A stretch of 64,000 bases of DNA from an uncultured Rikenella sp. (GTDB lineage Bacteria; Bacteroidota; Bacteroidia; Bacteroidales; Rikenellaceae). Positions 1 to 64,000 of the stretch are shown here, one piece after another (the first letter of the stretch is position 1; every line of letters begins with the position of its first letter). The stretch covers positions 1 through 64,000 of the forward strand of contig CANQXP010000003.1 in the NCBI GenBank assembly GCA_947627885.1, read 5' to 3'. Both the position numbers and the translations under genes were made by a program. The notes under the pieces were generated by a model. The model did not search any database. It worked only from the letters and a program-made list of their open reading frames with translations, and was not told where the DNA came from.

Positions 1-1
1 C

Positions 2-1888
2 TATCATTGGCTGACCGAGGTGCTGCGGGGGCGGTACGGGTTCCGGGGCTACGTGGTGTCGGACAGCGATGCGGTGGAGTACCTGTACTCCAAGCATTTC
101 ACGGCGGCAGATATGAAGGAGGCGGTGCGGCAGGCGGTCGAGGCGGGCCTCAATGTGCGGTGCACGTTCCGCTCGCCGGATTCGTTCATCGTGCCGCTGC
201 GCGAGCTGGTCAAGGAGGGGGCGTTGAGCGAAGAGGTGATCGACGACCGGGTGCGGGACATCCTGCGCGTCAAATTCTTGTGCGGCTTGTTCGACAATCC
301 GTATCGCAACGACCTGAGAGCATCGGACGCGGAGGTGTGCAGCGAGGCGAACGAGGCGGTGGCGAAGCAGATTTCGCTGGAATCCATTGTGCTTTTGAAA
401 AACGAGGCGAATACGCTGCCGGTCAGTCGTGACAGCGTGCGGCGCATTGCGGTGATCGGGCCGAATGCGACGGCGACGGACTTCGTCACGGCGCGCTACG
501 GCCCCAATGCGGTGGAACCGGTGAGCGTGCTGGACGGCATCCGTGCGGCCGCGGGGAGTGCCGAGGTGGTTTACGCCAAAGGGTGCGAGCTGGTGGGCGA
601 CAATTGGCCGGATTCCGAGCTGATGGACTATCCGCTGACACAGCAGGAAAAGGATAGTATTGCGCGGGCGTATGATGTGGCTTCGCAGGCAGATGTGGTG
701 GTGATGGTGCTGGGCGGCGGGACACGCACCTGCGGCGAGAACAAGTCGCGGTCGAGCCTCGACCTGCCGGGGCGGCAACAGCAACTGTTGGAAGCGATTA
801 CGCCTCTCAGGGAAAAGGGTAAAAAGGTCGTTTTGGTGCTCATCAACGGGCGACCGCTCTCCATCAACTGGGCGGACAAGTATGTGCCGGCGATCGTGGA
901 GGTGTGGTATCCGGGGCAGCACGGGGGGACGGCGGTGGCCGAGGTGCTGTTCGGCGACTACAATCCGGGCGGCAAGCTGACGGTGACGTTTCCGCGCAGC
1001 GTAGGGCAGATCCCGTTCAATTTCCCGACGCTGCCTTCGGCGCAGAGCGATTCGTGGGGAGCGAATGGGCCGAAAAGCCACCGCGCGAGGGTCAACGGAG
1101 CGTTGTATCCGTTCGGCTTCGGTCTGAGTTATACTACGTTTGCATACAGCGATCTGGAGCTGTCGGACACGGTCATCACGCCGCATCAGGGGCTGACGGT
1201 TTCGTGCACGGTGACCAATACGGGCAAGCGTGCGGGGGACGAAGTGGTGCAACTTTACCTGCACGACAAGGTCGCTTCGGTGATGGCCTACGAGAAGGTG
1301 TTGAGCGGTTTCGAGCGGGTGCACCTGGCTCCGGGCGAAAGCAAACGAGTGGAGTTCAAACTCTATCCGCGCGACCTGGAGATCCTCGACCTGCATTACA
1401 AATGGACGGTGGAGCCGGGCGATTTTACGGTGATGGTCGGTGCTTCGTCGGAGGATATCAAGCTAAAGCGTGATTTCACGGTCGTGGAGGCGGGGCGTCT
1501 GCTGGAGATGCGCGCGAGCGAACGGAAAGGTTCGCTGGCGTCGAAAGTGTCGGCCAGCATCGACGACGACAAGGCGGCCAACACGGTGGACGGCAACCTC
1601 AACACGGTGTGGGATGGGACTCCGAATCAGTACATAACGTATGAGCTTCGCAGCGGGGCCAAGCCGACGTCGATCGGGATCGCCTGGGACGAAGGAGCGC
1701 CGGTGGAGTTCGAGATCCAGCTTTCGAGCGGCGGCGGATTGTTCATTCCGGTGTGGCGCGGAAAGAGCCGCCTCAATAACGGTTCGATGGAAACCTATAC
1801 CTTCGACGGGGCGACGTCGAGCGACCTGCGTATCCTGATCCTGAACGGCAAAGGGCGGATCAAGGAGGTGAAACTGGACGAACTTTAG
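2..1888 (+). CDS. Glycoside hydrolase family 3 beta-glucosidase-like protein, 5' truncated by window edge
   Basis: Open frame continues to the window start (YHWLTEVLRGRYGFRGYVVSDSDAVEYL); GH3 C-terminal and fibronectin III-like motifs (GDEVVQLYLHD, PFGFGLSYTTF); discoidin-like tail. Confidence 0.9.
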   Translation, partial: YHWLTEVLRGRYGFRGYVVSDSDAVEYLYSKHFTAADMKEAVRQAVEAGLNVRCTFRSPDSFIVPLRELVKEGALSEEVIDDRVRDILRVKFLCGLFDNPYRNDLRASDAEVCSEANEAVAKQISLESIVLLKNEANTLPVSRDSVRRIAVIGPNATATDFVTARYGPNAVEPVSVLDGIRAAAGSAEVVYAKGCELVGDNWPDSELMDYPLTQQEKDSIARAYDVASQADVVVMVLGGGTRTCGENKSRSSLDLPGRQQQLLEAITPLREKGKKVVLVLINGRPLSINWADKYVPAIVEVWYPGQHGGTAVAEVLFGDYNPGGKLTVTFPRSVGQIPFNFPTLPSAQSDSWGANGPKSHRARVNGALYPFGFGLSYTTFAYSDLELSDTVITPHQGLTVSCTVTNTGKRAGDEVVQLYLHDKVASVMAYEKVLSGFERVHLAPGESKRVEFKLYPRDLEILDLHYKWTVEPGDFTVMVGASSEDIKLKRDFTVVEAGRLLEMRASERKGSLASKVSASIDDDKAANTVDGNLNTVWDGTPNQYITYELRSGAKPTSIGIAWDEGAPVEFEIQLSSGGGLFIPVWRGKSRLNNGSMETYTFDGATSSDLRILILNGKGRIKEVKLDEL

Positions 1889-1945
1889 GATTCAGCGGGC
1901 ATGATCGAACGGGCGGGACATCCGGGAATGGGTGCCCCGCCCTTG

Positions 1946-2551
1946 CTATTTCGGGAGCCGGTATTCCCGGCGGAATGTGTAGTAGACCGTGCGCGAGACG
2001 TTGAAGGTACGGCAGATATGGTTCACTGTGCGTCCCTGCCGGAGCATGGCGGCAATCTGGTGGCGGTTGTCGATCAGGATGCGTTGCTTGACGTTGCTGC
2101 CTTGTGGCCTGCCGATGTGTATGCCTTCGGCCCTGCGCAGGGCGAGGGCCTCTTTGGTGCGCATGGACATCAGGTTGTGCTCTATCTCGGCCACCAGTCC
2201 GAATGCGAAAGCGAGGACTTTGCTATTGATGCTGTTGTCGAACGCGTAACCGTCTTTGGTGCTGTAGAGGATGATGTTTTTTTCGAGGCACCGGCCCATG
2301 ATGGACATGATCTCGGTGAGGGTGCGGCTCAGGCGCGAAATCTCGGTGACGATCAGCGTGTCGCCGCTGTTCATCCGGCGGAGCAGGGGGCCGAGCTTGC
2401 GGTCTTTGTTCTGCGTTTTTCCACTGACCGTCTCGGTTACCCACCGATCGATCGTCAGGTTGCGCGATTCGGCGAATTTTCTGATTTCTTCTTTCTGGTT
2501 TTCAATGTGTTGCTTTTCGGTGCTGACTCTCAGGTAGGCGATTACAGGCAT
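1946..2551 (-). CDS. Serine recombinase / DNA invertase (Mpi-like)
   Basis: Catalytic N-terminus MPVIAYLRVSTEKQ, SRLSR motif, GRPQGS linker and C-terminal HTH; start taken as MPVIAYLRVS rather than the track's longer start (2632). Confidence 0.88.
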   Translation of the reverse strand: MPVIAYLRVSTEKQHIENQKEEIRKFAESRNLTIDRWVTETVSGKTQNKDRKLGPLLRRMNSGDTLIVTEISRLSRTLTEIMSIMGRCLEKNIILYSTKDGYAFDNSINSKVLAFAFGLVAEIEHNLMSMRTKEALALRRAEGIHIGRPQGSNVKQRILIDNRHQIAAMLRQGRTVNHICRTFNVSRTVYYTFRREYRLPK

Positions 2552-2655
2552 AGGTTCACGGATTAGTGGAAAAATGATGCTCAAAGTAAAAAATATGACA
2601 GATAATATTATAGCTCTATCGGTCTTTTCCATGACGATTTACCTGTGTCGAAAAG

Positions 2656-2817
2656 CGTTCGTTTAAATGAACACTTCAAAGACAATGAAATACGAACCAT
2701 GATTTATGACAGAAACCGAATCGTATCTGCCAGAAAGCTAATAAATTAGTCATAAAAATATAAGGGATTTAAATATTATGATTATCTTTGTTTCAGCCAG
2801 TTATATATAAACGAACG
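2656..2817. promoter_or_regulatory. Candidate invertible promoter segment flanked by 10-bp inverted repeats
   Basis: CGTTCGTTTA at 2656-2665 and TAAACGAACG at 2808-2817 are exact reverse complements; a TATCTTTG -7-like box lies inside at 2783-2790; adjacent to a serine invertase. Confidence 0.5.
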
Positions 2818-2877
2818 TTTATTTGACAGGTTTATCTATGTAACTGGTTGTTTGTTAATTTGTTACATAGTAGTTTT

Positions 2878-3510
2878 ATGAAAGAGGACAAAAATGGCAT
2901 TATCCGGGGTTATTTCCGTCCTAAATCGGGAGCGGACGACCTGCAAGGGGGAATTACGGCGCTCGTGGAAACCGGAGTAGCGAGCGGAAATCTGTTTTTC
3001 GAGCAGGAAGGAACGGCTGAATTGGAGCGGCTGCTCGGTTTACTTGAAAAGGGCGATACGATTGTCGTGTTGCGGTTACGGGATATCTGCCGGAATATCG
3101 GCGAGCTTTTCGGACTGGTGCGCCGGTTGTTGTTGCAGGGAGTGGTTTTGAAATCACTGGGCGAGCCGTGGTTCCGCCTGTCGGGGGATATGATGCAGGA
3201 TGCGGCGCTGTATGAATTGATCAGCCATCTTTATGACCTTTCGTGTTGTTTGGGAGGGGAGGTATCGACGGCTGTCCCTGCGGCCCGCAAACCGGTAGGG
3301 CGTCCGCGGGGTATTCGGGCGGACTATCGCAAAAAGCTGGAGGCGGCTCTCAAACTTTACACGGAACGCAGCGAACTGTCGGTCGCGGAAATTTGCGGAA
3401 CGGTGGGGCTGAACCAGCGGACTTTCTACCGCTATCTCGACCAGCAGGGTTTCCGGGTGGTGCACCGGCCGAAAGGGCGTAAGGCTAAACAGAGTGCCCG
3501 GACTTCGTAG
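2878..3510 (+). CDS. Recombinase-like HTH protein with degenerate catalytic motifs
   Basis: IIRGYFRPKS in place of YLRVS; GDTIVVLRLRD..; GRPRGI linker; HTH LSVAEICGTVGLNQRTFYRYL; ORF track start 2848, internal ATG at 2878. Confidence 0.6.
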   Translation: MKEDKNGIIRGYFRPKSGADDLQGGITALVETGVASGNLFFEQEGTAELERLLGLLEKGDTIVVLRLRDICRNIGELFGLVRRLLLQGVVLKSLGEPWFRLSGDMMQDAALYELISHLYDLSCCLGGEVSTAVPAARKPVGRPRGIRADYRKKLEAALKLYTERSELSVAEICGTVGLNQRTFYRYLDQQGFRVVHRPKGRKAKQSARTS

Positions 3511-3540
3511 AACCGGGCACTTTCCAGGCTCCGGCCGGAA

Positions 3541-4104
3541 CTATTTCCGGTCGAAAAACGGGTTTTTCCCCGTTGCGCTGACCGGGATGGCGAGGATAGC
3601 CCGGCAGCCCGGCAGCAGCTCCATCGCCAGGGCCGCCACGCCCGCCGAATACATCACGCGGCAGTCGGCCCGGCGGTCGGCCGCCACCGATACGGCCGAA
3701 CCGACAGCGATGCCCAGGTCGTTCGTGTTGAAAGCGCAGGGGGCCAGCGGCGCTTGCCGGGCTTTGTCCGCGCAGGTGGGAAAACCGCACCAGCCGCAGT
3801 TCAGGTCCATCACGGCATAGCGGGTTCCGATCAGCACCACGGCTCCGGCCTGACGGATATTTTCCCCGTCGCGGGCGAAGAAACCCCGCCCCGGTGTTTC
3901 GCTCATCTCCTTGAGTTTGTCCGAAAGGCGTGCGATATCCGCGCCGGTGAGCATGGCGATTTCGAGGTGGTCGATGCCGCGCGCCTTGGGGGCCGTGCGT
4001 GTGGCGTTCATCATCAGGGCGGCTGTCTGCCGCAGTGTTTCGTTGCGTGTATCGTTTTGCGTTTCGATCATGGCTGGTGGTTTTTGATTGTTTTCCGAAC
4101 TCAA
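3541..4104 (-). CDS. DUF2148-type ferredoxin domain protein
   Basis: Cys-rich motif LNCGWCGFPTCADKA and PCAFNTNDLGIAVGSAV. Confidence 0.7.
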   Translation of the reverse strand: MSSENNQKPPAMIETQNDTRNETLRQTAALMMNATRTAPKARGIDHLEIAMLTGADIARLSDKLKEMSETPGRGFFARDGENIRQAGAVVLIGTRYAVMDLNCGWCGFPTCADKARQAPLAPCAFNTNDLGIAVGSAVSVAADRRADCRVMYSAGVAALAMELLPGCRAILAIPVSATGKNPFFDRK

Positions 4105-4137
4105 ATGTACTGAAAAGTTATCGCATCCGGGTATCGG

Positions 4138-5739
4138 TCAGGTCGCGTCTTTTTTGGCGTATTCCGACAACTCGCAGCCGTAGGTCTCGGCCAGGTAATC
4201 GTCCAGCTCCTCGGCTTTGAAAGCCAGTCCGGTAATATTCTTCTTGACTTGGTCGGCATAGCCGGAAAAGAGGTCCGAAATGTGGATCCGGTAAGCGACA
4301 TAGATTTGGTTGTCCTCGATGCCCAGTTTGTAAGGCCGCAGGTCTTCGCTCACCAGATAGGTCAGGACGGGTTCCAGCTCTTTTTTCGGTAGCACGTTGA
4401 TCGGCGAGGTGCAAAAGAGGTAGCTCCGCCGGTAGACGAACAGCCGGATCTCCGGGCTGCCTTTGTGGAATTTCCACGCCTCCGGCCCTACGCGGGCCAG
4501 CATCGGATCGACCCCCATGTCGGCGATCGCCGCCTCGCAGAACATAGTCAGGTCGGTCAGCGTCCTCTCTTTGAAGATAGTTTCCGGCAGTTTGTCGTCG
4601 CGCTGGAGATCGAACCGGCCGGTGTCCGGCTCTCCTTCCATGATCTTTTTCATTGCAGCGTGCAGGATCGGGGCCGCTTCTTCCCACGGCATGGCCGAGG
4701 TGCGGCGTAATGCCTCCGAAACAATTGCGTTCACGTCGTCCTGCACGTTGTCGTAGTAATACATTTCGTAGAATTTATAGACGATCATCACGCAGCAGGC
4801 CATTGCGTCGCCTGAGTTGAGGGCGGCGGTGGCGTTGTCGAAGGTCTTTTCGAAATTGTCCTGTATGTTTTTGAGGTTTGAGCGGCTTTTGTCCGATACA
4901 AATGTTTCGACGAAATAGAGGTCTTCAGCCAGTTGTTCCCGGCTGATACCTGCGATTTTCTGCACCGCCTCTTTGCCCCTGGCGATCACCTCCTGGATCG
5001 GAATGTCTTCGCGGTCGTGTTCGCCGACCGCCTTTTTCAGCTCGTTGAGCAGCTGTCCCTGCGGATGGGCGGAATAGACGATCGCCAGCAGGGCGCTGGC
5101 GATCACGTTCCAGGCGTAACCGTATTTCTGTTCGGATTCGAACCCTTTCACGGCGTCGAGGCATTCCGTGCAAGTCTGTTGTATCTCGTTGTAGATGCGC
5201 TCCACGGTTTCGGCGTCGTAAGGTTTCACCTCCGGCTCGCAGATGCGTTGTGCGCCGTATTTATTGACGAATTCGTCGTAAAAGAGGTTGCTCGTGCGGC
5301 AGATTTCGTAAAGGAGGTCGTAGACTTTGTCCGGATGGGTCAGCGCAAGCGGGCAGTCGTAGGTGAAATGGAACTGTCCGTCGCGAAGCAGGATACAGGA
5401 GAGGTCGAGTACGTTGGTATTTAGCCCGGCGATCTGTCGCAGCAGCGGAATCCGGCCTTTTTCCGGGAGCCCCAGGAAAGGGGCGTCGATCTCCAGCCGG
5501 TTGCCGTTTATCCGAATGCCGACGATGACCGAGCCGTGGGGCACTTTGAATTCCGTTCCCGCAGGATTGCCGTATCTGGCGCGAAGCTCCGGATCGATAT
5601 AGTCGAGCAGCGCATGGAGCGCGGCGGTGTATTCGCCTTTTTCGAAGTGTTCGAGGCTGCGGTCGTAAGCCTCCGGGTCGATCCGGCTCGCGGTGGAGGC
5701 GACGGTCGGGGCATGGTAGGTGAGTGTCTGTTTGATCAT
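4138..5739 (-). CDS. Conserved hypothetical protein (533 aa)
   Basis: Long ORF with coding-like composition; family not recognised. Confidence 0.75.
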   Translation of the reverse strand: MIKQTLTYHAPTVASTASRIDPEAYDRSLEHFEKGEYTAALHALLDYIDPELRARYGNPAGTEFKVPHGSVIVGIRINGNRLEIDAPFLGLPEKGRIPLLRQIAGLNTNVLDLSCILLRDGQFHFTYDCPLALTHPDKVYDLLYEICRTSNLFYDEFVNKYGAQRICEPEVKPYDAETVERIYNEIQQTCTECLDAVKGFESEQKYGYAWNVIASALLAIVYSAHPQGQLLNELKKAVGEHDREDIPIQEVIARGKEAVQKIAGISREQLAEDLYFVETFVSDKSRSNLKNIQDNFEKTFDNATAALNSGDAMACCVMIVYKFYEMYYYDNVQDDVNAIVSEALRRTSAMPWEEAAPILHAAMKKIMEGEPDTGRFDLQRDDKLPETIFKERTLTDLTMFCEAAIADMGVDPMLARVGPEAWKFHKGSPEIRLFVYRRSYLFCTSPINVLPKKELEPVLTYLVSEDLRPYKLGIEDNQIYVAYRIHISDLFSGYADQVKKNITGLAFKAEELDDYLAETYGCELSEYAKKDAT

Positions 5740-5894
5740 GTCGGGGGAATTCCGTAAGTGCTAACAAATATAATTTTTTTTGCGGAAGCGGTCAGCCATT
5801 TGCCATATCCGGGCGTTAATTTATTTCAGGCGGAATTGGCCCTGGGTTTGATAGAAAATAGGTATATTGGCAGACATTTCGCAGGGTATTTATC

Positions 5895-6449
5895 ATGGAA
5901 TTAACAGAGGTGATCCGCAGGCGGCACAGTCCCCGCTCATTCAGTGACAGACCGGTTAGCGACGAGCAGTTGCGGCTTCTGTTCGAGGCCGCGCGGTGGG
6001 CACCGTCGGCCAATAACGAGCAGGAGTGGAGTTATTACTACGCTACTTCGGCCCATCCGGACACCCACAGGTTGCTGTGCGGCTGCCTGTTCGAGTCGAA
6101 CCGGATATGGGCGGAGAAAGCCCCGGTCATTCTGGTGTCGTGCGGGCGGAAAGTTTTTTCGTATAATGGCAAGCCGAACCGCCACTGGATGCACGATGTG
6201 GGGGCGGCGAATGTGTCGATGGCTTTGCAGGCGGCGGATCTGGGGCTGGTGTTGCACCAAATGGCGGGATTCAGCGTGGACCGGTGCGCCGAGATGCTGA
6301 GGCTGGATATGGAGGTGACGGAGCCGGTGACGATGATGGCGGTGGGCTATCCGGGCAATCCGGACGATTTGCCGGAAACCTTGCGCGAGAGGGAGTTGCA
6401 GCCGAGAACCCGCAAAGGAGTTGAAGAGTTCGTCTATGAATTGAAGTAG
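5895..6449 (+). CDS. Nitroreductase family protein
   Basis: RRRHSPRSFSDRPVSDEQLRLLFEAARWAPSANNEQEW motif. Confidence 0.88.
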   Translation: MELTEVIRRRHSPRSFSDRPVSDEQLRLLFEAARWAPSANNEQEWSYYYATSAHPDTHRLLCGCLFESNRIWAEKAPVILVSCGRKVFSYNGKPNRHWMHDVGAANVSMALQAADLGLVLHQMAGFSVDRCAEMLRLDMEVTEPVTMMAVGYPGNPDDLPETLRERELQPRTRKGVEEFVYELK

Positions 6450-6475
6450 TATCGGGTAAATTTTCTGCCGAAATT

Positions 6476-6506
6476 TTTGTCCGATTGGAAATTTTATCTA
6501 CTTTTG
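6476..6506 (+). promoter_or_regulatory. Bacteroidetes-type promoter for the tRNA-Lys pair
   Basis: TTTG at 6476-6479 (-33) and TACTTTTG at 6499-6506 (-7), spacing 19 bp. Confidence 0.6.
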
Positions 6507-6526
6507 CATTGCCGAAAGGAAAAAAT

Positions 6527-6599
6527 GCTTCTCTAGCTCAGTTGGTAGAGCACGACACTCTTAATGTTGGGGTCCAGGGTTCGAGCCCCTGGGGAAGCA
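6527..6599 (+). tRNA. tRNA-Lys(CTT)
   Basis: Cloverleaf: acceptor GCTTCTC/GGGAAGC, anticodon loop CTCTTAA, T-loop GTTCGAGCC. Confidence 0.95.
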
Positions 6600-6615
6600 C
6601 AAAATATTCGGCATC

Positions 6616-6688
6616 GATTCCGTAGCTCAGCTGGTAGAGCACAACACTTTTAATGTTGGGGTCCTGGGTTCGAGCCCCAGCGGGATCA
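6616..6688 (+). tRNA. tRNA-Lys(TTT)
   Basis: Cloverleaf: acceptor GATTCCG/CGGGATC, anticodon loop CTTTTAA. Confidence 0.93.
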
Positions 6689-6716
6689 CAGAAGCCACCT
6701 TTCGGGTGGCTTTTTT
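6673..6716 (+). repeat. attL: direct repeat covering tRNA-Lys 3' end and terminator
   Basis: AGCCCCAGCGGGATCACAGAAGCCACCTTTCGGGTGGCTTTTTT; near-identical copy at 16679-16722. Confidence 0.9.
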
Positions 6717-6966
6717 AGTGGTGCAAATCTGCCGTATATCTCTGTTTTTCAATTATTATCCGTTTTGTTCCACGAACGGCACTTTATCCGGGCGGTGTCG
6801 TAGGCAGCGGATTAAACCGGTTAAACCGTATCCTAAATCGTGGTACACGCTCCGAGGCCAGAAAGTGTACCATGGATAAGAGCATAAAGAACTGAAACGG
6901 TGTTTTTTGCATAGTAATCCGACAGCTTTCCGAAACTAAATTTGTCACCCTGAAAAACGGAAAGCT

Positions 6967-8214
6967 ATGGAAAGACGAACATTCAAAGTCACCTTCTTTT
7001 TACGTAAAGCCAGAATCGGCAAGAACGGACTGGCTCCCATTCTTGCCCGCATTACTACCAACCGACTGGTGCAGGACGTGTATATACAGTGTTCTACCGA
7101 CCCCGGCCGCTGGGACCAGACCAAAGAGCGTGCTACCGGAAAGAACCGGTATGCCAGCGAAGTGAATGCCTATCTGGACGATTATCGGGCCCGGATTATA
7201 TCTATCCGTAACGACCTGCTGAAAGAAGGTTACGAGGGTAATGCCGCGGAGATAAAATACCGTTTGCAGAATCCGGGCAAAGCCACGCGGATGTTTCTGG
7301 AGGAACTGTCCGCCTTTTGCGAAATGAAACAGATAGAGGTGGGCGTTTCGATTACCCAGCTCACCGCCAACAAATTCCACCTGATGCTCCGTTATATCCG
7401 GGAGTTCACCGCGGAGGAGTACGGCAAATCCGACATGCCGATAGGTGCCGTGAACTACGTCTATCTTCAGAAATTCCAATTATTCGTTCAGACCCGGCAC
7501 AACTGCCACCATAATGGAGCCGTCAATCTGCTCAAAACTTTACGTAGCTTCTTTGTCTATTGCATCCGGAACGAATGGATGGAAAAGAACCCGATGAAAT
7601 CCCTCAGCCTTCGGGAGGAGGTCACCGAAATGAAAGCCCACCTCACAAAAGAGGAATTGGAACGGATGCTTGCCAAAACGATGCCGAACGAACGGTTGGA
7701 GAGGGTACGGGACGTATTCGCCTTCTGCTGCCTGACCGGCCTCGCATTTACCGACGCCGACCATTTACGTGCCGAGGACATCGGACAGGACGAAGGCGGG
7801 AACTTCTGGATACACAAACCCCGACAGAAGACCGGCGTTATGAGCGTGATTCCACTGCTACCGATAGCCCATGGTATATTGGAAAAGTATGCGGACGATC
7901 CGGCCTGCCGCGAGAAAGGGAAACTGCTACCTGTCTGCTCGAACCAGCGTATGAACTCTTACCTGACGGAGCTGTCCGATATATGCCGGATAGACAAAAA
8001 ACTGACCACGCATTGCGCCCGGCACACTTTTGCCTGTGTAGCGCTGGACTATGGTATGCCTATCGACATTATCGCCAAAATCGGCCATACGAAAGTGAAC
8101 ATGACTCGCCATTATGCTCGACTGTCCGATGGGGCCGTGCTGCGGGAGATGACCCGGCTCGGCGAGCGGCTCGACCTGAAACCGGACACCGAGGCTCGGA
8201 TGGAGGCGGAATAA
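6967..8214 (+). CDS. Tyrosine recombinase (phage integrase family, Bacteroidetes SAM-like type)
   Basis: CCLTGLAFTDADHL, HCARHTFACVALDYGMPIDIIAKIGHTKVNMTRHYAR catalytic motifs. Confidence 0.93.
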   Translation: MERRTFKVTFFLRKARIGKNGLAPILARITTNRLVQDVYIQCSTDPGRWDQTKERATGKNRYASEVNAYLDDYRARIISIRNDLLKEGYEGNAAEIKYRLQNPGKATRMFLEELSAFCEMKQIEVGVSITQLTANKFHLMLRYIREFTAEEYGKSDMPIGAVNYVYLQKFQLFVQTRHNCHHNGAVNLLKTLRSFFVYCIRNEWMEKNPMKSLSLREEVTEMKAHLTKEELERMLAKTMPNERLERVRDVFAFCCLTGLAFTDADHLRAEDIGQDEGGNFWIHKPRQKTGVMSVIPLLPIAHGILEKYADDPACREKGKLLPVCSNQRMNSYLTELSDICRIDKKLTTHCARHTFACVALDYGMPIDIIAKIGHTKVNMTRHYARLSDGAVLREMTRLGERLDLKPDTEARMEAE

Positions 8215-8221
8215 AAAATGA

Positions 8222-8256
8222 AGGCACCTTGAGAGAGGTGCCTTCATTTTTGATAT
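8222..8256 (+). terminator. Intrinsic terminator after integrase
   Basis: GAAGGCACCT..AGGTGCCTTC hairpin followed by ATTTTTG. Confidence 0.8.
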
Positions 8257-8468
8257 TTGAGATATTCTAAGGATATTCGGGATATCTGCGTGGTTATCCT
8301 TCGTTTTCTCCAGTCACAAATATATCTCATATCGTTGGTTCAGTTTATAGCTTTCGCATCATGAGCGACTTGGAAACAATATAAATAGGCTTACATAATT
8401 TACCTTTTGTTGCGAGAAAGTTCTGTATAATGGTATATTTAGTATATTTACTGCAAATTTAAGGTTTC

Positions 8469-9800
8469 ATGTCACAACGTATCCAACATATAATTTCCGA
8501 AATAAAAGACCAATATCTCATAGAAGACTCTCTAAGGCCGTGGATTATAGGTTTTAGCGGAGGTAAAGACTCTACCGCGTTGTTACAGTTGGTATGGTAT
8601 GCTCTTTTGCAAATACCGGAAGACAAGCGGAAACGACAAATTCATGTCGTTTGCAATGACACTTTAGTTGAAAACCCTGTTATTCAGGATTATGTTAGGG
8701 ATGTATTAGCTAAAATATCGCGAGCATCTGTAGAGAAAGGTCTACCGGTTTACGTAGAACAGACTATACCTCGTTTGGAAGATACATTTTGGATTAATGT
8801 TATTGGGCGCGGTTATCCTGTGCCTAACAATGCATTTAGGTGGTGCACGGACAAAATGAAAATTAAGCCGACATCCAGATTTATATTAGAACAAGTGGAT
8901 GAGAATGGCGAGGCTATAATTTTAATCGGCACTCGAAGTTCGGAGAGCGCAACACGAGCAAGATCCATTAAAAAGCATCAAATTAAAGGGAAGCGGTTAA
9001 CTAAGCATCCACACCACCCCAATACATTCGTATATGCGCCAATCAAAGATCTATTTTTAGAAGAAGTCTGGTATATCATTAATGCGATGACTTCTCCTTG
9101 GGGTGCTGATAATTCTAAGTTATTTCAGATTTACTCTGATGCAAGTGCGGATGACTACGAGTGTCCTACAATGGTAACGGATAAAAGCCATAGCTCGTGT
9201 GGGCAAAGTCGATTCGGGTGTTGGACTTGTACCGTTGTGAAAGAAGATAAATCTTTAACAGCTCAGGTTGCAAAAGGACAAACTTGGTTACAACCATTAT
9301 TGGCATTGAGGACAAGTATGTTTGATGAAAGGAATATTTCAGAAAACCGCTTACCCACACGGAGAAATGGACAGACTGCTGTAAATGACGAAGGTCATAA
9401 CCAGGGAAATTACACTCCGAAATACAGAGCTAAACTTTTGGAGCAACTTCTATCTGCACAGCGAAAGATGCAGGAAGAACATCCGGAAATTGAACTAATC
9501 AATAATCAGGAATTGGTTGCTATTCAAGTAATATGGCATAGGGATTTATTGTTCGATTACAGAGTATCTGATATATACAACAGAGTTTACGAAAGAGAAT
9601 TTGAAATGAAAAAAGACGCCGAAAAAATACAGAAGGAAATAGACCTGCTTAAATCTGTATGTGAAAATCCGTCTGACTTTGATTTAATTCAGGAACTTCT
9701 CATTATGCAGAAGAACAAAGCTCTACTTAACAGGAAAAGAGGTCTGAAAGATGATATGGAACGAGTAATTGAAAAATACATTAACAGAGAGATTGCCTAA
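8469..9800 (+). CDS. dndC: DndC-like phosphorothioation ATP-pyrophosphatase/sulfurtransferase
   Basis: PP-loop SGGKDSTALLQL; RWCTDKMKI; SCGQSRFGCWTCTVV; first gene of a translationally coupled dndC-D-E-like operon. Confidence 0.9.
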   Translation: MSQRIQHIISEIKDQYLIEDSLRPWIIGFSGGKDSTALLQLVWYALLQIPEDKRKRQIHVVCNDTLVENPVIQDYVRDVLAKISRASVEKGLPVYVEQTIPRLEDTFWINVIGRGYPVPNNAFRWCTDKMKIKPTSRFILEQVDENGEAIILIGTRSSESATRARSIKKHQIKGKRLTKHPHHPNTFVYAPIKDLFLEEVWYIINAMTSPWGADNSKLFQIYSDASADDYECPTMVTDKSHSSCGQSRFGCWTCTVVKEDKSLTAQVAKGQTWLQPLLALRTSMFDERNISENRLPTRRNGQTAVNDEGHNQGNYTPKYRAKLLEQLLSAQRKMQEEHPEIELINNQELVAIQVIWHRDLLFDYRVSDIYNRVYEREFEMKKDAEKIQKEIDLLKSVCENPSDFDLIQELLIMQKNKALLNRKRGLKDDMERVIEKYINREIA

Positions 9801-11920
9801 TGTATATCAAGGAGATAGAGCTTAACAACTTCCGGATATATAAGGGCGTTAATCGTATAGCCCTTCTTCCGTCTAAAGATAAGAATATCATTGTCATCAG
9901 TGGCAAGAATGGCTTTGGAAAAACTACTTTTCTCATGGCTTTAGTGTGGTGCCTTTACGGCAAGCAAATGGAGAAAGTTGATGAGTTATATGAAAAAGAG
10001 ATAAGAGATAAAGGGAATTATACCAAATATATTTCCAATAGCTTAAATAGAAAGGCGTATCGTGACGGAGAAACCGAATTTTCGGTATCTATCACTTTCT
10101 CAGACGTAAAAATTCCGGATATAACCTGTAATGAAGTCACAATACGGCGGTCGTACAACATTATCTCCAGCACAGCCGATAAAGTTGAAGTTCTTATTGA
10201 TGGGCGACACAACGAATTGATTGATGATTTAACGAAAGAGAACCAGCGAGGCGAGGAAATCTTTATCCGCGATTTTATCTTACCTATAGAAATAGCTAAA
10301 TTTTTCTTTTTTGATGCTGAGAAAATAGTCTCACTAGCAGAAGTTGCCTCTAACGCTCAAAGGCAGCAACTTAGTAAAGCTTACTCGGAAGTATTGGGGA
10401 TTCAAAAATATGAAGACCTTAAGGCTAACCTCGAAGAAAAACAAGACGAATATCGCCGTCGATCTGCAAAACCTGAGGAAAAAGAAGAATTATCACAGTT
10501 AAGTGCCGATATATCAAAAACAAGCACGAGGATAATATACCTGCAGAATCAAATTGAAGACTTACGGCATGAAAAAAATCAAAAAGAAAAAGAAGCTGAT
10601 GAAATTCAAAGACGACTTATCCGCGAGGGGGATAAAATGTCTGTTGAAGAATTGAATAAGTTAAAAGTCGACCGAGATAAATTAGAGCAAACCAAAACGG
10701 ATGTACAAGACAAATTGCGGAATTTACTTGACATTATTCCATTTGCCCTTGTCGGAGACATCCTTGTCTGCGTTTCAGAGCAGCTCCATAACGAAAGGGT
10801 AATTTCAGAGCAAAAATTCCGGCAAGAAGATGTAGCAGAAAAAATAGATCTTATAAGAGCCGATATTGAGCGCGAAAGGCAAAAGTCGAATATAATCATA
10901 GATAATGTTCGTATTAGAGACTTTTATGAAGAGCAGATTAAGAGATTGGTGAAAAAGTATTTCTATTCTGATTTAGTGGATGTTCCGGACAATGTGAAGA
11001 TCTTACATGATTTCTCCAGTAGTGAGGCCAATGAATTTAATCAATTGGTAAACACCATAAAACATAGCTTTAAAGAGACCTTTTCGCAGATCAATAACGA
11101 ATATTCTTCTGTTAAGAATCAGATAGATTCCATAAGTAGAAAAATAAGAGACGCAGAAAAAAGTGCAGAAGATGAGCATGTTGCAAAATTGCGCAATGAT
11201 AAAGAAACACTCGATCACCAAATTATGTCGATCGAAAAAGATATAGAAGCCTTATCTATGCAGATAGGCGAACTCAATAACCAGAATAAGACATTTAAGC
11301 AAAAACAAGAACTCCTTCGTAAACGGATTGACGAGTCCACCTTTTATTCCGAAAAAGAACAACGGACCAAGCAATTAATAACTGAGCTTCAAAGCTTTCT
11401 AAACCTATTCAAAGAGGAAAAGAAAAAATCGCTGGGAGAAAAGATGCTCAACTCATTGAATTTACTGCTTCATAAACAGAACTTTATTACTAAAGTAGAT
11501 ATTGACATCAGCTTATCGGGGGATGATATTGATATCGTACTTTACGATAAAAATGGTTCAATTATCGACAAAAGTTCCTTGTCCATGGGTGAGCGTCAAA
11601 TGTACGCTTCCGCATTGTTGAGTTCTTTAGTTGATGAGTCCGATATAGAGTTTCCGGTATTTATTGACAGTCCAATGCAAAAATTTGACGAGCAACATGC
11701 TGAAAACATTATAAAGCATTTTTACCCGAATGTGTCTAATCAGGTTGTCATATTTCCCTTGATTAATAAAGAGCTTACTGAAAAAGAGTATTGTTTGTTA
11801 AAATCCAAAATCAGTAAGGCATATTTGATCAATAATACGACTACTGATAGCTCGGAATTCATCGAAGCAACGCCCAATACATTCCTTGAAATATATAAAA
11901 GCCTTTACAATGCAAATTAA
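9800..11920 (+). CDS. dndD: DndD-like SMC/RecN-type ATPase
   Basis: Walker A SGKNGFGKTTFL, coiled coil, SLSMGERQ signature and VFIDSPMQKFDEQHAENI. Confidence 0.9.
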   Translation: MYIKEIELNNFRIYKGVNRIALLPSKDKNIIVISGKNGFGKTTFLMALVWCLYGKQMEKVDELYEKEIRDKGNYTKYISNSLNRKAYRDGETEFSVSITFSDVKIPDITCNEVTIRRSYNIISSTADKVEVLIDGRHNELIDDLTKENQRGEEIFIRDFILPIEIAKFFFFDAEKIVSLAEVASNAQRQQLSKAYSEVLGIQKYEDLKANLEEKQDEYRRRSAKPEEKEELSQLSADISKTSTRIIYLQNQIEDLRHEKNQKEKEADEIQRRLIREGDKMSVEELNKLKVDRDKLEQTKTDVQDKLRNLLDIIPFALVGDILVCVSEQLHNERVISEQKFRQEDVAEKIDLIRADIERERQKSNIIIDNVRIRDFYEEQIKRLVKKYFYSDLVDVPDNVKILHDFSSSEANEFNQLVNTIKHSFKETFSQINNEYSSVKNQIDSISRKIRDAEKSAEDEHVAKLRNDKETLDHQIMSIEKDIEALSMQIGELNNQNKTFKQKQELLRKRIDESTFYSEKEQRTKQLITELQSFLNLFKEEKKKSLGEKMLNSLNLLLHKQNFITKVDIDISLSGDDIDIVLYDKNGSIIDKSSLSMGERQMYASALLSSLVDESDIEFPVFIDSPMQKFDEQHAENIIKHFYPNVSNQVVIFPLINKELTEKEYCLLKSKISKAYLINNTTTDSSEFIEATPNTFLEIYKSLYNAN

Positions 11921-13484
11921 CATCAAAACATCCGAGCAGAATCAGGAGGTGGTTAGAAAACTGACGACCAAACTCCCTTATGGTACAAAAGAGAATGTTA
12001 TTGCCCGAATCGCTTTAGGTTACTCTCTGCAAACCGGTAGGAAATTTTTGACCAGTGAATTTTCATTGTATGATTCCAAAGGAAAAGAATACAAAGATCA
12101 TATTTTGTTCGAAGCTAAATATAGAGATTTTTTTATTGCTTTAATTTGTCAGCATTATGGGCTGTATAAAACCGACGATAATATACCCAAATATATCAAA
12201 TTGCACATAGATCATGGATTGGAGTTATTGGATGGAATATTCGAGGATAGCATAAATTATACGTTTTTTGATTTCTTAGTCGAATATATAGAGAAAGGGA
12301 TATTGTCGTTGACTGATTTGAATGTATCATTAGATGCTGTAAAAAATAATCAGCAGCATATTGAGAAATCGTATTGCTCAAATCCAATACGAATTCAGGT
12401 CGGTTCGTCCTTAGATACAAATGAACCCATATATCTCAACCTGAATGATACCTCAATATATAATAATTGTCATATAGCGGTGGCTGGGAATTCAGGAACG
12501 GGTAAAACTCAATTTGCATTAGAGTTTATCTCTCAAATGTATGAGCAGTCTAACGGACATGTTAATTTCATTTATCTGGACTTCAAAGGCCTGAAACGAG
12601 AAGATATCAAACAACTCGACTCTTTTTTCCAAAACACCAAGACAACCTTGATTAATGTTCCAGACACGAAGTTTCCCGTTAATCCCTTAACATTTATTGA
12701 TAATGTTAATGAAGTCAATAGAACTATGGGCATTGACAAATTTGTTGATATAGTATGTAAATATTCCAACTTAGGTATTAAACAAAAAGGCCAACTACGA
12801 GAAGCAACCTATGAGGCATTCTTAGAACAAAAAGGAGGCACCTATCCAACACTGAAACAAGTCAATAAGAAATTACAGGAGCTGGTCGGTGAGAAAAAGG
12901 ATATCCTGACCGAAATAATGGATGAACTTAGTAGATATCCCATCTTTATTGACGACCCCAAAAATGAGTCAGTGTTTTTTAATACAAACTTATATCTTTC
13001 ATTGTCTGGGGATTTATCCAATTCTATTCGGTTTACCTCCCTTTTCCTCATCATAAATTACATTTATAATACTTTTATGAATATGGAAAACTCTCCTGTG
13101 GAGGACAATATCAAGGCCTTAAGGTATGTTATCTTGATTGATGAAGCACACATATTATTTAAAGAGAAAAAATATCAAGACATCCTGGAAAAGTTGTTGC
13201 GAGAAATCAGATCTAAGGGTGTGAGTGTTGTGCTTTTATCGCAAGGCATTGATGAATATAATCAGCCTAACTTTGATTTTTCTTCAATGTGTGAAATCTC
13301 TTTTTTACTCAATATAAAGGATAAGAACATTAAGTCAATGGAAAAGTTTATGGGCCTATCCGGGAGGAATAGTGCTATTTTAGCTCGTAGCATGGAGCAA
13401 ATTGGTATAGGACAAGCGATATCGAATATTAAAGAATACGACCTCGCCAAAAGATTCAATATAAAACAATATTATCGACATTAG
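11910..13484 (+). CDS. DndE-like N-terminal domain fused to HerA/FtsK-type ATPase
   Basis: N-terminus resembles DndE (KLPYGTKENVIARIALGYSLQTG..); then Walker A AVAGNSGTGKTQFALEF and Walker B YVILIDEAHILF; overlaps dndD by 11 bp. Confidence 0.8.
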   Translation: MQINIKTSEQNQEVVRKLTTKLPYGTKENVIARIALGYSLQTGRKFLTSEFSLYDSKGKEYKDHILFEAKYRDFFIALICQHYGLYKTDDNIPKYIKLHIDHGLELLDGIFEDSINYTFFDFLVEYIEKGILSLTDLNVSLDAVKNNQQHIEKSYCSNPIRIQVGSSLDTNEPIYLNLNDTSIYNNCHIAVAGNSGTGKTQFALEFISQMYEQSNGHVNFIYLDFKGLKREDIKQLDSFFQNTKTTLINVPDTKFPVNPLTFIDNVNEVNRTMGIDKFVDIVCKYSNLGIKQKGQLREATYEAFLEQKGGTYPTLKQVNKKLQELVGEKKDILTEIMDELSRYPIFIDDPKNESVFFNTNLYLSLSGDLSNSIRFTSLFLIINYIYNTFMNMENSPVEDNIKALRYVILIDEAHILFKEKKYQDILEKLLREIRSKGVSVVLLSQGIDEYNQPNFDFSSMCEISFLLNIKDKNIKSMEKFMGLSGRNSAILARSMEQIGIGQAISNIKEYDLAKRFNIKQYYRH

Positions 13485-13514
13485 CCTGGATGACTCATCT
13501 CGATAATCCAACCG

Positions 13515-14072
13515 TTACGTTCGTTCCAAAACTTTACCGAAACAGTCAACATGGTTCGTAATAGAAGTCGATACGGTGAGGGAGAACCGAAAGCATGTTA
13601 CATAACCGCCCTTCCGGTCAAGGGTTGCCGCCTCGTCTGCCATGCGGTCGTAATTCCCGAAGTCGAACAGGTCGAACGAAGGTACCGACTCTCCGATGTC
13701 ACGCCCCAAACGGATAAGCCGCAGCAAGTATTGGAACTGCACGAAGCGAAGCTCCGTCCACTCGTCCAGCCAGTCGTTCGGGTGGGATTCATTGCGACAG
13801 TAATGTTCGTAGGTGTAAACAAAAACCTTAACCGGAAGCAGCTTGTCGTCCGGAGTAAAAGCGAAAAGAATCGGGAGGGCATAACGTGCAGCCGTTACCT
13901 CCGGCAGACATTCGGCCAAACTCCCTGCCGTCCATTCTTTCAGCATTGCATCCGTAAGGTCGGTGGTTCGCACTTTCCGCTGGTGTTCCGCAATGAAAGC
14001 GAGATTCCGATGCAACCGGCTGTCGGCATCTATGGAACGCAAGTTCAGAGATGACAGGTGATAGACCCGCAT
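13515..14072 (-). CDS. Hypothetical protein downstream of phage-type regulator
   Basis: ORF overlapping the preceding regulator ORF. Confidence 0.5.
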   Translation of the reverse strand: MRVYHLSSLNLRSIDADSRLHRNLAFIAEHQRKVRTTDLTDAMLKEWTAGSLAECLPEVTAARYALPILFAFTPDDKLLPVKVFVYTYEHYCRNESHPNDWLDEWTELRFVQFQYLLRLIRLGRDIGESVPSFDLFDFGNYDRMADEAATLDRKGGYVTCFRFSLTVSTSITNHVDCFGKVLERT

Positions 14073-14542
14073 ATCCTGTATTTTCCCAATTCTTCATCCG
14101 GTTCCCCTTCCCTGTCGCACAGGAGCAAAATAGTTTCTATCGTGCCGCATTCATGCGAATCGGTCAGGGCTGCATAGCGGGCCGAAGGGCAAAGGCCGTC
14201 GGTAAGTTGGATAATCCGGTCGGGAAAAGCCGGCTGTTCTTTTAGTTTCCGAAGGGAGAAATACAGCGGCAGTATCCGTACGGTAGTATCGTAAGTGAGC
14301 GACAAAGCCTCCGGCCTTTCCTCCCCGATACCCAGAACGAGCCACGTAACGGAAAACTGCGGATACAAGTTGTGGATTCTTCGAGCAAGCTCTTCGCTGA
14401 TGCCGTAATAGCCCCGGCGTATTTGATAGAGGTTTTCGCTGCGTTTAAGACCTAGCCTGCGGGCGAGGCTATTGAGGCTGGGAAGGCCGGAAGCACGCAG
14501 AACGGTTGCAAGGCGCTCCGAGGCGGCGGGTATATCTTGCAT
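14045..14542 (-). CDS. HTH transcriptional regulator (phage-repressor-like)
   Basis: NSLARRLGLKRSENLYQIRRGYYGISEELARRIHNLYPQFSVTWLVLGIGEE, typical XRE-like N-terminus. Confidence 0.75.
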   Translation of the reverse strand: MQDIPAASERLATVLRASGLPSLNSLARRLGLKRSENLYQIRRGYYGISEELARRIHNLYPQFSVTWLVLGIGEERPEALSLTYDTTVRILPLYFSLRKLKEQPAFPDRIIQLTDGLCPSARYAALTDSHECGTIETILLLCDREGEPDEELGKYRICGSITCHL

Positions 14543-14587
14543 GGCGGATGAGGGATTGTTGGGATATTGTTTTTCTCTTACCCGGCC

Positions 14588-14815
14588 ATAAAAAAGGCGC
14601 AGGTACTGTTCTCGAACATCAGGCCTCGCGAGCCCTTAACACAAGAACAGCCCTTGCGCCCAAGTCAGCCCTAACCTTTTACGGTCAGGGCATAACTCGG
14701 ACTAACAAGCTCCGTACCGTGTCAGAACACCATCTTCCGATGGGCGCGAGTTCGATGTTCAGTACAAAGGATGTTTATCCTTATTCAGTCACGGCATCAT
14801 GCCGTATCATTATAC
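14588..14815 (-). ncRNA. Candidate structured ncRNA with own promoter and terminator-like hairpin
   Basis: TATCTTTG box just upstream on minus strand; hairpins ACGGCATGATGCCGT, AAGGAT..ATCCTT, GCCCTGACC..GGTTAGGGC, and GGGCGCAAGGGCTGTTCT..AGAACAGTACCTGCGCC followed by TTTTTT. Confidence 0.55.
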
Positions 14816-14949
14816 TTCTGCAAAGATAACATAGTTTTAGATTTTGAGCTTTCATGCTTTTTGGCAACAAGACAAAAGTACAAATAAATTTTCATTTGCC
14901 TATTAATTCGTAGGAAACAAATTATCCATATGCGTTTGTTCTTTGTTAA

Positions 14950-15186
14950 ATGAAAGGAAAACGAACAAATACTCTGCTTCTTAAATCGGTAGCGAAACGC
15001 CTAAAACAGATTCGATTAGAGCGGGGTTATACGCAGGAAAAGGTGACGGATTACACACATGTCAATATTGGTTTGATTGAATTGGGCCATACAAATATCT
15101 CGATTACCACTTTGGTGATTCTCTGTAACTTCTACGGCATCTCTTTACAGGATTTCGTGCGGGAGGTGGAATACGAAAAAGAATAA
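14950..15186 (+). CDS. XRE family HTH regulator
   Basis: VAKRLKQIRLERGYTQEKVTDYTHVNIGLIELGHTNISITTLVILCNFYGIS. Confidence 0.85.
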   Translation: MKGKRTNTLLLKSVAKRLKQIRLERGYTQEKVTDYTHVNIGLIELGHTNISITTLVILCNFYGISLQDFVREVEYEKE

Positions 15187-15299
15187 TACGATTTTACTCG
15201 TATCTAACTTTATTATGTATATTTCTCAGCCGACCTTTTACTGGCCGGCTTTTTTGTGCCGGTTTCATTTCCACTTCCCTAAGCGACCTGCCTTTGTAA

Positions 15300-15715
15300 C
15301 CAGCTATCCGTTAAAGGCCGGCAGAGCGGCTTGAAAAGCGGATAGGCCGGATGCCTTCAGTCTGTTACCCGGCCGTAGGCCGGTTGTACTATGCGCAGAG
15401 CATAGAGCAAGTGGTACTTTCCCCCTTTGAAAATGATTTCAAAGGGTGGAAAGTGCCCCGGAAAAATCCGGGGCTTACCGGTTCTCCCAAGTCGAACCGG
15501 GATTGTTTCACCGAAGATGTTTCAGTATGAAAGGAATACCCGAAATCGAAAACCCGGATGTTCGCCATATGCAGTTTCTCCTTTTCCTATCGCCCGCAAA
15601 GATACGGTTGTTTCGGGATGCGGGACAAGGCTATACGGAGCGCCCTTGCGGGCGGCCTTGCCCGCAATCACGGAACAACCTTTTGCTGGTCGCTACCGAC
15701 AGGAAAAGGAAAGGT
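15300..15715. repeat. Palindrome-rich intergenic region
   Basis: Serial inverted repeats including CCCTTTGAAAATGATTTCAAAGGG, GCCCCGGAAAAATCCGGGGC, CCGGTTC..GAACCGG and a nested stem TCCTTTTCCTATCG..CGACAGGAAAAGGA. Confidence 0.7.
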
Positions 15716-15876
15716 CTGAAAATGTAGGGCCGCGCGTTTGGGGATTCGCATCGTATAGCCTGTACCCTTTTACCCGGTCAAAACAGGTCAAACAAGGTCT
15801 TTAACGGTCACGGTTTGCATGTCACAAAATCCACGTATTTCTTTGTGGCAATGTTTAACCTAAATCCATAACGACC

Positions 15877-16161
15877 ATGAGCGACTACATCGAAATCGAA
15901 AAGACGGCATGACTGAACCTTGTCGGCCATGTAAAGCGACTGAGCGAACGTACGGCACACCTGACCCGCCGAATGCACCCGCCCGACGGCGAAGAATGAA
16001 TGGACGGACAGGAAGTATGCCTTGTGCTCCATATCTCCAAACGTACTCTGCAATCCTACCGCGACCGAGGCCTCGTCGGCTACACCTTTATCGACCGCAA
16101 ATGCTACTACAAAGCCTCGGAGATAAAGGCGTTGCTGGACAGCAAGATGAAAGTAAGTTAG
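15877..16161 (+). pseudogene. Excisionase-like HTH protein with two in-frame TGA codons (15910, 15997)
   Basis: Single frame reads MSDYIEIEKTA*LNLVGHVKRLSERTAHLTRRMHPPDGEE*MDGQEVCLVLHISKRTLQSYRDRGLVGYTFIDRKCYYKASEIKALLDSKMKVS. Confidence 0.7.
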
Positions 16162-16162
16162 T

Positions 16163-16513
16163 ATGAATACTTCGTATGAATGGCCGGCTTCGATAGACAA
16201 GCATTCTTCGGAGTATCGGGAACTGGTCGCTTCTCTGACGGAAACGACCGCCAGTATCGACTGAATGGAGGCCGCCTATAAGCCCGGACTTTGTGGCGAA
16301 TGGTATTACGAAGGAGGAGAGGTCATGCAACAATTCCATATCGGCCGCAGTGCCTTACAGGAATACCGCATCAAGGGATTGATACCCTATACCCGCATCG
16401 GTGGCATGATTCTTTATCCGCGTTCGGGCATCGAAACCGTCCTGCGAAACAATTATTGCAAGCCCCATAAATTCGGAGAAATCGTTGCCGGAGGATTGTC
16501 GAAATCGGGATAA
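16163..16513 (+). CDS. Excisionase-like HTH protein; possible 5' extension interrupted by TGA at 16262
   Basis: YYEGGEVMQQFHIGRSALQEYRIKGLIPYTRIGGMILYPRSGIETVL; the ATG at 16265 gives an uninterrupted shorter ORF. Confidence 0.6.
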
Positions 16514-16678
16514 AAGCTATATTTGCATTAAGGAAAGTCCGTTCAGCTTGCTAACGGAAACGAATCGAGGTTCTTTGCTCATATCCAAATCGTGGTACAT
16601 CGTCCCGGTAATCGGAGGATGCCTTTGGAAAACAGCAGTATATATTGGTGGTGTAGAACCCCGGTTTCGGCTCAAATA

Positions 16679-16722
16679 AGCCCCAGCGGGATCACAGAAG
16701 CCCCCTTTCGGGTGGCTTTTTT
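16679..16722 (+). repeat. attR: direct repeat of tRNA-Lys 3' end and terminator
   Basis: AGCCCCAGCGGGATCACAGAAGCCCCCTTTCGGGTGGCTTTTTT, one mismatch versus 6673-6716. Confidence 0.9.
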
Positions 16723-16849
16723 TGTGGCGTGGTTTTTTGTTTTGCATCTGTCAGAAACAGGGTTTTTCGTAGGATTCATTCAGATAATCCTCTATATTTG
16801 AAAGACTACTAACCCCCGGGCGGCAACGCCCTCCCTAATTTCTACTACT

Positions 16850-17497
16850 ATGGGAACATTCACAAAATCACTTGCCAGCCTGCTGGCCGGGTGCGGCTTA
16901 TTTGTCACTACCGCACAGGCACAGACCTCTCCCGCCTCTTTGAATGAGGCTCTCTACCGCTCCGTTTGCGAACGGGTTCAGGCACCGTTGGTCTTCTCCA
17001 CACGCGATACCGTCTTTGCTCTTTCCTTGCCACAGGATGAACCCGCAGAGGTATACGTGCAACTTACCGTAGGTAAGAACGGTAAAGTGAAAGAAAAGCT
17101 CACGAAAGTCCATGCCAACCATATTGCGGGATATGTGGCTCCGGCGTTTATCGCGGCTACGAAAGAAATGCGTATCGACCGCTCTTTGCTGACGGGAATG
17201 ACGGGCAAAGATACCTCGCTGTTGCTGACTTTTCCGATGGAATATCAGTGTGTACTGGATACGATCAATAAAGCACGTCCGGAAGAGGATTTAAACGAGG
17301 TGATGGGAATGCCATTCAATCGTGTTAATTCCTATTTAGGAGGAAATATACCATCACCGATGAATGTAAAACAACGGGAAAGAGAACTTGCTAATGCCAT
17401 CGCAAGTTATCCAAGTTACATGAATACGAAGTATTTAGAAGCTGAACCCACTCGCGTGTGGTACTATTTGGCTTTTATTCAAGGCCAACCGGAATAA
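16850..17497 (+). CDS. Secreted hypothetical protein
   Basis: Signal peptide-like N-terminus MGTFTKSLASLLAGCGLFVTTAQAQ. Confidence 0.7.
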   Translation: MGTFTKSLASLLAGCGLFVTTAQAQTSPASLNEALYRSVCERVQAPLVFSTRDTVFALSLPQDEPAEVYVQLTVGKNGKVKEKLTKVHANHIAGYVAPAFIAATKEMRIDRSLLTGMTGKDTSLLLTFPMEYQCVLDTINKARPEEDLNEVMGMPFNRVNSYLGGNIPSPMNVKQRERELANAIASYPSYMNTKYLEAEPTRVWYYLAFIQGQPE

Positions 17498-17546
17498 GGG
17501 AACACCATAAATATCCCTCTATTTATTAACCTAAATTCCAAACCCA

Positions 17547-18071
17547 ATGAAAAGAAGTTTAATTCAAGCCGGTACCCGCGCCTTATGCGCGGGTCTGGTT
17601 GCACTGTCCGCCGTCGGATGGTCGTGTACCAAACAGAATGAACCTGCATTAAAAGACGACCGTCAGACTGAAGGAGCCGTCGCACAGGCACGCTCTTTCT
17701 ATGAAAGCACCGCCGCACCTTTGACCAAGACCGTTGAAGGCCAAAGCATTGCTATTAAACCTTTGCCCGGCGAAATGACACCGCTTTGGGATCAGGCTGC
17801 CGCCACCGTCTTGTCGGATGGTACCGCCTCCTGGGTGGATGTTCCTGTTGAAGCTACCATTACCTATACCGCCGTTCGGGGCGGGTTCCATCATCATGGA
17901 GATGGAGATGCGTGCGACTATGACAACATTTCCGTTCAGACCGTTCAAAAACTCTCGGTTTACACCGCTCCTGACGGCACGAAACAATCCTTAGTCGCTA
18001 CCATTGTTCCGGAAGCTGATTGCAAGGCAGAGTTCAACAGGTTCTCGTCGGACAGAGGTTATTCGGCTTAA
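17547..18071 (+). CDS. Putative lipoprotein
   Basis: Lipobox-like LSAVGWSC near N-terminus. Confidence 0.65.
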   Translation: MKRSLIQAGTRALCAGLVALSAVGWSCTKQNEPALKDDRQTEGAVAQARSFYESTAAPLTKTVEGQSIAIKPLPGEMTPLWDQAAATVLSDGTASWVDVPVEATITYTAVRGGFHHHGDGDACDYDNISVQTVQKLSVYTAPDGTKQSLVATIVPEADCKAEFNRFSSDRGYSA

Positions 18072-18167
18072 AAGTGGGCCAGGGGATTTGGAATAGTTGT
18101 TGATATGAAAACATTTCGATGAAGAAAGCCGTGACAGGGATGCCGGCTGCCATAAACTTTTTGCGAG

Positions 18168-18842
18168 ATGTTAAAAGAAGGTTTCGTTTTCATGTTCATA
18201 TCCTCGTTCATGGCCCTGTTTCCGGTTGCGAATCCGGTGGGTTCGGGATTTATCGTCAATGGGTTTTTGTCGGGACTGGATGAGCAGGAGCGGAAAACGG
18301 TCGTCCGGAAAATCCTTGTCAATTACCTGTTGGTGGGGTTGGGCAGCCTGGCGATAGGGCATTTCGTCCTGTCCCTTTTCGGGCTTTCCGTACCGGTTAT
18401 CGAGCTGGGAGGCGGACTGCTGATCTGTAAGACTGCGTTGCAGTGGCTCAGCGATTCGGATGCCTCGTTCGGCAGCAAACCGAAAAAGGTCGTGGATCCG
18501 ATCCATGTGTCGACCCTGAATTCGCAGGTGTTTTACCCCCTTACATTCCCGATCAGTATCGGTCCCGGCAGCATTTCGGTTATTTTCACCCTGATGGCCT
18601 CGGCCAGCGCCAAAGGGGACTGGATCAGGAGCGCCATCAATTATGCGATCATAGCGTTCGTTATCGTGCTGATGTGTCTGATATTGTATTTTTTCCTGTC
18701 GCAGGGACCTAAGATCGTTAATAGACTGGGCAATACCGGCAGTATGATTATCAATAAGATGATCGCATTCTTCACCTTTTGCGTAGGCATTCAGATCGTG
18801 GTGGAGGGGCTTATCAAGGTATTCCACCTGGCCGTTTTGTGA
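18168..18842 (+). CDS. MarC family integral membrane protein
   Basis: FPVANPVGSGFIVNGF and FPISIGPGSISVIFTLMA motifs, multiple TM segments. Confidence 0.85.
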   Translation: MLKEGFVFMFISSFMALFPVANPVGSGFIVNGFLSGLDEQERKTVVRKILVNYLLVGLGSLAIGHFVLSLFGLSVPVIELGGGLLICKTALQWLSDSDASFGSKPKKVVDPIHVSTLNSQVFYPLTFPISIGPGSISVIFTLMASASAKGDWIRSAINYAIIAFVIVLMCLILYFFLSQGPKIVNRLGNTGSMIINKMIAFFTFCVGIQIVVEGLIKVFHLAVL

Positions 18843-18910
18843 GATAAGGTCGATATTTCGGCCGACCGGCCGAAGAAGGGGTGGCCCTTTACTGTTAGGA
18901 TCCGGCAGAA

Positions 18911-18949
18911 GCGCCGTTCGCCATCCGTTTCCGGATGGCGAACGGCGCT
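18911..18949 (-). terminator. Strong hairpin terminator
   Basis: GCGCCGTTCGCCATCCG..CGGATGGCGAACGGCGC. Confidence 0.7.
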
Positions 18950-18955
18950 TGCTGT

Positions 18956-20287
18956 TTAGAGGTCTTTGATCAGCGCCGGGTTGTCGTGCCGGTATGCCCG
19001 CTCGCGGATGTTTAGGATGGTTTGCCACTCGCGGCAGAAGTCGTTCTTGATGTCGATCCGGAAGTCTTCGGAGCCGTAGGTGTCCACTTTTTCAAAGAGA
19101 TAGCTCACGCTGATCCTTCCGATGTCGAGGGCGGGAATGTAAGCGGGCACCACCTTGTCGTCCTCGGCGGGGGTTTCGGCGATCAGGCCGATCTTGAGCA
19201 GCAGGTCGAGCGTGTCCGAGGTCAATTGCGTGGGGATGCGGTACTGTTCGGAAATGTTGTCTGCCGTGTAAGGAGAATCGCCGGTTTCGAATCGCTTGAC
19301 GATAATGTACATGACGGTCAGCAGGGCGAAGTCGCGGTAGCGGCGGCTGATGTTTTTGGCCTCCTGTTCGAAATCGAACTTGTTGACGTTCTGGTGGGCG
19401 AAGGCCAGCTCGGCGCCGAACAGGCAGATGAACCACGACAGTTGCAGCCAGAGCAGCAGCAACGGCAGGGCGGCGAAGCTACCGTAGATAGCGTTGTATT
19501 TCGAGATCCAGATCTGCCCGCTGATGTAGAGGATTTGGAATATCTGGAAGGCGATGCCCGCGAAGAGTCCGGCCAACAGCGCGCTGCCGAATTTGACTTT
19601 GGTGTTGGGCACGTACATGTATAAGAAGATGAACAGCAGGATCGTGATCAGGTACGGAATAGCTTTGGCCACCGGGGCGATGGCCCAGCCGATAATGTGC
19701 TGCTGTCCGGCGGCGGTGTTGAGCAGGAGCGAAAACCCGGCGCTGCAGATCAAAAACACGGGGGTGATGATGAGCAGGGCCAGGTAGTCGGTGAATTGCC
19801 GCACGTAGGGGCGCCCCCGCTTGATCTGCCAGATGTCGTTGAAATTGCTTTCGATCTTGCTGAGCAGGCTGAATACGGTGTAGAGCAGCAGGATGATCCC
19901 TACGCCCAGGAATATACCCCCTTTGGCATACTCGATAGACTGGTCGATGAAGACCATGGCTTTGCGAAGTAACTCCTCCTGTCCTGAAAAGTAACGGAAC
20001 AGTTCACTCTGGACGATGTTCTGGAACCCGAAGCCGCGCGCAATGGCGAACAGGACGGCCAGTATGGGCACGATGGAGAGCAGGGTGCTGTAAGTGAGCG
20101 CCCCGGCCCGGATGTTGAGCTGGGCCCCGCTGATATTGCGGATGGCGAGGATAAAGCTTTTCAGCAGGTTGTAGAGTCCGACCCGTTTGACCGAGCCGTC
20201 GATGCTGCTGATCCGCCAGATGTCGTGGGTGAAAAAGCGGATCGTGTCGATAACGAATTGCTTTATCTTGTAGAATAGTTTTTTCAT
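18956..20287 (-). CDS. YihY/BrkB family membrane protein
   Basis: RAGALTYSTLLSIVPILAVLFAIARGFG, multi-TM organisation. Confidence 0.88.
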   Translation of the reverse strand: MKKLFYKIKQFVIDTIRFFTHDIWRISSIDGSVKRVGLYNLLKSFILAIRNISGAQLNIRAGALTYSTLLSIVPILAVLFAIARGFGFQNIVQSELFRYFSGQEELLRKAMVFIDQSIEYAKGGIFLGVGIILLLYTVFSLLSKIESNFNDIWQIKRGRPYVRQFTDYLALLIITPVFLICSAGFSLLLNTAAGQQHIIGWAIAPVAKAIPYLITILLFIFLYMYVPNTKVKFGSALLAGLFAGIAFQIFQILYISGQIWISKYNAIYGSFAALPLLLLWLQLSWFICLFGAELAFAHQNVNKFDFEQEAKNISRRYRDFALLTVMYIIVKRFETGDSPYTADNISEQYRIPTQLTSDTLDLLLKIGLIAETPAEDDKVVPAYIPALDIGRISVSYLFEKVDTYGSEDFRIDIKNDFCREWQTILNIRERAYRHDNPALIKDL

Positions 20288-20431
20288 AGACGCGCGTTGT
20301 TCCCGATAAAGTTATCAAAAATCGGGCAACGCGGCCTGTACGGATCAATAAATTAATGGAGATGCGCAGAGATAATTATTGATAAAAGTGCCGGAAGGTA
20401 ATACTTTTAAATTATAAATGTTTATTTTCGA

Positions 20432-20938
20432 GTGGCGGTGTTAATTCGAATAGCGATGAAAAAAATCTTTGCTTTAGTATTAGTCATTCTGGCTGTTGGT
20501 TTGGGTATGTCGGCCATCGGTCAGGATTTCGACGCCAAGCTCAAACGGTTCGTAACGATCTCCCACGGGAAATACGCCCCGGAAATTTCGTGCGACGAGG
20601 CGGTCAAATTGGGATTTACGGTCAATGACTATAACCGATTCGTGGAATATGTCGGGCAGCTCAATATGAAGACCGCCCCGGCTCTGACACGACCGGAAAA
20701 TCTTTTTCTGTGCTCGTTCATAGAATACGACGGGGATAAAGTCGTTTTGACCATTCCGTTGGAAAAGGCGCTTCGGGCGGGTGCGACGGTGCAAGGGTAC
20801 TTTCAAACGCTGGAGAACCTGGGTGCCATAAACGAAATTCTGCCGGCGAACGAGAAAAAAGAGAATTGGGATTTATACGGGAAACGCAACAAAAGATGTT
20901 GGAGTATGCCAGACAGAACCCGGACAGCAGTGCGGTGA
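20432..20938 (+). CDS. Secreted hypothetical protein
   Basis: Signal peptide-like start (MKKIFALVLVILAVGLGMSAIGQ) within ORF. Confidence 0.6.
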   Translation: MAVLIRIAMKKIFALVLVILAVGLGMSAIGQDFDAKLKRFVTISHGKYAPEISCDEAVKLGFTVNDYNRFVEYVGQLNMKTAPALTRPENLFLCSFIEYDGDKVVLTIPLEKALRAGATVQGYFQTLENLGAINEILPANEKKENWDLYGKRNKRCWSMPDRTRTAVR

Positions 20939-21005
20939 AGAAATTCTTTACTGCACCGCCGATGCCGCAGTGATGTCCATTGATATGAACGGATCATATA
21001 TGAAG

Positions 21006-21039
21006 AAGGCTGACTTTCCGCAGGAAGTCAGCCTTCTTC
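21006..21039. terminator. Bidirectional terminator hairpin
   Basis: GAAGGCTGACTTTCC..GGAAGTCAGCCTTC. Confidence 0.7.
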
Positions 21040-21049
21040 ATTTTCTCCG

Positions 21050-22893
21050 CTATAAGTCGAGCTTGAGTTTTTCATTGCCTTGTGTGTCGTAGACCGTGAG
21101 GGTCATTGCGTCGCCTTTGCGTTGGAGCACCATCACCGTGGCCCCCTCCGGCTTGAAGCCCCCGCCGACCACCACCGGAAAACCGTTCCCGGCGGTATTG
21201 GCCGGATGGTAGGCGAAGCGGTGGGTATGCGCATTGATCGACACCGCGAACGGCGCTTTTTTCAGCAGCGGATCCCACAACTCCCGGCAGGGATTGTACC
21301 TGTCCGTTTCGCCGTAGATCGGGATATGGTGGATCAACACCCGTTTCCCGGCCTTTTTGAAGGCTTTGGACGAGAGTTCGGTCTGCAGGAAACAGACCTG
21401 GTCTTTACGCAGCCCCTCGAAATCGTTGAGGCCGTAATAGACCCAGTGGTCGTCCGGCTTATCCTCGCCGCAGTCCAGCATCACGAAACGGGTGTCGCCC
21501 CAGCTGAACGCCCCGTAGGTCTTGTCGCCGACATAGTCGAACAGCTCGCGCAGGCCGATCGAGTAGGCGTTGCGGATCTCGTGGTTGCCGCGCAGGAAGA
21601 ATACCGGGATGTCCTCGGCCCCGATGCCCGAAGTGTAGTACGAAAGGGTGGCAACCGCCTGTTTCTGCGAGGCCGGGTCGTCGATGCAGTCGCCGTTGAA
21701 CACTGCGAAATCGTAGTTCACGCCTTTCTCCCGGATAACCTTCAGCAGTGCGTCGAACGTGCCGAGGTATTGGTGCAGGTCGTTGAAGATCACCGCCGTG
21801 AAATCCTTATCGCCCGGTGCGGGGAGGGTAAACGAGTGGAACGGGCTGACCGCCGTGCCGCCGAATATCTTTTCGTAGCCGCCGTAGAACAGGATCTCGC
21901 GCGAGTGGATGCGGTAATAGTATTTCTGTCCCGGCGTCAGGCCGTTGAGGCGGATCTTGTTCAGTTCGTTGCCCGCCATCGCCTGCCCGTCCACCAGCGT
22001 GCGGGCCATGGTCAGGTCGGCGGTATCGGTGCCGTATTCCACCCAGCTGTAGGCCGGGGTGTTGGTCAGCCACGTGACCGTAATGGCGTTCCCCGTCGGG
22101 TTTTGCAGGTAGGGATCGGTACGCAGGATATTTCCGAAGGTCACGTCGGCGAATGCCGGGCGGTGATCCGACTGGTACGGGGCGTCGATCACTCCGTTAT
22201 CACGCACCTGATAATAGCGGTCGCCGCCGATATAGCCCCAGATATAGTCGATCGTCTCCCGCGGCTTGTGGGCCGGAAAACTTTGCAGTTTGGTATTGTT
22301 CAGCGGTACGAAACTCTACGCAGCGCCTTGAACTGTTCCGAATCCGGCGTGAAGTTGAGGTCGCCCGCCAGGAAGACGGCTTTTTCCGGATAGAGTGCCG
22401 CAATACTGTCGACCATCCGGATGGAGGTCATCTGGTCGGCACCGGTCAAGGAGAAATGGGTGGCCATGAACACATACTCCGGGAATTCGGCGACGATCAG
22501 CGCACGTGCCTCCTCGCGGCCCGGCAGGGCGATGCGTTTCACCTGCTGCGGTTCATCTTTATAGAGCAGGCCGATGCCGTAAGCCCCGCCGTCGTAGTCG
22601 ATGGCTTTGGCGAAAGTGCCGTGCATACCGGTACGCTCGGCGAACTCCTGCAAAGCATAAGTCTTACCGTTTCGCCCCGTGATGCTGTCCAGCTCCTGCA
22701 AGGCGCAGATGTCGGGCTGATGCTCGCGGATCACGGCCGACGCCCGGTCGTAATCCCGCTTGTCGTCCATGCCCATTCCCCCGCGCACGTTGTAAGTCAT
22801 GATGCGCAGTTTCTGCGGCGTATTCCTGGCCGGGGATTTGAGCGGCGCTCCGGCCAGGACGAGGGCCGCCGCTGCGATCAGGGTAAATCTCAT
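21050..22893 (-). pseudogene. Two-domain phosphatase (endonuclease/exonuclease/phosphatase + calcineurin-like metallophosphatase) split by a frameshift near 22300
   Basis: ORF 22300-22893 ends RRVSYR*; another frame continues FVPLNNTKLQSFPAHKPRETIDYIWGYIGGDRYYQVRDNGVIDAPYQSDHRPAFADV, the rest of the EEP fold, into the metallophosphatase. Confidence 0.75.
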
Positions 22894-22978
22894 AAAAGGT
22901 AGGTGTTAGTTTGGACTTTCAATTGATGCTTCCAAAGATAGCGATTTCATCTTGCAATGCAGAATGCAACTTTTTTAA

Positions 22979-23011
22979 ATAGAATTATTCTAATTTGAGA
23001 ATAATTTCTAT
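22979..23011. promoter_or_regulatory. Imperfect palindrome upstream of catalase, candidate PerR/Fur-type operator
   Basis: ATAGAATTATTCT-aattt-GAGAATAATTTCTAT overlapping a TATCTTTA -7-like box. Confidence 0.5.
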
Positions 23012-23020
23012 CTTTACGGC

Positions 23021-24559
23021 ATGAAAACCACTAAACCCGTTATCATCATGAAAGAAGAAAAGAGATCCCGGCTGACCACGCAGGGCGGAAAGCCCGTGGC
23101 TGACAACCAGAACATAGAAACGGCAGGCGAACGCGGCCCGGCGCTGTTGCAGAACGTTTGGTTCCTCGAAAAACTGGCCCATTTCAACCGCGAGCGCATC
23201 CCGGAGCGTGTGGTGCATGCCAAAGGGTCGGGAGCTTTCGGCACCTTTACCGTGACCAACGACATTACGAAATACACTAAGGCTTCGATTTTTTCGGAGG
23301 TGGGCAAGCAGACGCCGATGCTGGCTCGTTTCTCGACGGTGGCCGGCGAGCGGGGCGCTGCCGACACGGAACGCGACGTGCGCGGCTTCGCCCTGAAGTT
23401 CTATACCGACGAGGGGAACTGGGATTTGGTGGGGAACAATACCCCGGTATTCTTTATCCGCGACCCGCTGAAATTCCCGGATTTCATCCATACACAGAAG
23501 CGCGACCCGAAAACCAACCTGCGGAGCAATACCGCGATGTGGGATTTCTGGTCGCTGAGTCCGGAGTCGCTCCACCAGGTGATGATCCTGATGAGCGACC
23601 GAGGCATCCCGAAGAGCCTGCGCCACATGCACGGCTTCGGGAGCCATACTTACAGCTTCATCAATGCGGCCGGCGAGCGGTTTTGGGTGAAGTTCCATTT
23701 CAAGACCCGACAGGGGATCGAGAACCTGACCAACGCCGAGGCGGCGCAGGTCGTGGCGTACGACCGCGAAGCTTCGCAGCGCGACCTGTTCGAGTCGATC
23801 GAAAAGGGCGATTTCCCGAAATGGACTATGTACGTGCAGGTCATGCCGGAGGCCGAAGCGCTGACGTATAAGGTCAATCCGTTCGACCTGACGAAGGTGT
23901 GGAGCCACAAGGATTACCCGCTGATCGAAGTGGGCGTTATGGAGCTGAACCGCAATCCGGAGTACTATTTCGCCGAGATGGAGCAGGCGGCTTTCAATCC
24001 GGCCAACAATGTGCCGGGGATCGGTTTTTCGCCGGACAAAATGTTGCAGGGACGCCTGTTCGCTTACGGCGATGCGCACCGCCACCGTCTGGGCGTCAAT
24101 TTCGAGAGCCTGCCGGTGAATCGGCCGCATGTGCCGGTGCATAATTACCACCGCGACGGCTTTATGCGGCTGGACGAGAACGGAGGTCCGGCGGTCAACT
24201 ACGAGCCGAACAGCTTCGACGGCCCGGTGGACGACCGTAAACTGAGCGAGCCGCCGTTGGCCGTGCACGGCGATGCGTTTAATTACAACAACCGGATGGA
24301 CACCGATTATTACAGCCAGCCGGGTGCGTTGTTCCGCCTGATGCCGGAGGACGAGCAGCTGCGCACGATCTCGAACGTGGCCGAGGCGATGGACGGGGTG
24401 CCGGACTTCATCCGCCTGCGTGCTGCGGCGCGGTTTTACCTGGCCGACGAGCGCTGCGGAACGGGGATTGCCGAAAAGCTAAGCCTGTCGGCGGATGACC
24501 TGAAACAGGAGGCGGCGCGCCTGCTGGAGGACGACAAGAGACGGGCGGCTGAGAAATAG
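23021..24559 (+). CDS. katA: Catalase (heme, monofunctional)
   Basis: [64 protein letters not shown]. Confidence 0.95.
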
Positions 24560-24649
24560 CCGCCTATCCCGAACCGATGCCGCGGAAATCTTCCTGAAAA
24601 GGGAGTCTTTCCGCGGCATTTTATTAACTTTACAAACACTAACAGAAAC

Positions 24650-24991
24650 ATGATGGAGTTTTTACAGGACTACCGGCTGCTGGGGCTGGTGATCGGCATA
24701 TGCACTTTCCTGATCATCGGCGTGTTCCACCCGGTGGTGGTCAAAGCGGAATACTACTGGGGAACGCGGTGCTGGTGGATTTTCCTTGTGCTGGGCATCT
24801 TCGGGGTGGCCGGTTCGCTGCTGACCGGCAATGTGTTGCTGTCGGCTTTGCTGGGAGTGTTCGCCTTCTCGTCGTTCTGGACGATCAAGGAGGTTTTCGA
24901 GCAGGAGGAACGGGTGCTGAAAGGCTGGTTCCCGATGAACCCGAAGCGGGCGGCCTATTACGAAACTGTCAGACAACGAAACCGGAAATAG
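24650..24991 (+). CDS. DUF4491-type small membrane protein
   Basis: GICTFLIIGVFHPVVVKAEYYWGTRCWWIFLVLG with EEVFEQEERVLKGWFPMNPKR. Confidence 0.75.
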   Translation: MMEFLQDYRLLGLVIGICTFLIIGVFHPVVVKAEYYWGTRCWWIFLVLGIFGVAGSLLTGNVLLSALLGVFAFSSFWTIKEVFEQEERVLKGWFPMNPKRAAYYETVRQRNRK

Positions 24992-24994
24992 GAT

Positions 24995-25672
24995 ATGATC
25001 GAAAAATCGACGCTGGAGTTCCTGGACGACCTGCGGCGCAACAACTACAAGGAGTGGTTCCACGAAAACCGGGCGCGTTACGACGCGGCGCGGGAAAATG
25101 TGTTGGAAAACGCGGCGAGGCTGGTCGAGGGGATCAACCTGTTCGACCCGTCGCTGGGTTATCCCGACGTGACCAAGCTGATCTACCGGATCAACCGCAA
25201 CCTGCGCTTCTCGGCCGACAAGACGCCTTACAAAACCCATTTCGGGGTGGTGATGAACTCGGACGGCGACCGCCACAGCCCCTTGTCGTGCTATTATATG
25301 CACATCGAGCCGGGCGGATTGTCGGTGGTCTCCTGCGGCCTTTACATGCCGGAGGCGATGTCGGGCAAGCTGAACGAGATCCGGCAGGCGATCGACACGG
25401 ACTGGGAGGAGTTCAGCGCCATTGTGAACGATCCGGAATTCAAAAAGCATATCGGCGACCTGAGCCGCGAGGATAAAGTGCTCAAACGGGTGCCGAGGGG
25501 GTTCAGCGCGGATTCGCCGGCGGCGGAGTACCTCAAGCTGAACCACTTCTATGCCTGGGTGCATATGCCGGACGACTTGGTGACGAGTCCAGACTATATT
25601 CCGGAGGCGTTGCGGCTTTTCAAGTTGATGAAACCGCTGCATGATTTCCTCAACCGGATCGTGAGGCCGTAG
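24995..25672 (+). CDS. DUF2461 domain protein
   Basis: TLEFLDDLRRNNYKEWFHENRARYDAARE; RFSADKTPYKTHFG. Confidence 0.85.
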   Translation: MIEKSTLEFLDDLRRNNYKEWFHENRARYDAARENVLENAARLVEGINLFDPSLGYPDVTKLIYRINRNLRFSADKTPYKTHFGVVMNSDGDRHSPLSCYYMHIEPGGLSVVSCGLYMPEAMSGKLNEIRQAIDTDWEEFSAIVNDPEFKKHIGDLSREDKVLKRVPRGFSADSPAAEYLKLNHFYAWVHMPDDLVTSPDYIPEALRLFKLMKPLHDFLNRIVRP

Positions 25673-25762
25673 GGCTGTTTCACTTGAGCCGGTGTTCCGG
25701 TTGGCTGCACTGAAGAGCGGGCGGGGTGGGTCTGCTTTGCGTCTCCCCCTTCCGTATCCCCG

Positions 25763-26180
25763 TCACTCCCGTACGCAGCGAACGGGAAAACCGATAGCGG
25801 GAGCCGGCCAACCTCCGTTACAGCCGCTCGGATTGACATCGCTCTGCGTCGCATAAAGGTAATGTACCTCGCCTTGATCGCAAGTGGCGGACATGCAGCC
25901 CGATTCGACAGTAACCAAGTTGAACCCGCCGCTTGACCACAGCCGGTATCCGGCAGCCGGATACCAGGCTGTGCCGGAAAGCCCGTGAATTACCGAATTA
26001 AATGTACGGCCGCCGGAAACATCCCATACGCTGTTTTCCTTGCCGAATGCTTTCCAAGGGCTGGGGTTCGGTATGTCCGAAGGTGTTCCGCTTTTGGGCA
26101 CCCGCCATCCCACCGGACAGGGGTCGAAAAGGGTCTTTACATCATCCTGCCAAAGCGAGGCATTCTGCGGCGAAGTCCAT
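25763..26180 (-). pseudogene. C-terminal fragment of a FISUMP-like (Fibrobacter major paralogous) surface protein
   Basis: WTSPQNASLWQDDVKTLFDPCPVGWRVP..FNSVIHGLSGTAWYPAAGYR..YATQSDVNPSG..PAIGFPVRCVRE with no N-terminus. Confidence 0.6.
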
Positions 26181-26265
26181 TAGGTAGGTTATATCTCGGT
26201 CGGCAGGCCAGCAAGACAGCCAACGGCTGCGAGAAATAGAAGCCGGTGAGTTACCCATAAAAAAA

Positions 26266-26303
26266 GCCGGGCCGATTTTCCAAACAGGAAAATCGGCCCG
26301 GCT
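26266..26303 (-). terminator. Intrinsic terminator downstream of histone-like gene
   Basis: AGCCGGGCCGATTTTCC..GGAAAATCGGCCCGGCT followed by T run on minus strand. Confidence 0.85.
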
Positions 26304-26327
26304 GTTCGTATACGTCGAGAAACGGAA

Positions 26328-26504
26328 TTATTTCTTGGATTCTTCGAGCGATACCTGACGGAACTCTTTCATCAGTTTGGTCAGTTCCAGCGTAGCTTTG
26401 CGGGCACGCGTACCGGCAGCTTTGTTGCCTTTTTCGTACTGCTGCATAGCGTTTTCCTGAAAAGTGGCGATCTCCGCAGCAATCTTCTTGAGTAATTCTT
26501 CCAT
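26328..26504 (-). CDS. Small histone H1-like protein (58 aa, absent from ORF track)
   Basis: Translates to MEELLKKIAAEIATFQENAMQQYEKGNKAAGTRARKATLELTKLMKEFRQVSLEESKK, the Bacteroidetes Hc1-like pattern. Confidence 0.88.
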   Translation of the reverse strand: MEELLKKIAAEIATFQENAMQQYEKGNKAAGTRARKATLELTKLMKEFRQVSLEESKK

Positions 26505-26849
26505 AATTGTTTTTTTAAGTTTTCGAATCCCAAAAGTAGTAAAATCCTTGTAAAAACAAGCGTTCGGAAAGTTTATCGTAAAAAAACGTCCGGATGCGTT
26601 GCCGGACGAGGTGCCGTTTCGTTCGGTTTATTCCGTTCGCCGTCTGGTCGAAATCCGCGACTCCGGGCTGTTATTTGGACGACTGTTCTTTAAATTTTTT
26701 GTTGGCGGTATAGGTATTATTCTCGGCAAAGAGGTTCAGCTTGTATTATTTGATCGTTTTTCTTATAATTGTACGAGACGGCCGGTGGCAAAGATGGATC
26801 GCCGGCCTTCCGGTCGCACATGCTTCATTAATCTTTAAATCCAAAGCCA

Positions 26850-27266
26850 ATGAAAGATTTTCTCTCCAACAAAAAATTACAGACCCTTTATGCGGGTCTT
26901 ATCCTGCTCCTGCTGTTTTGTGCGGCGCCTATTATCAGCGGGCCGCGCGGTTTCGGGGTGAGCATGTATTCGATTTTCGGGGAAGGGATCTTCGCCAACG
27001 TCGCAGTGTATCTGGTTTTCAACATCCTGATCGCCGTGCTGTTCCTGCTGCTGCCGATTCCTGCCGTGTTCGGCGGTGTGAGCGAGAAGGTCAAAGCGAT
27101 CATCCGGCTGGCCGGCATCTGCCTGCTCGCTTTCGTGATGCTCATCACATTGATGGGTATCTGGCGTCTGGCTTGGGGCTGGGGATTGTGGCTGATCGTG
27201 ATCCTGACGATCTTGTTGTTCGTCAATGTGCTACTGAACAATAAAGACCTGTTGGGGAAAGCCTGA
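26850..27266 (+). CDS. Hypothetical membrane protein
   Basis: Four hydrophobic segments. Confidence 0.7.
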   Translation: MKDFLSNKKLQTLYAGLILLLLFCAAPIISGPRGFGVSMYSIFGEGIFANVAVYLVFNILIAVLFLLLPIPAVFGGVSEKVKAIIRLAGICLLAFVMLITLMGIWRLAWGWGLWLIVILTILLFVNVLLNNKDLLGKA

Positions 27267-27278
27267 CGGGGACGGGGT

Positions 27279-27318
27279 AAAAAAAGAGGCGCTTTCCATG
27301 GAAAGCGCCTCTTTTTTA
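27279..27318. terminator. Bidirectional terminator
   Basis: AAAAAAGAGGCGCTTTCCATGGAAAGCGCCTCTTTTTT. Confidence 0.9.
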
Positions 27319-27330
27319 GTGCTATTTAAA

Positions 27331-29889
27331 CTATTCCGGAATAATCTCGAAGATCTCCACATCCCCTTCCAGCTCCATTTTCGCCGCGCCTTTGGCAACG
27401 GTTATCTGGAAGAACGGAGCGTCGATGGCCGTTTCTGAGACTACCGTCCCTTTTGCATCGAGTTGCCTGAGCTTCGGTTGGGCCGAGGGGCTGGTTTTCA
27501 GCAGCAGGGTATATCCCGTGGTATTCGCAGGGATTTCAAAAGAGAGTACGCCGCTGTTGATAAAAGAGGTGCCCGGATTCCTGTCGAAAGCATAAAGCGC
27601 TTTTGCCGCCAGCGAGTCCGCCACATCGATGCGGAAACCGAGCTTTTCCGCACTGACCGGATTGACTTCGAACGACCGGATCGCGGCCCAGTTCGTTTTG
27701 GACGACTTGAGTCGCTTGAGCCGCACATACCGCGCCTTCACCGGATCGCCCGCCCAGCGGATGACATATTGCTTCACGAGGCTGTCGGTGAGCGGCAGCC
27801 ACGTATGGCCGTCCGCCGAATATTCGAGGATGGCATGGTCGAAATAATCCACATCGTCCTTCGAATTACGCCCCTGGAGGATGTTGACCTCCGACACCTC
27901 CCGCACGCATCCCAGGTCGGCGCCGATCCAGCTCCTGCCGTTCTGCGATACTCCGGACGTATAGAAGGTCGTGGAATCGTTGTCGAACATCAGTTTCGCC
28001 TGCGGAGTCCCCAGGTTGCGGAACGAGCCTATACCTTTATAGGAAGCCGGTACGGTTCCGGCGATCTTGGTATAGAACGCCGCCAGAATGTCATCCATCG
28101 TATGCTCGTAGAACGGCTGGAGCTTCATCGTTCCCGATTTGTGGGCGTTGTACGCCTTGCGGTCGTCCTCGCTCATCAGGTTCTGCACATAGGCCGCCCA
28201 TAGCGCCGAATCGTCACCTGTTTCGTACAGCTTGATGATCTCCAGGGCTTTCCGTCCCCGCGTCCCCAGCTTGCCGAATTCGACCAGCCACGGGCGCAGC
28301 TCATTCAGCAGCTCTGCGTTTTTGCATCCCGCTTCCATTTCGGCCGGAACTTTCTCAATCTTTTCGAACTCTTTCAGCAGGGCGTCGTACTGCTCCGGGG
28401 TGTAATTCCCGATGCGGAACGTTTCGGTTTCCCACGACTCCGCCCGCCGGTAGCCCGTTTCCGTGTCGCACGAGTGGATCGCGAACGTCCGGTATGCATC
28501 TTTTACCTCCGGCGCCAGCTCCACGATCCCGCGCTCCCAGTTGTCGATCGGGTTATAGGCACCGATATTCCAGGTGTAGTCCGCCACCCCGTACAAAGCC
28601 AGTTTCGACGCCTCGCCGTGCTCCATCGGGTTGCTCACCAGCCCGCTGACATTCTCCGCCGTCAGCGTCGTGTCGAGGCCGTAGACCGGCCCCTGCATCA
28701 CGATATGGCGCACGTAGTCCGTCACCGGATAGTTCCACCAGAAGAAAGCCGGCCGTTTGATCCGGGAGTTGACCCAGTCCAGCGTCTGGCGGGTCATGTC
28801 GGTGCATACGGCATCCCCCGTCCAGAACACCTCGACCGACGGGTCGAGCGTGTTGCCGTAGACGACCAGACTGCCTTTCGGTGTCGGATTGGCCCACAGT
28901 TTCGTGTAGTCCGTCGGGCAGACGACCAGCGGGTTCACGTCCCCCTTCGCCTTCACGAACTCCTTGTTGAGTCGGTTCAGCAGCTCCGTTTGTTTGACCG
29001 GATCGGTTCCCTCGCCCGAAATGTCGTCGAAGAAGATCGCGAACGAGCGCACGCCCAAGTCGTACATCATCTCGAATTTATGAACCAGGTTGTTGTAGTC
29101 CTCTTCGTTCCACTTGATATCCTGCCCCGGGTGGATCGCCCAGAAGAAATCGACGTAGTTGCGGTTGCAGGCCTCCACCAGCTCGCGGATATTCCGCGCC
29201 TCCTTTTCCGGATAGGGCAGCCGCCAGTTGGGGGAGCTGTGGTATGGATCGTCTTTGGGACCGTATAGGTAACTGTTCATCTTGAACCGGCCGTAGAAGT
29301 CGATCAGTGAGAGCCGCACCTCATGCGGCCACGGCGTGCCGTAGAAACCTTCGACTACGCCCCGCAGGGGGAGATCCGGATAGTCGTTGATCTCCAGGTA
29401 GGGAAGCGTGAGGTTTTCGGCGATCGGGCTCTCGGCGATCTGCCAGAGCGTCTGGATGCCGTAGAAAGCCCCTCGCTCGTCATATCCGGTGATGGCGATC
29501 CCTTTCTTGCCGATGCTCAGCGCATAAGCGCCCGAAACTTCTTTCACACCGGCCTTGGCGGCGGCTTCCGGGCCGAAGTCTATGGTGAGTTTCACGCCTG
29601 TTTTCCCCGCGGTGACGAACCCAAGGTCATTGGAGAATTTCCCCTGTTTGTCGATCAGCCGTATCCCTTGGGAGTAGTCCAGCCTGCCGTCGTCATAGAT
29701 ATTCAGGCGGTGTGGTGTCGGATTGATGATGAGTCCTTTGTGGTCCAGTTTTTTTCCGGGTACCATCAGTACGTCCTGCGCTTCGGATCGCTGCGAGGAG
29801 AGGTCGAAATTGCTCTCCTGGGCCGAAAGGGTGCCGCAAACCAGAATGCCGGCGGCCAATGCTGTCAGTAAATTTTTCTTTTTTGCCAT
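27331..29889 (-). CDS. GH84 beta-N-acetylglucosaminidase (O-GlcNAcase-like)
   Basis: GVVEGFYGTPWPHEVRLSLIDFYGRFKMNSYLYGPKDDPYH; FFDDISGEGT. Confidence 0.93.
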   Translation of the reverse strand: MAKKKNLLTALAAGILVCGTLSAQESNFDLSSQRSEAQDVLMVPGKKLDHKGLIINPTPHRLNIYDDGRLDYSQGIRLIDKQGKFSNDLGFVTAGKTGVKLTIDFGPEAAAKAGVKEVSGAYALSIGKKGIAITGYDERGAFYGIQTLWQIAESPIAENLTLPYLEINDYPDLPLRGVVEGFYGTPWPHEVRLSLIDFYGRFKMNSYLYGPKDDPYHSSPNWRLPYPEKEARNIRELVEACNRNYVDFFWAIHPGQDIKWNEEDYNNLVHKFEMMYDLGVRSFAIFFDDISGEGTDPVKQTELLNRLNKEFVKAKGDVNPLVVCPTDYTKLWANPTPKGSLVVYGNTLDPSVEVFWTGDAVCTDMTRQTLDWVNSRIKRPAFFWWNYPVTDYVRHIVMQGPVYGLDTTLTAENVSGLVSNPMEHGEASKLALYGVADYTWNIGAYNPIDNWERGIVELAPEVKDAYRTFAIHSCDTETGYRRAESWETETFRIGNYTPEQYDALLKEFEKIEKVPAEMEAGCKNAELLNELRPWLVEFGKLGTRGRKALEIIKLYETGDDSALWAAYVQNLMSEDDRKAYNAHKSGTMKLQPFYEHTMDDILAAFYTKIAGTVPASYKGIGSFRNLGTPQAKLMFDNDSTTFYTSGVSQNGRSWIGADLGCVREVSEVNILQGRNSKDDVDYFDHAILEYSADGHTWLPLTDSLVKQYVIRWAGDPVKARYVRLKRLKSSKTNWAAIRSFEVNPVSAEKLGFRIDVADSLAAKALYAFDRNPGTSFINSGVLSFEIPANTTGYTLLLKTSPSAQPKLRQLDAKGTVVSETAIDAPFFQITVAKGAAKMELEGDVEIFEIIPE

Positions 29890-30098
29890 TTTTTAATGAA
29901 TCGTGTGTTGCGAATTTGCCGGATGCTTCCTGCGCTCGGCTTGTTTTGCACAAGATAGCATTTTAATCCGGTCTCCCCATCACGATTCGCTCCATTTTGC
30001 CGTAATATCCTGACAGGCATAATTATGCAAACCACCCTGAATTACGCTCTCAAGAAAATGAAATAAGCATGCAATCAGCCGATTACATGCTTATTTCG

Positions 30099-30181
30099 TA
30101 CTCCGGGCGGGACTTGAACCCGCACAGCCTAATGGCCAAAGGATTTTAAGTCCTTCGTGTCTACCATTCCACCACCGGAGC
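30099..30181 (-). tRNA. tRNA-Leu(TAA)
   Basis: Minus-strand cloverleaf GCTCCGG..CCGGAGT, anticodon loop CTTAAAA, long variable arm. Confidence 0.93.
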
Positions 30182-30367
30182 CCAACTTGCGACGTGCCCT
30201 TGTTGAGCACAGTTTATTCCCCGCCACGAAGATAGCTATTCCGGCCTGAACCCGCAAATTTATTTCCCGCAGGGCCGGCCTATACCAAGGATGCCTGCCT
30301 GACCGTTTTTAGTATAAATCGTTATCTTTACCCACAGGAAACCGAATAAAACCCTACGATAGTTAAA

Positions 30368-32878
30368 ATGAGAAAGAAAAGTTATCTGTTCCTGGCGATG
30401 GGCCTGCTGTGCGTGAGTGCGCTGTCGGCGCAGGTGCGACGCGAGTTCCTGTTGGAGAAAGGCTGGAAATTCACCCGCACGGACGATTCGCTGGCCAGCG
30501 GCATTACGTTCGACGACCGCGGATGGCAAACGGTCACCGTGCCGCACGACTGGGCCATCTACGGGCCGTTCAACCCGAATAACGACAAGCAAAACGTGGC
30601 CATCGTTCAGGACGGGCAGGTGGAGCCGAGCGAACACGCCGGACGCACCGGGGGGCTGCCGTTCGTCGGGACGGGCTGGTACCGGACGAAATTCAGCGTG
30701 CCGGAATTCGCCGGCAAGAACGATAAACGCGTCACCGTGCAGTTCGACGGGGCGATGAGCGGGGCGCAGGTGTGGGTCAACGGCAAAAAGGCGGGGGAGT
30801 GGCCGTATGGATATAATACTTTCTATTTCGACGTTACCCCCTACCTGAATGCCGACGGCGAGGACAATGTCCTGGCGGTGCGATTGGAAAACCTGCCCGA
30901 ATCGTCGCGCTGGTATCCGGGGGCGGGGCTGTACCGCAACGTGCATGTGATCGTCAACGAAGGGGTGCATATCCCGGTGTGGGGTACTTATGTGACCACT
31001 CCGGTGGTGAACGACCGTTTCGCTAAGGTGAACCTGAAAACGGAGGTGGTGCTTCCGGAGGGCTTCGAACCGAACCGTTACCGGTTGGTGACGGAGATCC
31101 TGGACAGCGCGGGGCGTGTGGTGACGGGCGTTACCTCCAAACTCGGCGAATACGACGAAGGCGTATTCACGCAAGAGATGATCGTGGACGATCCGATGCT
31201 GTGGGATCTGGACAATCCGGTGCTTTACACGGCGGTGTCGAAACTCTACGAGGGCAACGACCTGAGGGACGAATACAGCACGCCGTTCGGTATCCGGACG
31301 ATTGAAATTCGGTCCGACGACGGGTTCTACCTGAATGGCAAAAAGACCGTTTTCAAAGGGGTGTGTAATCACCACGACCTGGGGCCGCTGGGCGGTGCGG
31401 TCAACGAAGCGGCCATCCGCCGGCAGGTGCGTATCATGAAGGATATGGGGGCCAACGCGATCCGCACCTCGCACAATATGCCGGCCCCGGAGCTGGTGCG
31501 GGCCTGCGACGAGATGGGGATGATGCTGATGGTCGAGACTTTCGACGAATGGAAATCGCCGAAGTGCCAGAACGGCTATAACCGCCTGTTCGACGACTGG
31601 GCCGAGAAAGACCTGACCAACGTGATCCGCCATTACCGCAACAATCCGAGCGTGGTGATGTGGTGCATCGGCAACGAGGTGCCGGAGCAGGGGATGGAGC
31701 ACGGGGCCAAGATCGCCCGCTGGTTGCAGGACATCGCCCACCGCGAGGACCCGACGCGTCCGGTGACGCAGGGGATGGACAATCCGGGGGCGGTCATCAA
31801 CAACAACTTTGCGGCGGTGATGGACGTGGCGGGCTTCAACTACCGGCCGTTCATGTACCCGGAGGACTACCGGAAGCTGCCGCAGCAGATTATTCTGGGC
31901 ACCGAGACGGCTTCGACCGTCAGCTCGCGCGGGGTCTATAAATTCCCGGTGGTACGGGCGGCAATGAAGACCTATCCGGATCATCAGGCTTCTTCCTATG
32001 ATGTGGAGCACTGCGGCTGGTCGAACCTGCCGGAGGACGATTTCATCCAGCACGAGGATTTGCCGTATGCGATCGGGGAGTTCGTCTGGACGGGCTTCGA
32101 CTACCTGGGCGAGCCGACGCCGTACTACACCAACTGGCCGAGCCACAGTTCGCTGTTCGGGATCGTCGATCTGGCGGGGATACCGAAAGACCGCTATTAC
32201 CTCTACCGCAGCCACTGGAATCCGACTGAGGAGACGTTGCATATCCTGCCGCACTGGACGTGGCCGGAGGAACGTATCGGGGATACCATCCCGGTGTTCG
32301 TCTATACCAATTACCCGATGGCTGAACTGTTCATCAACGGGATGAGCCAGGGTATCCGTGCGAAAGACAAAGATGTGAAACTCGAAGGGTCATACACCCC
32401 GGAGGCGCAGAAGTCGTTCGAGCGTCAGAAGCGTTACCGGCTGATGTGGATGGACACCCGGTACGAGCCGGGGACGCTGAAGGTCGTGGCCTACGATTCG
32501 ACCGGCAAAGCGGTGGCCGAACAGGAGATACATACGGCGGGCAAACCTCACCATATCGAATTGACAGCCGACCGGACGGTGCTGGATGCGACCGGCAAAG
32601 ACCTGTCGTTCATCAACGTGCGGGTGGTGGACAAGGACGGGAACTTGTGCCCGGACGATACGCGTGAGATCAGTTTCCGGGTCAAAGGGGCGGGGAGTTA
32701 TCGCGCTGCGGCGAACGGCAACCCGGCGTCGCTGGAGCTGTTCCACCTGCCGCAGATGAAGCTGTTCAGCGGCCAGCTGACGGCCATCGTGCAGAGCGGG
32801 GAACAGCCGGGCGAGATTGTTTTTGAAGCGACGGCGCCGGGCGTGAAGGGGGCGAAGCTGACGTTGCAGAGCAGATAA
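30368..32878 (+). CDS. Glycoside hydrolase family 2 (beta-galactosidase-like, with C-terminal DUF4982-like region)
   Basis: VPHDWAIYGPF; GVCNHHDLGPLGGAVNEAAIRRQVRIMKDMGANAIRTSHNMPAPELV; VMWCIGNEV. Confidence 0.93.
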   Translation: MRKKSYLFLAMGLLCVSALSAQVRREFLLEKGWKFTRTDDSLASGITFDDRGWQTVTVPHDWAIYGPFNPNNDKQNVAIVQDGQVEPSEHAGRTGGLPFVGTGWYRTKFSVPEFAGKNDKRVTVQFDGAMSGAQVWVNGKKAGEWPYGYNTFYFDVTPYLNADGEDNVLAVRLENLPESSRWYPGAGLYRNVHVIVNEGVHIPVWGTYVTTPVVNDRFAKVNLKTEVVLPEGFEPNRYRLVTEILDSAGRVVTGVTSKLGEYDEGVFTQEMIVDDPMLWDLDNPVLYTAVSKLYEGNDLRDEYSTPFGIRTIEIRSDDGFYLNGKKTVFKGVCNHHDLGPLGGAVNEAAIRRQVRIMKDMGANAIRTSHNMPAPELVRACDEMGMMLMVETFDEWKSPKCQNGYNRLFDDWAEKDLTNVIRHYRNNPSVVMWCIGNEVPEQGMEHGAKIARWLQDIAHREDPTRPVTQGMDNPGAVINNNFAAVMDVAGFNYRPFMYPEDYRKLPQQIILGTETASTVSSRGVYKFPVVRAAMKTYPDHQASSYDVEHCGWSNLPEDDFIQHEDLPYAIGEFVWTGFDYLGEPTPYYTNWPSHSSLFGIVDLAGIPKDRYYLYRSHWNPTEETLHILPHWTWPEERIGDTIPVFVYTNYPMAELFINGMSQGIRAKDKDVKLEGSYTPEAQKSFERQKRYRLMWMDTRYEPGTLKVVAYDSTGKAVAEQEIHTAGKPHHIELTADRTVLDATGKDLSFINVRVVDKDGNLCPDDTREISFRVKGAGSYRAAANGNPASLELFHLPQMKLFSGQLTAIVQSGEQPGEIVFEATAPGVKGAKLTLQSR

Positions 32879-33045
32879 ACTTTGCCGAATCGTATGAAAA
32901 TCCCTGTGCGGCGATGCCGTGGAGGGATTTTTTATGCCGTGAAACGGACGGTAAAATATACCGAAAAGCCAAATCGGCTTTCAGGGTGAAATATCCTGCG
33001 GAAACTGTTGGCTGTGTCACGGGCTTTCCTTATTTTCGGTCAGTC

Positions 33046-33738
33046 ATGCAGGTACCCGATTCGACATACCCGATCCACATCTACGTCCTGGAGCTGGAGG
33101 ACGGTTTCTGGTATGTGGGCAAAACCCATTACCCGGATTCGCGCTACTGGCAGCACACGCACGGCAAGGGAGCCGAGTGGACGAAGCTGCACAAGGTGGT
33201 TCGCTGCGTGACGCGGCAGGTGTTCTACGTGGAGACGGAGTACGACGAGGACAAGTACGAGAACCTCACGACCATCGAGTGGATGGAGCGGGAGGGGTGG
33301 CGGCAGGTGAGGGGAGGGCAGTGGTGCGAAGTGTCGGAGGAGAAGACGCTGAGGAAACTGCACCGCTGCGGCTATTTCAAACAGGTCAAAGCCTCCCGGC
33401 AGGAGTTCGCTCCGCAGTCGCTGGTGAGGTATGTGCTGGAATTGAAGGAAGGGAAATATTTCGTCGGTTACACGCGCGACCTGAAACGCACCCTGCGTAA
33501 GCACGAGTACGGCCGGGGCACGGAATGGACGAAAAAGTACAAACCGTTGGGATTGGTGAGTGCCGAACCGTTCGAAACGCCGAGCGGGGCGATCCGCAAC
33601 CGGCGGGATGTCGATCCGGTGGTGATCGACTGTTTCCGTCGTTACGGTTGCGAGAATGTGCGCGGCGGTTCGTTTTCGGCCGTGGACGAGGACGCACATC
33701 TGGAGGCCCTGATCAAATACGGCGTGGAACTCGATTAA
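33046..33738 (+). CDS. Tandem GIY-YIG-like domain protein
   Basis: Two copies: IYVLELEDGFWYVGKTHYPDSRYWQHTHGKGAEWTKLHKVV and RYVLELKEGKYFVGYTRDLKRTLRKHEYGRGTEWTKKYKPL. Confidence 0.65.
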   Translation: MQVPDSTYPIHIYVLELEDGFWYVGKTHYPDSRYWQHTHGKGAEWTKLHKVVRCVTRQVFYVETEYDEDKYENLTTIEWMEREGWRQVRGGQWCEVSEEKTLRKLHRCGYFKQVKASRQEFAPQSLVRYVLELKEGKYFVGYTRDLKRTLRKHEYGRGTEWTKKYKPLGLVSAEPFETPSGAIRNRRDVDPVVIDCFRRYGCENVRGGSFSAVDEDAHLEALIKYGVELD

Positions 33739-33943
33739 TGCCTCTTTCGATCGGCTCTGTTTCGTTTTTCGGACGACTGTCGGAAATGGAAGGGGCCAGT
33801 CTCGCAAAACGCACTTCGAATACTTTCAGGATTCAGGAATAGGCACGGTAAACCAGTGTTTTACGCTTTTTCAGCCACGGTTTGCCGAGGGTTTCTTGTC
33901 ATCTTTGACAGTGGATTACAGTCACTAAAAAGGAGGACAGGAA

Positions 33944-34519
33944 ATGAAAAAAATGGGTTTTGTCAGGTATCGTCCGGCGGCGGCCGAGCTCCGCGCGGCG
34001 ATAGAAAGATTGGCGGCCTGCGGCGTGGCCGAAGCCGATATCCTGGTGGGTGCGGACATTCGGGAGTGCTGGCAGGCGCTTGCGGCCGGCGACACGCTGG
34101 TGGTCGGTGAACTGACCGAAGTGTGCACCGATATCGTCAGCCTGCTGGCGTTGCTGAGCGAAATGGAAGAGCGGAATGTGGCTTTGCAGTCCATCTCGGA
34201 CCCGTGGCTGGATATGTCGCAGGGATCGCATGCGCGCGCCCGGCTGCTGAAAGGGTTGAACCGTTTCGGCTGGGACAGCCTCGCTATCGGGGTGAACGAA
34301 CGCGCCGCCGGGCAGCCGAGGATCCGCAAACGCGGCCGGCCTCAGGGTATTTCGGGCGAACGGCTTCGCAAATCCCAGACCGGAATGCTGCTCTACCAGC
34401 ATTCGGACCTGAGCGTGGCCGCCATCTGCGATATGATCGGCCTGGAGCAGCGGAGCTTCTACCGTTACCTGAACGCCAACAAAGAGGTGCCGCGTCGCCG
34501 CCGGCACGGCGAAGCATGA
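33944..34519 (+). CDS. Recombinase-like HTH protein with degenerate catalytic motifs (paralog of 2878-3510)
   Basis: FVRYRPAAAE at the catalytic position, GDTLVVGELTEVCTDIVSLLALLSEMEERNVALQSISDPWLD, KRGRPQGIS, HTH LSVAAICDMIGLEQRSFYRYLNAN. Confidence 0.6.
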   Translation: MKKMGFVRYRPAAAELRAAIERLAACGVAEADILVGADIRECWQALAAGDTLVVGELTEVCTDIVSLLALLSEMEERNVALQSISDPWLDMSQGSHARARLLKGLNRFGWDSLAIGVNERAAGQPRIRKRGRPQGISGERLRKSQTGMLLYQHSDLSVAAICDMIGLEQRSFYRYLNANKEVPRRRRHGEA

Positions 34520-34583
34520 CCGGGCGGGGTAACTGGCACTAATCTTGTTAAGAGATAGGCCGGTACTTTAAAACACGCCGGTT

Positions 34584-36320
34584 ATGGGAAAAAAAGTGGC
34601 AGACCAGCTGGTCGAAACGATCGAAAAGGCAGGGATCAAGCGGATCTATGCGGTTACGGGCGACAGCCTGAATGAAGTGAACGACGCGGTGCGCAGGCGC
34701 GGCACGGTGCAGTGGGTGCACGTGCGGCACGAGGAGGCCGGGGCTTATGCGGCTGCGGCGGAGGCCGAGCTGAACGGGATCGCCTGCTGCGCGGGCAGCA
34801 GCGGCCCCGGCCACGTGCATCTGGTCAACGGGCTGTACGATGCGAACCGGAGCAACGCCTCGGTATTCGCCATCGCTTCGACTTGTTCATCGACGGAATT
34901 CGGGACGAAGTACTTCCAGGAGACCGATACGACGAAATTATTCGCGGATTGCAGCGGCTACAACCAGCTACCCGTCACTCCGGTGCAGTTCTCGCGGATG
35001 ATCCAGGCCGCGTTGCAACATACCATCCAGAAAAAAGAGGTGGCCGTATTGGGCCTGCCCGGCGATCTGGCGGCCGCCAAGGCCGTCGAGGGGCCTACGG
35101 CCGCTTTCGCATTGCCGACCAAGGGTATTTACCGGCCGCAGGATTCGGAACTGCGGAGGTTGGCCGATATGATCAACTCGTCGGAGAGGATCACGATCTA
35201 TTGCGGGATCGGAGCGCGGGACGCTCACGACGAGGTGGTCAGACTGGCGGAGACGATCAAGGCTCCCGTCGGCTACAGTTTCAAGGCCAAAATGGCGATC
35301 CAGCACCACAATCCGTATGAAATAGGAATGACCGGCCTTCTGGGGCTGCCGTCGGCTTATGCCAGCATGCACAGTTCGGATCTGCTGATCCTGCTGGGCA
35401 CGGATTTCCCTTACGAATCGTTCATGCCGGAACAGTGCCGGATTGCGCAGGTGGACATACGGCCCGAACGGATCGGCCGCCGTGCCAAGGTCGATCTGGC
35501 CCTGGGAGGCGATGTGAAGGATACGCTGGAGGCTTTGTTCCCGATGATCCGGGCGAAGGAGAATGACGATTTCCTGATGGGGCAGTTGCAGGTTTATGAG
35601 AAGGTGAAGGAGCATATGGTTACGCTGGCCGAGAAAAAGGGCGGCGACTGCACCATTGCGCCGGAGTTCGTGACGGCCCTGATCGATAAGCTGGCCGACG
35701 AGGATGCGATATTCACGGTCGATACGGGGATGTGCTGCGTGTGGGGTGCGCGGCTGCTGGGCGCTACGGGCAAGCGGGAGATGCTGGGTTCGTTCAACCA
35801 CGGCTCGATGGCCAATGCCATGCCGATGGCGATCGGGGCGGCCTTCGCCCGGCCGGGACAACAGGTGGTGGCCCTGTGCGGCGACGGCGGTATCTCGATG
35901 CTGTTGGGCGACCTGGCGACGATCGTGCAGTATAAATTGCCGGTCAAGCTGGTCGTGTTCGACAACCGGGCTTTGGGGATGGTCAAGCTGGAGATGGAGG
36001 TGGCGGGGCTGCCTGACTGGCAGACGGATATGTATAACCCGGATTTCGCGGCGGTGGCTAAGGCGATGGGAATGGAGGGTTATTCGGTGAGCGCTCCGGC
36101 CGAGGTCGAAGGGGTGTTGAGGAAGGCGTTTGCCGCTGAAGGCCCGGCGTTGGTGCGTGTCTGCACCGATCCGAACGCGCTGGCGATGCCGCCGAAGATC
36201 GAGTTCGACCAGATGAAGGGTTTCGCTATTTCTATGGCCAAACTGATCCTGGCCGGGCGCAGCGAGGATGTGTGGGAAACGGCCCGGAGCAATATCAAGC
36301 ATATCTGGGGAATCCTTTGA
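34584..36320 (+). CDS. poxB: Pyruvate oxidase / quinone-dependent pyruvate dehydrogenase (ThDP enzyme)
   Basis: KVADQLVETIEKAGIKRIYAVTGDSLNEVNDAVRR..; ThDP motif GDGGISMLLGDLATIVQYKLPVKLVVFDN. Confidence 0.88.
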   Translation: MGKKVADQLVETIEKAGIKRIYAVTGDSLNEVNDAVRRRGTVQWVHVRHEEAGAYAAAAEAELNGIACCAGSSGPGHVHLVNGLYDANRSNASVFAIASTCSSTEFGTKYFQETDTTKLFADCSGYNQLPVTPVQFSRMIQAALQHTIQKKEVAVLGLPGDLAAAKAVEGPTAAFALPTKGIYRPQDSELRRLADMINSSERITIYCGIGARDAHDEVVRLAETIKAPVGYSFKAKMAIQHHNPYEIGMTGLLGLPSAYASMHSSDLLILLGTDFPYESFMPEQCRIAQVDIRPERIGRRAKVDLALGGDVKDTLEALFPMIRAKENDDFLMGQLQVYEKVKEHMVTLAEKKGGDCTIAPEFVTALIDKLADEDAIFTVDTGMCCVWGARLLGATGKREMLGSFNHGSMANAMPMAIGAAFARPGQQVVALCGDGGISMLLGDLATIVQYKLPVKLVVFDNRALGMVKLEMEVAGLPDWQTDMYNPDFAAVAKAMGMEGYSVSAPAEVEGVLRKAFAAEGPALVRVCTDPNALAMPPKIEFDQMKGFAISMAKLILAGRSEDVWETARSNIKHIWGIL

Positions 36321-36510
36321 TAGATCATGGAGCCGGGAGGCTGTGTTTGGCAATGCGGTACCCGCTTCCACCGGCGCGATCATCGTGAATCCCGGAGCCG
36401 GCAAAGAAGTAGTAGGGCGGAGCAGGTCGATTTGGGACAGTATGGTGCGAGTCGTAGAATCGCCGGCCTTTGCGCTGAAGCCGCTGGTCGGCAGGGAAAG
36501 ACCCTTTTTA

Positions 36511-36555
36511 AAGCCGCAGGGCCGGTTTCCAGACGGAAACCGGCCCTGCGTATGT
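36511..36555. terminator. Hairpin terminator between convergent genes
   Basis: GCAGGGCCGGTTTCC..GGAAACCGGCCCTGC. Confidence 0.75.
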
Positions 36556-36576
36556 TAATGAAAAAACGTCTTTACG

Positions 36577-37932
36577 CTATACGATCCCCTGGGCCAGCAT
36601 GGCGTTGGCCACTTTCCGGAAACCGGCGATATTTGCGCCTTTCACGTAGTTCACGTAGCCGTCCGGCTCGGTGCCGTATTCGACGCAGACCGAGTGGATA
36701 TTCTGCATGATCGAGTGCAGTTTGGCGTCCACCTCTTCGGGGCTCCATTTCAGCCGTTCCGAATTCTGGGTCATCTCCAGCCCGGATGTCGCCACGCCTC
36801 CCGCGTTGGAGGCTTTGCCCGGCGCATAGAGGAGCTTGTGCTGCTGGAAAGCATGGACCGCCTCCGGGGTCGAAGGCATGTTGGCCCCTTCGGCCACGCA
36901 GATGCAGCCGTTCGCGATCAGTTTGGCGGCGTCGTCCCCGTCCAGTTCGTTTTGCGTCGCGCACGGCATGGCGATGTCGCACTTCACGCCCCACGGACGC
37001 TCGCCCGCGAAGTATTTGGCATTCGGGTAACGTTCGGCATATTCGCTGATGCGCCCCCGGTAGATGTTTTTGAGCTCGAAAATGTAGTCCAGCTTGTCGG
37101 CGTCGATGCCCTCCGGATCATAGATGTATCCCGACGAGTCCGAAGCGGTCACCACTTTGGCCCCCAGCTGGGTCATTTTCTGGATGGCGTACTGCGCCAC
37201 GTTCCCCGAACCCGAAATGGCGACGACTTTCCCTTTCGGGCTGTCGCCTTTGGTGGCGAGCATCTCCTGTGCGAAGTAGCTCACGCCGTAGCCCGTGGCT
37301 TCCGGACGGAGCGGGCTGCCGCCCCAGTCCAACCCCTTGCCGGTGAAAGTGCCCGTAAATTCGTTCCGCAGCCGTTTGTACTGGCCGAACATGAAGCCGA
37401 TCTCGCGCGCCCCCACGCCGATGTCCCCGGCGGGCACGTCGGTGTCGGCGCCGATATGCCGCTGCAATTCGGTGACGAAAGACTGGCAGAAGCGCATCAC
37501 CTCGTTATCCGATTTTCCTTTGGGATTGAAGTCCGAACCGCCTTTGCCCCCGCCCATCGGCAGGGTGGTCAGCGCGTTTTTGAAAGTCTGCTCGAAAGCG
37601 AGGAATTTCAGGATGCTGAGATTCACGGAGGCGTGGAACCGCAGCCCTCCCTTGTACGGGCCGATGGCGCTGTTCATCTGTACCCGGAACCCGCGGTTGA
37701 TCTCCACTTCGCCCTTGTCGTTGACCCACGGCACGCGGAAGATGATCACGCGCTCCGGTTCGGCGATGCGTTCCAGCACCTTCATCTTCATCAGGACGGG
37801 GTTTTCGATAATATACGGTGCCAGGCTTTCCACCACTTCGTGGACGGCCTGGTGGAATTCCGGCTCGTTCGGGTTCTTAGCTTCGATGCGCGACATGAAG
37901 TCGCTGATGTACTGCTGCACTTGCTTTTCCAT
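36577..37932 (-). CDS. gdhA: NADP-specific glutamate dehydrogenase
   Basis: GPYKGGLRFHASVNLSILKFLAFEQTFKNALTTLPMGGGKGGSDFNPKGKSDNEVMRFCQSF. Confidence 0.96.
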   Translation of the reverse strand: MEKQVQQYISDFMSRIEAKNPNEPEFHQAVHEVVESLAPYIIENPVLMKMKVLERIAEPERVIIFRVPWVNDKGEVEINRGFRVQMNSAIGPYKGGLRFHASVNLSILKFLAFEQTFKNALTTLPMGGGKGGSDFNPKGKSDNEVMRFCQSFVTELQRHIGADTDVPAGDIGVGAREIGFMFGQYKRLRNEFTGTFTGKGLDWGGSPLRPEATGYGVSYFAQEMLATKGDSPKGKVVAISGSGNVAQYAIQKMTQLGAKVVTASDSSGYIYDPEGIDADKLDYIFELKNIYRGRISEYAERYPNAKYFAGERPWGVKCDIAMPCATQNELDGDDAAKLIANGCICVAEGANMPSTPEAVHAFQQHKLLYAPGKASNAGGVATSGLEMTQNSERLKWSPEEVDAKLHSIMQNIHSVCVEYGTEPDGYVNYVKGANIAGFRKVANAMLAQGIV

Positions 37933-38091
37933 CGGTTTTTTTTAGGTTTACGGTTTAAAATCTTTCTCCAAGTTGCAAAAATAGAATTCCGCGCGGGTTC
38001 TGCAACTTATTGTTTTGTTTTTAACATCACAGGTGAAATCCGAACGTATTTTGTCGTTCACATTCCACGGGCTTTGCCGTATCTTTGCGGC

Positions 38092-38475
38092 ATGAAATTT
38101 CTGGTGCAGTCGTTCTGGCTGCTGTTTTTCTACCTGCTGGGCCTCGGCCTGAGCGTGCTGATCGGGGGCATCATTCCGGGCAGCGTGCTGGGAATGGTGC
38201 TGCTCTTCATGGTCTTGGCTTTCGGATGGCTTTCGCCGGATCGGGTGAGCCGGGTGTCGGAGCTGCTGATCGACAATATGGTGCTCTTCTTCCTGCCTGC
38301 GGCGGTGGGGCTGATCGCCTCCGTGGGTTTGATTACGGCGAACCTGGTCGCCATTCTGGTGGCGGCTGCGGTCAGCACGGTGCTGATCGTGGCGGCTGTG
38401 GCCGTGACCCAGCAGCGGATGGAGATCCGCAAACGGAAACGAAAGATTCGGGAGGGCGGCCATGAAACTCGATAG
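38092..38475 (+). CDS. lrgA: CidA/LrgA family protein
   Basis: LGLGLSVLIGGIIPGSVLGMVLLFMVLAFG; overlaps an LrgB gene. Confidence 0.88.
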   Translation: MKFLVQSFWLLFFYLLGLGLSVLIGGIIPGSVLGMVLLFMVLAFGWLSPDRVSRVSELLIDNMVLFFLPAAVGLIASVGLITANLVAILVAAAVSTVLIVAAVAVTQQRMEIRKRKRKIREGGHETR

Positions 38476-39178
38476 CACGCTGGAGGCATTGGAATTGCTG
38501 GTCGGCTCGCAGATCTTCCTGCTGACCTTCACCATCGGGATCTATGTGTTGTCCCTGTGGCTTTTCAAGCGCACGCGGCTGGGATTGCTCCATCCTCTCA
38601 TCACTTCGGGGGCGGTGATCATCGTCTTCCTGCTGGCTACGGGGATCACATACGAACAATATCACAGCGCTACGGCGTTGATCGACTTTATGCTGGGACC
38701 GTCGGTGGTGGCGCTGGGATACGCCCTATACCGGCAGGTGGAACAACTCAAGGCCAATGCGGTGTCGATCGTGACTTCGGTGGTGGTGGGGAGCGTGGTC
38801 GGGATCGTGAGCGTGATCCTGATCATCCGGTTGTTCGGCGCGGGGGCGACCATCGAGGCGTCGCTGGTGCCCAAGTCGGTGACCACGCCGATCGCCATGT
38901 CGATCTCGGAGCGGGCGGGCGGCATCGGTTCGCTGACGGCTATCGTGGTGATCCTGACCGGTATTTTCGGAAGCATCGTGGGGCCGTTCGTGCTGCGGAA
39001 ACTCAATATCACCAGCCGGATCGCCAAGGGGTTGGCCTTGGGCTCGGCGGCGCACGGTGTGGGCACGGCCAAAGCGATGGAGATGGGGGCGGTGGAGGGG
39101 GCTGTGAGCGGCCTTGCGATCGGATTGATGGGCCTGATCACGGCTTTGCTCGCCCCGGTGATCGAACAGATTTTATAA
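38462..39178 (+). CDS. lrgB: LrgB family protein
   Basis: ALGYALYRQVEQLKAN; KSVTTPIAMSISERAGGIGSLTA; ALGSAAHGVGTAKAMEMG. Confidence 0.92.
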   Translation: MKLDSTLEALELLVGSQIFLLTFTIGIYVLSLWLFKRTRLGLLHPLITSGAVIIVFLLATGITYEQYHSATALIDFMLGPSVVALGYALYRQVEQLKANAVSIVTSVVVGSVVGIVSVILIIRLFGAGATIEASLVPKSVTTPIAMSISERAGGIGSLTAIVVILTGIFGSIVGPFVLRKLNITSRIAKGLALGSAAHGVGTAKAMEMGAVEGAVSGLAIGLMGLITALLAPVIEQIL

Positions 39179-39228
39179 TGTCGGGGACGAAATGATACGG
39201 GCCGGCAGTTTACTGCCGGCCCGCATAT

Positions 39229-40392
39229 CTATAGTTGATTCTCCGGGAAATCCCTTTGCAGGGTGATGATATTGATCTCCGGCCATGCACCGAAACGGAA
39301 GGGCACCGTGCCGCCCGCGCCAATCGAGACGTATAGCGTCCGGTCTCCGTCGCGGTAAATACCGCCCCATTCGGGATAGGCCCACCGTGCCGGGGAGAAA
39401 TGGCCGATCATAAGCTGCATGGCGTGCGTGTGGCCAGAGAGCGTCAGCTGGATGTCCGTCTTGGGCAGCACCTCGCGCCGCCAGTGCGTCGGGTCGTGGC
39501 TCATCAGTATTTTGAAAACTCCTTCCGGCACTCCCTCCATCGCTTTCCGCAGGTCGCCCCGCGACGGGAACGGCGGACGGCTGTCGTTCTCGACCCCGAT
39601 CAGGGAGATGCTGTCCGTTCCGTGCCGTATGGTGCGGTTTTCGTTCAGCAACAAGTCCCAGCCGAACCCTTGCTCGCGACGTTTCAGCTCCGCGAGGTTG
39701 CGCGCAGCGCCGTCGGCCGTGTCGTAACGGCGGTAGGTGCAGTAGTCGTGGTTGCCCAGGATCGAGAAAACGCCGTCGCGGGCCTTGAGCTGCGGCAGGA
39801 TACCCATGAAAGGATCGAGTTCGTCCGCCGAAGAGTTGACCAGGTCGCCAGTGAAAACGATCAGGTCAGGGTGCAGGGCGTTGACCCTTTCGACCAGTTC
39901 CCGGAGGTAGGCGGTATCGTTGCCGAACGTCCCGACGTGCAGGTCGGAGAGCTGCACGAGGCGGTAGCCGTCGAACGATGCCGGAAGATCGGCTGAAGCG
40001 ATCGTGACCTCCTTCACTTCCAATCGTTTCCATCCGCGGGCAAAGCCGTAGGCGAAAGCGACGCAGGTGACGGCGGCCACCGCGATGCCGGCAACGTTCC
40101 CGACCGTGGCGGCATAGGGGACGGCCAGCCCGACGCCCCGTCCGGCCAGCGATACGATCGAAAAAAACAGCTTGGGTGCGGCGACGCACAGCAAGATCCC
40201 GAAAAAGAGCTTCATCAGCCAGTCCTGATGGCTGCCGACTGTCCAGGCCACCAAGGCGGCGACCGCCAGCAGCGAGGGTATCCAATAGGCGATGCTCCAA
40301 AAGGTCGGGGCCGCGCCGCGCACGAACGCAAGCCAGATATAGAGGTCGGGCAGCAGGAGCAGTAAGATGAACAGGACGAGGAAGAGTATCAT
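39229..40392 (-). CDS. Membrane-associated metallophosphoesterase (YkuE-like)
   Basis: LVQLSDLHVGTFG; FTGDLVNS; SILGNHDYC; LSGHTHAMQL. Confidence 0.88.
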   Translation of the reverse strand: MILFLVLFILLLLLPDLYIWLAFVRGAAPTFWSIAYWIPSLLAVAALVAWTVGSHQDWLMKLFFGILLCVAAPKLFFSIVSLAGRGVGLAVPYAATVGNVAGIAVAAVTCVAFAYGFARGWKRLEVKEVTIASADLPASFDGYRLVQLSDLHVGTFGNDTAYLRELVERVNALHPDLIVFTGDLVNSSADELDPFMGILPQLKARDGVFSILGNHDYCTYRRYDTADGAARNLAELKRREQGFGWDLLLNENRTIRHGTDSISLIGVENDSRPPFPSRGDLRKAMEGVPEGVFKILMSHDPTHWRREVLPKTDIQLTLSGHTHAMQLMIGHFSPARWAYPEWGGIYRDGDRTLYVSIGAGGTVPFRFGAWPEINIITLQRDFPENQL

Positions 40393-40488
40393 TGTTATAT
40401 CCGGTCGGTCGTTTGGTTTAAAGAAACGGTTGCTTCCGATTTTTATTGGTTCGGTGATCCGATTATCCAAAAATCGTTCCGTACCGGC

Positions 40489-41028
40489 TTAAACATGAAA
40501 TCCGGCTCGATAAGCCTGCTCCATGGCTGGCGTTCCCTCGATCTCGCCCACGCGCCATGCCCCGACGCCGTAGATAACTCCCTTTTCCCGCGGGTTTTCG
40601 AGGCAGTCGAGGAAGCCGCGGAAACACTCCACGGTGCGCTCCATGGCGGGAACACTCCGCTCGGCCGCCGACACGATAAAGTAGAACTCTTTGTTCCGCA
40701 TTTCGAGGTAGCGCGCACAGGCCCGGTCGATCAGCGTCTTCATCTGGGCGCAAAGCGTGTAGAAGTAGACCGGGGTGGCCATCACGATAACGTCCGCCGC
40801 GATCATTTTGTCCAGTATCCCGGCAGCATCGTCGCGCTGCGGGCATGGCCGGGCGCCGTTGAAGCAGGTGCCGCAACCCGTGCAGTAACCGATCTTGTAA
40901 TCTTTCAGGAAAACCTTCTCGGCCTCGTGTCCGGCCTCTTGGGCACCGGCCAGGAAACGTTCGCACAGCCGGTCGGAATTGCCGCCGCGCCGCGGGCTCG
41001 ACGAGAGGATCAAAATTTTTTTGCTCAT
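40489..41028 (-). CDS. Flavodoxin-family NAD(P)H-dependent oxidoreductase
   Basis: KKILILSSSPRRGGNSDRLCERFLAG; GTCFNGARPCPQRDDA. Confidence 0.85.
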   Translation of the reverse strand: MSKKILILSSSPRRGGNSDRLCERFLAGAQEAGHEAEKVFLKDYKIGYCTGCGTCFNGARPCPQRDDAAGILDKMIAADVIVMATPVYFYTLCAQMKTLIDRACARYLEMRNKEFYFIVSAAERSVPAMERTVECFRGFLDCLENPREKGVIYGVGAWRVGEIEGTPAMEQAYRAGFHV

Positions 41029-41108
41029 TGCGTAATTCGTTTAAAATTGTCGTCGGTATATAAGGTTTGCCGTACAATACGAAGATAGCGGTAAAAGACT
41101 TTTCATCG

Positions 41109-41672
41109 TTATTCGGTTCGGATCGGCCTTATCACTTGGGCCGGAACACCTCCGGCGACCACGTTGTCCGGAACGTCCCGCGTGACGACCGCGCCGGCAG
41201 CCACTATCGCGTTTTCCCCGATCGTCACGCCCGGCAGGATCACGGCCGCCGCCCCGATCCATGCGTTGCGCTTGATGACAACGGGTTTTGTGTAAACATT
41301 GTGCCGCAATTCGGGCTGTTCGGCGTGGTTCTCGGTAATGATGTTCACCTGAGGCCCGACGAAAACGCCGTCTTCGAGGGTAATGCCTCCGCGGTCCATG
41401 AACATGCATCCGCTGTTGACGAACACTTTCCGGCCGAGGCGGATGAATTGGCCGAAGTCGGTGTGGAACGGCGGCACGATCCAGATGGTTTCGTCTATTT
41501 TCTGCCCCGTCAGCTCGCCGATGACTTTACGGACTTGCTCCGGGGTGTGGTACGATGCGTTGAGCTGCCCCGTGATCCGCATGCCTCTCAGCAAAGCCTC
41601 ATACAATACCGGATATTCCGGGTCGCTTTCGAGGATCAGATCGCCCCGGCGCATCCTTTCGAAAATGTCCAT
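41109..41672 (-). CDS. Sugar O-acetyltransferase (hexapeptide repeat)
   Basis: GAAAVILPGVTIGENAIVAAGAVVTRDVPDNVVAGGVPAQVIR. Confidence 0.92.
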   Translation of the reverse strand: MDIFERMRRGDLILESDPEYPVLYEALLRGMRITGQLNASYHTPEQVRKVIGELTGQKIDETIWIVPPFHTDFGQFIRLGRKVFVNSGCMFMDRGGITLEDGVFVGPQVNIITENHAEQPELRHNVYTKPVVIKRNAWIGAAAVILPGVTIGENAIVAAGAVVTRDVPDNVVAGGVPAQVIRPIRTE

Positions 41673-41675
41673 CTC

Positions 41676-42704
41676 TTATTTCAGGTTTTCGTTGAAAAAT
41701 GCCTCCAGTTTATCAAAGGGAATAAGGCTCGTACGGTCGTAGAGATCGACGTGGCCCGCACCCGTCACGATCAAAAGCTCTTTCGGTTCGGCAGCCCGCT
41801 TGTAAGCGTCCTCGCTGAACTCGCGCGAATGGGCGTTCTCTCCGGCGATGAAGAGCATCGGCCGCGGCGAGATGGTTTCGATGTCGTTGAACGGATAGAA
41901 ATTCATAAATTTCACATTGCTCGTCAGGGTAGGGTGGGTGGTGGTCAGCGGGTCGGCTCCCTGCGGAATGACCTCGCCACGCGGCGTGCGGTAGAACTCG
42001 TAAAACTCGCGCTCGACGGGCGTGGAACTCTCCGTCAGCTCATGCACCGAACCGCTGGTGTATTTCGCGGGGCCGCCGGAGAATTCGGTGTAGCGTTGTT
42101 CGGCGGCTTCCGCCAGGATTTGTTTACGCTGTTCCAAGGAGAGGGCATGTCCGAGTCCGTCGCGGTTGGCCGCTCCCATGTCGTACATGCTGACCGTTGC
42201 GATGGCTTTCAGCCGCGGGTCTATCTTCGCCGCGCTGACGGCGAAACTGCCGCTGCCGCAGATGCCGACCACGCCGATCCGCTCGCGGTCGATAAAGTCG
42301 CGGGTGCCGAGATAATCCACCGCCGCGCTGAAGTCTTCGGCGTAGATGTCAGGCGAGACGGCATTGCGTGGTTCACCCTCGCTCTCGCCCCAGAAAGAGA
42401 GGTCGAGGGAGAGGGTCACAAAGCCGCGTTCGGCCAGTTTCGTGGCATAAAGGTTCGCGCTCTGTTCCTTGACGGCGCCCATCGGATGGCCTACGATGAC
42501 GGCTGGGCGTCGCTCCCCGGCTTTCATCTCCTTCGGCAGGAAAAGGTTCGCGCCTACTTTCATTTTGTAAAGATTCGGGAAGGAGACCTTCTCGATGTTC
42601 ACGGAATCGCTTTGGTAGAAATTTTCCGTGTCGGCCTGTGCGTAAGACCGGGTCGATGCGAGTGTCATAAGGCAAACTGTCGTTAAAGTAAGTATTCGTT
42701 TCAT
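41676..42704 (-). CDS. Secreted alpha/beta hydrolase
   Basis: Signal peptide MKRILTLTTVCLMTLASTRSYA; VGHPMGAVKEQ; GVVGICGSGSFA. Confidence 0.85.
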   Translation of the reverse strand: MKRILTLTTVCLMTLASTRSYAQADTENFYQSDSVNIEKVSFPNLYKMKVGANLFLPKEMKAGERRPAVIVGHPMGAVKEQSANLYATKLAERGFVTLSLDLSFWGESEGEPRNAVSPDIYAEDFSAAVDYLGTRDFIDRERIGVVGICGSGSFAVSAAKIDPRLKAIATVSMYDMGAANRDGLGHALSLEQRKQILAEAAEQRYTEFSGGPAKYTSGSVHELTESSTPVEREFYEFYRTPRGEVIPQGADPLTTTHPTLTSNVKFMNFYPFNDIETISPRPMLFIAGENAHSREFSEDAYKRAAEPKELLIVTGAGHVDLYDRTSLIPFDKLEAFFNENLK

Positions 42705-42760
42705 GATTATTGCTTTCGGATTTTGTACCTTGCAAAGGTAAAGGGCGGCTTGCGGCGGGT

Positions 42761-42900
42761 CGGTAGACGGATTACGGTTTGTTTTACCCGGATTACAGGT
42801 CGTTATTTTTTTTATTCTTTCCGATCTATAATTACTAACGCTCTGTTTCGGAGCGTGGCAGGTAGACGGATTACAGGTTCTTTTACCCGGATTACGGATT
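42761..42900. promoter_or_regulatory. Two copies of a candidate AraC operator
   Basis: ggtagacggattac...ttttacccggattac at 42762-42800 and 42861-42899; CGGATTAC half-sites 21 bp apart in both. Confidence 0.6.
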
Positions 42901-42965
42901 CCGCTGCCGGGCAGGGCGGGAAAACCGGGAAAGCGTGTATTTTTGCCCTTATAAACGACAACGCT

Positions 42966-43868
42966 ATGGACAATAAAATTCTTCACCTCGAAACCGTCGA
43001 TGCCTATAACAAGCTGCTGGAGATCGAAACGCTCCATCCGCTGGTCAGCGTCATCGACATGTCGCAGGCAAAGCCGATGCGGCACATGCGGCACACTTTC
43101 GAATTGTATGTGATCTTCCTCAAAGAGGTCAAATGCGGGGACTTGCGGTACGGCCGGCACTATTACGATTACCAGGAGGGCACCTTGGTCTGTGTCGCCC
43201 CGGGGCAGGTGGTCGGGGTGGAGGATAACGGCGAGGTTTTCCAGCCGAAGGGGTGGGCGCTGGTGTTCCACCCCGACCTGATCCGGGGTACCTCGCTGGG
43301 GCAGCATATCAAAGAGTATACGTTTTTTTCATACGAGTCCAACGAGGCGCTCCACCTCTCGGAGCGGGAACGCGAAATGGTGGTCGAGTGCCTGCAAAAG
43401 ATCCGGCACGAGTTGGAGCATGCCATCGACCGACACAGCAAGCGGTTGATCGCCATCAATATCGAGATGCTGCTCGACTATTGCCTGCGGTTTTACGAGC
43501 GGCAGTTCATTACGCGGTCGAATGTCAACCGCGATGTGCTGACCCGTTTTGAACGGCTGCTCGACGATTATTTCGCCGGCGACCGGGCGCAGCGTGACGG
43601 CTTGCCATCCGTGAAATACTGTGCGGGAGAACTGTGCCTTTCCCCGAACTATTTCGGCGACCTGGTCAAAAAGGAGACGGGCAAAACCGCCCAGGAGTAT
43701 ATTCAGCTCAAGTTGATCGGCGTTGCAAAGGAGCGCATACTGGATCCGGAGCGGACGATCGGGCAGGTCGCTTATGAACTGGGGTTTCAATACCCGCAGC
43801 ATTTCACCCGGCTGTTCAAGAAAGTGACTGGCTATACGCCCAATGAATATCGGGCACGTGCCAATTGA
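42966..43868 (+). CDS. AraC family transcriptional regulator
   Basis: LCLSPNYFGDLVKKETGKTAQEYIQLKLI..QVAYELGFQYPQHFTRLFKKVTGYTPNEYR. Confidence 0.92.
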   Translation: MDNKILHLETVDAYNKLLEIETLHPLVSVIDMSQAKPMRHMRHTFELYVIFLKEVKCGDLRYGRHYYDYQEGTLVCVAPGQVVGVEDNGEVFQPKGWALVFHPDLIRGTSLGQHIKEYTFFSYESNEALHLSEREREMVVECLQKIRHELEHAIDRHSKRLIAINIEMLLDYCLRFYERQFITRSNVNRDVLTRFERLLDDYFAGDRAQRDGLPSVKYCAGELCLSPNYFGDLVKKETGKTAQEYIQLKLIGVAKERILDPERTIGQVAYELGFQYPQHFTRLFKKVTGYTPNEYRARAN

Positions 43869-43924
43869 CGTTTGGAAGGCAGGTTCAGTACCGGTGATAA
43901 GGCACGGATGCCACGAAACCGGGA

Positions 43925-44773
43925 TCAGAGTTCTTTCTCCCACTGCATGAACAGATCGACCGTTGCGGGGTCGTAGTGCGAGAAGAAAAGGCTTTCGCCC
44001 TTGTCCAGTGCAGCGATGGCGGCCATGTCTTCGGCCGTAAGGACGAAATCGAACACATCGAGATTCTCGACCATACGCTCCTTATGCGTCGATTTCGGGA
44101 TGACCGCCACGCCCCGCTGAATCAGAAATCGCAAAGCCGTCTGCGCAACCGATTTGCCGTATCTGGCACCGATCTTTTCCAGCGTCCCGTTCGTAAAGAA
44201 ATCGTTGCGCCCCTCCGCGAACGGCCCCCACGACATAATCTGCGTGCCATATCTCTCCATAATCCGCTGCGGAGCGGTCTGCTGGTTGAAGACGTGCGTT
44301 TCCACCTGGTTCACCGCCGGCTTGATCTCCGCATGTTCAGCCAGGTCGATAAAACGGTCAGGATAGAAATTCGACACGCCGATGGCACGGGCTTTCCCCA
44401 TCCTGACGGCCGCTTCCATTGCCCGGTAGGCTCCGTAATAGTCGTTGAAAGGCTGGTGAAGCAAAAGCAGGTCGATGTAACCGGTCTGCAATCTGCCGAG
44501 CGATTCGTCGATCGAGGCGGCGGCTTTCGCCTCGCCATAATTGTTTAACCAGATCTTCGTCGTGATAAAAAGTTCTTCGCGGGGCACACCGCATTTGCGA
44601 AGGGCTTTGCCCACACCTTCTTCGTTGTGGTAAGCCTGCGCCGTGTCGATCAAGCGATAGCCCGCTCCGATGGCGTCCGATACGCAACGTTCGCACTCAC
44701 GGGGATTGATTTGGTAGACGCCGTAACCCAGTATGGGCATCTTAACTCCATTGTTTAATTTTACAAATTCCAT
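43925..44773 (-). CDS. Aldo/keto reductase
   Basis: NNGVKMPILGYGVYQI; GYRLIDTAQAYHNEEGVGKAL; AIGVSNFYPDRF. Confidence 0.93.
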   Translation of the reverse strand: MEFVKLNNGVKMPILGYGVYQINPRECERCVSDAIGAGYRLIDTAQAYHNEEGVGKALRKCGVPREELFITTKIWLNNYGEAKAAASIDESLGRLQTGYIDLLLLHQPFNDYYGAYRAMEAAVRMGKARAIGVSNFYPDRFIDLAEHAEIKPAVNQVETHVFNQQTAPQRIMERYGTQIMSWGPFAEGRNDFFTNGTLEKIGARYGKSVAQTALRFLIQRGVAVIPKSTHKERMVENLDVFDFVLTAEDMAAIAALDKGESLFFSHYDPATVDLFMQWEKEL

Positions 44774-44889
44774 ATTTTTTCCGTTATTATTTTAGTCTGA
44801 TACGGCCTGTTTTTATCGCCTGTACGGCCTGTACTTCTTTACTGTCAGCCTGAAAAGTCGACGTTCATCTGCCTCCGGTGTGAATGGCA

Positions 44890-46131
44890 TTACTCATTTT
44901 CAGGTACCACTTCATTCAGGCAGGCGACAGCGTTAAGCGTACGCGGATAACCGATATAAGGCAAAAGCTGCGTCACAACCGCCAGCAGCGTGTCTTTGCC
45001 GTTTCCGACGTTCAGGTTACCCTGGATATGGCCCTTGACCTGCGATTCGCAGCCGCCTAACGACACGAGTATCGAAAAAGTAAGCAGTTCGCGCTGCCGG
45101 GCGTCCAGTCCGGTGCGGGTCTGGTAGTCGCCGAAACAGTTGGCCGAGAGGTAACGCTGAATATGCTTCTGGTTCTGCGGAGCAGCCTCATACATCCGGT
45201 CGATCTGACCGCCGAATATCTCTTTTTGCAGCGCGAGTCCCTTCTCGAAACGCGTTTCGGGCGAGGTCGTAGACTGTCCCTCCAACGGCAGTTCCACACC
45301 GTTGACCGTCAGGAAATCGTTCGTCACACCGATAAAATCGACGACTTTTGCCATACCTACATAAGGTACGGCATGGTAAAGCACCTCCTTGATCTCGACC
45401 GGTGTGATGCCGTTTGCCATCGCTGCGCGAAGCGTCAGGCGGTATGTTTCGGCGGCTTGCTGCGCTATGGCGGAGGCGAGGGTTACCAGGATGCGCGTCC
45501 GGATATCCAGTTCTCCGTACCGCTGCGTTTCACCGAAAGCGAAATTGCCGAAGATTTCGGCCAGCTCCGGATCGTTTTCCAAATGGGCATTCCATGCCGG
45601 GAGTTGGCGCTCCGATGTCTCCGAAAGGGTGCCGCCCGTTGCTTCGTCATATTGCTTGTCATCCACCGGGCCGAGCCAGGTTGACTTGTTCGTTTGCGGG
45701 TTGCATGTGACCGCAAGGTGCGAGAACCAACTGTCCGGGGCGGCGCCGTGCCAGTGCACTGCATCCGGGGCGATCTCTACTACGTCGCCCGGCAGAAGTT
45801 CACGGGCCGGTTTGCCCTCTTCCTGATAGTAACCGCGGCCTGCCGTGACAATGAGCAACTGGCCCCCCGTGTGGCTGTGCCAGTTGTTGCGGCAGCCCGG
45901 TTCGAAGGTCACGTTCGATACGGGAACGTTCAGCTCCTTGAGTTGCGTGAGCGGGGCCAGATAAGACTGCCCGATAAAGTATTGCGCATAGGCGGTGTTC
46001 GGCTCGCCCTGCGGGAAAATCTGTTGAAATTTCGTTTCGTGTTCCATATCCTTTGCTTGTGCGTTTATCGGATCGCCGAAGCCGAATAGTAATCCGGCAA
46101 TGGCAATCACATTCAAAATACTTTTTTTCAT
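44890..46131 (-). CDS. Cupin + carboxymuconolactone decarboxylase-like protein
   Basis: VTFEPGCRNNWHSHTGGQLLIVTAGRGYYQEEG; two CMD-like repeats. Confidence 0.88.
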   Translation of the reverse strand: MKKSILNVIAIAGLLFGFGDPINAQAKDMEHETKFQQIFPQGEPNTAYAQYFIGQSYLAPLTQLKELNVPVSNVTFEPGCRNNWHSHTGGQLLIVTAGRGYYQEEGKPARELLPGDVVEIAPDAVHWHGAAPDSWFSHLAVTCNPQTNKSTWLGPVDDKQYDEATGGTLSETSERQLPAWNAHLENDPELAEIFGNFAFGETQRYGELDIRTRILVTLASAIAQQAAETYRLTLRAAMANGITPVEIKEVLYHAVPYVGMAKVVDFIGVTNDFLTVNGVELPLEGQSTTSPETRFEKGLALQKEIFGGQIDRMYEAAPQNQKHIQRYLSANCFGDYQTRTGLDARQRELLTFSILVSLGGCESQVKGHIQGNLNVGNGKDTLLAVVTQLLPYIGYPRTLNAVACLNEVVPENE

Positions 46132-46197
46132 CGAAATTCATGTTAATCGGTTAACTTTATCCCATATTGCAATATTACGGCAGGAGTTTTATCATAA

Positions 46198-46233
46198 GGT
46201 TATACGGATTACGGTTTCAGTTACCAGAATCAA
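46198..46233. promoter_or_regulatory. Third copy of candidate AraC operator upstream of the cupin gene
   Basis: GGTTATACGGATTACGGTTTCAGTTACCAGAAT aligned with GGTAGACGGATTACGGTTTGTTTTACCCGGAT. Confidence 0.5.
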
Positions 46234-46824
46234 CGATTGTGATTAAATACGGATAAATCGATTTTATAAACGGGTAATCGTCCCGCTTTTTTTGGAGAAA
46301 ATGCGGATGTTAAGGTATTCATGAGAAGAAATGGCGTTGATTCATTAAAGAAAATTACAGCCGGGATCGACAAACTGGAGGTATTCCTTTTGTCCCGTGG
46401 AAATAAAGATCCGGATATGATTGAATTTTTCCGAAAAGTGCAAGCTCTCCGGTCTTTCGACGTGGCGCACCGCACAAGCTCTGACTCAGGAAAGGGGGAA
46501 CCTATCGAGACATATTTTTAAATAGATACCAGAAGTAAACGCGAAATCTTGGATGGCATTTTCGATGGATTCGTGGGTTATCTGGGAAAATTGCGGTCTG
46601 CATTTATGGAAATTTGAATGCCAAGGGTATTAAATGTATCTGGGCCGGACAGCGATAGTTGTCCGGCTTTTTGTTCATGTAGGTATGTAAATATATAATT
46701 GCAGTTATTTAGGTAAAATTACCTGAATTATTTGTGCGAATAGTCCTCTTTTCTTTAACTTTACCACTATTAGAAGGTTCGATACCGGATTTATCAATTA
46801 TTCAATTACCCCCAAATTTATTGC

Positions 46825-48333
46825 ATGATGAAAAGAAAACTACGCTACTTATTTACCTTGGCGCTGCTGGCGGTAGTGTCCTGTACGAAAACCGACCTGA
46901 CAACCCCCGATCCCGGCGCTGTCCAGGAGGCTATTACCCTTAGCGCCGAGGAAACGGAGCGGCTGCCCTTGTTTGAGTCCGACTACAACCGTTCACACGA
47001 AGAAGTGCTTGCGATAGCGGACAATCTGATGCAGCAGATTGTCAAAGACCGGCAACTCGTAAAAACACGGTCGCAGGCCGGACGGCCCATCCTGTCGGAT
47101 TCCATCGTGATCGCCACACCTGCTACCCGCAGTGCAACCGCCAACGTACCGGAAGAGACAAAGATATATGTGGTGAACTTCGGGGAAAAGGCAAGCTTTA
47201 CTCTGATCGCCGCAGATAAACGGGTACTCACACCGGTATTGTCCTATTCGGAATCCGGGGACTTCCGCACCGACACCGACAATCCGGGGGCACAATTGGC
47301 GGTGGAATATATGCAGAGTTACGTGCAGGAGGAGATAGCCCGGCTGGAGGAAATGCGCGGAGATTCCATTTACGTGGCGTTACAGCATCGGTATGGTTTC
47401 GGGGCCGCCAAAGAGCCTGCAACGGAAAACGTAGCGACTCGCGCAAGATACGACGCGCCCTATTATCCGATGGAGGGGATGCCGGGCGGCTCGCCGGACA
47501 ATCCTTACGGCACTAAACAAGGTTCCAACTGGCAGGTGGTGTCTAACGGTTTGACCTGGTACTGGGCGCCGGTAGACCGGATGGTCGATGCGGAAACGCC
47601 GTGGTACCAGGAGATGCTGACCCTCGTCTATCCGATGATCCCGACCCAGTGGGGGCAGGACTGGCCCTACAATACGGAGGTGAAGAGAGTGAAAGGAGTA
47701 CCCAAAACCGGTTGCGGGCCGACGGCGATGGCCCAGATCATGGCTTACCATCGCAAGCCCGCCGGATATATGTGGAGCAGCTACGGGTATAACCTCTTGA
47801 CCAACCTTAATAGGGAGTATAACTACGACTTCAGCTGGGAATGCAAATCATCGGCAGTGATAGACAATATCGGGAAGTTGCTGCTCGATGTCGGAACCAT
47901 TTCGGGGGCGCAATATATGCCGTCTTTAACAGGACTCTATACTGCGGATGCTGCGAAAGGTTTTCGGGCAATGGGCTATTGGTGCGATTATAGGAATTAT
48001 TATGACCAAAGGCTCATCGAATATAGTTTAACTGACAAAAAACCGGTCTATATGAGCGGCGCACGGAAAGATGGGGGAGCGCATGCCTGGATCGTGGACG
48101 GCTACGGACAAAAAGCAGATTACAACATGGTCTATAAGAATTGCTATTACCAGGGGGAATATGTGGGTTATATCAAAACCGCTTCCGTCAATTTCACGAT
48201 GGACGAATACTACTACCACTGTAACTGGGGGTGGCACGGACAGGACAACGGCTGGTATCTGGCCGGTATGTTCAACCCGCCGAGTCACGGGAACTACGAG
48301 GATTACCAGTATATGATTGTCGAGATCCAATAG
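46825..48333 (+). CDS. Spi-domain / C10 family (streptopain-like) cysteine protease lipoprotein
   Basis: Lipobox LLAVVSC; catalytic Cys GVPKTGCGPTAMAQIMAYH; His GGAHAWIVDGYG; NWGWHGQDNGWYL. Confidence 0.88.
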   Translation: MMKRKLRYLFTLALLAVVSCTKTDLTTPDPGAVQEAITLSAEETERLPLFESDYNRSHEEVLAIADNLMQQIVKDRQLVKTRSQAGRPILSDSIVIATPATRSATANVPEETKIYVVNFGEKASFTLIAADKRVLTPVLSYSESGDFRTDTDNPGAQLAVEYMQSYVQEEIARLEEMRGDSIYVALQHRYGFGAAKEPATENVATRARYDAPYYPMEGMPGGSPDNPYGTKQGSNWQVVSNGLTWYWAPVDRMVDAETPWYQEMLTLVYPMIPTQWGQDWPYNTEVKRVKGVPKTGCGPTAMAQIMAYHRKPAGYMWSSYGYNLLTNLNREYNYDFSWECKSSAVIDNIGKLLLDVGTISGAQYMPSLTGLYTADAAKGFRAMGYWCDYRNYYDQRLIEYSLTDKKPVYMSGARKDGGAHAWIVDGYGQKADYNMVYKNCYYQGEYVGYIKTASVNFTMDEYYYHCNWGWHGQDNGWYLAGMFNPPSHGNYEDYQYMIVEIQ

Positions 48334-48361
48334 CTACTACTAACACTAATATACTACAACT

Positions 48362-49036
48362 ATGAAACACGCTCTGAAAAGCCGGGCTATCGTCCTGGTC
48401 TCCGTACTGGCAACCGGCACCGGGCTGGCGGGTTGCTCGAAAGAGAAGGCCCCGGAAAAAGCCATCGAGTCGGAACCCTACGATAACGAAGTCGTCCTGT
48501 ATGTCACGCTCCAGAATAAGGTGCTGAATGTGGGGTCCTCCTTAACATATCCGGATTGTACCGGCACGCCTGAATCTCCGGCTTGGTATACTGTCGATAT
48601 CCGGTTGACAAACAAAGCGGGAATTAAACAGGATACGGCTTGGATCGCCGACGGCACCAAGTTTATTCGCAAAGAGCTGCCTGACAAACCGATAACCGGA
48701 GTAGAGATCATCGCCAATGCGGACTACGACCAGGCGCACCCCAAAGGCAGCTCCCTGATTGACCTGATGGAGATTGACTACCTGAAAAGCGATGGTTCCG
48801 GATACCTGTCGATGGATCTGGCGGAATATTTCTCCACGCTTGGAAAAGTGGATTGGCAAGAATGGACTTTTCGGCTGGCGGCTACAACACCACCGTCGAA
48901 AGAGAATGAAATCGGTTTTTATGTCAATGAAGACCACCCGGAAAATTTTGCCGGAGTGACGCTGAAGCTGACGCTGGAAGACGGGACGGTAATAGAGACT
49001 GTGCCGGACGACTGGGGACCTATGCCGACGGAGTGA
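48362..49036 (+). CDS. Putative lipoprotein, unknown function
   Basis: LATGTGLAGCSKE lipobox; follows the C10 protease gene closely on the same strand. Confidence 0.7.
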   Translation: MKHALKSRAIVLVSVLATGTGLAGCSKEKAPEKAIESEPYDNEVVLYVTLQNKVLNVGSSLTYPDCTGTPESPAWYTVDIRLTNKAGIKQDTAWIADGTKFIRKELPDKPITGVEIIANADYDQAHPKGSSLIDLMEIDYLKSDGSGYLSMDLAEYFSTLGKVDWQEWTFRLAATTPPSKENEIGFYVNEDHPENFAGVTLKLTLEDGTVIETVPDDWGPMPTE

Positions 49037-49089
49037 CCTTTATCCAAACTGAAAAACGATTCTCAGACTACTTCTAACGCCACGAGAAA

Positions 49090-49704
49090 ATGAAACACAC
49101 GTTCAAAAGCCGGGCTATTGTCCTGGCCTCTGTACTTGCAACCGGCACCGGGCTGGCGGGTTGCGGAAGAAACGCCCCTCTGCGAGGCGCCATACAGTAC
49201 CGAAACGACGGTTTATGCAACGGCACAAAACCAAGTTCTGGATGCCGGGGCAGTTTATTACAGCCCTGAGGTTGCAGCCGGGATGACAACGACGGAACCG
49301 TCGTGGTATCAAATCGAATTATCGCTCACTGATGGTATGAAGGCGGAATCAAAGACCGATGGGTTCGCAATGACACCCTCTTTGCGAAAAAGACATTCGA
49401 GCCCTTGAAAATCGTCGGAATAGACGTGATCCTTGAGACGGACTACGATGCGAATCATCCGAAGGGATCGTCTATCGCAGACCAGTTCGACATCGAGTCA
49501 TCCGGCGGGACAAGAGCCGATATGCAGGAATTTTTTCGAACTGGTGGCGTTGTGGAATGGAAGGGAGGAAAAGTATGTTCGCTGATCGCCAGGACTTTTC
49601 CTTCGGTCGGATATAACAAGTCGGAATTTTTCGATTGGCCGCGTCCAACGACGTCAAGTCATCGTGGTTTCGGAGCGATCCTGCGCCTTACATTGGAAGA
49701 CTGA
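49090..49704 (+). pseudogene. Decayed tandem paralog of the 48362-49036 lipoprotein
   Basis: MKHTFKSRAIVLASVLATGTGLAGC matches MKHALKSRAIVLVSVLATGTGLAGC; ETTVYATAQNQVLDAG and DYDANHPKGSSI conserved in shifted frames. Confidence 0.75.
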
Positions 49705-50134
49705 ACCCTCCCTTAACGCCGTCTATTACGCACCGGGATCGGCCCCTTCCCAGGAAAGATAGCGGCACAAGGCTTTGGTGCGTTCTGTAGTAAAAACTTG
49801 TATTAACTTTGTTCAAAGGTTTTCCCCTGTATTGGGGAAAAGAGACTTGATCGACGTTAGAAAATTTTGGTAAATTTTCGTCCGGAAGATCAAGCACGTC
49901 ATCCGCGTTCCATCAGGTACGGCGGATGGATCGTTCCATCATCCTAACAGGCATGGGATCGTGCTTGTATGCCACACGGGTTTACCAGAGCCTTACTGTT
50001 CGTACAGACATGATACCCACGCTTCTTTTCATAACCCTTTTATTTTAAACGCATTAAAATACCATAAGGATGGCGCTCTATCGCTCGATCCCTTTTTTGT
50101 AGCGGACATGACCGTCGAGCCGGAAGATATACGC

Positions 50135-50330
50135 CTATTTCCGTTGGCCTCTCGTCGGTAAAAACCAAACGAAGCCCAACATACTTTTGTCCCTAGTTAC
50201 ATCCGGGTACAATGGGTATAAACCCCGCCGTCCCGTTCCAACGGTTCGATAGGTAAATGGAACCCATCGGTTATGGCATGATAAATGCAAGACAGGGAAT
50301 CCGTCAGCTCGGATACCATAACTTAGGCAT
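50135..50330 (-). pseudogene. Decayed fragment paralogous to 50497-51237
   Basis: GFHLPIEPLERDGGVYTHCTRM in one frame and RDKSMLGFVWFLPT in another match VFEVPIEPLHWDGEVYTHCVSM / RKDRAYMGFVWLFT. Confidence 0.65.
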
Positions 50331-50496
50331 GTTTTGCCCGTGCCGGCGTTGGATGCAAAGTCCCACCGGTAAGAAAAAATAACAAGCTGAAAATTAATGG
50401 CTTCATAGTGCAATAAAGTTAAAAAAATTCCCGTATTCTGCATCGGAATACGGGGAATAAGATACCGACATATCAACCGGATTGCGGCCCCAGGGA

Positions 50497-51237
50497 TCAC
50501 TTCGACTTTTCCATCCTCTTGATCCAGTCCGGCTTGTGCCAGCGGCCTCTCTTGTAGGCTACATGGCCCTCCAGGGCGTCCATATACTCCTGCCGACATT
50601 TGTACCCTTCATCGGTAAAGAGCCAGACAAAACCCATGTAAGCGCGATCCTTTCGGGAGAGGTACATGGAAACGCAATGGGTGTAGACCTCGCCGTCCCA
50701 ATGCAGCGGCTCGATGGGAACCTCGAACACGAAGACCGAGTCGGCATTGAACCGCCGCCGGGCTTCACGGCCCGAGATGACGGTCACGTAGTCGTCGAAA
50801 ACGATATCGGATCGACCCAACTGGGCCATCAGATATCCCAATATTACGTCCCGATGTCCCCAACGTTGCTCCATGTAGGCTCCCCTGTAGGTTGCCGGAT
50901 TCCGGACACCATGAAATTGCCCTTCAATGATATAGTGATAGATCACTTCGCATTGCCGGTCGGCGGACTGAAGGACTGCACCAAGTGCGGCTATCCGATG
51001 CCAGCTCTTTTTCCAGACACCGCCTAAATCCCGGCGTTTGTCCCAACACGTGTCGAATACCATCGATCGGTTATCCTCGATAAAGTGAAATCCGTCGGGG
51101 ATAGTTCTTTTGATATGAAATTTGTCCGATTCTTTATTTACCAGGTCGGACATTGTGTTCTGTGCCTGCGAATATCCGACAATACAGCAGCCGAGCAAAG
51201 CCACCATACCAATCTTGCAGCATGAATTCCTTTCCAT
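50497..51237 (-). CDS. Secreted hypothetical protein
   Basis: Signal peptide MVALLGCCIVGYSQAQ. Confidence 0.7.
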   Translation of the reverse strand: MERNSCCKIGMVALLGCCIVGYSQAQNTMSDLVNKESDKFHIKRTIPDGFHFIEDNRSMVFDTCWDKRRDLGGVWKKSWHRIAALGAVLQSADRQCEVIYHYIIEGQFHGVRNPATYRGAYMEQRWGHRDVILGYLMAQLGRSDIVFDDYVTVISGREARRRFNADSVFVFEVPIEPLHWDGEVYTHCVSMYLSRKDRAYMGFVWLFTDEGYKCRQEYMDALEGHVAYKRGRWHKPDWIKRMEKSK

Positions 51238-51302
51238 GAATTTTGGGTTTAACAGTTCGGATTCCGTTTGATAACTCCCCGGTGCTTTTCCATACTGGGG
51301 AG

Positions 51303-52130
51303 TTAATGGTTACGGAGCACTTGGAAAGCGTCGGTTACATCCCTTTTATTAACCGGATACGGTAAATTTCGATTCTGGGGATCAGTAATCAAATAGGTGC
51401 TATCCGAATCGGGCCCCCAATACATCACCGCATGGCCTTCACCGGCACCAGTACCTATTAAAAGCATGATTCGGGACTGTTCATTATTGTGTGAGACGAT
51501 ATTGTCCATCGAATATCGGGATACGTTATTACGGCCGAACATGTATTGCAGCGTCGGCAATACTTTATTCGAGGGAATGCCGTCTTGGTAAGTGACCGTT
51601 ACATAATTATTGGCAAACGTATAATCAACCCCCGGATAACCGAGCTTATTCCCCATTTCATCGACACAACAGGCAAAGCAATCGTTTCGCGAGGGATCGA
51701 ATAATCCGGGACTTTCCCAAAGTTGTCTTGTCTTCGGAACGAGTTCCGCAGTTTTCAAATTTTCGGCGAGAACGGCATTCCCCCGCTCGGCGACCTGAAG
51801 GACTTGTTCGAATACAGCCGGGGATACTTTGACCTGTTCGGGCGAGGGGGCTGCGATCTCCCACCATCCGTCTTTCTGGGTAAGATGCGCTCGTTTTAGG
51901 GCTTCAATAAGAATGAGGAAATTAGAATCCGTTGGATCGTCGAAGGAGCCGGTGAAATCTTCGGTAAAGTCGAGATAAGTCCATTCGGCCTGTGGAGTAA
52001 TGCCTGCGGACAAATTAGGTTCCGGCACGGCGGCCTCTTTCTGGCAGGAAGTAACCCAGACTCCTGCGCAAAGGCTAAAGACTACGGCCATACCGGCGAG
52101 TGTCAATCGGGTGGTGAATTTTCTTTTCAT
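51303..52130 (-). CDS. Lipoprotein with papain/C39-like Cys-His arrangement
   Basis: Lipobox-like VTSC; NDCFACCVDEMGNKLG, then GEGHAVMYWG and TDPQN. Confidence 0.5.
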   Translation of the reverse strand: MKRKFTTRLTLAGMAVVFSLCAGVWVTSCQKEAAVPEPNLSAGITPQAEWTYLDFTEDFTGSFDDPTDSNFLILIEALKRAHLTQKDGWWEIAAPSPEQVKVSPAVFEQVLQVAERGNAVLAENLKTAELVPKTRQLWESPGLFDPSRNDCFACCVDEMGNKLGYPGVDYTFANNYVTVTYQDGIPSNKVLPTLQYMFGRNNVSRYSMDNIVSHNNEQSRIMLLIGTGAGEGHAVMYWGPDSDSTYLITDPQNRNLPYPVNKRDVTDAFQVLRNH

Positions 52131-52142
52131 TGTAACAAGGTA

Positions 52143-53738
52143 TTAGTGGTTTTTAAGTGAATCGGTATGTCCGGACCGGTTGTCCGTGCTGTCGATCAGT
52201 TGCCGCATCTCATGCCTTACCGCGTAGACGACGGATGACGGCACTTTGATCTCTTTCTCAAGTATCGCCGCGGCTACTGCACGGGCCTCGGCCGTGCTCC
52301 CGGTCGCCGCGTAGATCCTTGCCAGCTTATAAGGGGGTATGAACCGCGCGGGACACATGGCAGCGGCCTGCCGGAAATATTCCTCCGCCTGGTCGTACCG
52401 TTCCAGTTTCATACAGTCGTTGCCCGATACCAGTTGCAGGTAGTAGTCGGCCCATATCCGGCCGCACTCTCCGGCCACCGCGAGGCTCCGGTCATACCGG
52501 CCGAGATCGCTCAGTTTGACCGCGTAGTTATACAGGAAAAAGCGGTCGTGGGCGAAGTAGCCATATAATCGTTCGTATCGTGCCTGTATTAGTTCCGTAT
52601 TCCCGGCCAACGGTATTCGGTTAGCTTTGCACCAATCGAGCCGGCAGCGCATATCGAGCAGGGTGAGCACGCAAACCGATACGGCGGCAATCCCGGCCAC
52701 GATACGCACTGCCGCATGGACGGGCCACGGCCGGCCGAAAATGATCCACAGGCAGAAAAGCGCCATGACCCAAGTGAATGGATATAAGAAGGGATAGGAA
52801 AACAGAGAGAATGTCCCGATCGAGACCAGAGACAATCCGGCGGCCCGTATAGCCGGATCTATCGTCTCCCGCCTCCGGTACCGGCGGGCCACGAAATATC
52901 CCAAAACTGCCAGCACTGCCAATCCGAACAGTCCGTAATCGACGGCCACGCGCAGGTATTCGTTATACGGATGGTGGACGTAGTCGGCCAACTGTGCGTA
53001 CGGGCTGTCGGGATGAACCCGGAAATAATCGGCCTGGTAGTTCATGTAATGGGCCGTAAATCCTCCCGGCCCATGGCCGAAGACGGGTTTGTCGGCCACC
53101 ATCTCCAGCGAACAGCGCCAGATGAGCAGCCGTCCGTCGGCCGAGTCCTTTTTGAGGAAATATAAGCCGGCCAGCAAAACGGGCAGAAGGACAAATAGCG
53201 CCCATCTGAACCCGCGTATGCGGTGGATCAAAGGAAACAACCAGAATAAGGCTATCACAATTACGCTGACAATCCCGGCGCGGGAGTAAGATAGGAATAT
53301 GGCGCCCATCATAACGAGTGCGGCTGCGGCGGCAAAGAAACGCACCCGCTTGCGCCGGTTCCTGAAAAAGCAGAGGGCGAAAGGCAGCCCTGCGCACAAA
53401 GCGGCGGCAAAGCCGGCCGGATTATCGAAGCTGCCCGTGACTCGGAACTTTCCGAAAGCGGGAAGGAACTGGAAAAACTGGAGTATTCCGTATACTGCCT
53501 GCGCCAGGCAAGTGGCGGCCACGATTAGGACAAGGAGGTAGAACCGACGGCGTATCAAATCCCGCCCGGAGATGGCCGCCGCCAAGACCAGGGAAAAGCC
53601 GAGGGCTAAGGCGTACCATTTGGGCAGCGAGCGTGTATCGATGAAAGCATCGGATACGGTGAAGACAGTCCCGACGCAAAGCGCCGCAAAGCAGCCCAGC
53701 AATAGGCAAAAGATAATATTAGGGACGTATCGGCCCAT
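52143..53738 (-). CDS. O-antigen ligase/polymerase (Wzy_C) family membrane protein with C-terminal TPR-like region
   Basis: TGSFDNPAGFAAALCAGLPFAL; VFGHGPGGF..HPYNEYLRVAVDYGLFGL; TPR-like tail. Confidence 0.85.
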   Translation of the reverse strand: MGRYVPNIIFCLLLGCFAALCVGTVFTVSDAFIDTRSLPKWYALALGFSLVLAAAISGRDLIRRRFYLLVLIVAATCLAQAVYGILQFFQFLPAFGKFRVTGSFDNPAGFAAALCAGLPFALCFFRNRRKRVRFFAAAAALVMMGAIFLSYSRAGIVSVIVIALFWLFPLIHRIRGFRWALFVLLPVLLAGLYFLKKDSADGRLLIWRCSLEMVADKPVFGHGPGGFTAHYMNYQADYFRVHPDSPYAQLADYVHHPYNEYLRVAVDYGLFGLAVLAVLGYFVARRYRRRETIDPAIRAAGLSLVSIGTFSLFSYPFLYPFTWVMALFCLWIIFGRPWPVHAAVRIVAGIAAVSVCVLTLLDMRCRLDWCKANRIPLAGNTELIQARYERLYGYFAHDRFFLYNYAVKLSDLGRYDRSLAVAGECGRIWADYYLQLVSGNDCMKLERYDQAEEYFRQAAAMCPARFIPPYKLARIYAATGSTAEARAVAAAILEKEIKVPSSVVYAVRHEMRQLIDSTDNRSGHTDSLKNH

Positions 53739-54210
53739 AAATCACTGTGTTACAACTTTCGTGTCCAGTGAACGAAGCAGGGATGTCGCCCGATGGCCGA
53801 ACGGCCGGAGCGAAACTGTGATCGAACAGCGGCGGTGCATCCCGGAAAAAGCTGCACGCCGACCCTAACAACGAACATTTTACCCTTTCAGCCCCATCGT
53901 ATCGGGGGCTAAAGATGAAAACAGCCCGTAGTGTTAGTAGTGTCCAAATATAGCAAAATACGGTTGAATTTTCTGACATTTTACCGAATTAATTTTGTAG
54001 ACGTCAGGGGGATAGCACCTTGTATACCTTCTGACTGAGGCGCGGGACACCGGACTTCCCTGCTATAAATAAAAGTTACAGACCAAAGAGAACAACCAAA
54101 AGCGTGCATAACACAAAATCAGTATTTTACATTTTATTTCGGCGAATTATTGTAAACTTTTTCTGTCACACTGCAATCCAATCCATATCTTTGCAGAATA
54201 AACAAGCGTG

Positions 54211-54820
54211 CATGAAAAGGTTTTACTTATTACTGGTACTGGGGGCCGCACTGACCGCCTGTCAAAGCAGCCCGGCGACGAAAGACCGCCAATTCAAAGA
54301 CAGCATCGCCCGCGCCGACGGGGACAAGGCGCTGGGCAATATCCGCTTCGGGGTGACTATGGATGAATTCGAAACACAGCAGGGGCAATTCCTCGCAGAG
54401 CATAACCACGAGCTCTACGGCCAGTATATTGATAAAATAGAAGGCGAAACCACTTCGGATAACCAGATATACGAAGTACGGATATATAGTAATGACAAAG
54501 AAGACCACCAATGGAACGAATTGCCGTTCCGGGATTTCCTGCTGGCCAAATACGGAATGGAAACTGAACGCAACGTATGGGTGGTGGGCGACCGGATATT
54601 ATCCCTGAAGCGTCATGTCTTTTCCGAAGCGACCAAAGCCACTCTCAGGAGGTGGAGCCCCGGTATTACAGATGCTGAAATGCGTAACCCATGGTACCTG
54701 AGAATAGTGGATAAGAAGCTGTGGGAAATACACGCACAACAGATACGAGCATACGAAGAAGAACGCCAGCAAAAAGCCCAAGAACTGGAAAAGAAAAATG
54801 GTGATTTGAAATCGCTGTAA
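54211..54820 (+). CDS. Putative lipoprotein
   Basis: MKRFYLLLVLGAALTACQSS lipobox; TATCTTTG -7-like box upstream at about 54187. Confidence 0.7.
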
Positions 54821-54841
54821 TATCAGAACCATTGTCCGCAA

Positions 54842-54880
54842 GAAGCCCTTCCCGCCTATGCGGGGAGGGCTTTTCGTAAC
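54842..54880 (+). terminator. Intrinsic terminator
   Basis: GAAGCCCTTCCCGC..GCGGGGAGGGCTTTTC. Confidence 0.75.
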
Positions 54881-55075
54881 CTCGTATAATCTTCACGGGC
54901 CGGACCTATATGATGGCGGCCATCAGAAAACTTTCAACAGCCCCTAACTGCTTATATTTTATTGACATTAAGTTTTCTAAGGTATTGTATAAAACTAAGA
55001 ACTTGGTTTTCCCATTTAATAATTTGAAAGTTAATTTTGATTCCACAACGATTCTGACTGCCTCCAAATTTTTAA

Positions 55076-55900
55076 TTAGATATTCCAGATTGACATTGGA
55101 AATGAATATTCGAAATCTTTATCGTCTTGAAGTACGAGACTAAGCGCATCGACCTTATTGGAGTAGGAGGATTCATTCGGAATTTTATAAACTTTTATTG
55201 TCTTATCGTTATACTCAATCTCTCCACGCAAATAATCAACAGGAGCGTTGTAGTATATCCTCATTAACTGCATTAGACAATCAAAATGCAATAATACATC
55301 GTCTTTCTCGGTAAAGCTATCAGCATTGATGTATGGTACTTTTTTTATGGTTATTTCATCATTCGCCGCTGAATCTTTAAATCCATAATTAAATAAAGGA
55401 TAAAATTTACTATTATCTATAGTAAAACAATAATCTTTCTTGCGTTTAGCTATTTTGAAATCATCCTCCAGCGCTATGGATATGCCATAATAGTTTTTGA
55501 TATTTCAAATCCTGCTCGATTTAGAAGGAATGATGCTTTGTTCTTTTTATTCTTTGCAGAATAGCTTTATGCTACTTTGTCTATGTAAAAAAGAGATGCT
55601 GTACTGCTTAAAAATCTTATTAGTAATAAATCGGGATCTAGAAAAGTCAATAACCGCATCTTTGTTATCGTAATTATAATGCCCATTTCGACATCCAATC
55701 AATGACCCAAAATTGGTATAATCACTTTCTTTAAAGAAAATATCGAGTTGCGAACTCAAAGTAGTACTTAAAGCCGATTATATGCAAATGAATAAACTCC
55801 GATCATCATCTATATTTAAAGAACTAGCAACAAAACCATTATCGGTTTTGGAAAAATCAAGACCTTGTATTTTTATATTGAAAGTAGCTATTTCATACTG
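55076..55900 (-). pseudogene. Decayed hypothetical gene downstream of apeA-like gene
   Basis: Coding-like text in shifted frames (e.g. ..KIAKRKKDYCFTIDNSKFYPLFNYGFKDSAANDEITIKKVPYINADSFTEKDDVLLHFDCL..) without start codon. Confidence 0.45.
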
Positions 55901-55901
55901 A

Positions 55902-57326
55902 TTATTCCTCTTTCCAATTTGCTAAATGATTAAAATTTCTCCATTTGACCCAATCTAAATTAGTTACTATATTTTCCCTAGTAAAACCTATCTCCATTAG
56001 GAATGCACAGGTTAACAGTATCTTTAACCTTTCTGACAAATAGAAAAGATCAGCTCCTTTAAGTGCTTTCTTTTCTAGTCGCTTGTCGTAATGAGTATAA
56101 TAATTTCGAGAATTTTTAACATTCAAAATAAACTTTTCCTTATCCCCTAATATCTGATCCAAAGTAGAGTTTGAATATTTATCTATCAGTTCGGTTAATC
56201 GAGAATGAAGATTTAAATAGTTCCCAAAATTGAATTGATCTTTCAACCATTCATGGTATTTGTTAGGGGCTAATTTAAGTATGTCGTTCTTCATTGCTTT
56301 ATATTCATCTGGTGGTATTCTCGTATGGTCGTGGACTCTTGCATGAAATGTTTCTGCGGACTGAGCCAAATTTAGAAATGTATTTATAGTAAATCCTTTG
56401 GTGTAAAATTGTTCAAATAATAAATCAAATGCAGGCTCCAGTATTTCATATTTTTCATACCAATTCTTAATTATTTCATTTGGGTTATCTCCCAATTTGT
56501 GATATGTAAAAAGCATTTCTATATCCATTTTTTCCTCCTCATCAAACTTTATATCTCTGGAAGAAAAGTATAGCTCAATTTTTTTATTGTGTAACTCTCC
56601 ATTTCCATAATCTTTTTTATGTTTATTCCCTCGCAATGAAATGGCTATAGGATAAGTACTCCGATATAATGCAAGAGAGATAAAATTCTGAAATGTGAAT
56701 AAATATTTCAATAAATTCTCGATCGTTTCCTCTCCTTGGGATTATACCTCAAATTCGACTCTCTGTTTTATCGTAACTATTTTTTGATGCCTAGTCCAAT
56801 TCGATTCTTTTGCGCTAAAATTAAATCGTCCTTTAAATTCTTTTGAAATATCAAACTCTATAATCTCAGGTAATTTATAATGAATACAGCATTCATTATT
56901 CTTATATGATTCAACATTAAAGTCCTTTTTGAATCCACTGATTCCAAGCCATTCCCCTAGATTGAATATTTCGGCAGAGATTTTATTAAAAGTTAAATCA
57001 CCCCTATTATATATATGAGTTCCTAGTAATAAGAAATGTGCAGAATAAGTTATAGTCGGTTTCCCGCATTCTTCTCCAACAATAAGTTTAGTGCTACCTC
57101 TTTTTGTTACGAGGCAACTAGATAGAGTTATTTGTTGGCTATCAGAAGTTATTCCTAAGATAATGCTTTCGTCTTTATCCTTAGGAAGGATAAAGCCATC
57201 CTCAAAACTTCCATATAATTTAAGCGTTATACCATCTAAGGGGAGATAGGCAAGTGTGCCCGAAACTCGATTTTCTCTGTTCGTAGGAAGAAACCACTCT
57301 CCAATATATTCAATCTTCTCTCTCAT
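55902..57326 (-). pseudogene. apeA: ApeA-like HEPN anti-phage protein interrupted by one in-frame TAA
   Basis: N-terminal YIGEWFLPTNRENRVSGTLAYLPLDGITLKLYGSF; C-terminal HEPN SRNYYTHYD (R-x4-H); both halves lie in the same frame separated by TAA at 56742-56744. Confidence 0.7.
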
Positions 57327-57423
57327 AACTAATTAATGAATAAACCCAAATTAAGTTCAAATTTAACAAATTATACCTGATGTTTGGTATTCCACAATTT
57401 TCATTGCTGATGTTATCGATCTA

Positions 57424-57960
57424 TTATAACGGATATTCTTTCTTTACTTTTACATATTTAAATGCAATTAACTCTTTGTACTGTTCATCCATCCTTAAAG
57501 CCGTTACAAAATAGGCCAATGTAACCTTTTTGGGTAATCGCTTTCGCCGCTTATTTAATTGATAAGAGATATTCATTTCGTTGTCGGGCGGTAAATCGAC
57601 ACAGTTGTATTTAGTGGTAATGACGCTCATTGCATCCTTGTCCCATACAGGCGGGGTTACGCCTTTAGTCATGCAGAAGTCGCATATCGCCTTATAAAAT
57701 CGGAGAACCGACTTGGTTATTAACTGCTGTGTAGCTTAATGATTGTTCCGTTATCTCATAGCCTTTGGGGATAGCCTTTATTACTCCCAATGCCTCGCAT
57801 TCATTTAATAGGGCGGTTGTTTTATTTCGGCTTATCCCGATAGCTTTGGCAATCTTGGATTTGCTTCACAGAACGGTATCGGTATTATTAAGGCATATAG
57901 AACGCAACAATAGCATAAAACCTGCTACCCCTGATTTTCGGGACAGGAGGGAGTGCGAGT
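57424..57960 (-). pseudogene. Decayed small HTH/hypothetical protein region
   Basis: Minus strand encodes SKIAKAIGISRNKTTALLNECEALGVIKAIPKGYEIT with stops, next to ORF 57424-57672. Confidence 0.35.
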
Positions 57961-57979
57961 ATCCATTTCGAAAACCAAT

Positions 57980-59164
57980 CGTTTACGACCAGTTCAGAGT
58001 GTTTGGTAGCAGTTCCGGCATCCATTACAGAGATTAATACGAAATATGTTTACTACTATCTGATAGGGAATATCCGTATTGGAAAACGGGTTTAAAGGTG
58101 TGGCGCTCCAGCATATCCGCAGAGATTACATTGAACAAATCGATATCCCGATCCGACCCAAAAAGAGACAGGATCAAATCGTCATTCTATTGGATCGTAT
58201 ATCGAATCTCATCCGCAGGCGTGTCGAAACGATTCGCTCCTGCGACGATCTGGGTAAATCTATGTTTATCAATAATTTCGGCGATCCTGCAATCAATCCT
58301 AAAAACTATCCAGTAGAGGTTTTACGTAATTACGTTGAGAAAATCCAGGGAGGACTGAACCTTAAGAATAAAAATGAAACTCGCAGCAATCCAGGGCAAC
58401 GTGTATTACTTAAGCAGGATGCAATTACAAAACGTTTTTTTGATCCTCAGCAGCATAAAGTTCTCTTGGATAATGTAAAGGAGCAGGATTCGAAGATGAA
58501 AATAGAACAGAATGATTTACTCATATCCAGAAAAAATACGAAAGAATTGGTCGGTGCCGCGGCCTTCGTATTCGATCCCTGTAATGATACTTATTTCCCT
58601 GACACTATACTGTGCCTCCATTATACAAGGCTAATTTCTGGAGTTTATCTATATTACTTATTGAATGACTTGAACTTCAGACGTAATTTTGAGAAAATTT
58701 CAGGTGGAACCATGGATTCAATGTCCAACATCAGTCAGGAAAATATACTGAAGTTGCAAATTCCATATCCTCCATTCGAGGATCAAATGTCGTTTGAAAA
58801 AAACATTCGCCAAATCCATGAATACAAACTTCGGCTGAGCGAAAATCTCAACAAGTTGAAGCAATTGTTGACTTTTTATTCAAAACAGGTCTTTGAAAAA
58901 AATATATTACTTGATATCGATTTTGAATTAGACGTATTCATTGAATCCGTTGACTTAGAACGTAGACAAAATGATCTGAACCGAATGAAACGAGCTCCCA
59001 TCTTACGCAAACTTGTCGATCGGATCAGTAATGCCTCCGACTTTTTTACGGATAAGGAGACTTATGTTAAGGCTGCCAAAGCAGTTTTACACCTGCTTTA
59101 TGAAAAGGCTCTAAAGCAGAATTATGATGAGGAAAATGAAGGAATTAAGCTGCAGGTAGAATGA
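57980..59164 (+). pseudogene. Type I restriction specificity subunit (HsdS), 5' truncated and frameshifted
   Basis: HIRRDYIEQIDIPIRPKKRQDQIVILLDRI and PYPPFEDQMSFEKNIRQIHEYKLRL; upstream NTKYVYYYLIGNIRI in another frame. Confidence 0.75.
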
Positions 59165-60845
59165 AACTCCTCCGTTTTAAAATAGGAAACCTTCCCGAAG
59201 GAACACAGTTTCGAAGTTTATATTCCGGATTCGAGATTTTATTCCATGAACCCGAGGTTGAGGGAATGGATACCCTCGGCCAATTCAATCCATTCTGTTT
59301 CGCAGGGTTAAATGGACGTGGGAAATCGAATGTCTTGGAGGCTCTAGCCACAATTTTTTCCCACTTAGAATGCTGTGTGGCCAAATTTTTACCGAAAACA
59401 TTCGTTTCATTTCGTCCGGAAGTTTGTGCCGTAGACGCTTTTATCGTCGAATACCTAATTCAGCGACCGAACTCGTCCTATTCCTTGGATAATTTCGACC
59501 GGATAACTGTGTCGAAAAAATCCGGCGAAGCCCCTAAAATGTACCGGAGCACATTCCCAAGTACAGACAAGCGAAAAAATCTCCCTGAAACCTTTTTTAA
59601 ACAAGTCAAGGGATATCGTGGAATCGGCTCCTGGGAAATTATATTTACCCGATATCATCGTAGGCTACTCATCGGGTGAGAACGAGATTCTGAGTGTCCC
59701 GTTTCGTAAGAGCAGGCTGATCAATTTTGATAAATATACAGAGGATTTTTTCCGGAATCGAACGTTTGAAATGCCAGAGAACAGCCTGATTTATATTGAT
59801 GCGGGTATGAGTCAAGCTGTTCTGCTTGCGAATCTTTTGTTTGAAGACCATACGACAACTCTCAGTTCATTCAAAAAAATTCTTAAAATTCGGGATATTC
59901 TCAGCTTTAGAATGAATATCAATCTACATCGATATTCGGATGAGCAACACAGGTTAATCGTGGAGCATATTCAAGGCGAGATAGAAAAGCTCAAAAAGTG
60001 TGCTACCTGTTATTATGAACAACCCGAAAGGAGCGATGAAGAGGGTAGTGGCACCAGATCACTCGTACTTGACTTTTACGTGAATGACGTAACCCGGACT
60101 CTATTTCGCAAATACTTTAAATCGGCGTTCAACTTTTTTCGCTTTTTCCAGGTTCTCTATGAGTTGAATAACTACTTTATTCCTGAAAAGCTAAAACAAG
60201 ATGTTTACACCTCCAAAGGAGTTTATACCGAGGGGAAATTACCTGAAGGTAGTCCAGAGCAAAACATCTTCTATTTTCTCGACTTTTTCATCCTCAAGGA
60301 GACGGGTGCGAATACTCCCCCGAAGCCGCTGTTACTGAAAGAATTATCTGACGGAGAACATCAGTTTATCCATTCGATGTGTGTATGTCTGATGTTACGT
60401 GATCAAAGAAGTCTCTTGTTGTTGGACGAACCCGAAACCCATTTCAATCCGGAATGGAGGTCGAAATTCATTCAGATGCTCAACCGGAGCCTGCAGGTCT
60501 GCGGGAATGTTAATTTACAGCAAGATGTGATCATTTATCATATCTGATTGCAAACCTTATAATGTTATAATTTTCAAACCGAACGAGCATGGACAACCGA
60601 CTGCCATGAAAGCTGCCGCACTGCATATCAAAACGTATGGAATGTCTGTAAATCTTCTGACTACAAGGGTTTTTGAAGAGGGACAAACCATAGGTGATTA
60701 TGCGCTGGAGAAGATCAGATACTACCGATGCCGATTATCCAAAGGTGAAAGAATTGAAAATTTACTCGATGAAATAAACCGTGAATTGGGGGATTCAGTA
60801 GAGAAACTCCTGCTGATCCATGAGTTTAATACCTATAATCAATAA
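59161..60845 (+). pseudogene. Restriction-system-associated AAA/ABC-type ATPase in three pieces
   Basis: Walker A FAGLNGRGKSNVLEAL; frameshift near 59.6 kb; LLKELSDGEHQFIHS and SLLLLDEPETHFNPEW; C-terminal piece NVIIFKPNEHGQPTAMKAAALHIKTYG. Confidence 0.75.
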
Positions 60846-60952
60846 TGCTACAACCCTATCTTTATTAGAGACATCCGGTACAAAGGGCACAGTCATTTGT
60901 AAACTATCTTTTTTTAGAGGTAATTTTCAGAGCTTCTCGCCTTAGAAATAAG

Positions 60953-61830
60953 GTGTTCTCCCCTGCTATGGTAAAGCCGCTTAACTACCGTAAGCTCATC
61001 GAAGGGGTGGATTCGAAATACATGTTGACTCCGTTAAAAAAGATATACTCCAAATGTAAGAATCTCCCCCGAAAAGACATAAAAATATTGAGTCGAGCTG
61101 TTCTTGCAAATAATTGCATTGAGGAATTATGCAGGGCAAAGTATGCTCCTGTGCTATATAGCGATTTGGAAGCGATTGACAGAGAATTATCGGATACGAT
61201 TAAATCCTTTTGTACGAACCTTTATAAGCATGTTATGCCGTCGGCGACCTTTATTAAAATTTTCGGGTCAATTGCTCAATACTATAAAACCCTGGCAGGA
61301 AATGGTCATGCCTGTCATTTTTGTGGAATGGATAGTATTATTTCCCAATATGAAAAAAATAGAAGCGCGCTGGATCATTATTTTGCAAAAAGCTTATATC
61401 CATTTACTTCGGTAAATTTCCACAACTTAGTGCCTGCCTGTGAAAAATGTAATACCACATATAAACGGGATAAGAATATTTTATTTTTAAAGCCCCCTAA
61501 AAAATATAAAACAGTATTAGGAGCGCGCGTAAAAGCCTTTTATCCTTTCTGCAACGACACTCCCAATATCGATATCGCCGTTAAGTCCGGATGATTTTGA
61601 CATGACAATTCAGAGTGCCGCTGCCCAATAGGAAACGGAAAATTGGCGGAGAATTTACAACATTGATAGTCGATACAAGGCGTATTGTTGTTCGGACGCC
61701 ATGAAAAGTTATATCGAACACCAATTTATTGCCTTTGTAAACAAAGGGTTGCTTCCGCATGAATATATTAATTCATTAAAAACGAATCCGATGAATGAAC
61801 AAAACTTCCTTAAAATTCCTTTTTTTTAGA
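60953..61830 (+). pseudogene. HNH endonuclease-like protein, 3' frameshifted
   Basis: CHFCGMDS..LDHYFAKSLYPFTSVNFHNLVPACEKCNTTYK; downstream coding text PLSPDDFDMTIQSAAAQ*ETENWRRIYNIDSRYKAYCCSD in a shifted frame. Confidence 0.7.
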
Positions 61831-62285
61831 AAATGTCAAAACCATTTTTTACCCTTTAGGAGAAAAAAGGATTAATTCAGGCAACTTACAGGTGTATTTT
61901 GCAGAAATAAACCATTTTTTATTTATTGAGACAAGCCCTTTGTTTCTCTGATAATATCTTAATCGTCCTGGTGGATAAGAGTAAAAAGGGAATAATATTC
62001 TTCGCCCTTTCTGGTGCTGCGTGGTGTAATCAGGCCATTCATATTCGGTGTCTTGGTATGGGGGTATCGTGTAGGTCTTTTATAGGATATTCTGCTCCTT
62101 GCTCCTGTCTGGGTTGATCGAACAGGGGGTATAAATCGGTGGCTGCTGGTCTTTCTCTCTTAGGAACAGACGAGTTACGATCAGGATGTCGATGTCGCTT
62201 TCTACGCATTAGGTTGTCGGCGCGATCTATGTTCAACACTTTTCTTCTCATATTTACTCACCCAGCCTCTTCAGATCATCGTGAG

Positions 62286-62468
62286 CGATAATGTCGGAGC
62301 ATTCGGTTCTTACGATACGAGGAGAGCTCTACGCCAAGGCTGCTTCGAAGGACAAGGACCTCTACATTATCGGGGGTGCGAGCCACTATGATCTCTACGA
62401 CAATCCAACGACTACCGACAAGGCTGTGGCCAAATTGACCGAGTTTTATCGCCGGACGCTGAAATAGT
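62286..62468 (+). pseudogene. C-terminal fragment of an alpha/beta hydrolase
   Basis: IRGELYAKAASKDKDLYIIGGASHYDLYDNPTTTDKAVAKLTEFYRRTLK* without N-terminus. Confidence 0.6.
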
Positions 62469-62491
62469 AAAGTGCGGTATAATAAATAGCT

Positions 62492-62520
62492 CAGGGGAGA
62501 CCATCGGTCTCCCCTGAGTC
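62492..62520. terminator. Hairpin terminator
   Basis: CAGGGGAGACCatcGGTCTCCCCTG. Confidence 0.7.
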
Positions 62521-62522
62521 GT

Positions 62523-62858
62523 TTACCTCTTTGTCTGCTGTTCCTTATGATGCGCTATCAATTCCTGTAGGCATTCATCCGTGCTTTTGATTATTCGTTC
62601 CCGCAAGAGCTTTTTGATTTCGCGAATTTGATAGTAATACTTTCCACCTATGCCGGAGTAGGCTATCTTCCCGTCCGACCTCAACCGTTGCAACGTCCGA
62701 TTGCTGATCTTCAGAAAACCACAAATTTCGTGGCTATCCACCCAATCGTCACTCTCATCCACTGCTGGCGGTTTCAACGAACTCACATAATCGGACAAAG
62801 CATCCAGTTTCTCCATCAATTGCTTAAAGGACTTTGACTCCATTGTTATTACTTCCAT
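62523..62858 (-). CDS. Excisionase-like HTH protein (mobile-element type)
   Basis: DDWVDSHEICGFLKISNRTLQRLRSDGKIAYSGIGGKYYYQIREIKKLL. Confidence 0.85.
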   Translation of the reverse strand: MEVITMESKSFKQLMEKLDALSDYVSSLKPPAVDESDDWVDSHEICGFLKISNRTLQRLRSDGKIAYSGIGGKYYYQIREIKKLLRERIIKSTDECLQELIAHHKEQQTKR

Positions 62859-63182
62859 TTTGCAAAATCGCTTACCGTGAAATCTATTGGAATCAATTTA
62901 CAACCTAGTTCCTCGTTCAGTTGCCTCATAAGAATAGGAGGAGAAAATCTGAAAAGTTGAAAATATCAAGTCAAAATTTAGTTATTGGCTGGCACAGATT
63001 TTAATACATTGCTGATAAGATATTAGCATATAATGAATTTTATATGCGTTCCTCGGAGATTTTTTACGAGCATTTGAAGTCACAACTCACTTATTGTCAA
63101 CAGGCATTCTTTATTCCTTAAGGATCAAAGAGATGGATTGTTGATTTTTACTATTATTAATTTGTCCGAAATTCATCAATGC

Positions 63183-64000
63183 TTAAAATCCCAGCGGGAT
63201 CAAACCGAGATTATTGATCGACTCATTTGCAAATTGCAGTGATTCATGGACTTTCAAAACCTCCTCGTAGTCCCAGTATTTCACTTCGTCCTTCACCGAT
63301 AAGGTCGCTACTTCCTTCTTTATTTTCTCAATCTGCTTCTGATCCGTGACAGCGATGATCCCCTGTACGGCTTTGTTGTTTTTCGCCTTCATCAGGTTCA
63401 GGATCAGGCTGTCGATCGAACCGCTGGTCTGAACCTCGAAAACATAGATAACACGTCCCATGTTGCCGATCGTGACCTCCCACACCGCATCGACAATCGC
63501 ACCGGCGGCGATTTTCTTTTCCACATCAGCACTGAATCCCAAGAAGCGTCCGATGGCGGCGATTTTATCCCGAATGTCGTTATGAATAAATGCAGCCTCT
63601 TTGTTGTTTTTAGGGATCAACTCTTCCGTTCCCTTTTCATTCGTTGCTATCGGCTCAGGTGTCGCCCGGAATTCATGCCAGATAAATGAGTTCAGGGTCA
63701 GCATATCGAATACCTCGTCATACTTATTGTCCTTTGCATAAGCGACAATCTCGCGCCCTTTCGCTGAAAGGTATTCATAGATCTTCCCGTTCAATCTCGC
63801 CTCATAACGAGGCAGGTCGGGAATTTGCAAGACGCTGAATCCGTTATACGTTTTTCGATTCCAAAGCAGGTATCGATCCGGATAGGTTTTGCAAAGCAAC
63901 TCACTCATCATAGCTGGACCGACACCCTTAATCTTTGAACGAAATGCATCCCATCGCTTTTCAAGCGAAACAGATCCATAAATCAGGTTCGTGAATTGCT
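63183..64000 (-). CDS. Hypothetical protein with possible PD-(D/E)XK-like region, 5' truncated by window edge
   Basis: Frame stays open to the window end (..GVGPAMMSELLCKTYPDRYLLWNRKTYNGF); VDAVWEVTIGNMGRVIYVFEVQTSGSIDSLILNL. Confidence 0.55.
   Translation of the reverse strand, partial: QFTNLIYGSVSLEKRWDAFRSKIKGVGPAMMSELLCKTYPDRYLLWNRKTYNGFSVLQIPDLPRYEARLNGKIYEYLSAKGREIVAYAKDNKYDEVFDMLTLNSFIWHEFRATPEPIATNEKGTEELIPKNNKEAAFIHNDIRDKIAAIGRFLGFSADVEKKIAAGAIVDAVWEVTIGNMGRVIYVFEVQTSGSIDSLILNLMKAKNNKAVQGIIAVTDQKQIEKIKKEVATLSVKDEVKYWDYEEVLKVHESLQFANESINNLGLIPLGF

Follow-up and report, generated by a model that had tools for sequence, protein, structure and literature searches.

A putative Mpi-type promoter-inversion switch between a serine invertase gene and its catalytically dead paralog in Rikenella

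We analysed a 64-kb stretch of DNA from an uncultured Rikenella species (hereafter the window; contig 3 of a genome assembled in 120 contigs and 79% complete) and found two divergent recombinase-like genes on either side of a segment of ~142 bp, which carries a single promoter-type box between two palindromic sites of the kind used by small serine invertases. On balance we favour reading this locus as a promoter-inversion switch of the Mpi type, with an Mpi-family invertase on one side and, on the other, a catalytically dead paralog that is a probable DNA-binding regulator. The features of the locus are as follows.

1946-2551, minus strand: Mpi-family serine invertase gene (201 aa), from profile matches and active-site motifs
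2653-2664, minus strand: left arm, palindromic invertase-type site AAGCG-TT-CGTTT, core at 2658-2659, outer half weak (10.8 bits)
2666-2806, no strand: putative invertible segment between the exact 10-bp repeats, anatomy as at the loci on contigs 26 and 50
2707-2713, plus strand: TGACAGA motif inside the segment, 76 bp upstream of the box, conserved in R. microfusus
2783-2790, plus strand: -7 box TATCTTTG of a putative Bacteroidetes promoter pointing to the regulator, conserved in R. microfusus
2809-2820, plus strand: right arm, palindromic invertase-type site AAACG-AA-CGTTT, core at 2814-2815 (26.7 bits), conserved in R. microfusus
2878-3510, plus strand: catalytically degenerate serine-recombinase paralog, probable DNA-binding regulator, from residue loss, a retained HTH and a resolvase-like model fold

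Results

An Mpi-family invertase diverges from a degenerate paralog

The minus-strand reading frame spans 1946-2632 and its most likely start is at 2551 (MPVIAYLRVSTEKQ); the ATG at 2632 was rejected as the start of the invertase because it is out of frame in an alignment with R. microfusus. In profile searches, the product matched Pfam Resolvase (E=1.8e-32) and, over nearly its full length, the NCBIfam master DNA invertase Mpi family NF009949 (E=2e-78), with a score of 262.7 bits that falls just below the curated cut-off of 272. The catalytic Ser and Arg of small serine recombinases are both present, in RVS and SRLSR motifs that align with gamma-delta resolvase. An invertase ortholog in another genome, G001, is without arms and has a TACCTTTG box pointing toward the invertase. 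The window genome also encodes a second Mpi paralog on contig 50, 66% identical to the window invertase and with similar sites, which makes it doubtful that any switch at the window locus is self-contained, as the first-pass annotation of this DNA had proposed.

The plus-strand gene runs from an ATG at 2878 to 3510. It matches Pfam Resolvase marginally, scoring 24.6 bits where the cut-off is 23.3, and it lacks the catalytic Ser and Arg pair expected of an active serine recombinase. The position of the nucleophile Ser is occupied by Lys, Ser, Glu or Gly among nine members of the family, and the second catalytic Arg is replaced by Asp in all nine relatives in the alignment; the C-terminal HTH region is well conserved across the nine members. 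An AlphaFold model of the protein, predicted with moderate confidence (pLDDT 73, pTM 0.48) from an input alignment that included the invertase, has the Tn3 and gamma-delta resolvases as its best structural matches. Because the Ser position is variable, the second Arg has become Asp, the HTH is conserved and the model is resolvase-like, we take the product, on sequence grounds, to be a catalytically dead recombinase, and one that plausibly acts as a DNA-binding regulator. The divergent pair of an Mpi-like invertase and a degenerate paralog that had been described earlier is supported by the Mpi-family match (just under its cut-off), the active-site motifs and the residue loss in the paralog.

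Judged by the regulator protein, Rikenella microfusus DSM 15922 (71%) and a Rikenellaceae MAG (98%) are the nearest named relatives, which makes the window genome most likely that of a Rikenella species. Within the window genome, a regulator paralog that is 46% identical lies on contig 26, and further dead-recombinase paralogs are found in the window itself at 33944-34519 (34% identical) and on contig 7 (G000:C7:69334-69924, locus L032; 48% identical). The contig 7 copy comes directly after a gene with a weak Fimbrillin_C match, a placement that suggests a link between dead recombinases and fimbriae.

Elsewhere in the window, DndC-like, PbeC/DndD-like and DndH-like genes stand in a row at 8469-13484, and a putative phage-type integrase at 6967-8214 adjoins them. 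From its gene content, the stretch at 8469-13484 is a probable DNA phosphorothioation defence cluster.

Palindromic sites flank a single promoter box

The exact 10-bp inverted repeat reported in the first-pass annotation was verified at 2656-2665 (CGTTCGTTTA) and 2808-2817 (TAAACGAACG). Each arm is itself palindromic around a 2-bp core, the form expected of the crossover site of a small serine invertase. TATCTTTG is the sole TAnnTTTG in the intergenic region when both strands are scanned, so that the earlier description of exact repeats around a box holds, with invertase-type palindromes and a single TAnnTTTG between the divergent genes. A -33 TTTG matching this box was looked for at the window promoter and was not found. 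Next to the left arm, the minus strand carries a near-box, TGTCTTTG, that could have served the invertase as a second promoter; it is missing in R. microfusus, and this reading was rejected.

We compared these elements with what would arise by chance. When the 329-bp intergenic region was put through dinucleotide shuffling, 10.9% of the shuffled sequences had a 10-bp inverted repeat, and a TAnnTTTG box appeared in 20% of shuffles of the segment, indicating that neither the repeat alone nor the box alone is significant. Taken together, however, the two go beyond chance, because the arms rank high in an independent matrix and the distance from box to core is common to 13 segments. The site matrix was trained on 14 distinct arms from other loci, which score 21-33 bits, with the window arms excluded. 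With this matrix the right arm, at 26.7 bits, is the top hit of the whole 64 kb, and the left arm, at 10.8 bits, comes third among distinct sites. The right arm also resembles ARACGTWCGT, a putative site consensus of B. fragilis, a resemblance that serves as a lead only.

A motif similar to the TGACAGA in the segment occurs 70-81 bp upstream of the box in segments of the contig 50 type and at one further locus (L041). A second TGACAGA-type motif lies at 2596-2602, between the invertase start and the left arm, and is likewise conserved in R. microfusus. The motifs at 2596-2602 and 2707-2713 are possible operators.

Segments at paralogous loci are inverted between species

Two paralogous loci in the window genome, on contigs 26 and 50 (C26 and C50), share this anatomy. 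At C50, the Mpi gene is separated from a divergent gene, whose product has Mfa-type fimbrillin domains, by a perfect 24-bp inverted repeat with its copies 177 bp apart. Across the window, C26 and C50 loci and their Rikenella relatives, all 13 segments contain exactly one TAnnTTTG, on one strand only, and in all 13, at the three loci, the box lies 22-23 bp from the recombination core as measured from arm coordinates. This shared register is our strongest reason for taking the window segment to be the same device as those at C26 and C50.

The C26 segments of the window genome (G000) and of G004 align with that of R. microfusus only when reverse-complemented (inverted z 12.5-12.7, direct 1.3-2.0), and in the comparison of G000 with R. 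microfusus both flanks align directly. In R. microfusus the C26 promoter points toward the regulator; in G000 and G004 it points the other way. In G007, the box of a C26-type segment too diverged for alignment also points to a related regulator. Similarly, the C50 promoter is directed toward the Mpi gene in G000, G003 (R. microfusus), G004 and G007, and toward the fimbrillin gene in G005 and G006; segments of the two orientation groups align only inverted (z 4.5 to 11.7), and their flanks align directly. Both orientations are therefore present at homologous loci of the genus, at C26 and at C50.

At the window locus itself, the promoter points to the regulator in all three species compared (G000, a sister MAG and R. 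microfusus), and a search by alignment for the inverted segment in these three available species found none. R. microfusus has kept a block that takes in the -7 box and the right arm, and much of the remaining segment has diverged. Invertase sites in inverted orientation do surround the promoter at this locus, the left one being weak: it is imperfect in each of the three species, in its outer half-site in the window species and the sister and in its inner half-site in R. microfusus. The proposal that the locus is a phase switch choosing between invertase and regulator is supported in part, by the choice between invertase and divergent gene at C50 and by the inversion between species at C26, but the window locus shows one orientation in three of three species and has a weak left arm.

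Invertases of other Rikenellaceae genera had no similar pair of sites upstream at the loci scanned (about half of all loci, those that the start-motif pattern picked up), and the self-inverton architecture may therefore be confined to Rikenella.

Most further copies of the repeat tip a dispersed element

The first-pass annotation had also proposed a genome search for further AAACGAACG repeats. These are abundant, with 100 copies where the reversed control has 9; the longer palindrome TTAANCGWWCGNTTAA, with at most one mismatch, occurs 54 times per strand and its control 0 times. Most of the paired copies, however, form the ends of a hairpin-rich dispersed element, mostly 264-390 bp long, without a promoter box. 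Among contig regions with exact-tip pairs, 15 of 16 belong to or resemble dispersed elements, and 14 of 15 are without a box. Several site matches fall between housekeeping-type genes. Membership in dispersed elements, missing boxes and housekeeping-type neighbours rule out the AAACGAACG count as a census of invertible promoters.

Dispersed elements with Mpi-type sites at both ends were located at L009-L016 and L018-L024, which lie on contigs C5, C6, C8, C10, C11, C15, C27, C28, C33, C42, C52 and C58. An Rfam search of the dispersed elements tested gave no match. In R. microfusus (G003), AAACGAACG is on the plus strand throughout a 680-kb stretch of contig C2 (299634-981112) among the matches listed, with several copies at dispersed-element ends; this bias suggests a strand-polarised insertion or motif. 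In a congener (G002), AAACGAACG occurs on contig C1 (for example at 29161-29969 and 647285-647320; L117-L122) both in terminator-like hairpins with arms 27 bp apart and in tandem units of ~265 bp.

Discussion

We consider it probable that the window locus is an Mpi-type switch. The assignment of the invertase to the Mpi family, the matrix rank of the right arm, the shared box register, the inversions at C26 and C50 and the conservation of the box and right arm all speak for this reading. Counted against it were the single orientation in three species, the weak left arm, the lack of a -33 TTTG, the G001 ortholog without arms, and the chance rates. We infer that the window copy may still flip, that the promoter on its segment is probably active, and that one or other of the two Mpi paralogs would act on it.

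Some of the same observations would fit a switch that is locked, perhaps recently, or decayed. Decay of the left arm could have deprived an ancestral inverton, similar to the ones at C26 and C50, of efficient recombination, leaving the promoter to drive the regulator constitutively and the invertase to be expressed from another promoter. The common orientation in all three species, a weak left arm whose damage falls in different halves in different species, and the armless ortholog in G001 are all in keeping with such a history. However, free flipping would leave three species in one orientation one time in four. In the window species and the sister, moreover, the left arm keeps its inner half and the right arm is intact throughout, and the segment length and box register agree with loci that do vary; we therefore regard a locked switch as unlikely, if a serious alternative.

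Resolvases autoregulate at their own res sites, and on this model the palindromes could instead be operators: the invertase or the dead paralog would bind there to repress the divergent promoters or draw them into a loop, without inversion. Divergent recombinase-like genes do flank the paired sites, the paralog retains its DNA-binding region and not its catalytic residues, and one site lies ~23 bp downstream of the box, within the expected 5' UTR. The segments that such sites bound at C26 and C50 are nevertheless inverted between species, and the cores are inverted relative to each other, as inversion requires, so that an operator pair seems improbable. Least probable by far is a functionless chance repeat or a fragment of the dispersed element: although a 10-bp repeat is seen in 11% of shuffles and the genome holds 100 AAACGAACG copies, the window segment is ~142 bp long with its box in the C26/C50 register, whereas dispersed elements are rich in hairpins, mostly measure 264-390 bp and nearly all lack a box; R. 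microfusus, moreover, conserves both the right arm and the box.

If the window locus is an Mpi-type switch, a recombinase dimer would bind each of the two inverted palindromic sites, and strand exchange by a tetramer at the 2-bp AA/TT cores would then flip the segment together with its single promoter. In the assembled orientation the promoter would transcribe the regulator through the right site; in the flipped orientation it would transcribe the invertase. A flip about both cores would place the box on the minus strand at 2690-2683, which is ~130 bp away from the start codon of the invertase. One site would end up in the 5' UTR of whichever gene is on. Should the invertase have no other good promoter, expression of the flipping enzyme would be set by the orientation of the segment, creating feedback. 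There is no obvious support for a simple latch by which the invertase-on state would be drained, because four of six species at C50 are in that state in their assemblies.

This type of device has several known counterparts. Salmonella Hin acts at hix sites as a small serine invertase on palindromes with a 2-bp core, and promoter orientation sets which gene is transcribed. The Rikenella arrangement shares these properties, including promoter orientation as the selector, but the hin gene lies within its invertible segment, whereas the Rikenella invertase gene lies outside. In the res region of Tn3 and gamma-delta, a small serine recombinase gene diverges from its neighbour around its own binding sites. 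Rikenella has the same layout of recombinase gene and divergent neighbour around sites, but with two inverted sites and interspecies inversion at homologs in place of a three-subsite resolution site. A further counterpart is the master invertase Mpi of B. fragilis, which inverts 13 regions; its gene is described as lying head-to-head with one for a tyrosine recombinase (PMC4747536). The two systems have in common a serine invertase that matches the NCBI Mpi family (just under the cut-off in Rikenella), short palindromic inverted repeats around a TAnnTTTG promoter by surface-structure genes, and several sites per genome; in contrast to B. fragilis, the Rikenella invertase gene adjoins the segment and its own promoter can be on the inverton, as is directly seen at C50. 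In a defined gut community surveyed for invertons, nearby invertases were generally not placed where the inverton promoter could drive them, apart from one potential exception group (PMC11892184). Those PhaseFinder-type gut invertons likewise consist of promoter segments between short inverted repeats, with fimbrillin genes among those regulated; the C50 invertase differs from them in being positioned for drive by the inverton promoter in four species. The literature searched contained no paper on this arrangement in Rikenella. The Rikenella arrangement is a variant of promoter inversion of the Mpi type: the inverton can carry the promoter of the invertase itself, and inactive recombinase paralogs are among the regulated genes.

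We can tentatively extend this to a self-gated circuit, a possibility that we would not yet rate as likely, in which Mpi has its main promoter on its own inverton and phase-variable dead paralogs perhaps occupy or regulate the same sites, in a recombinase-based network acting on fimbriae. If this is true, flipping would turn the flipping enzyme itself on or off. Mpi-type promoter inversion shapes surface variation in gut Bacteroidales, and an invertase promoter on its own invertible segment is a testable feedback circuit for invertase control, which the cultured species Rikenella microfusus makes accessible to experiment. The dead paralogs, for their part, would exemplify serine recombinases turned into phase-variable regulators.
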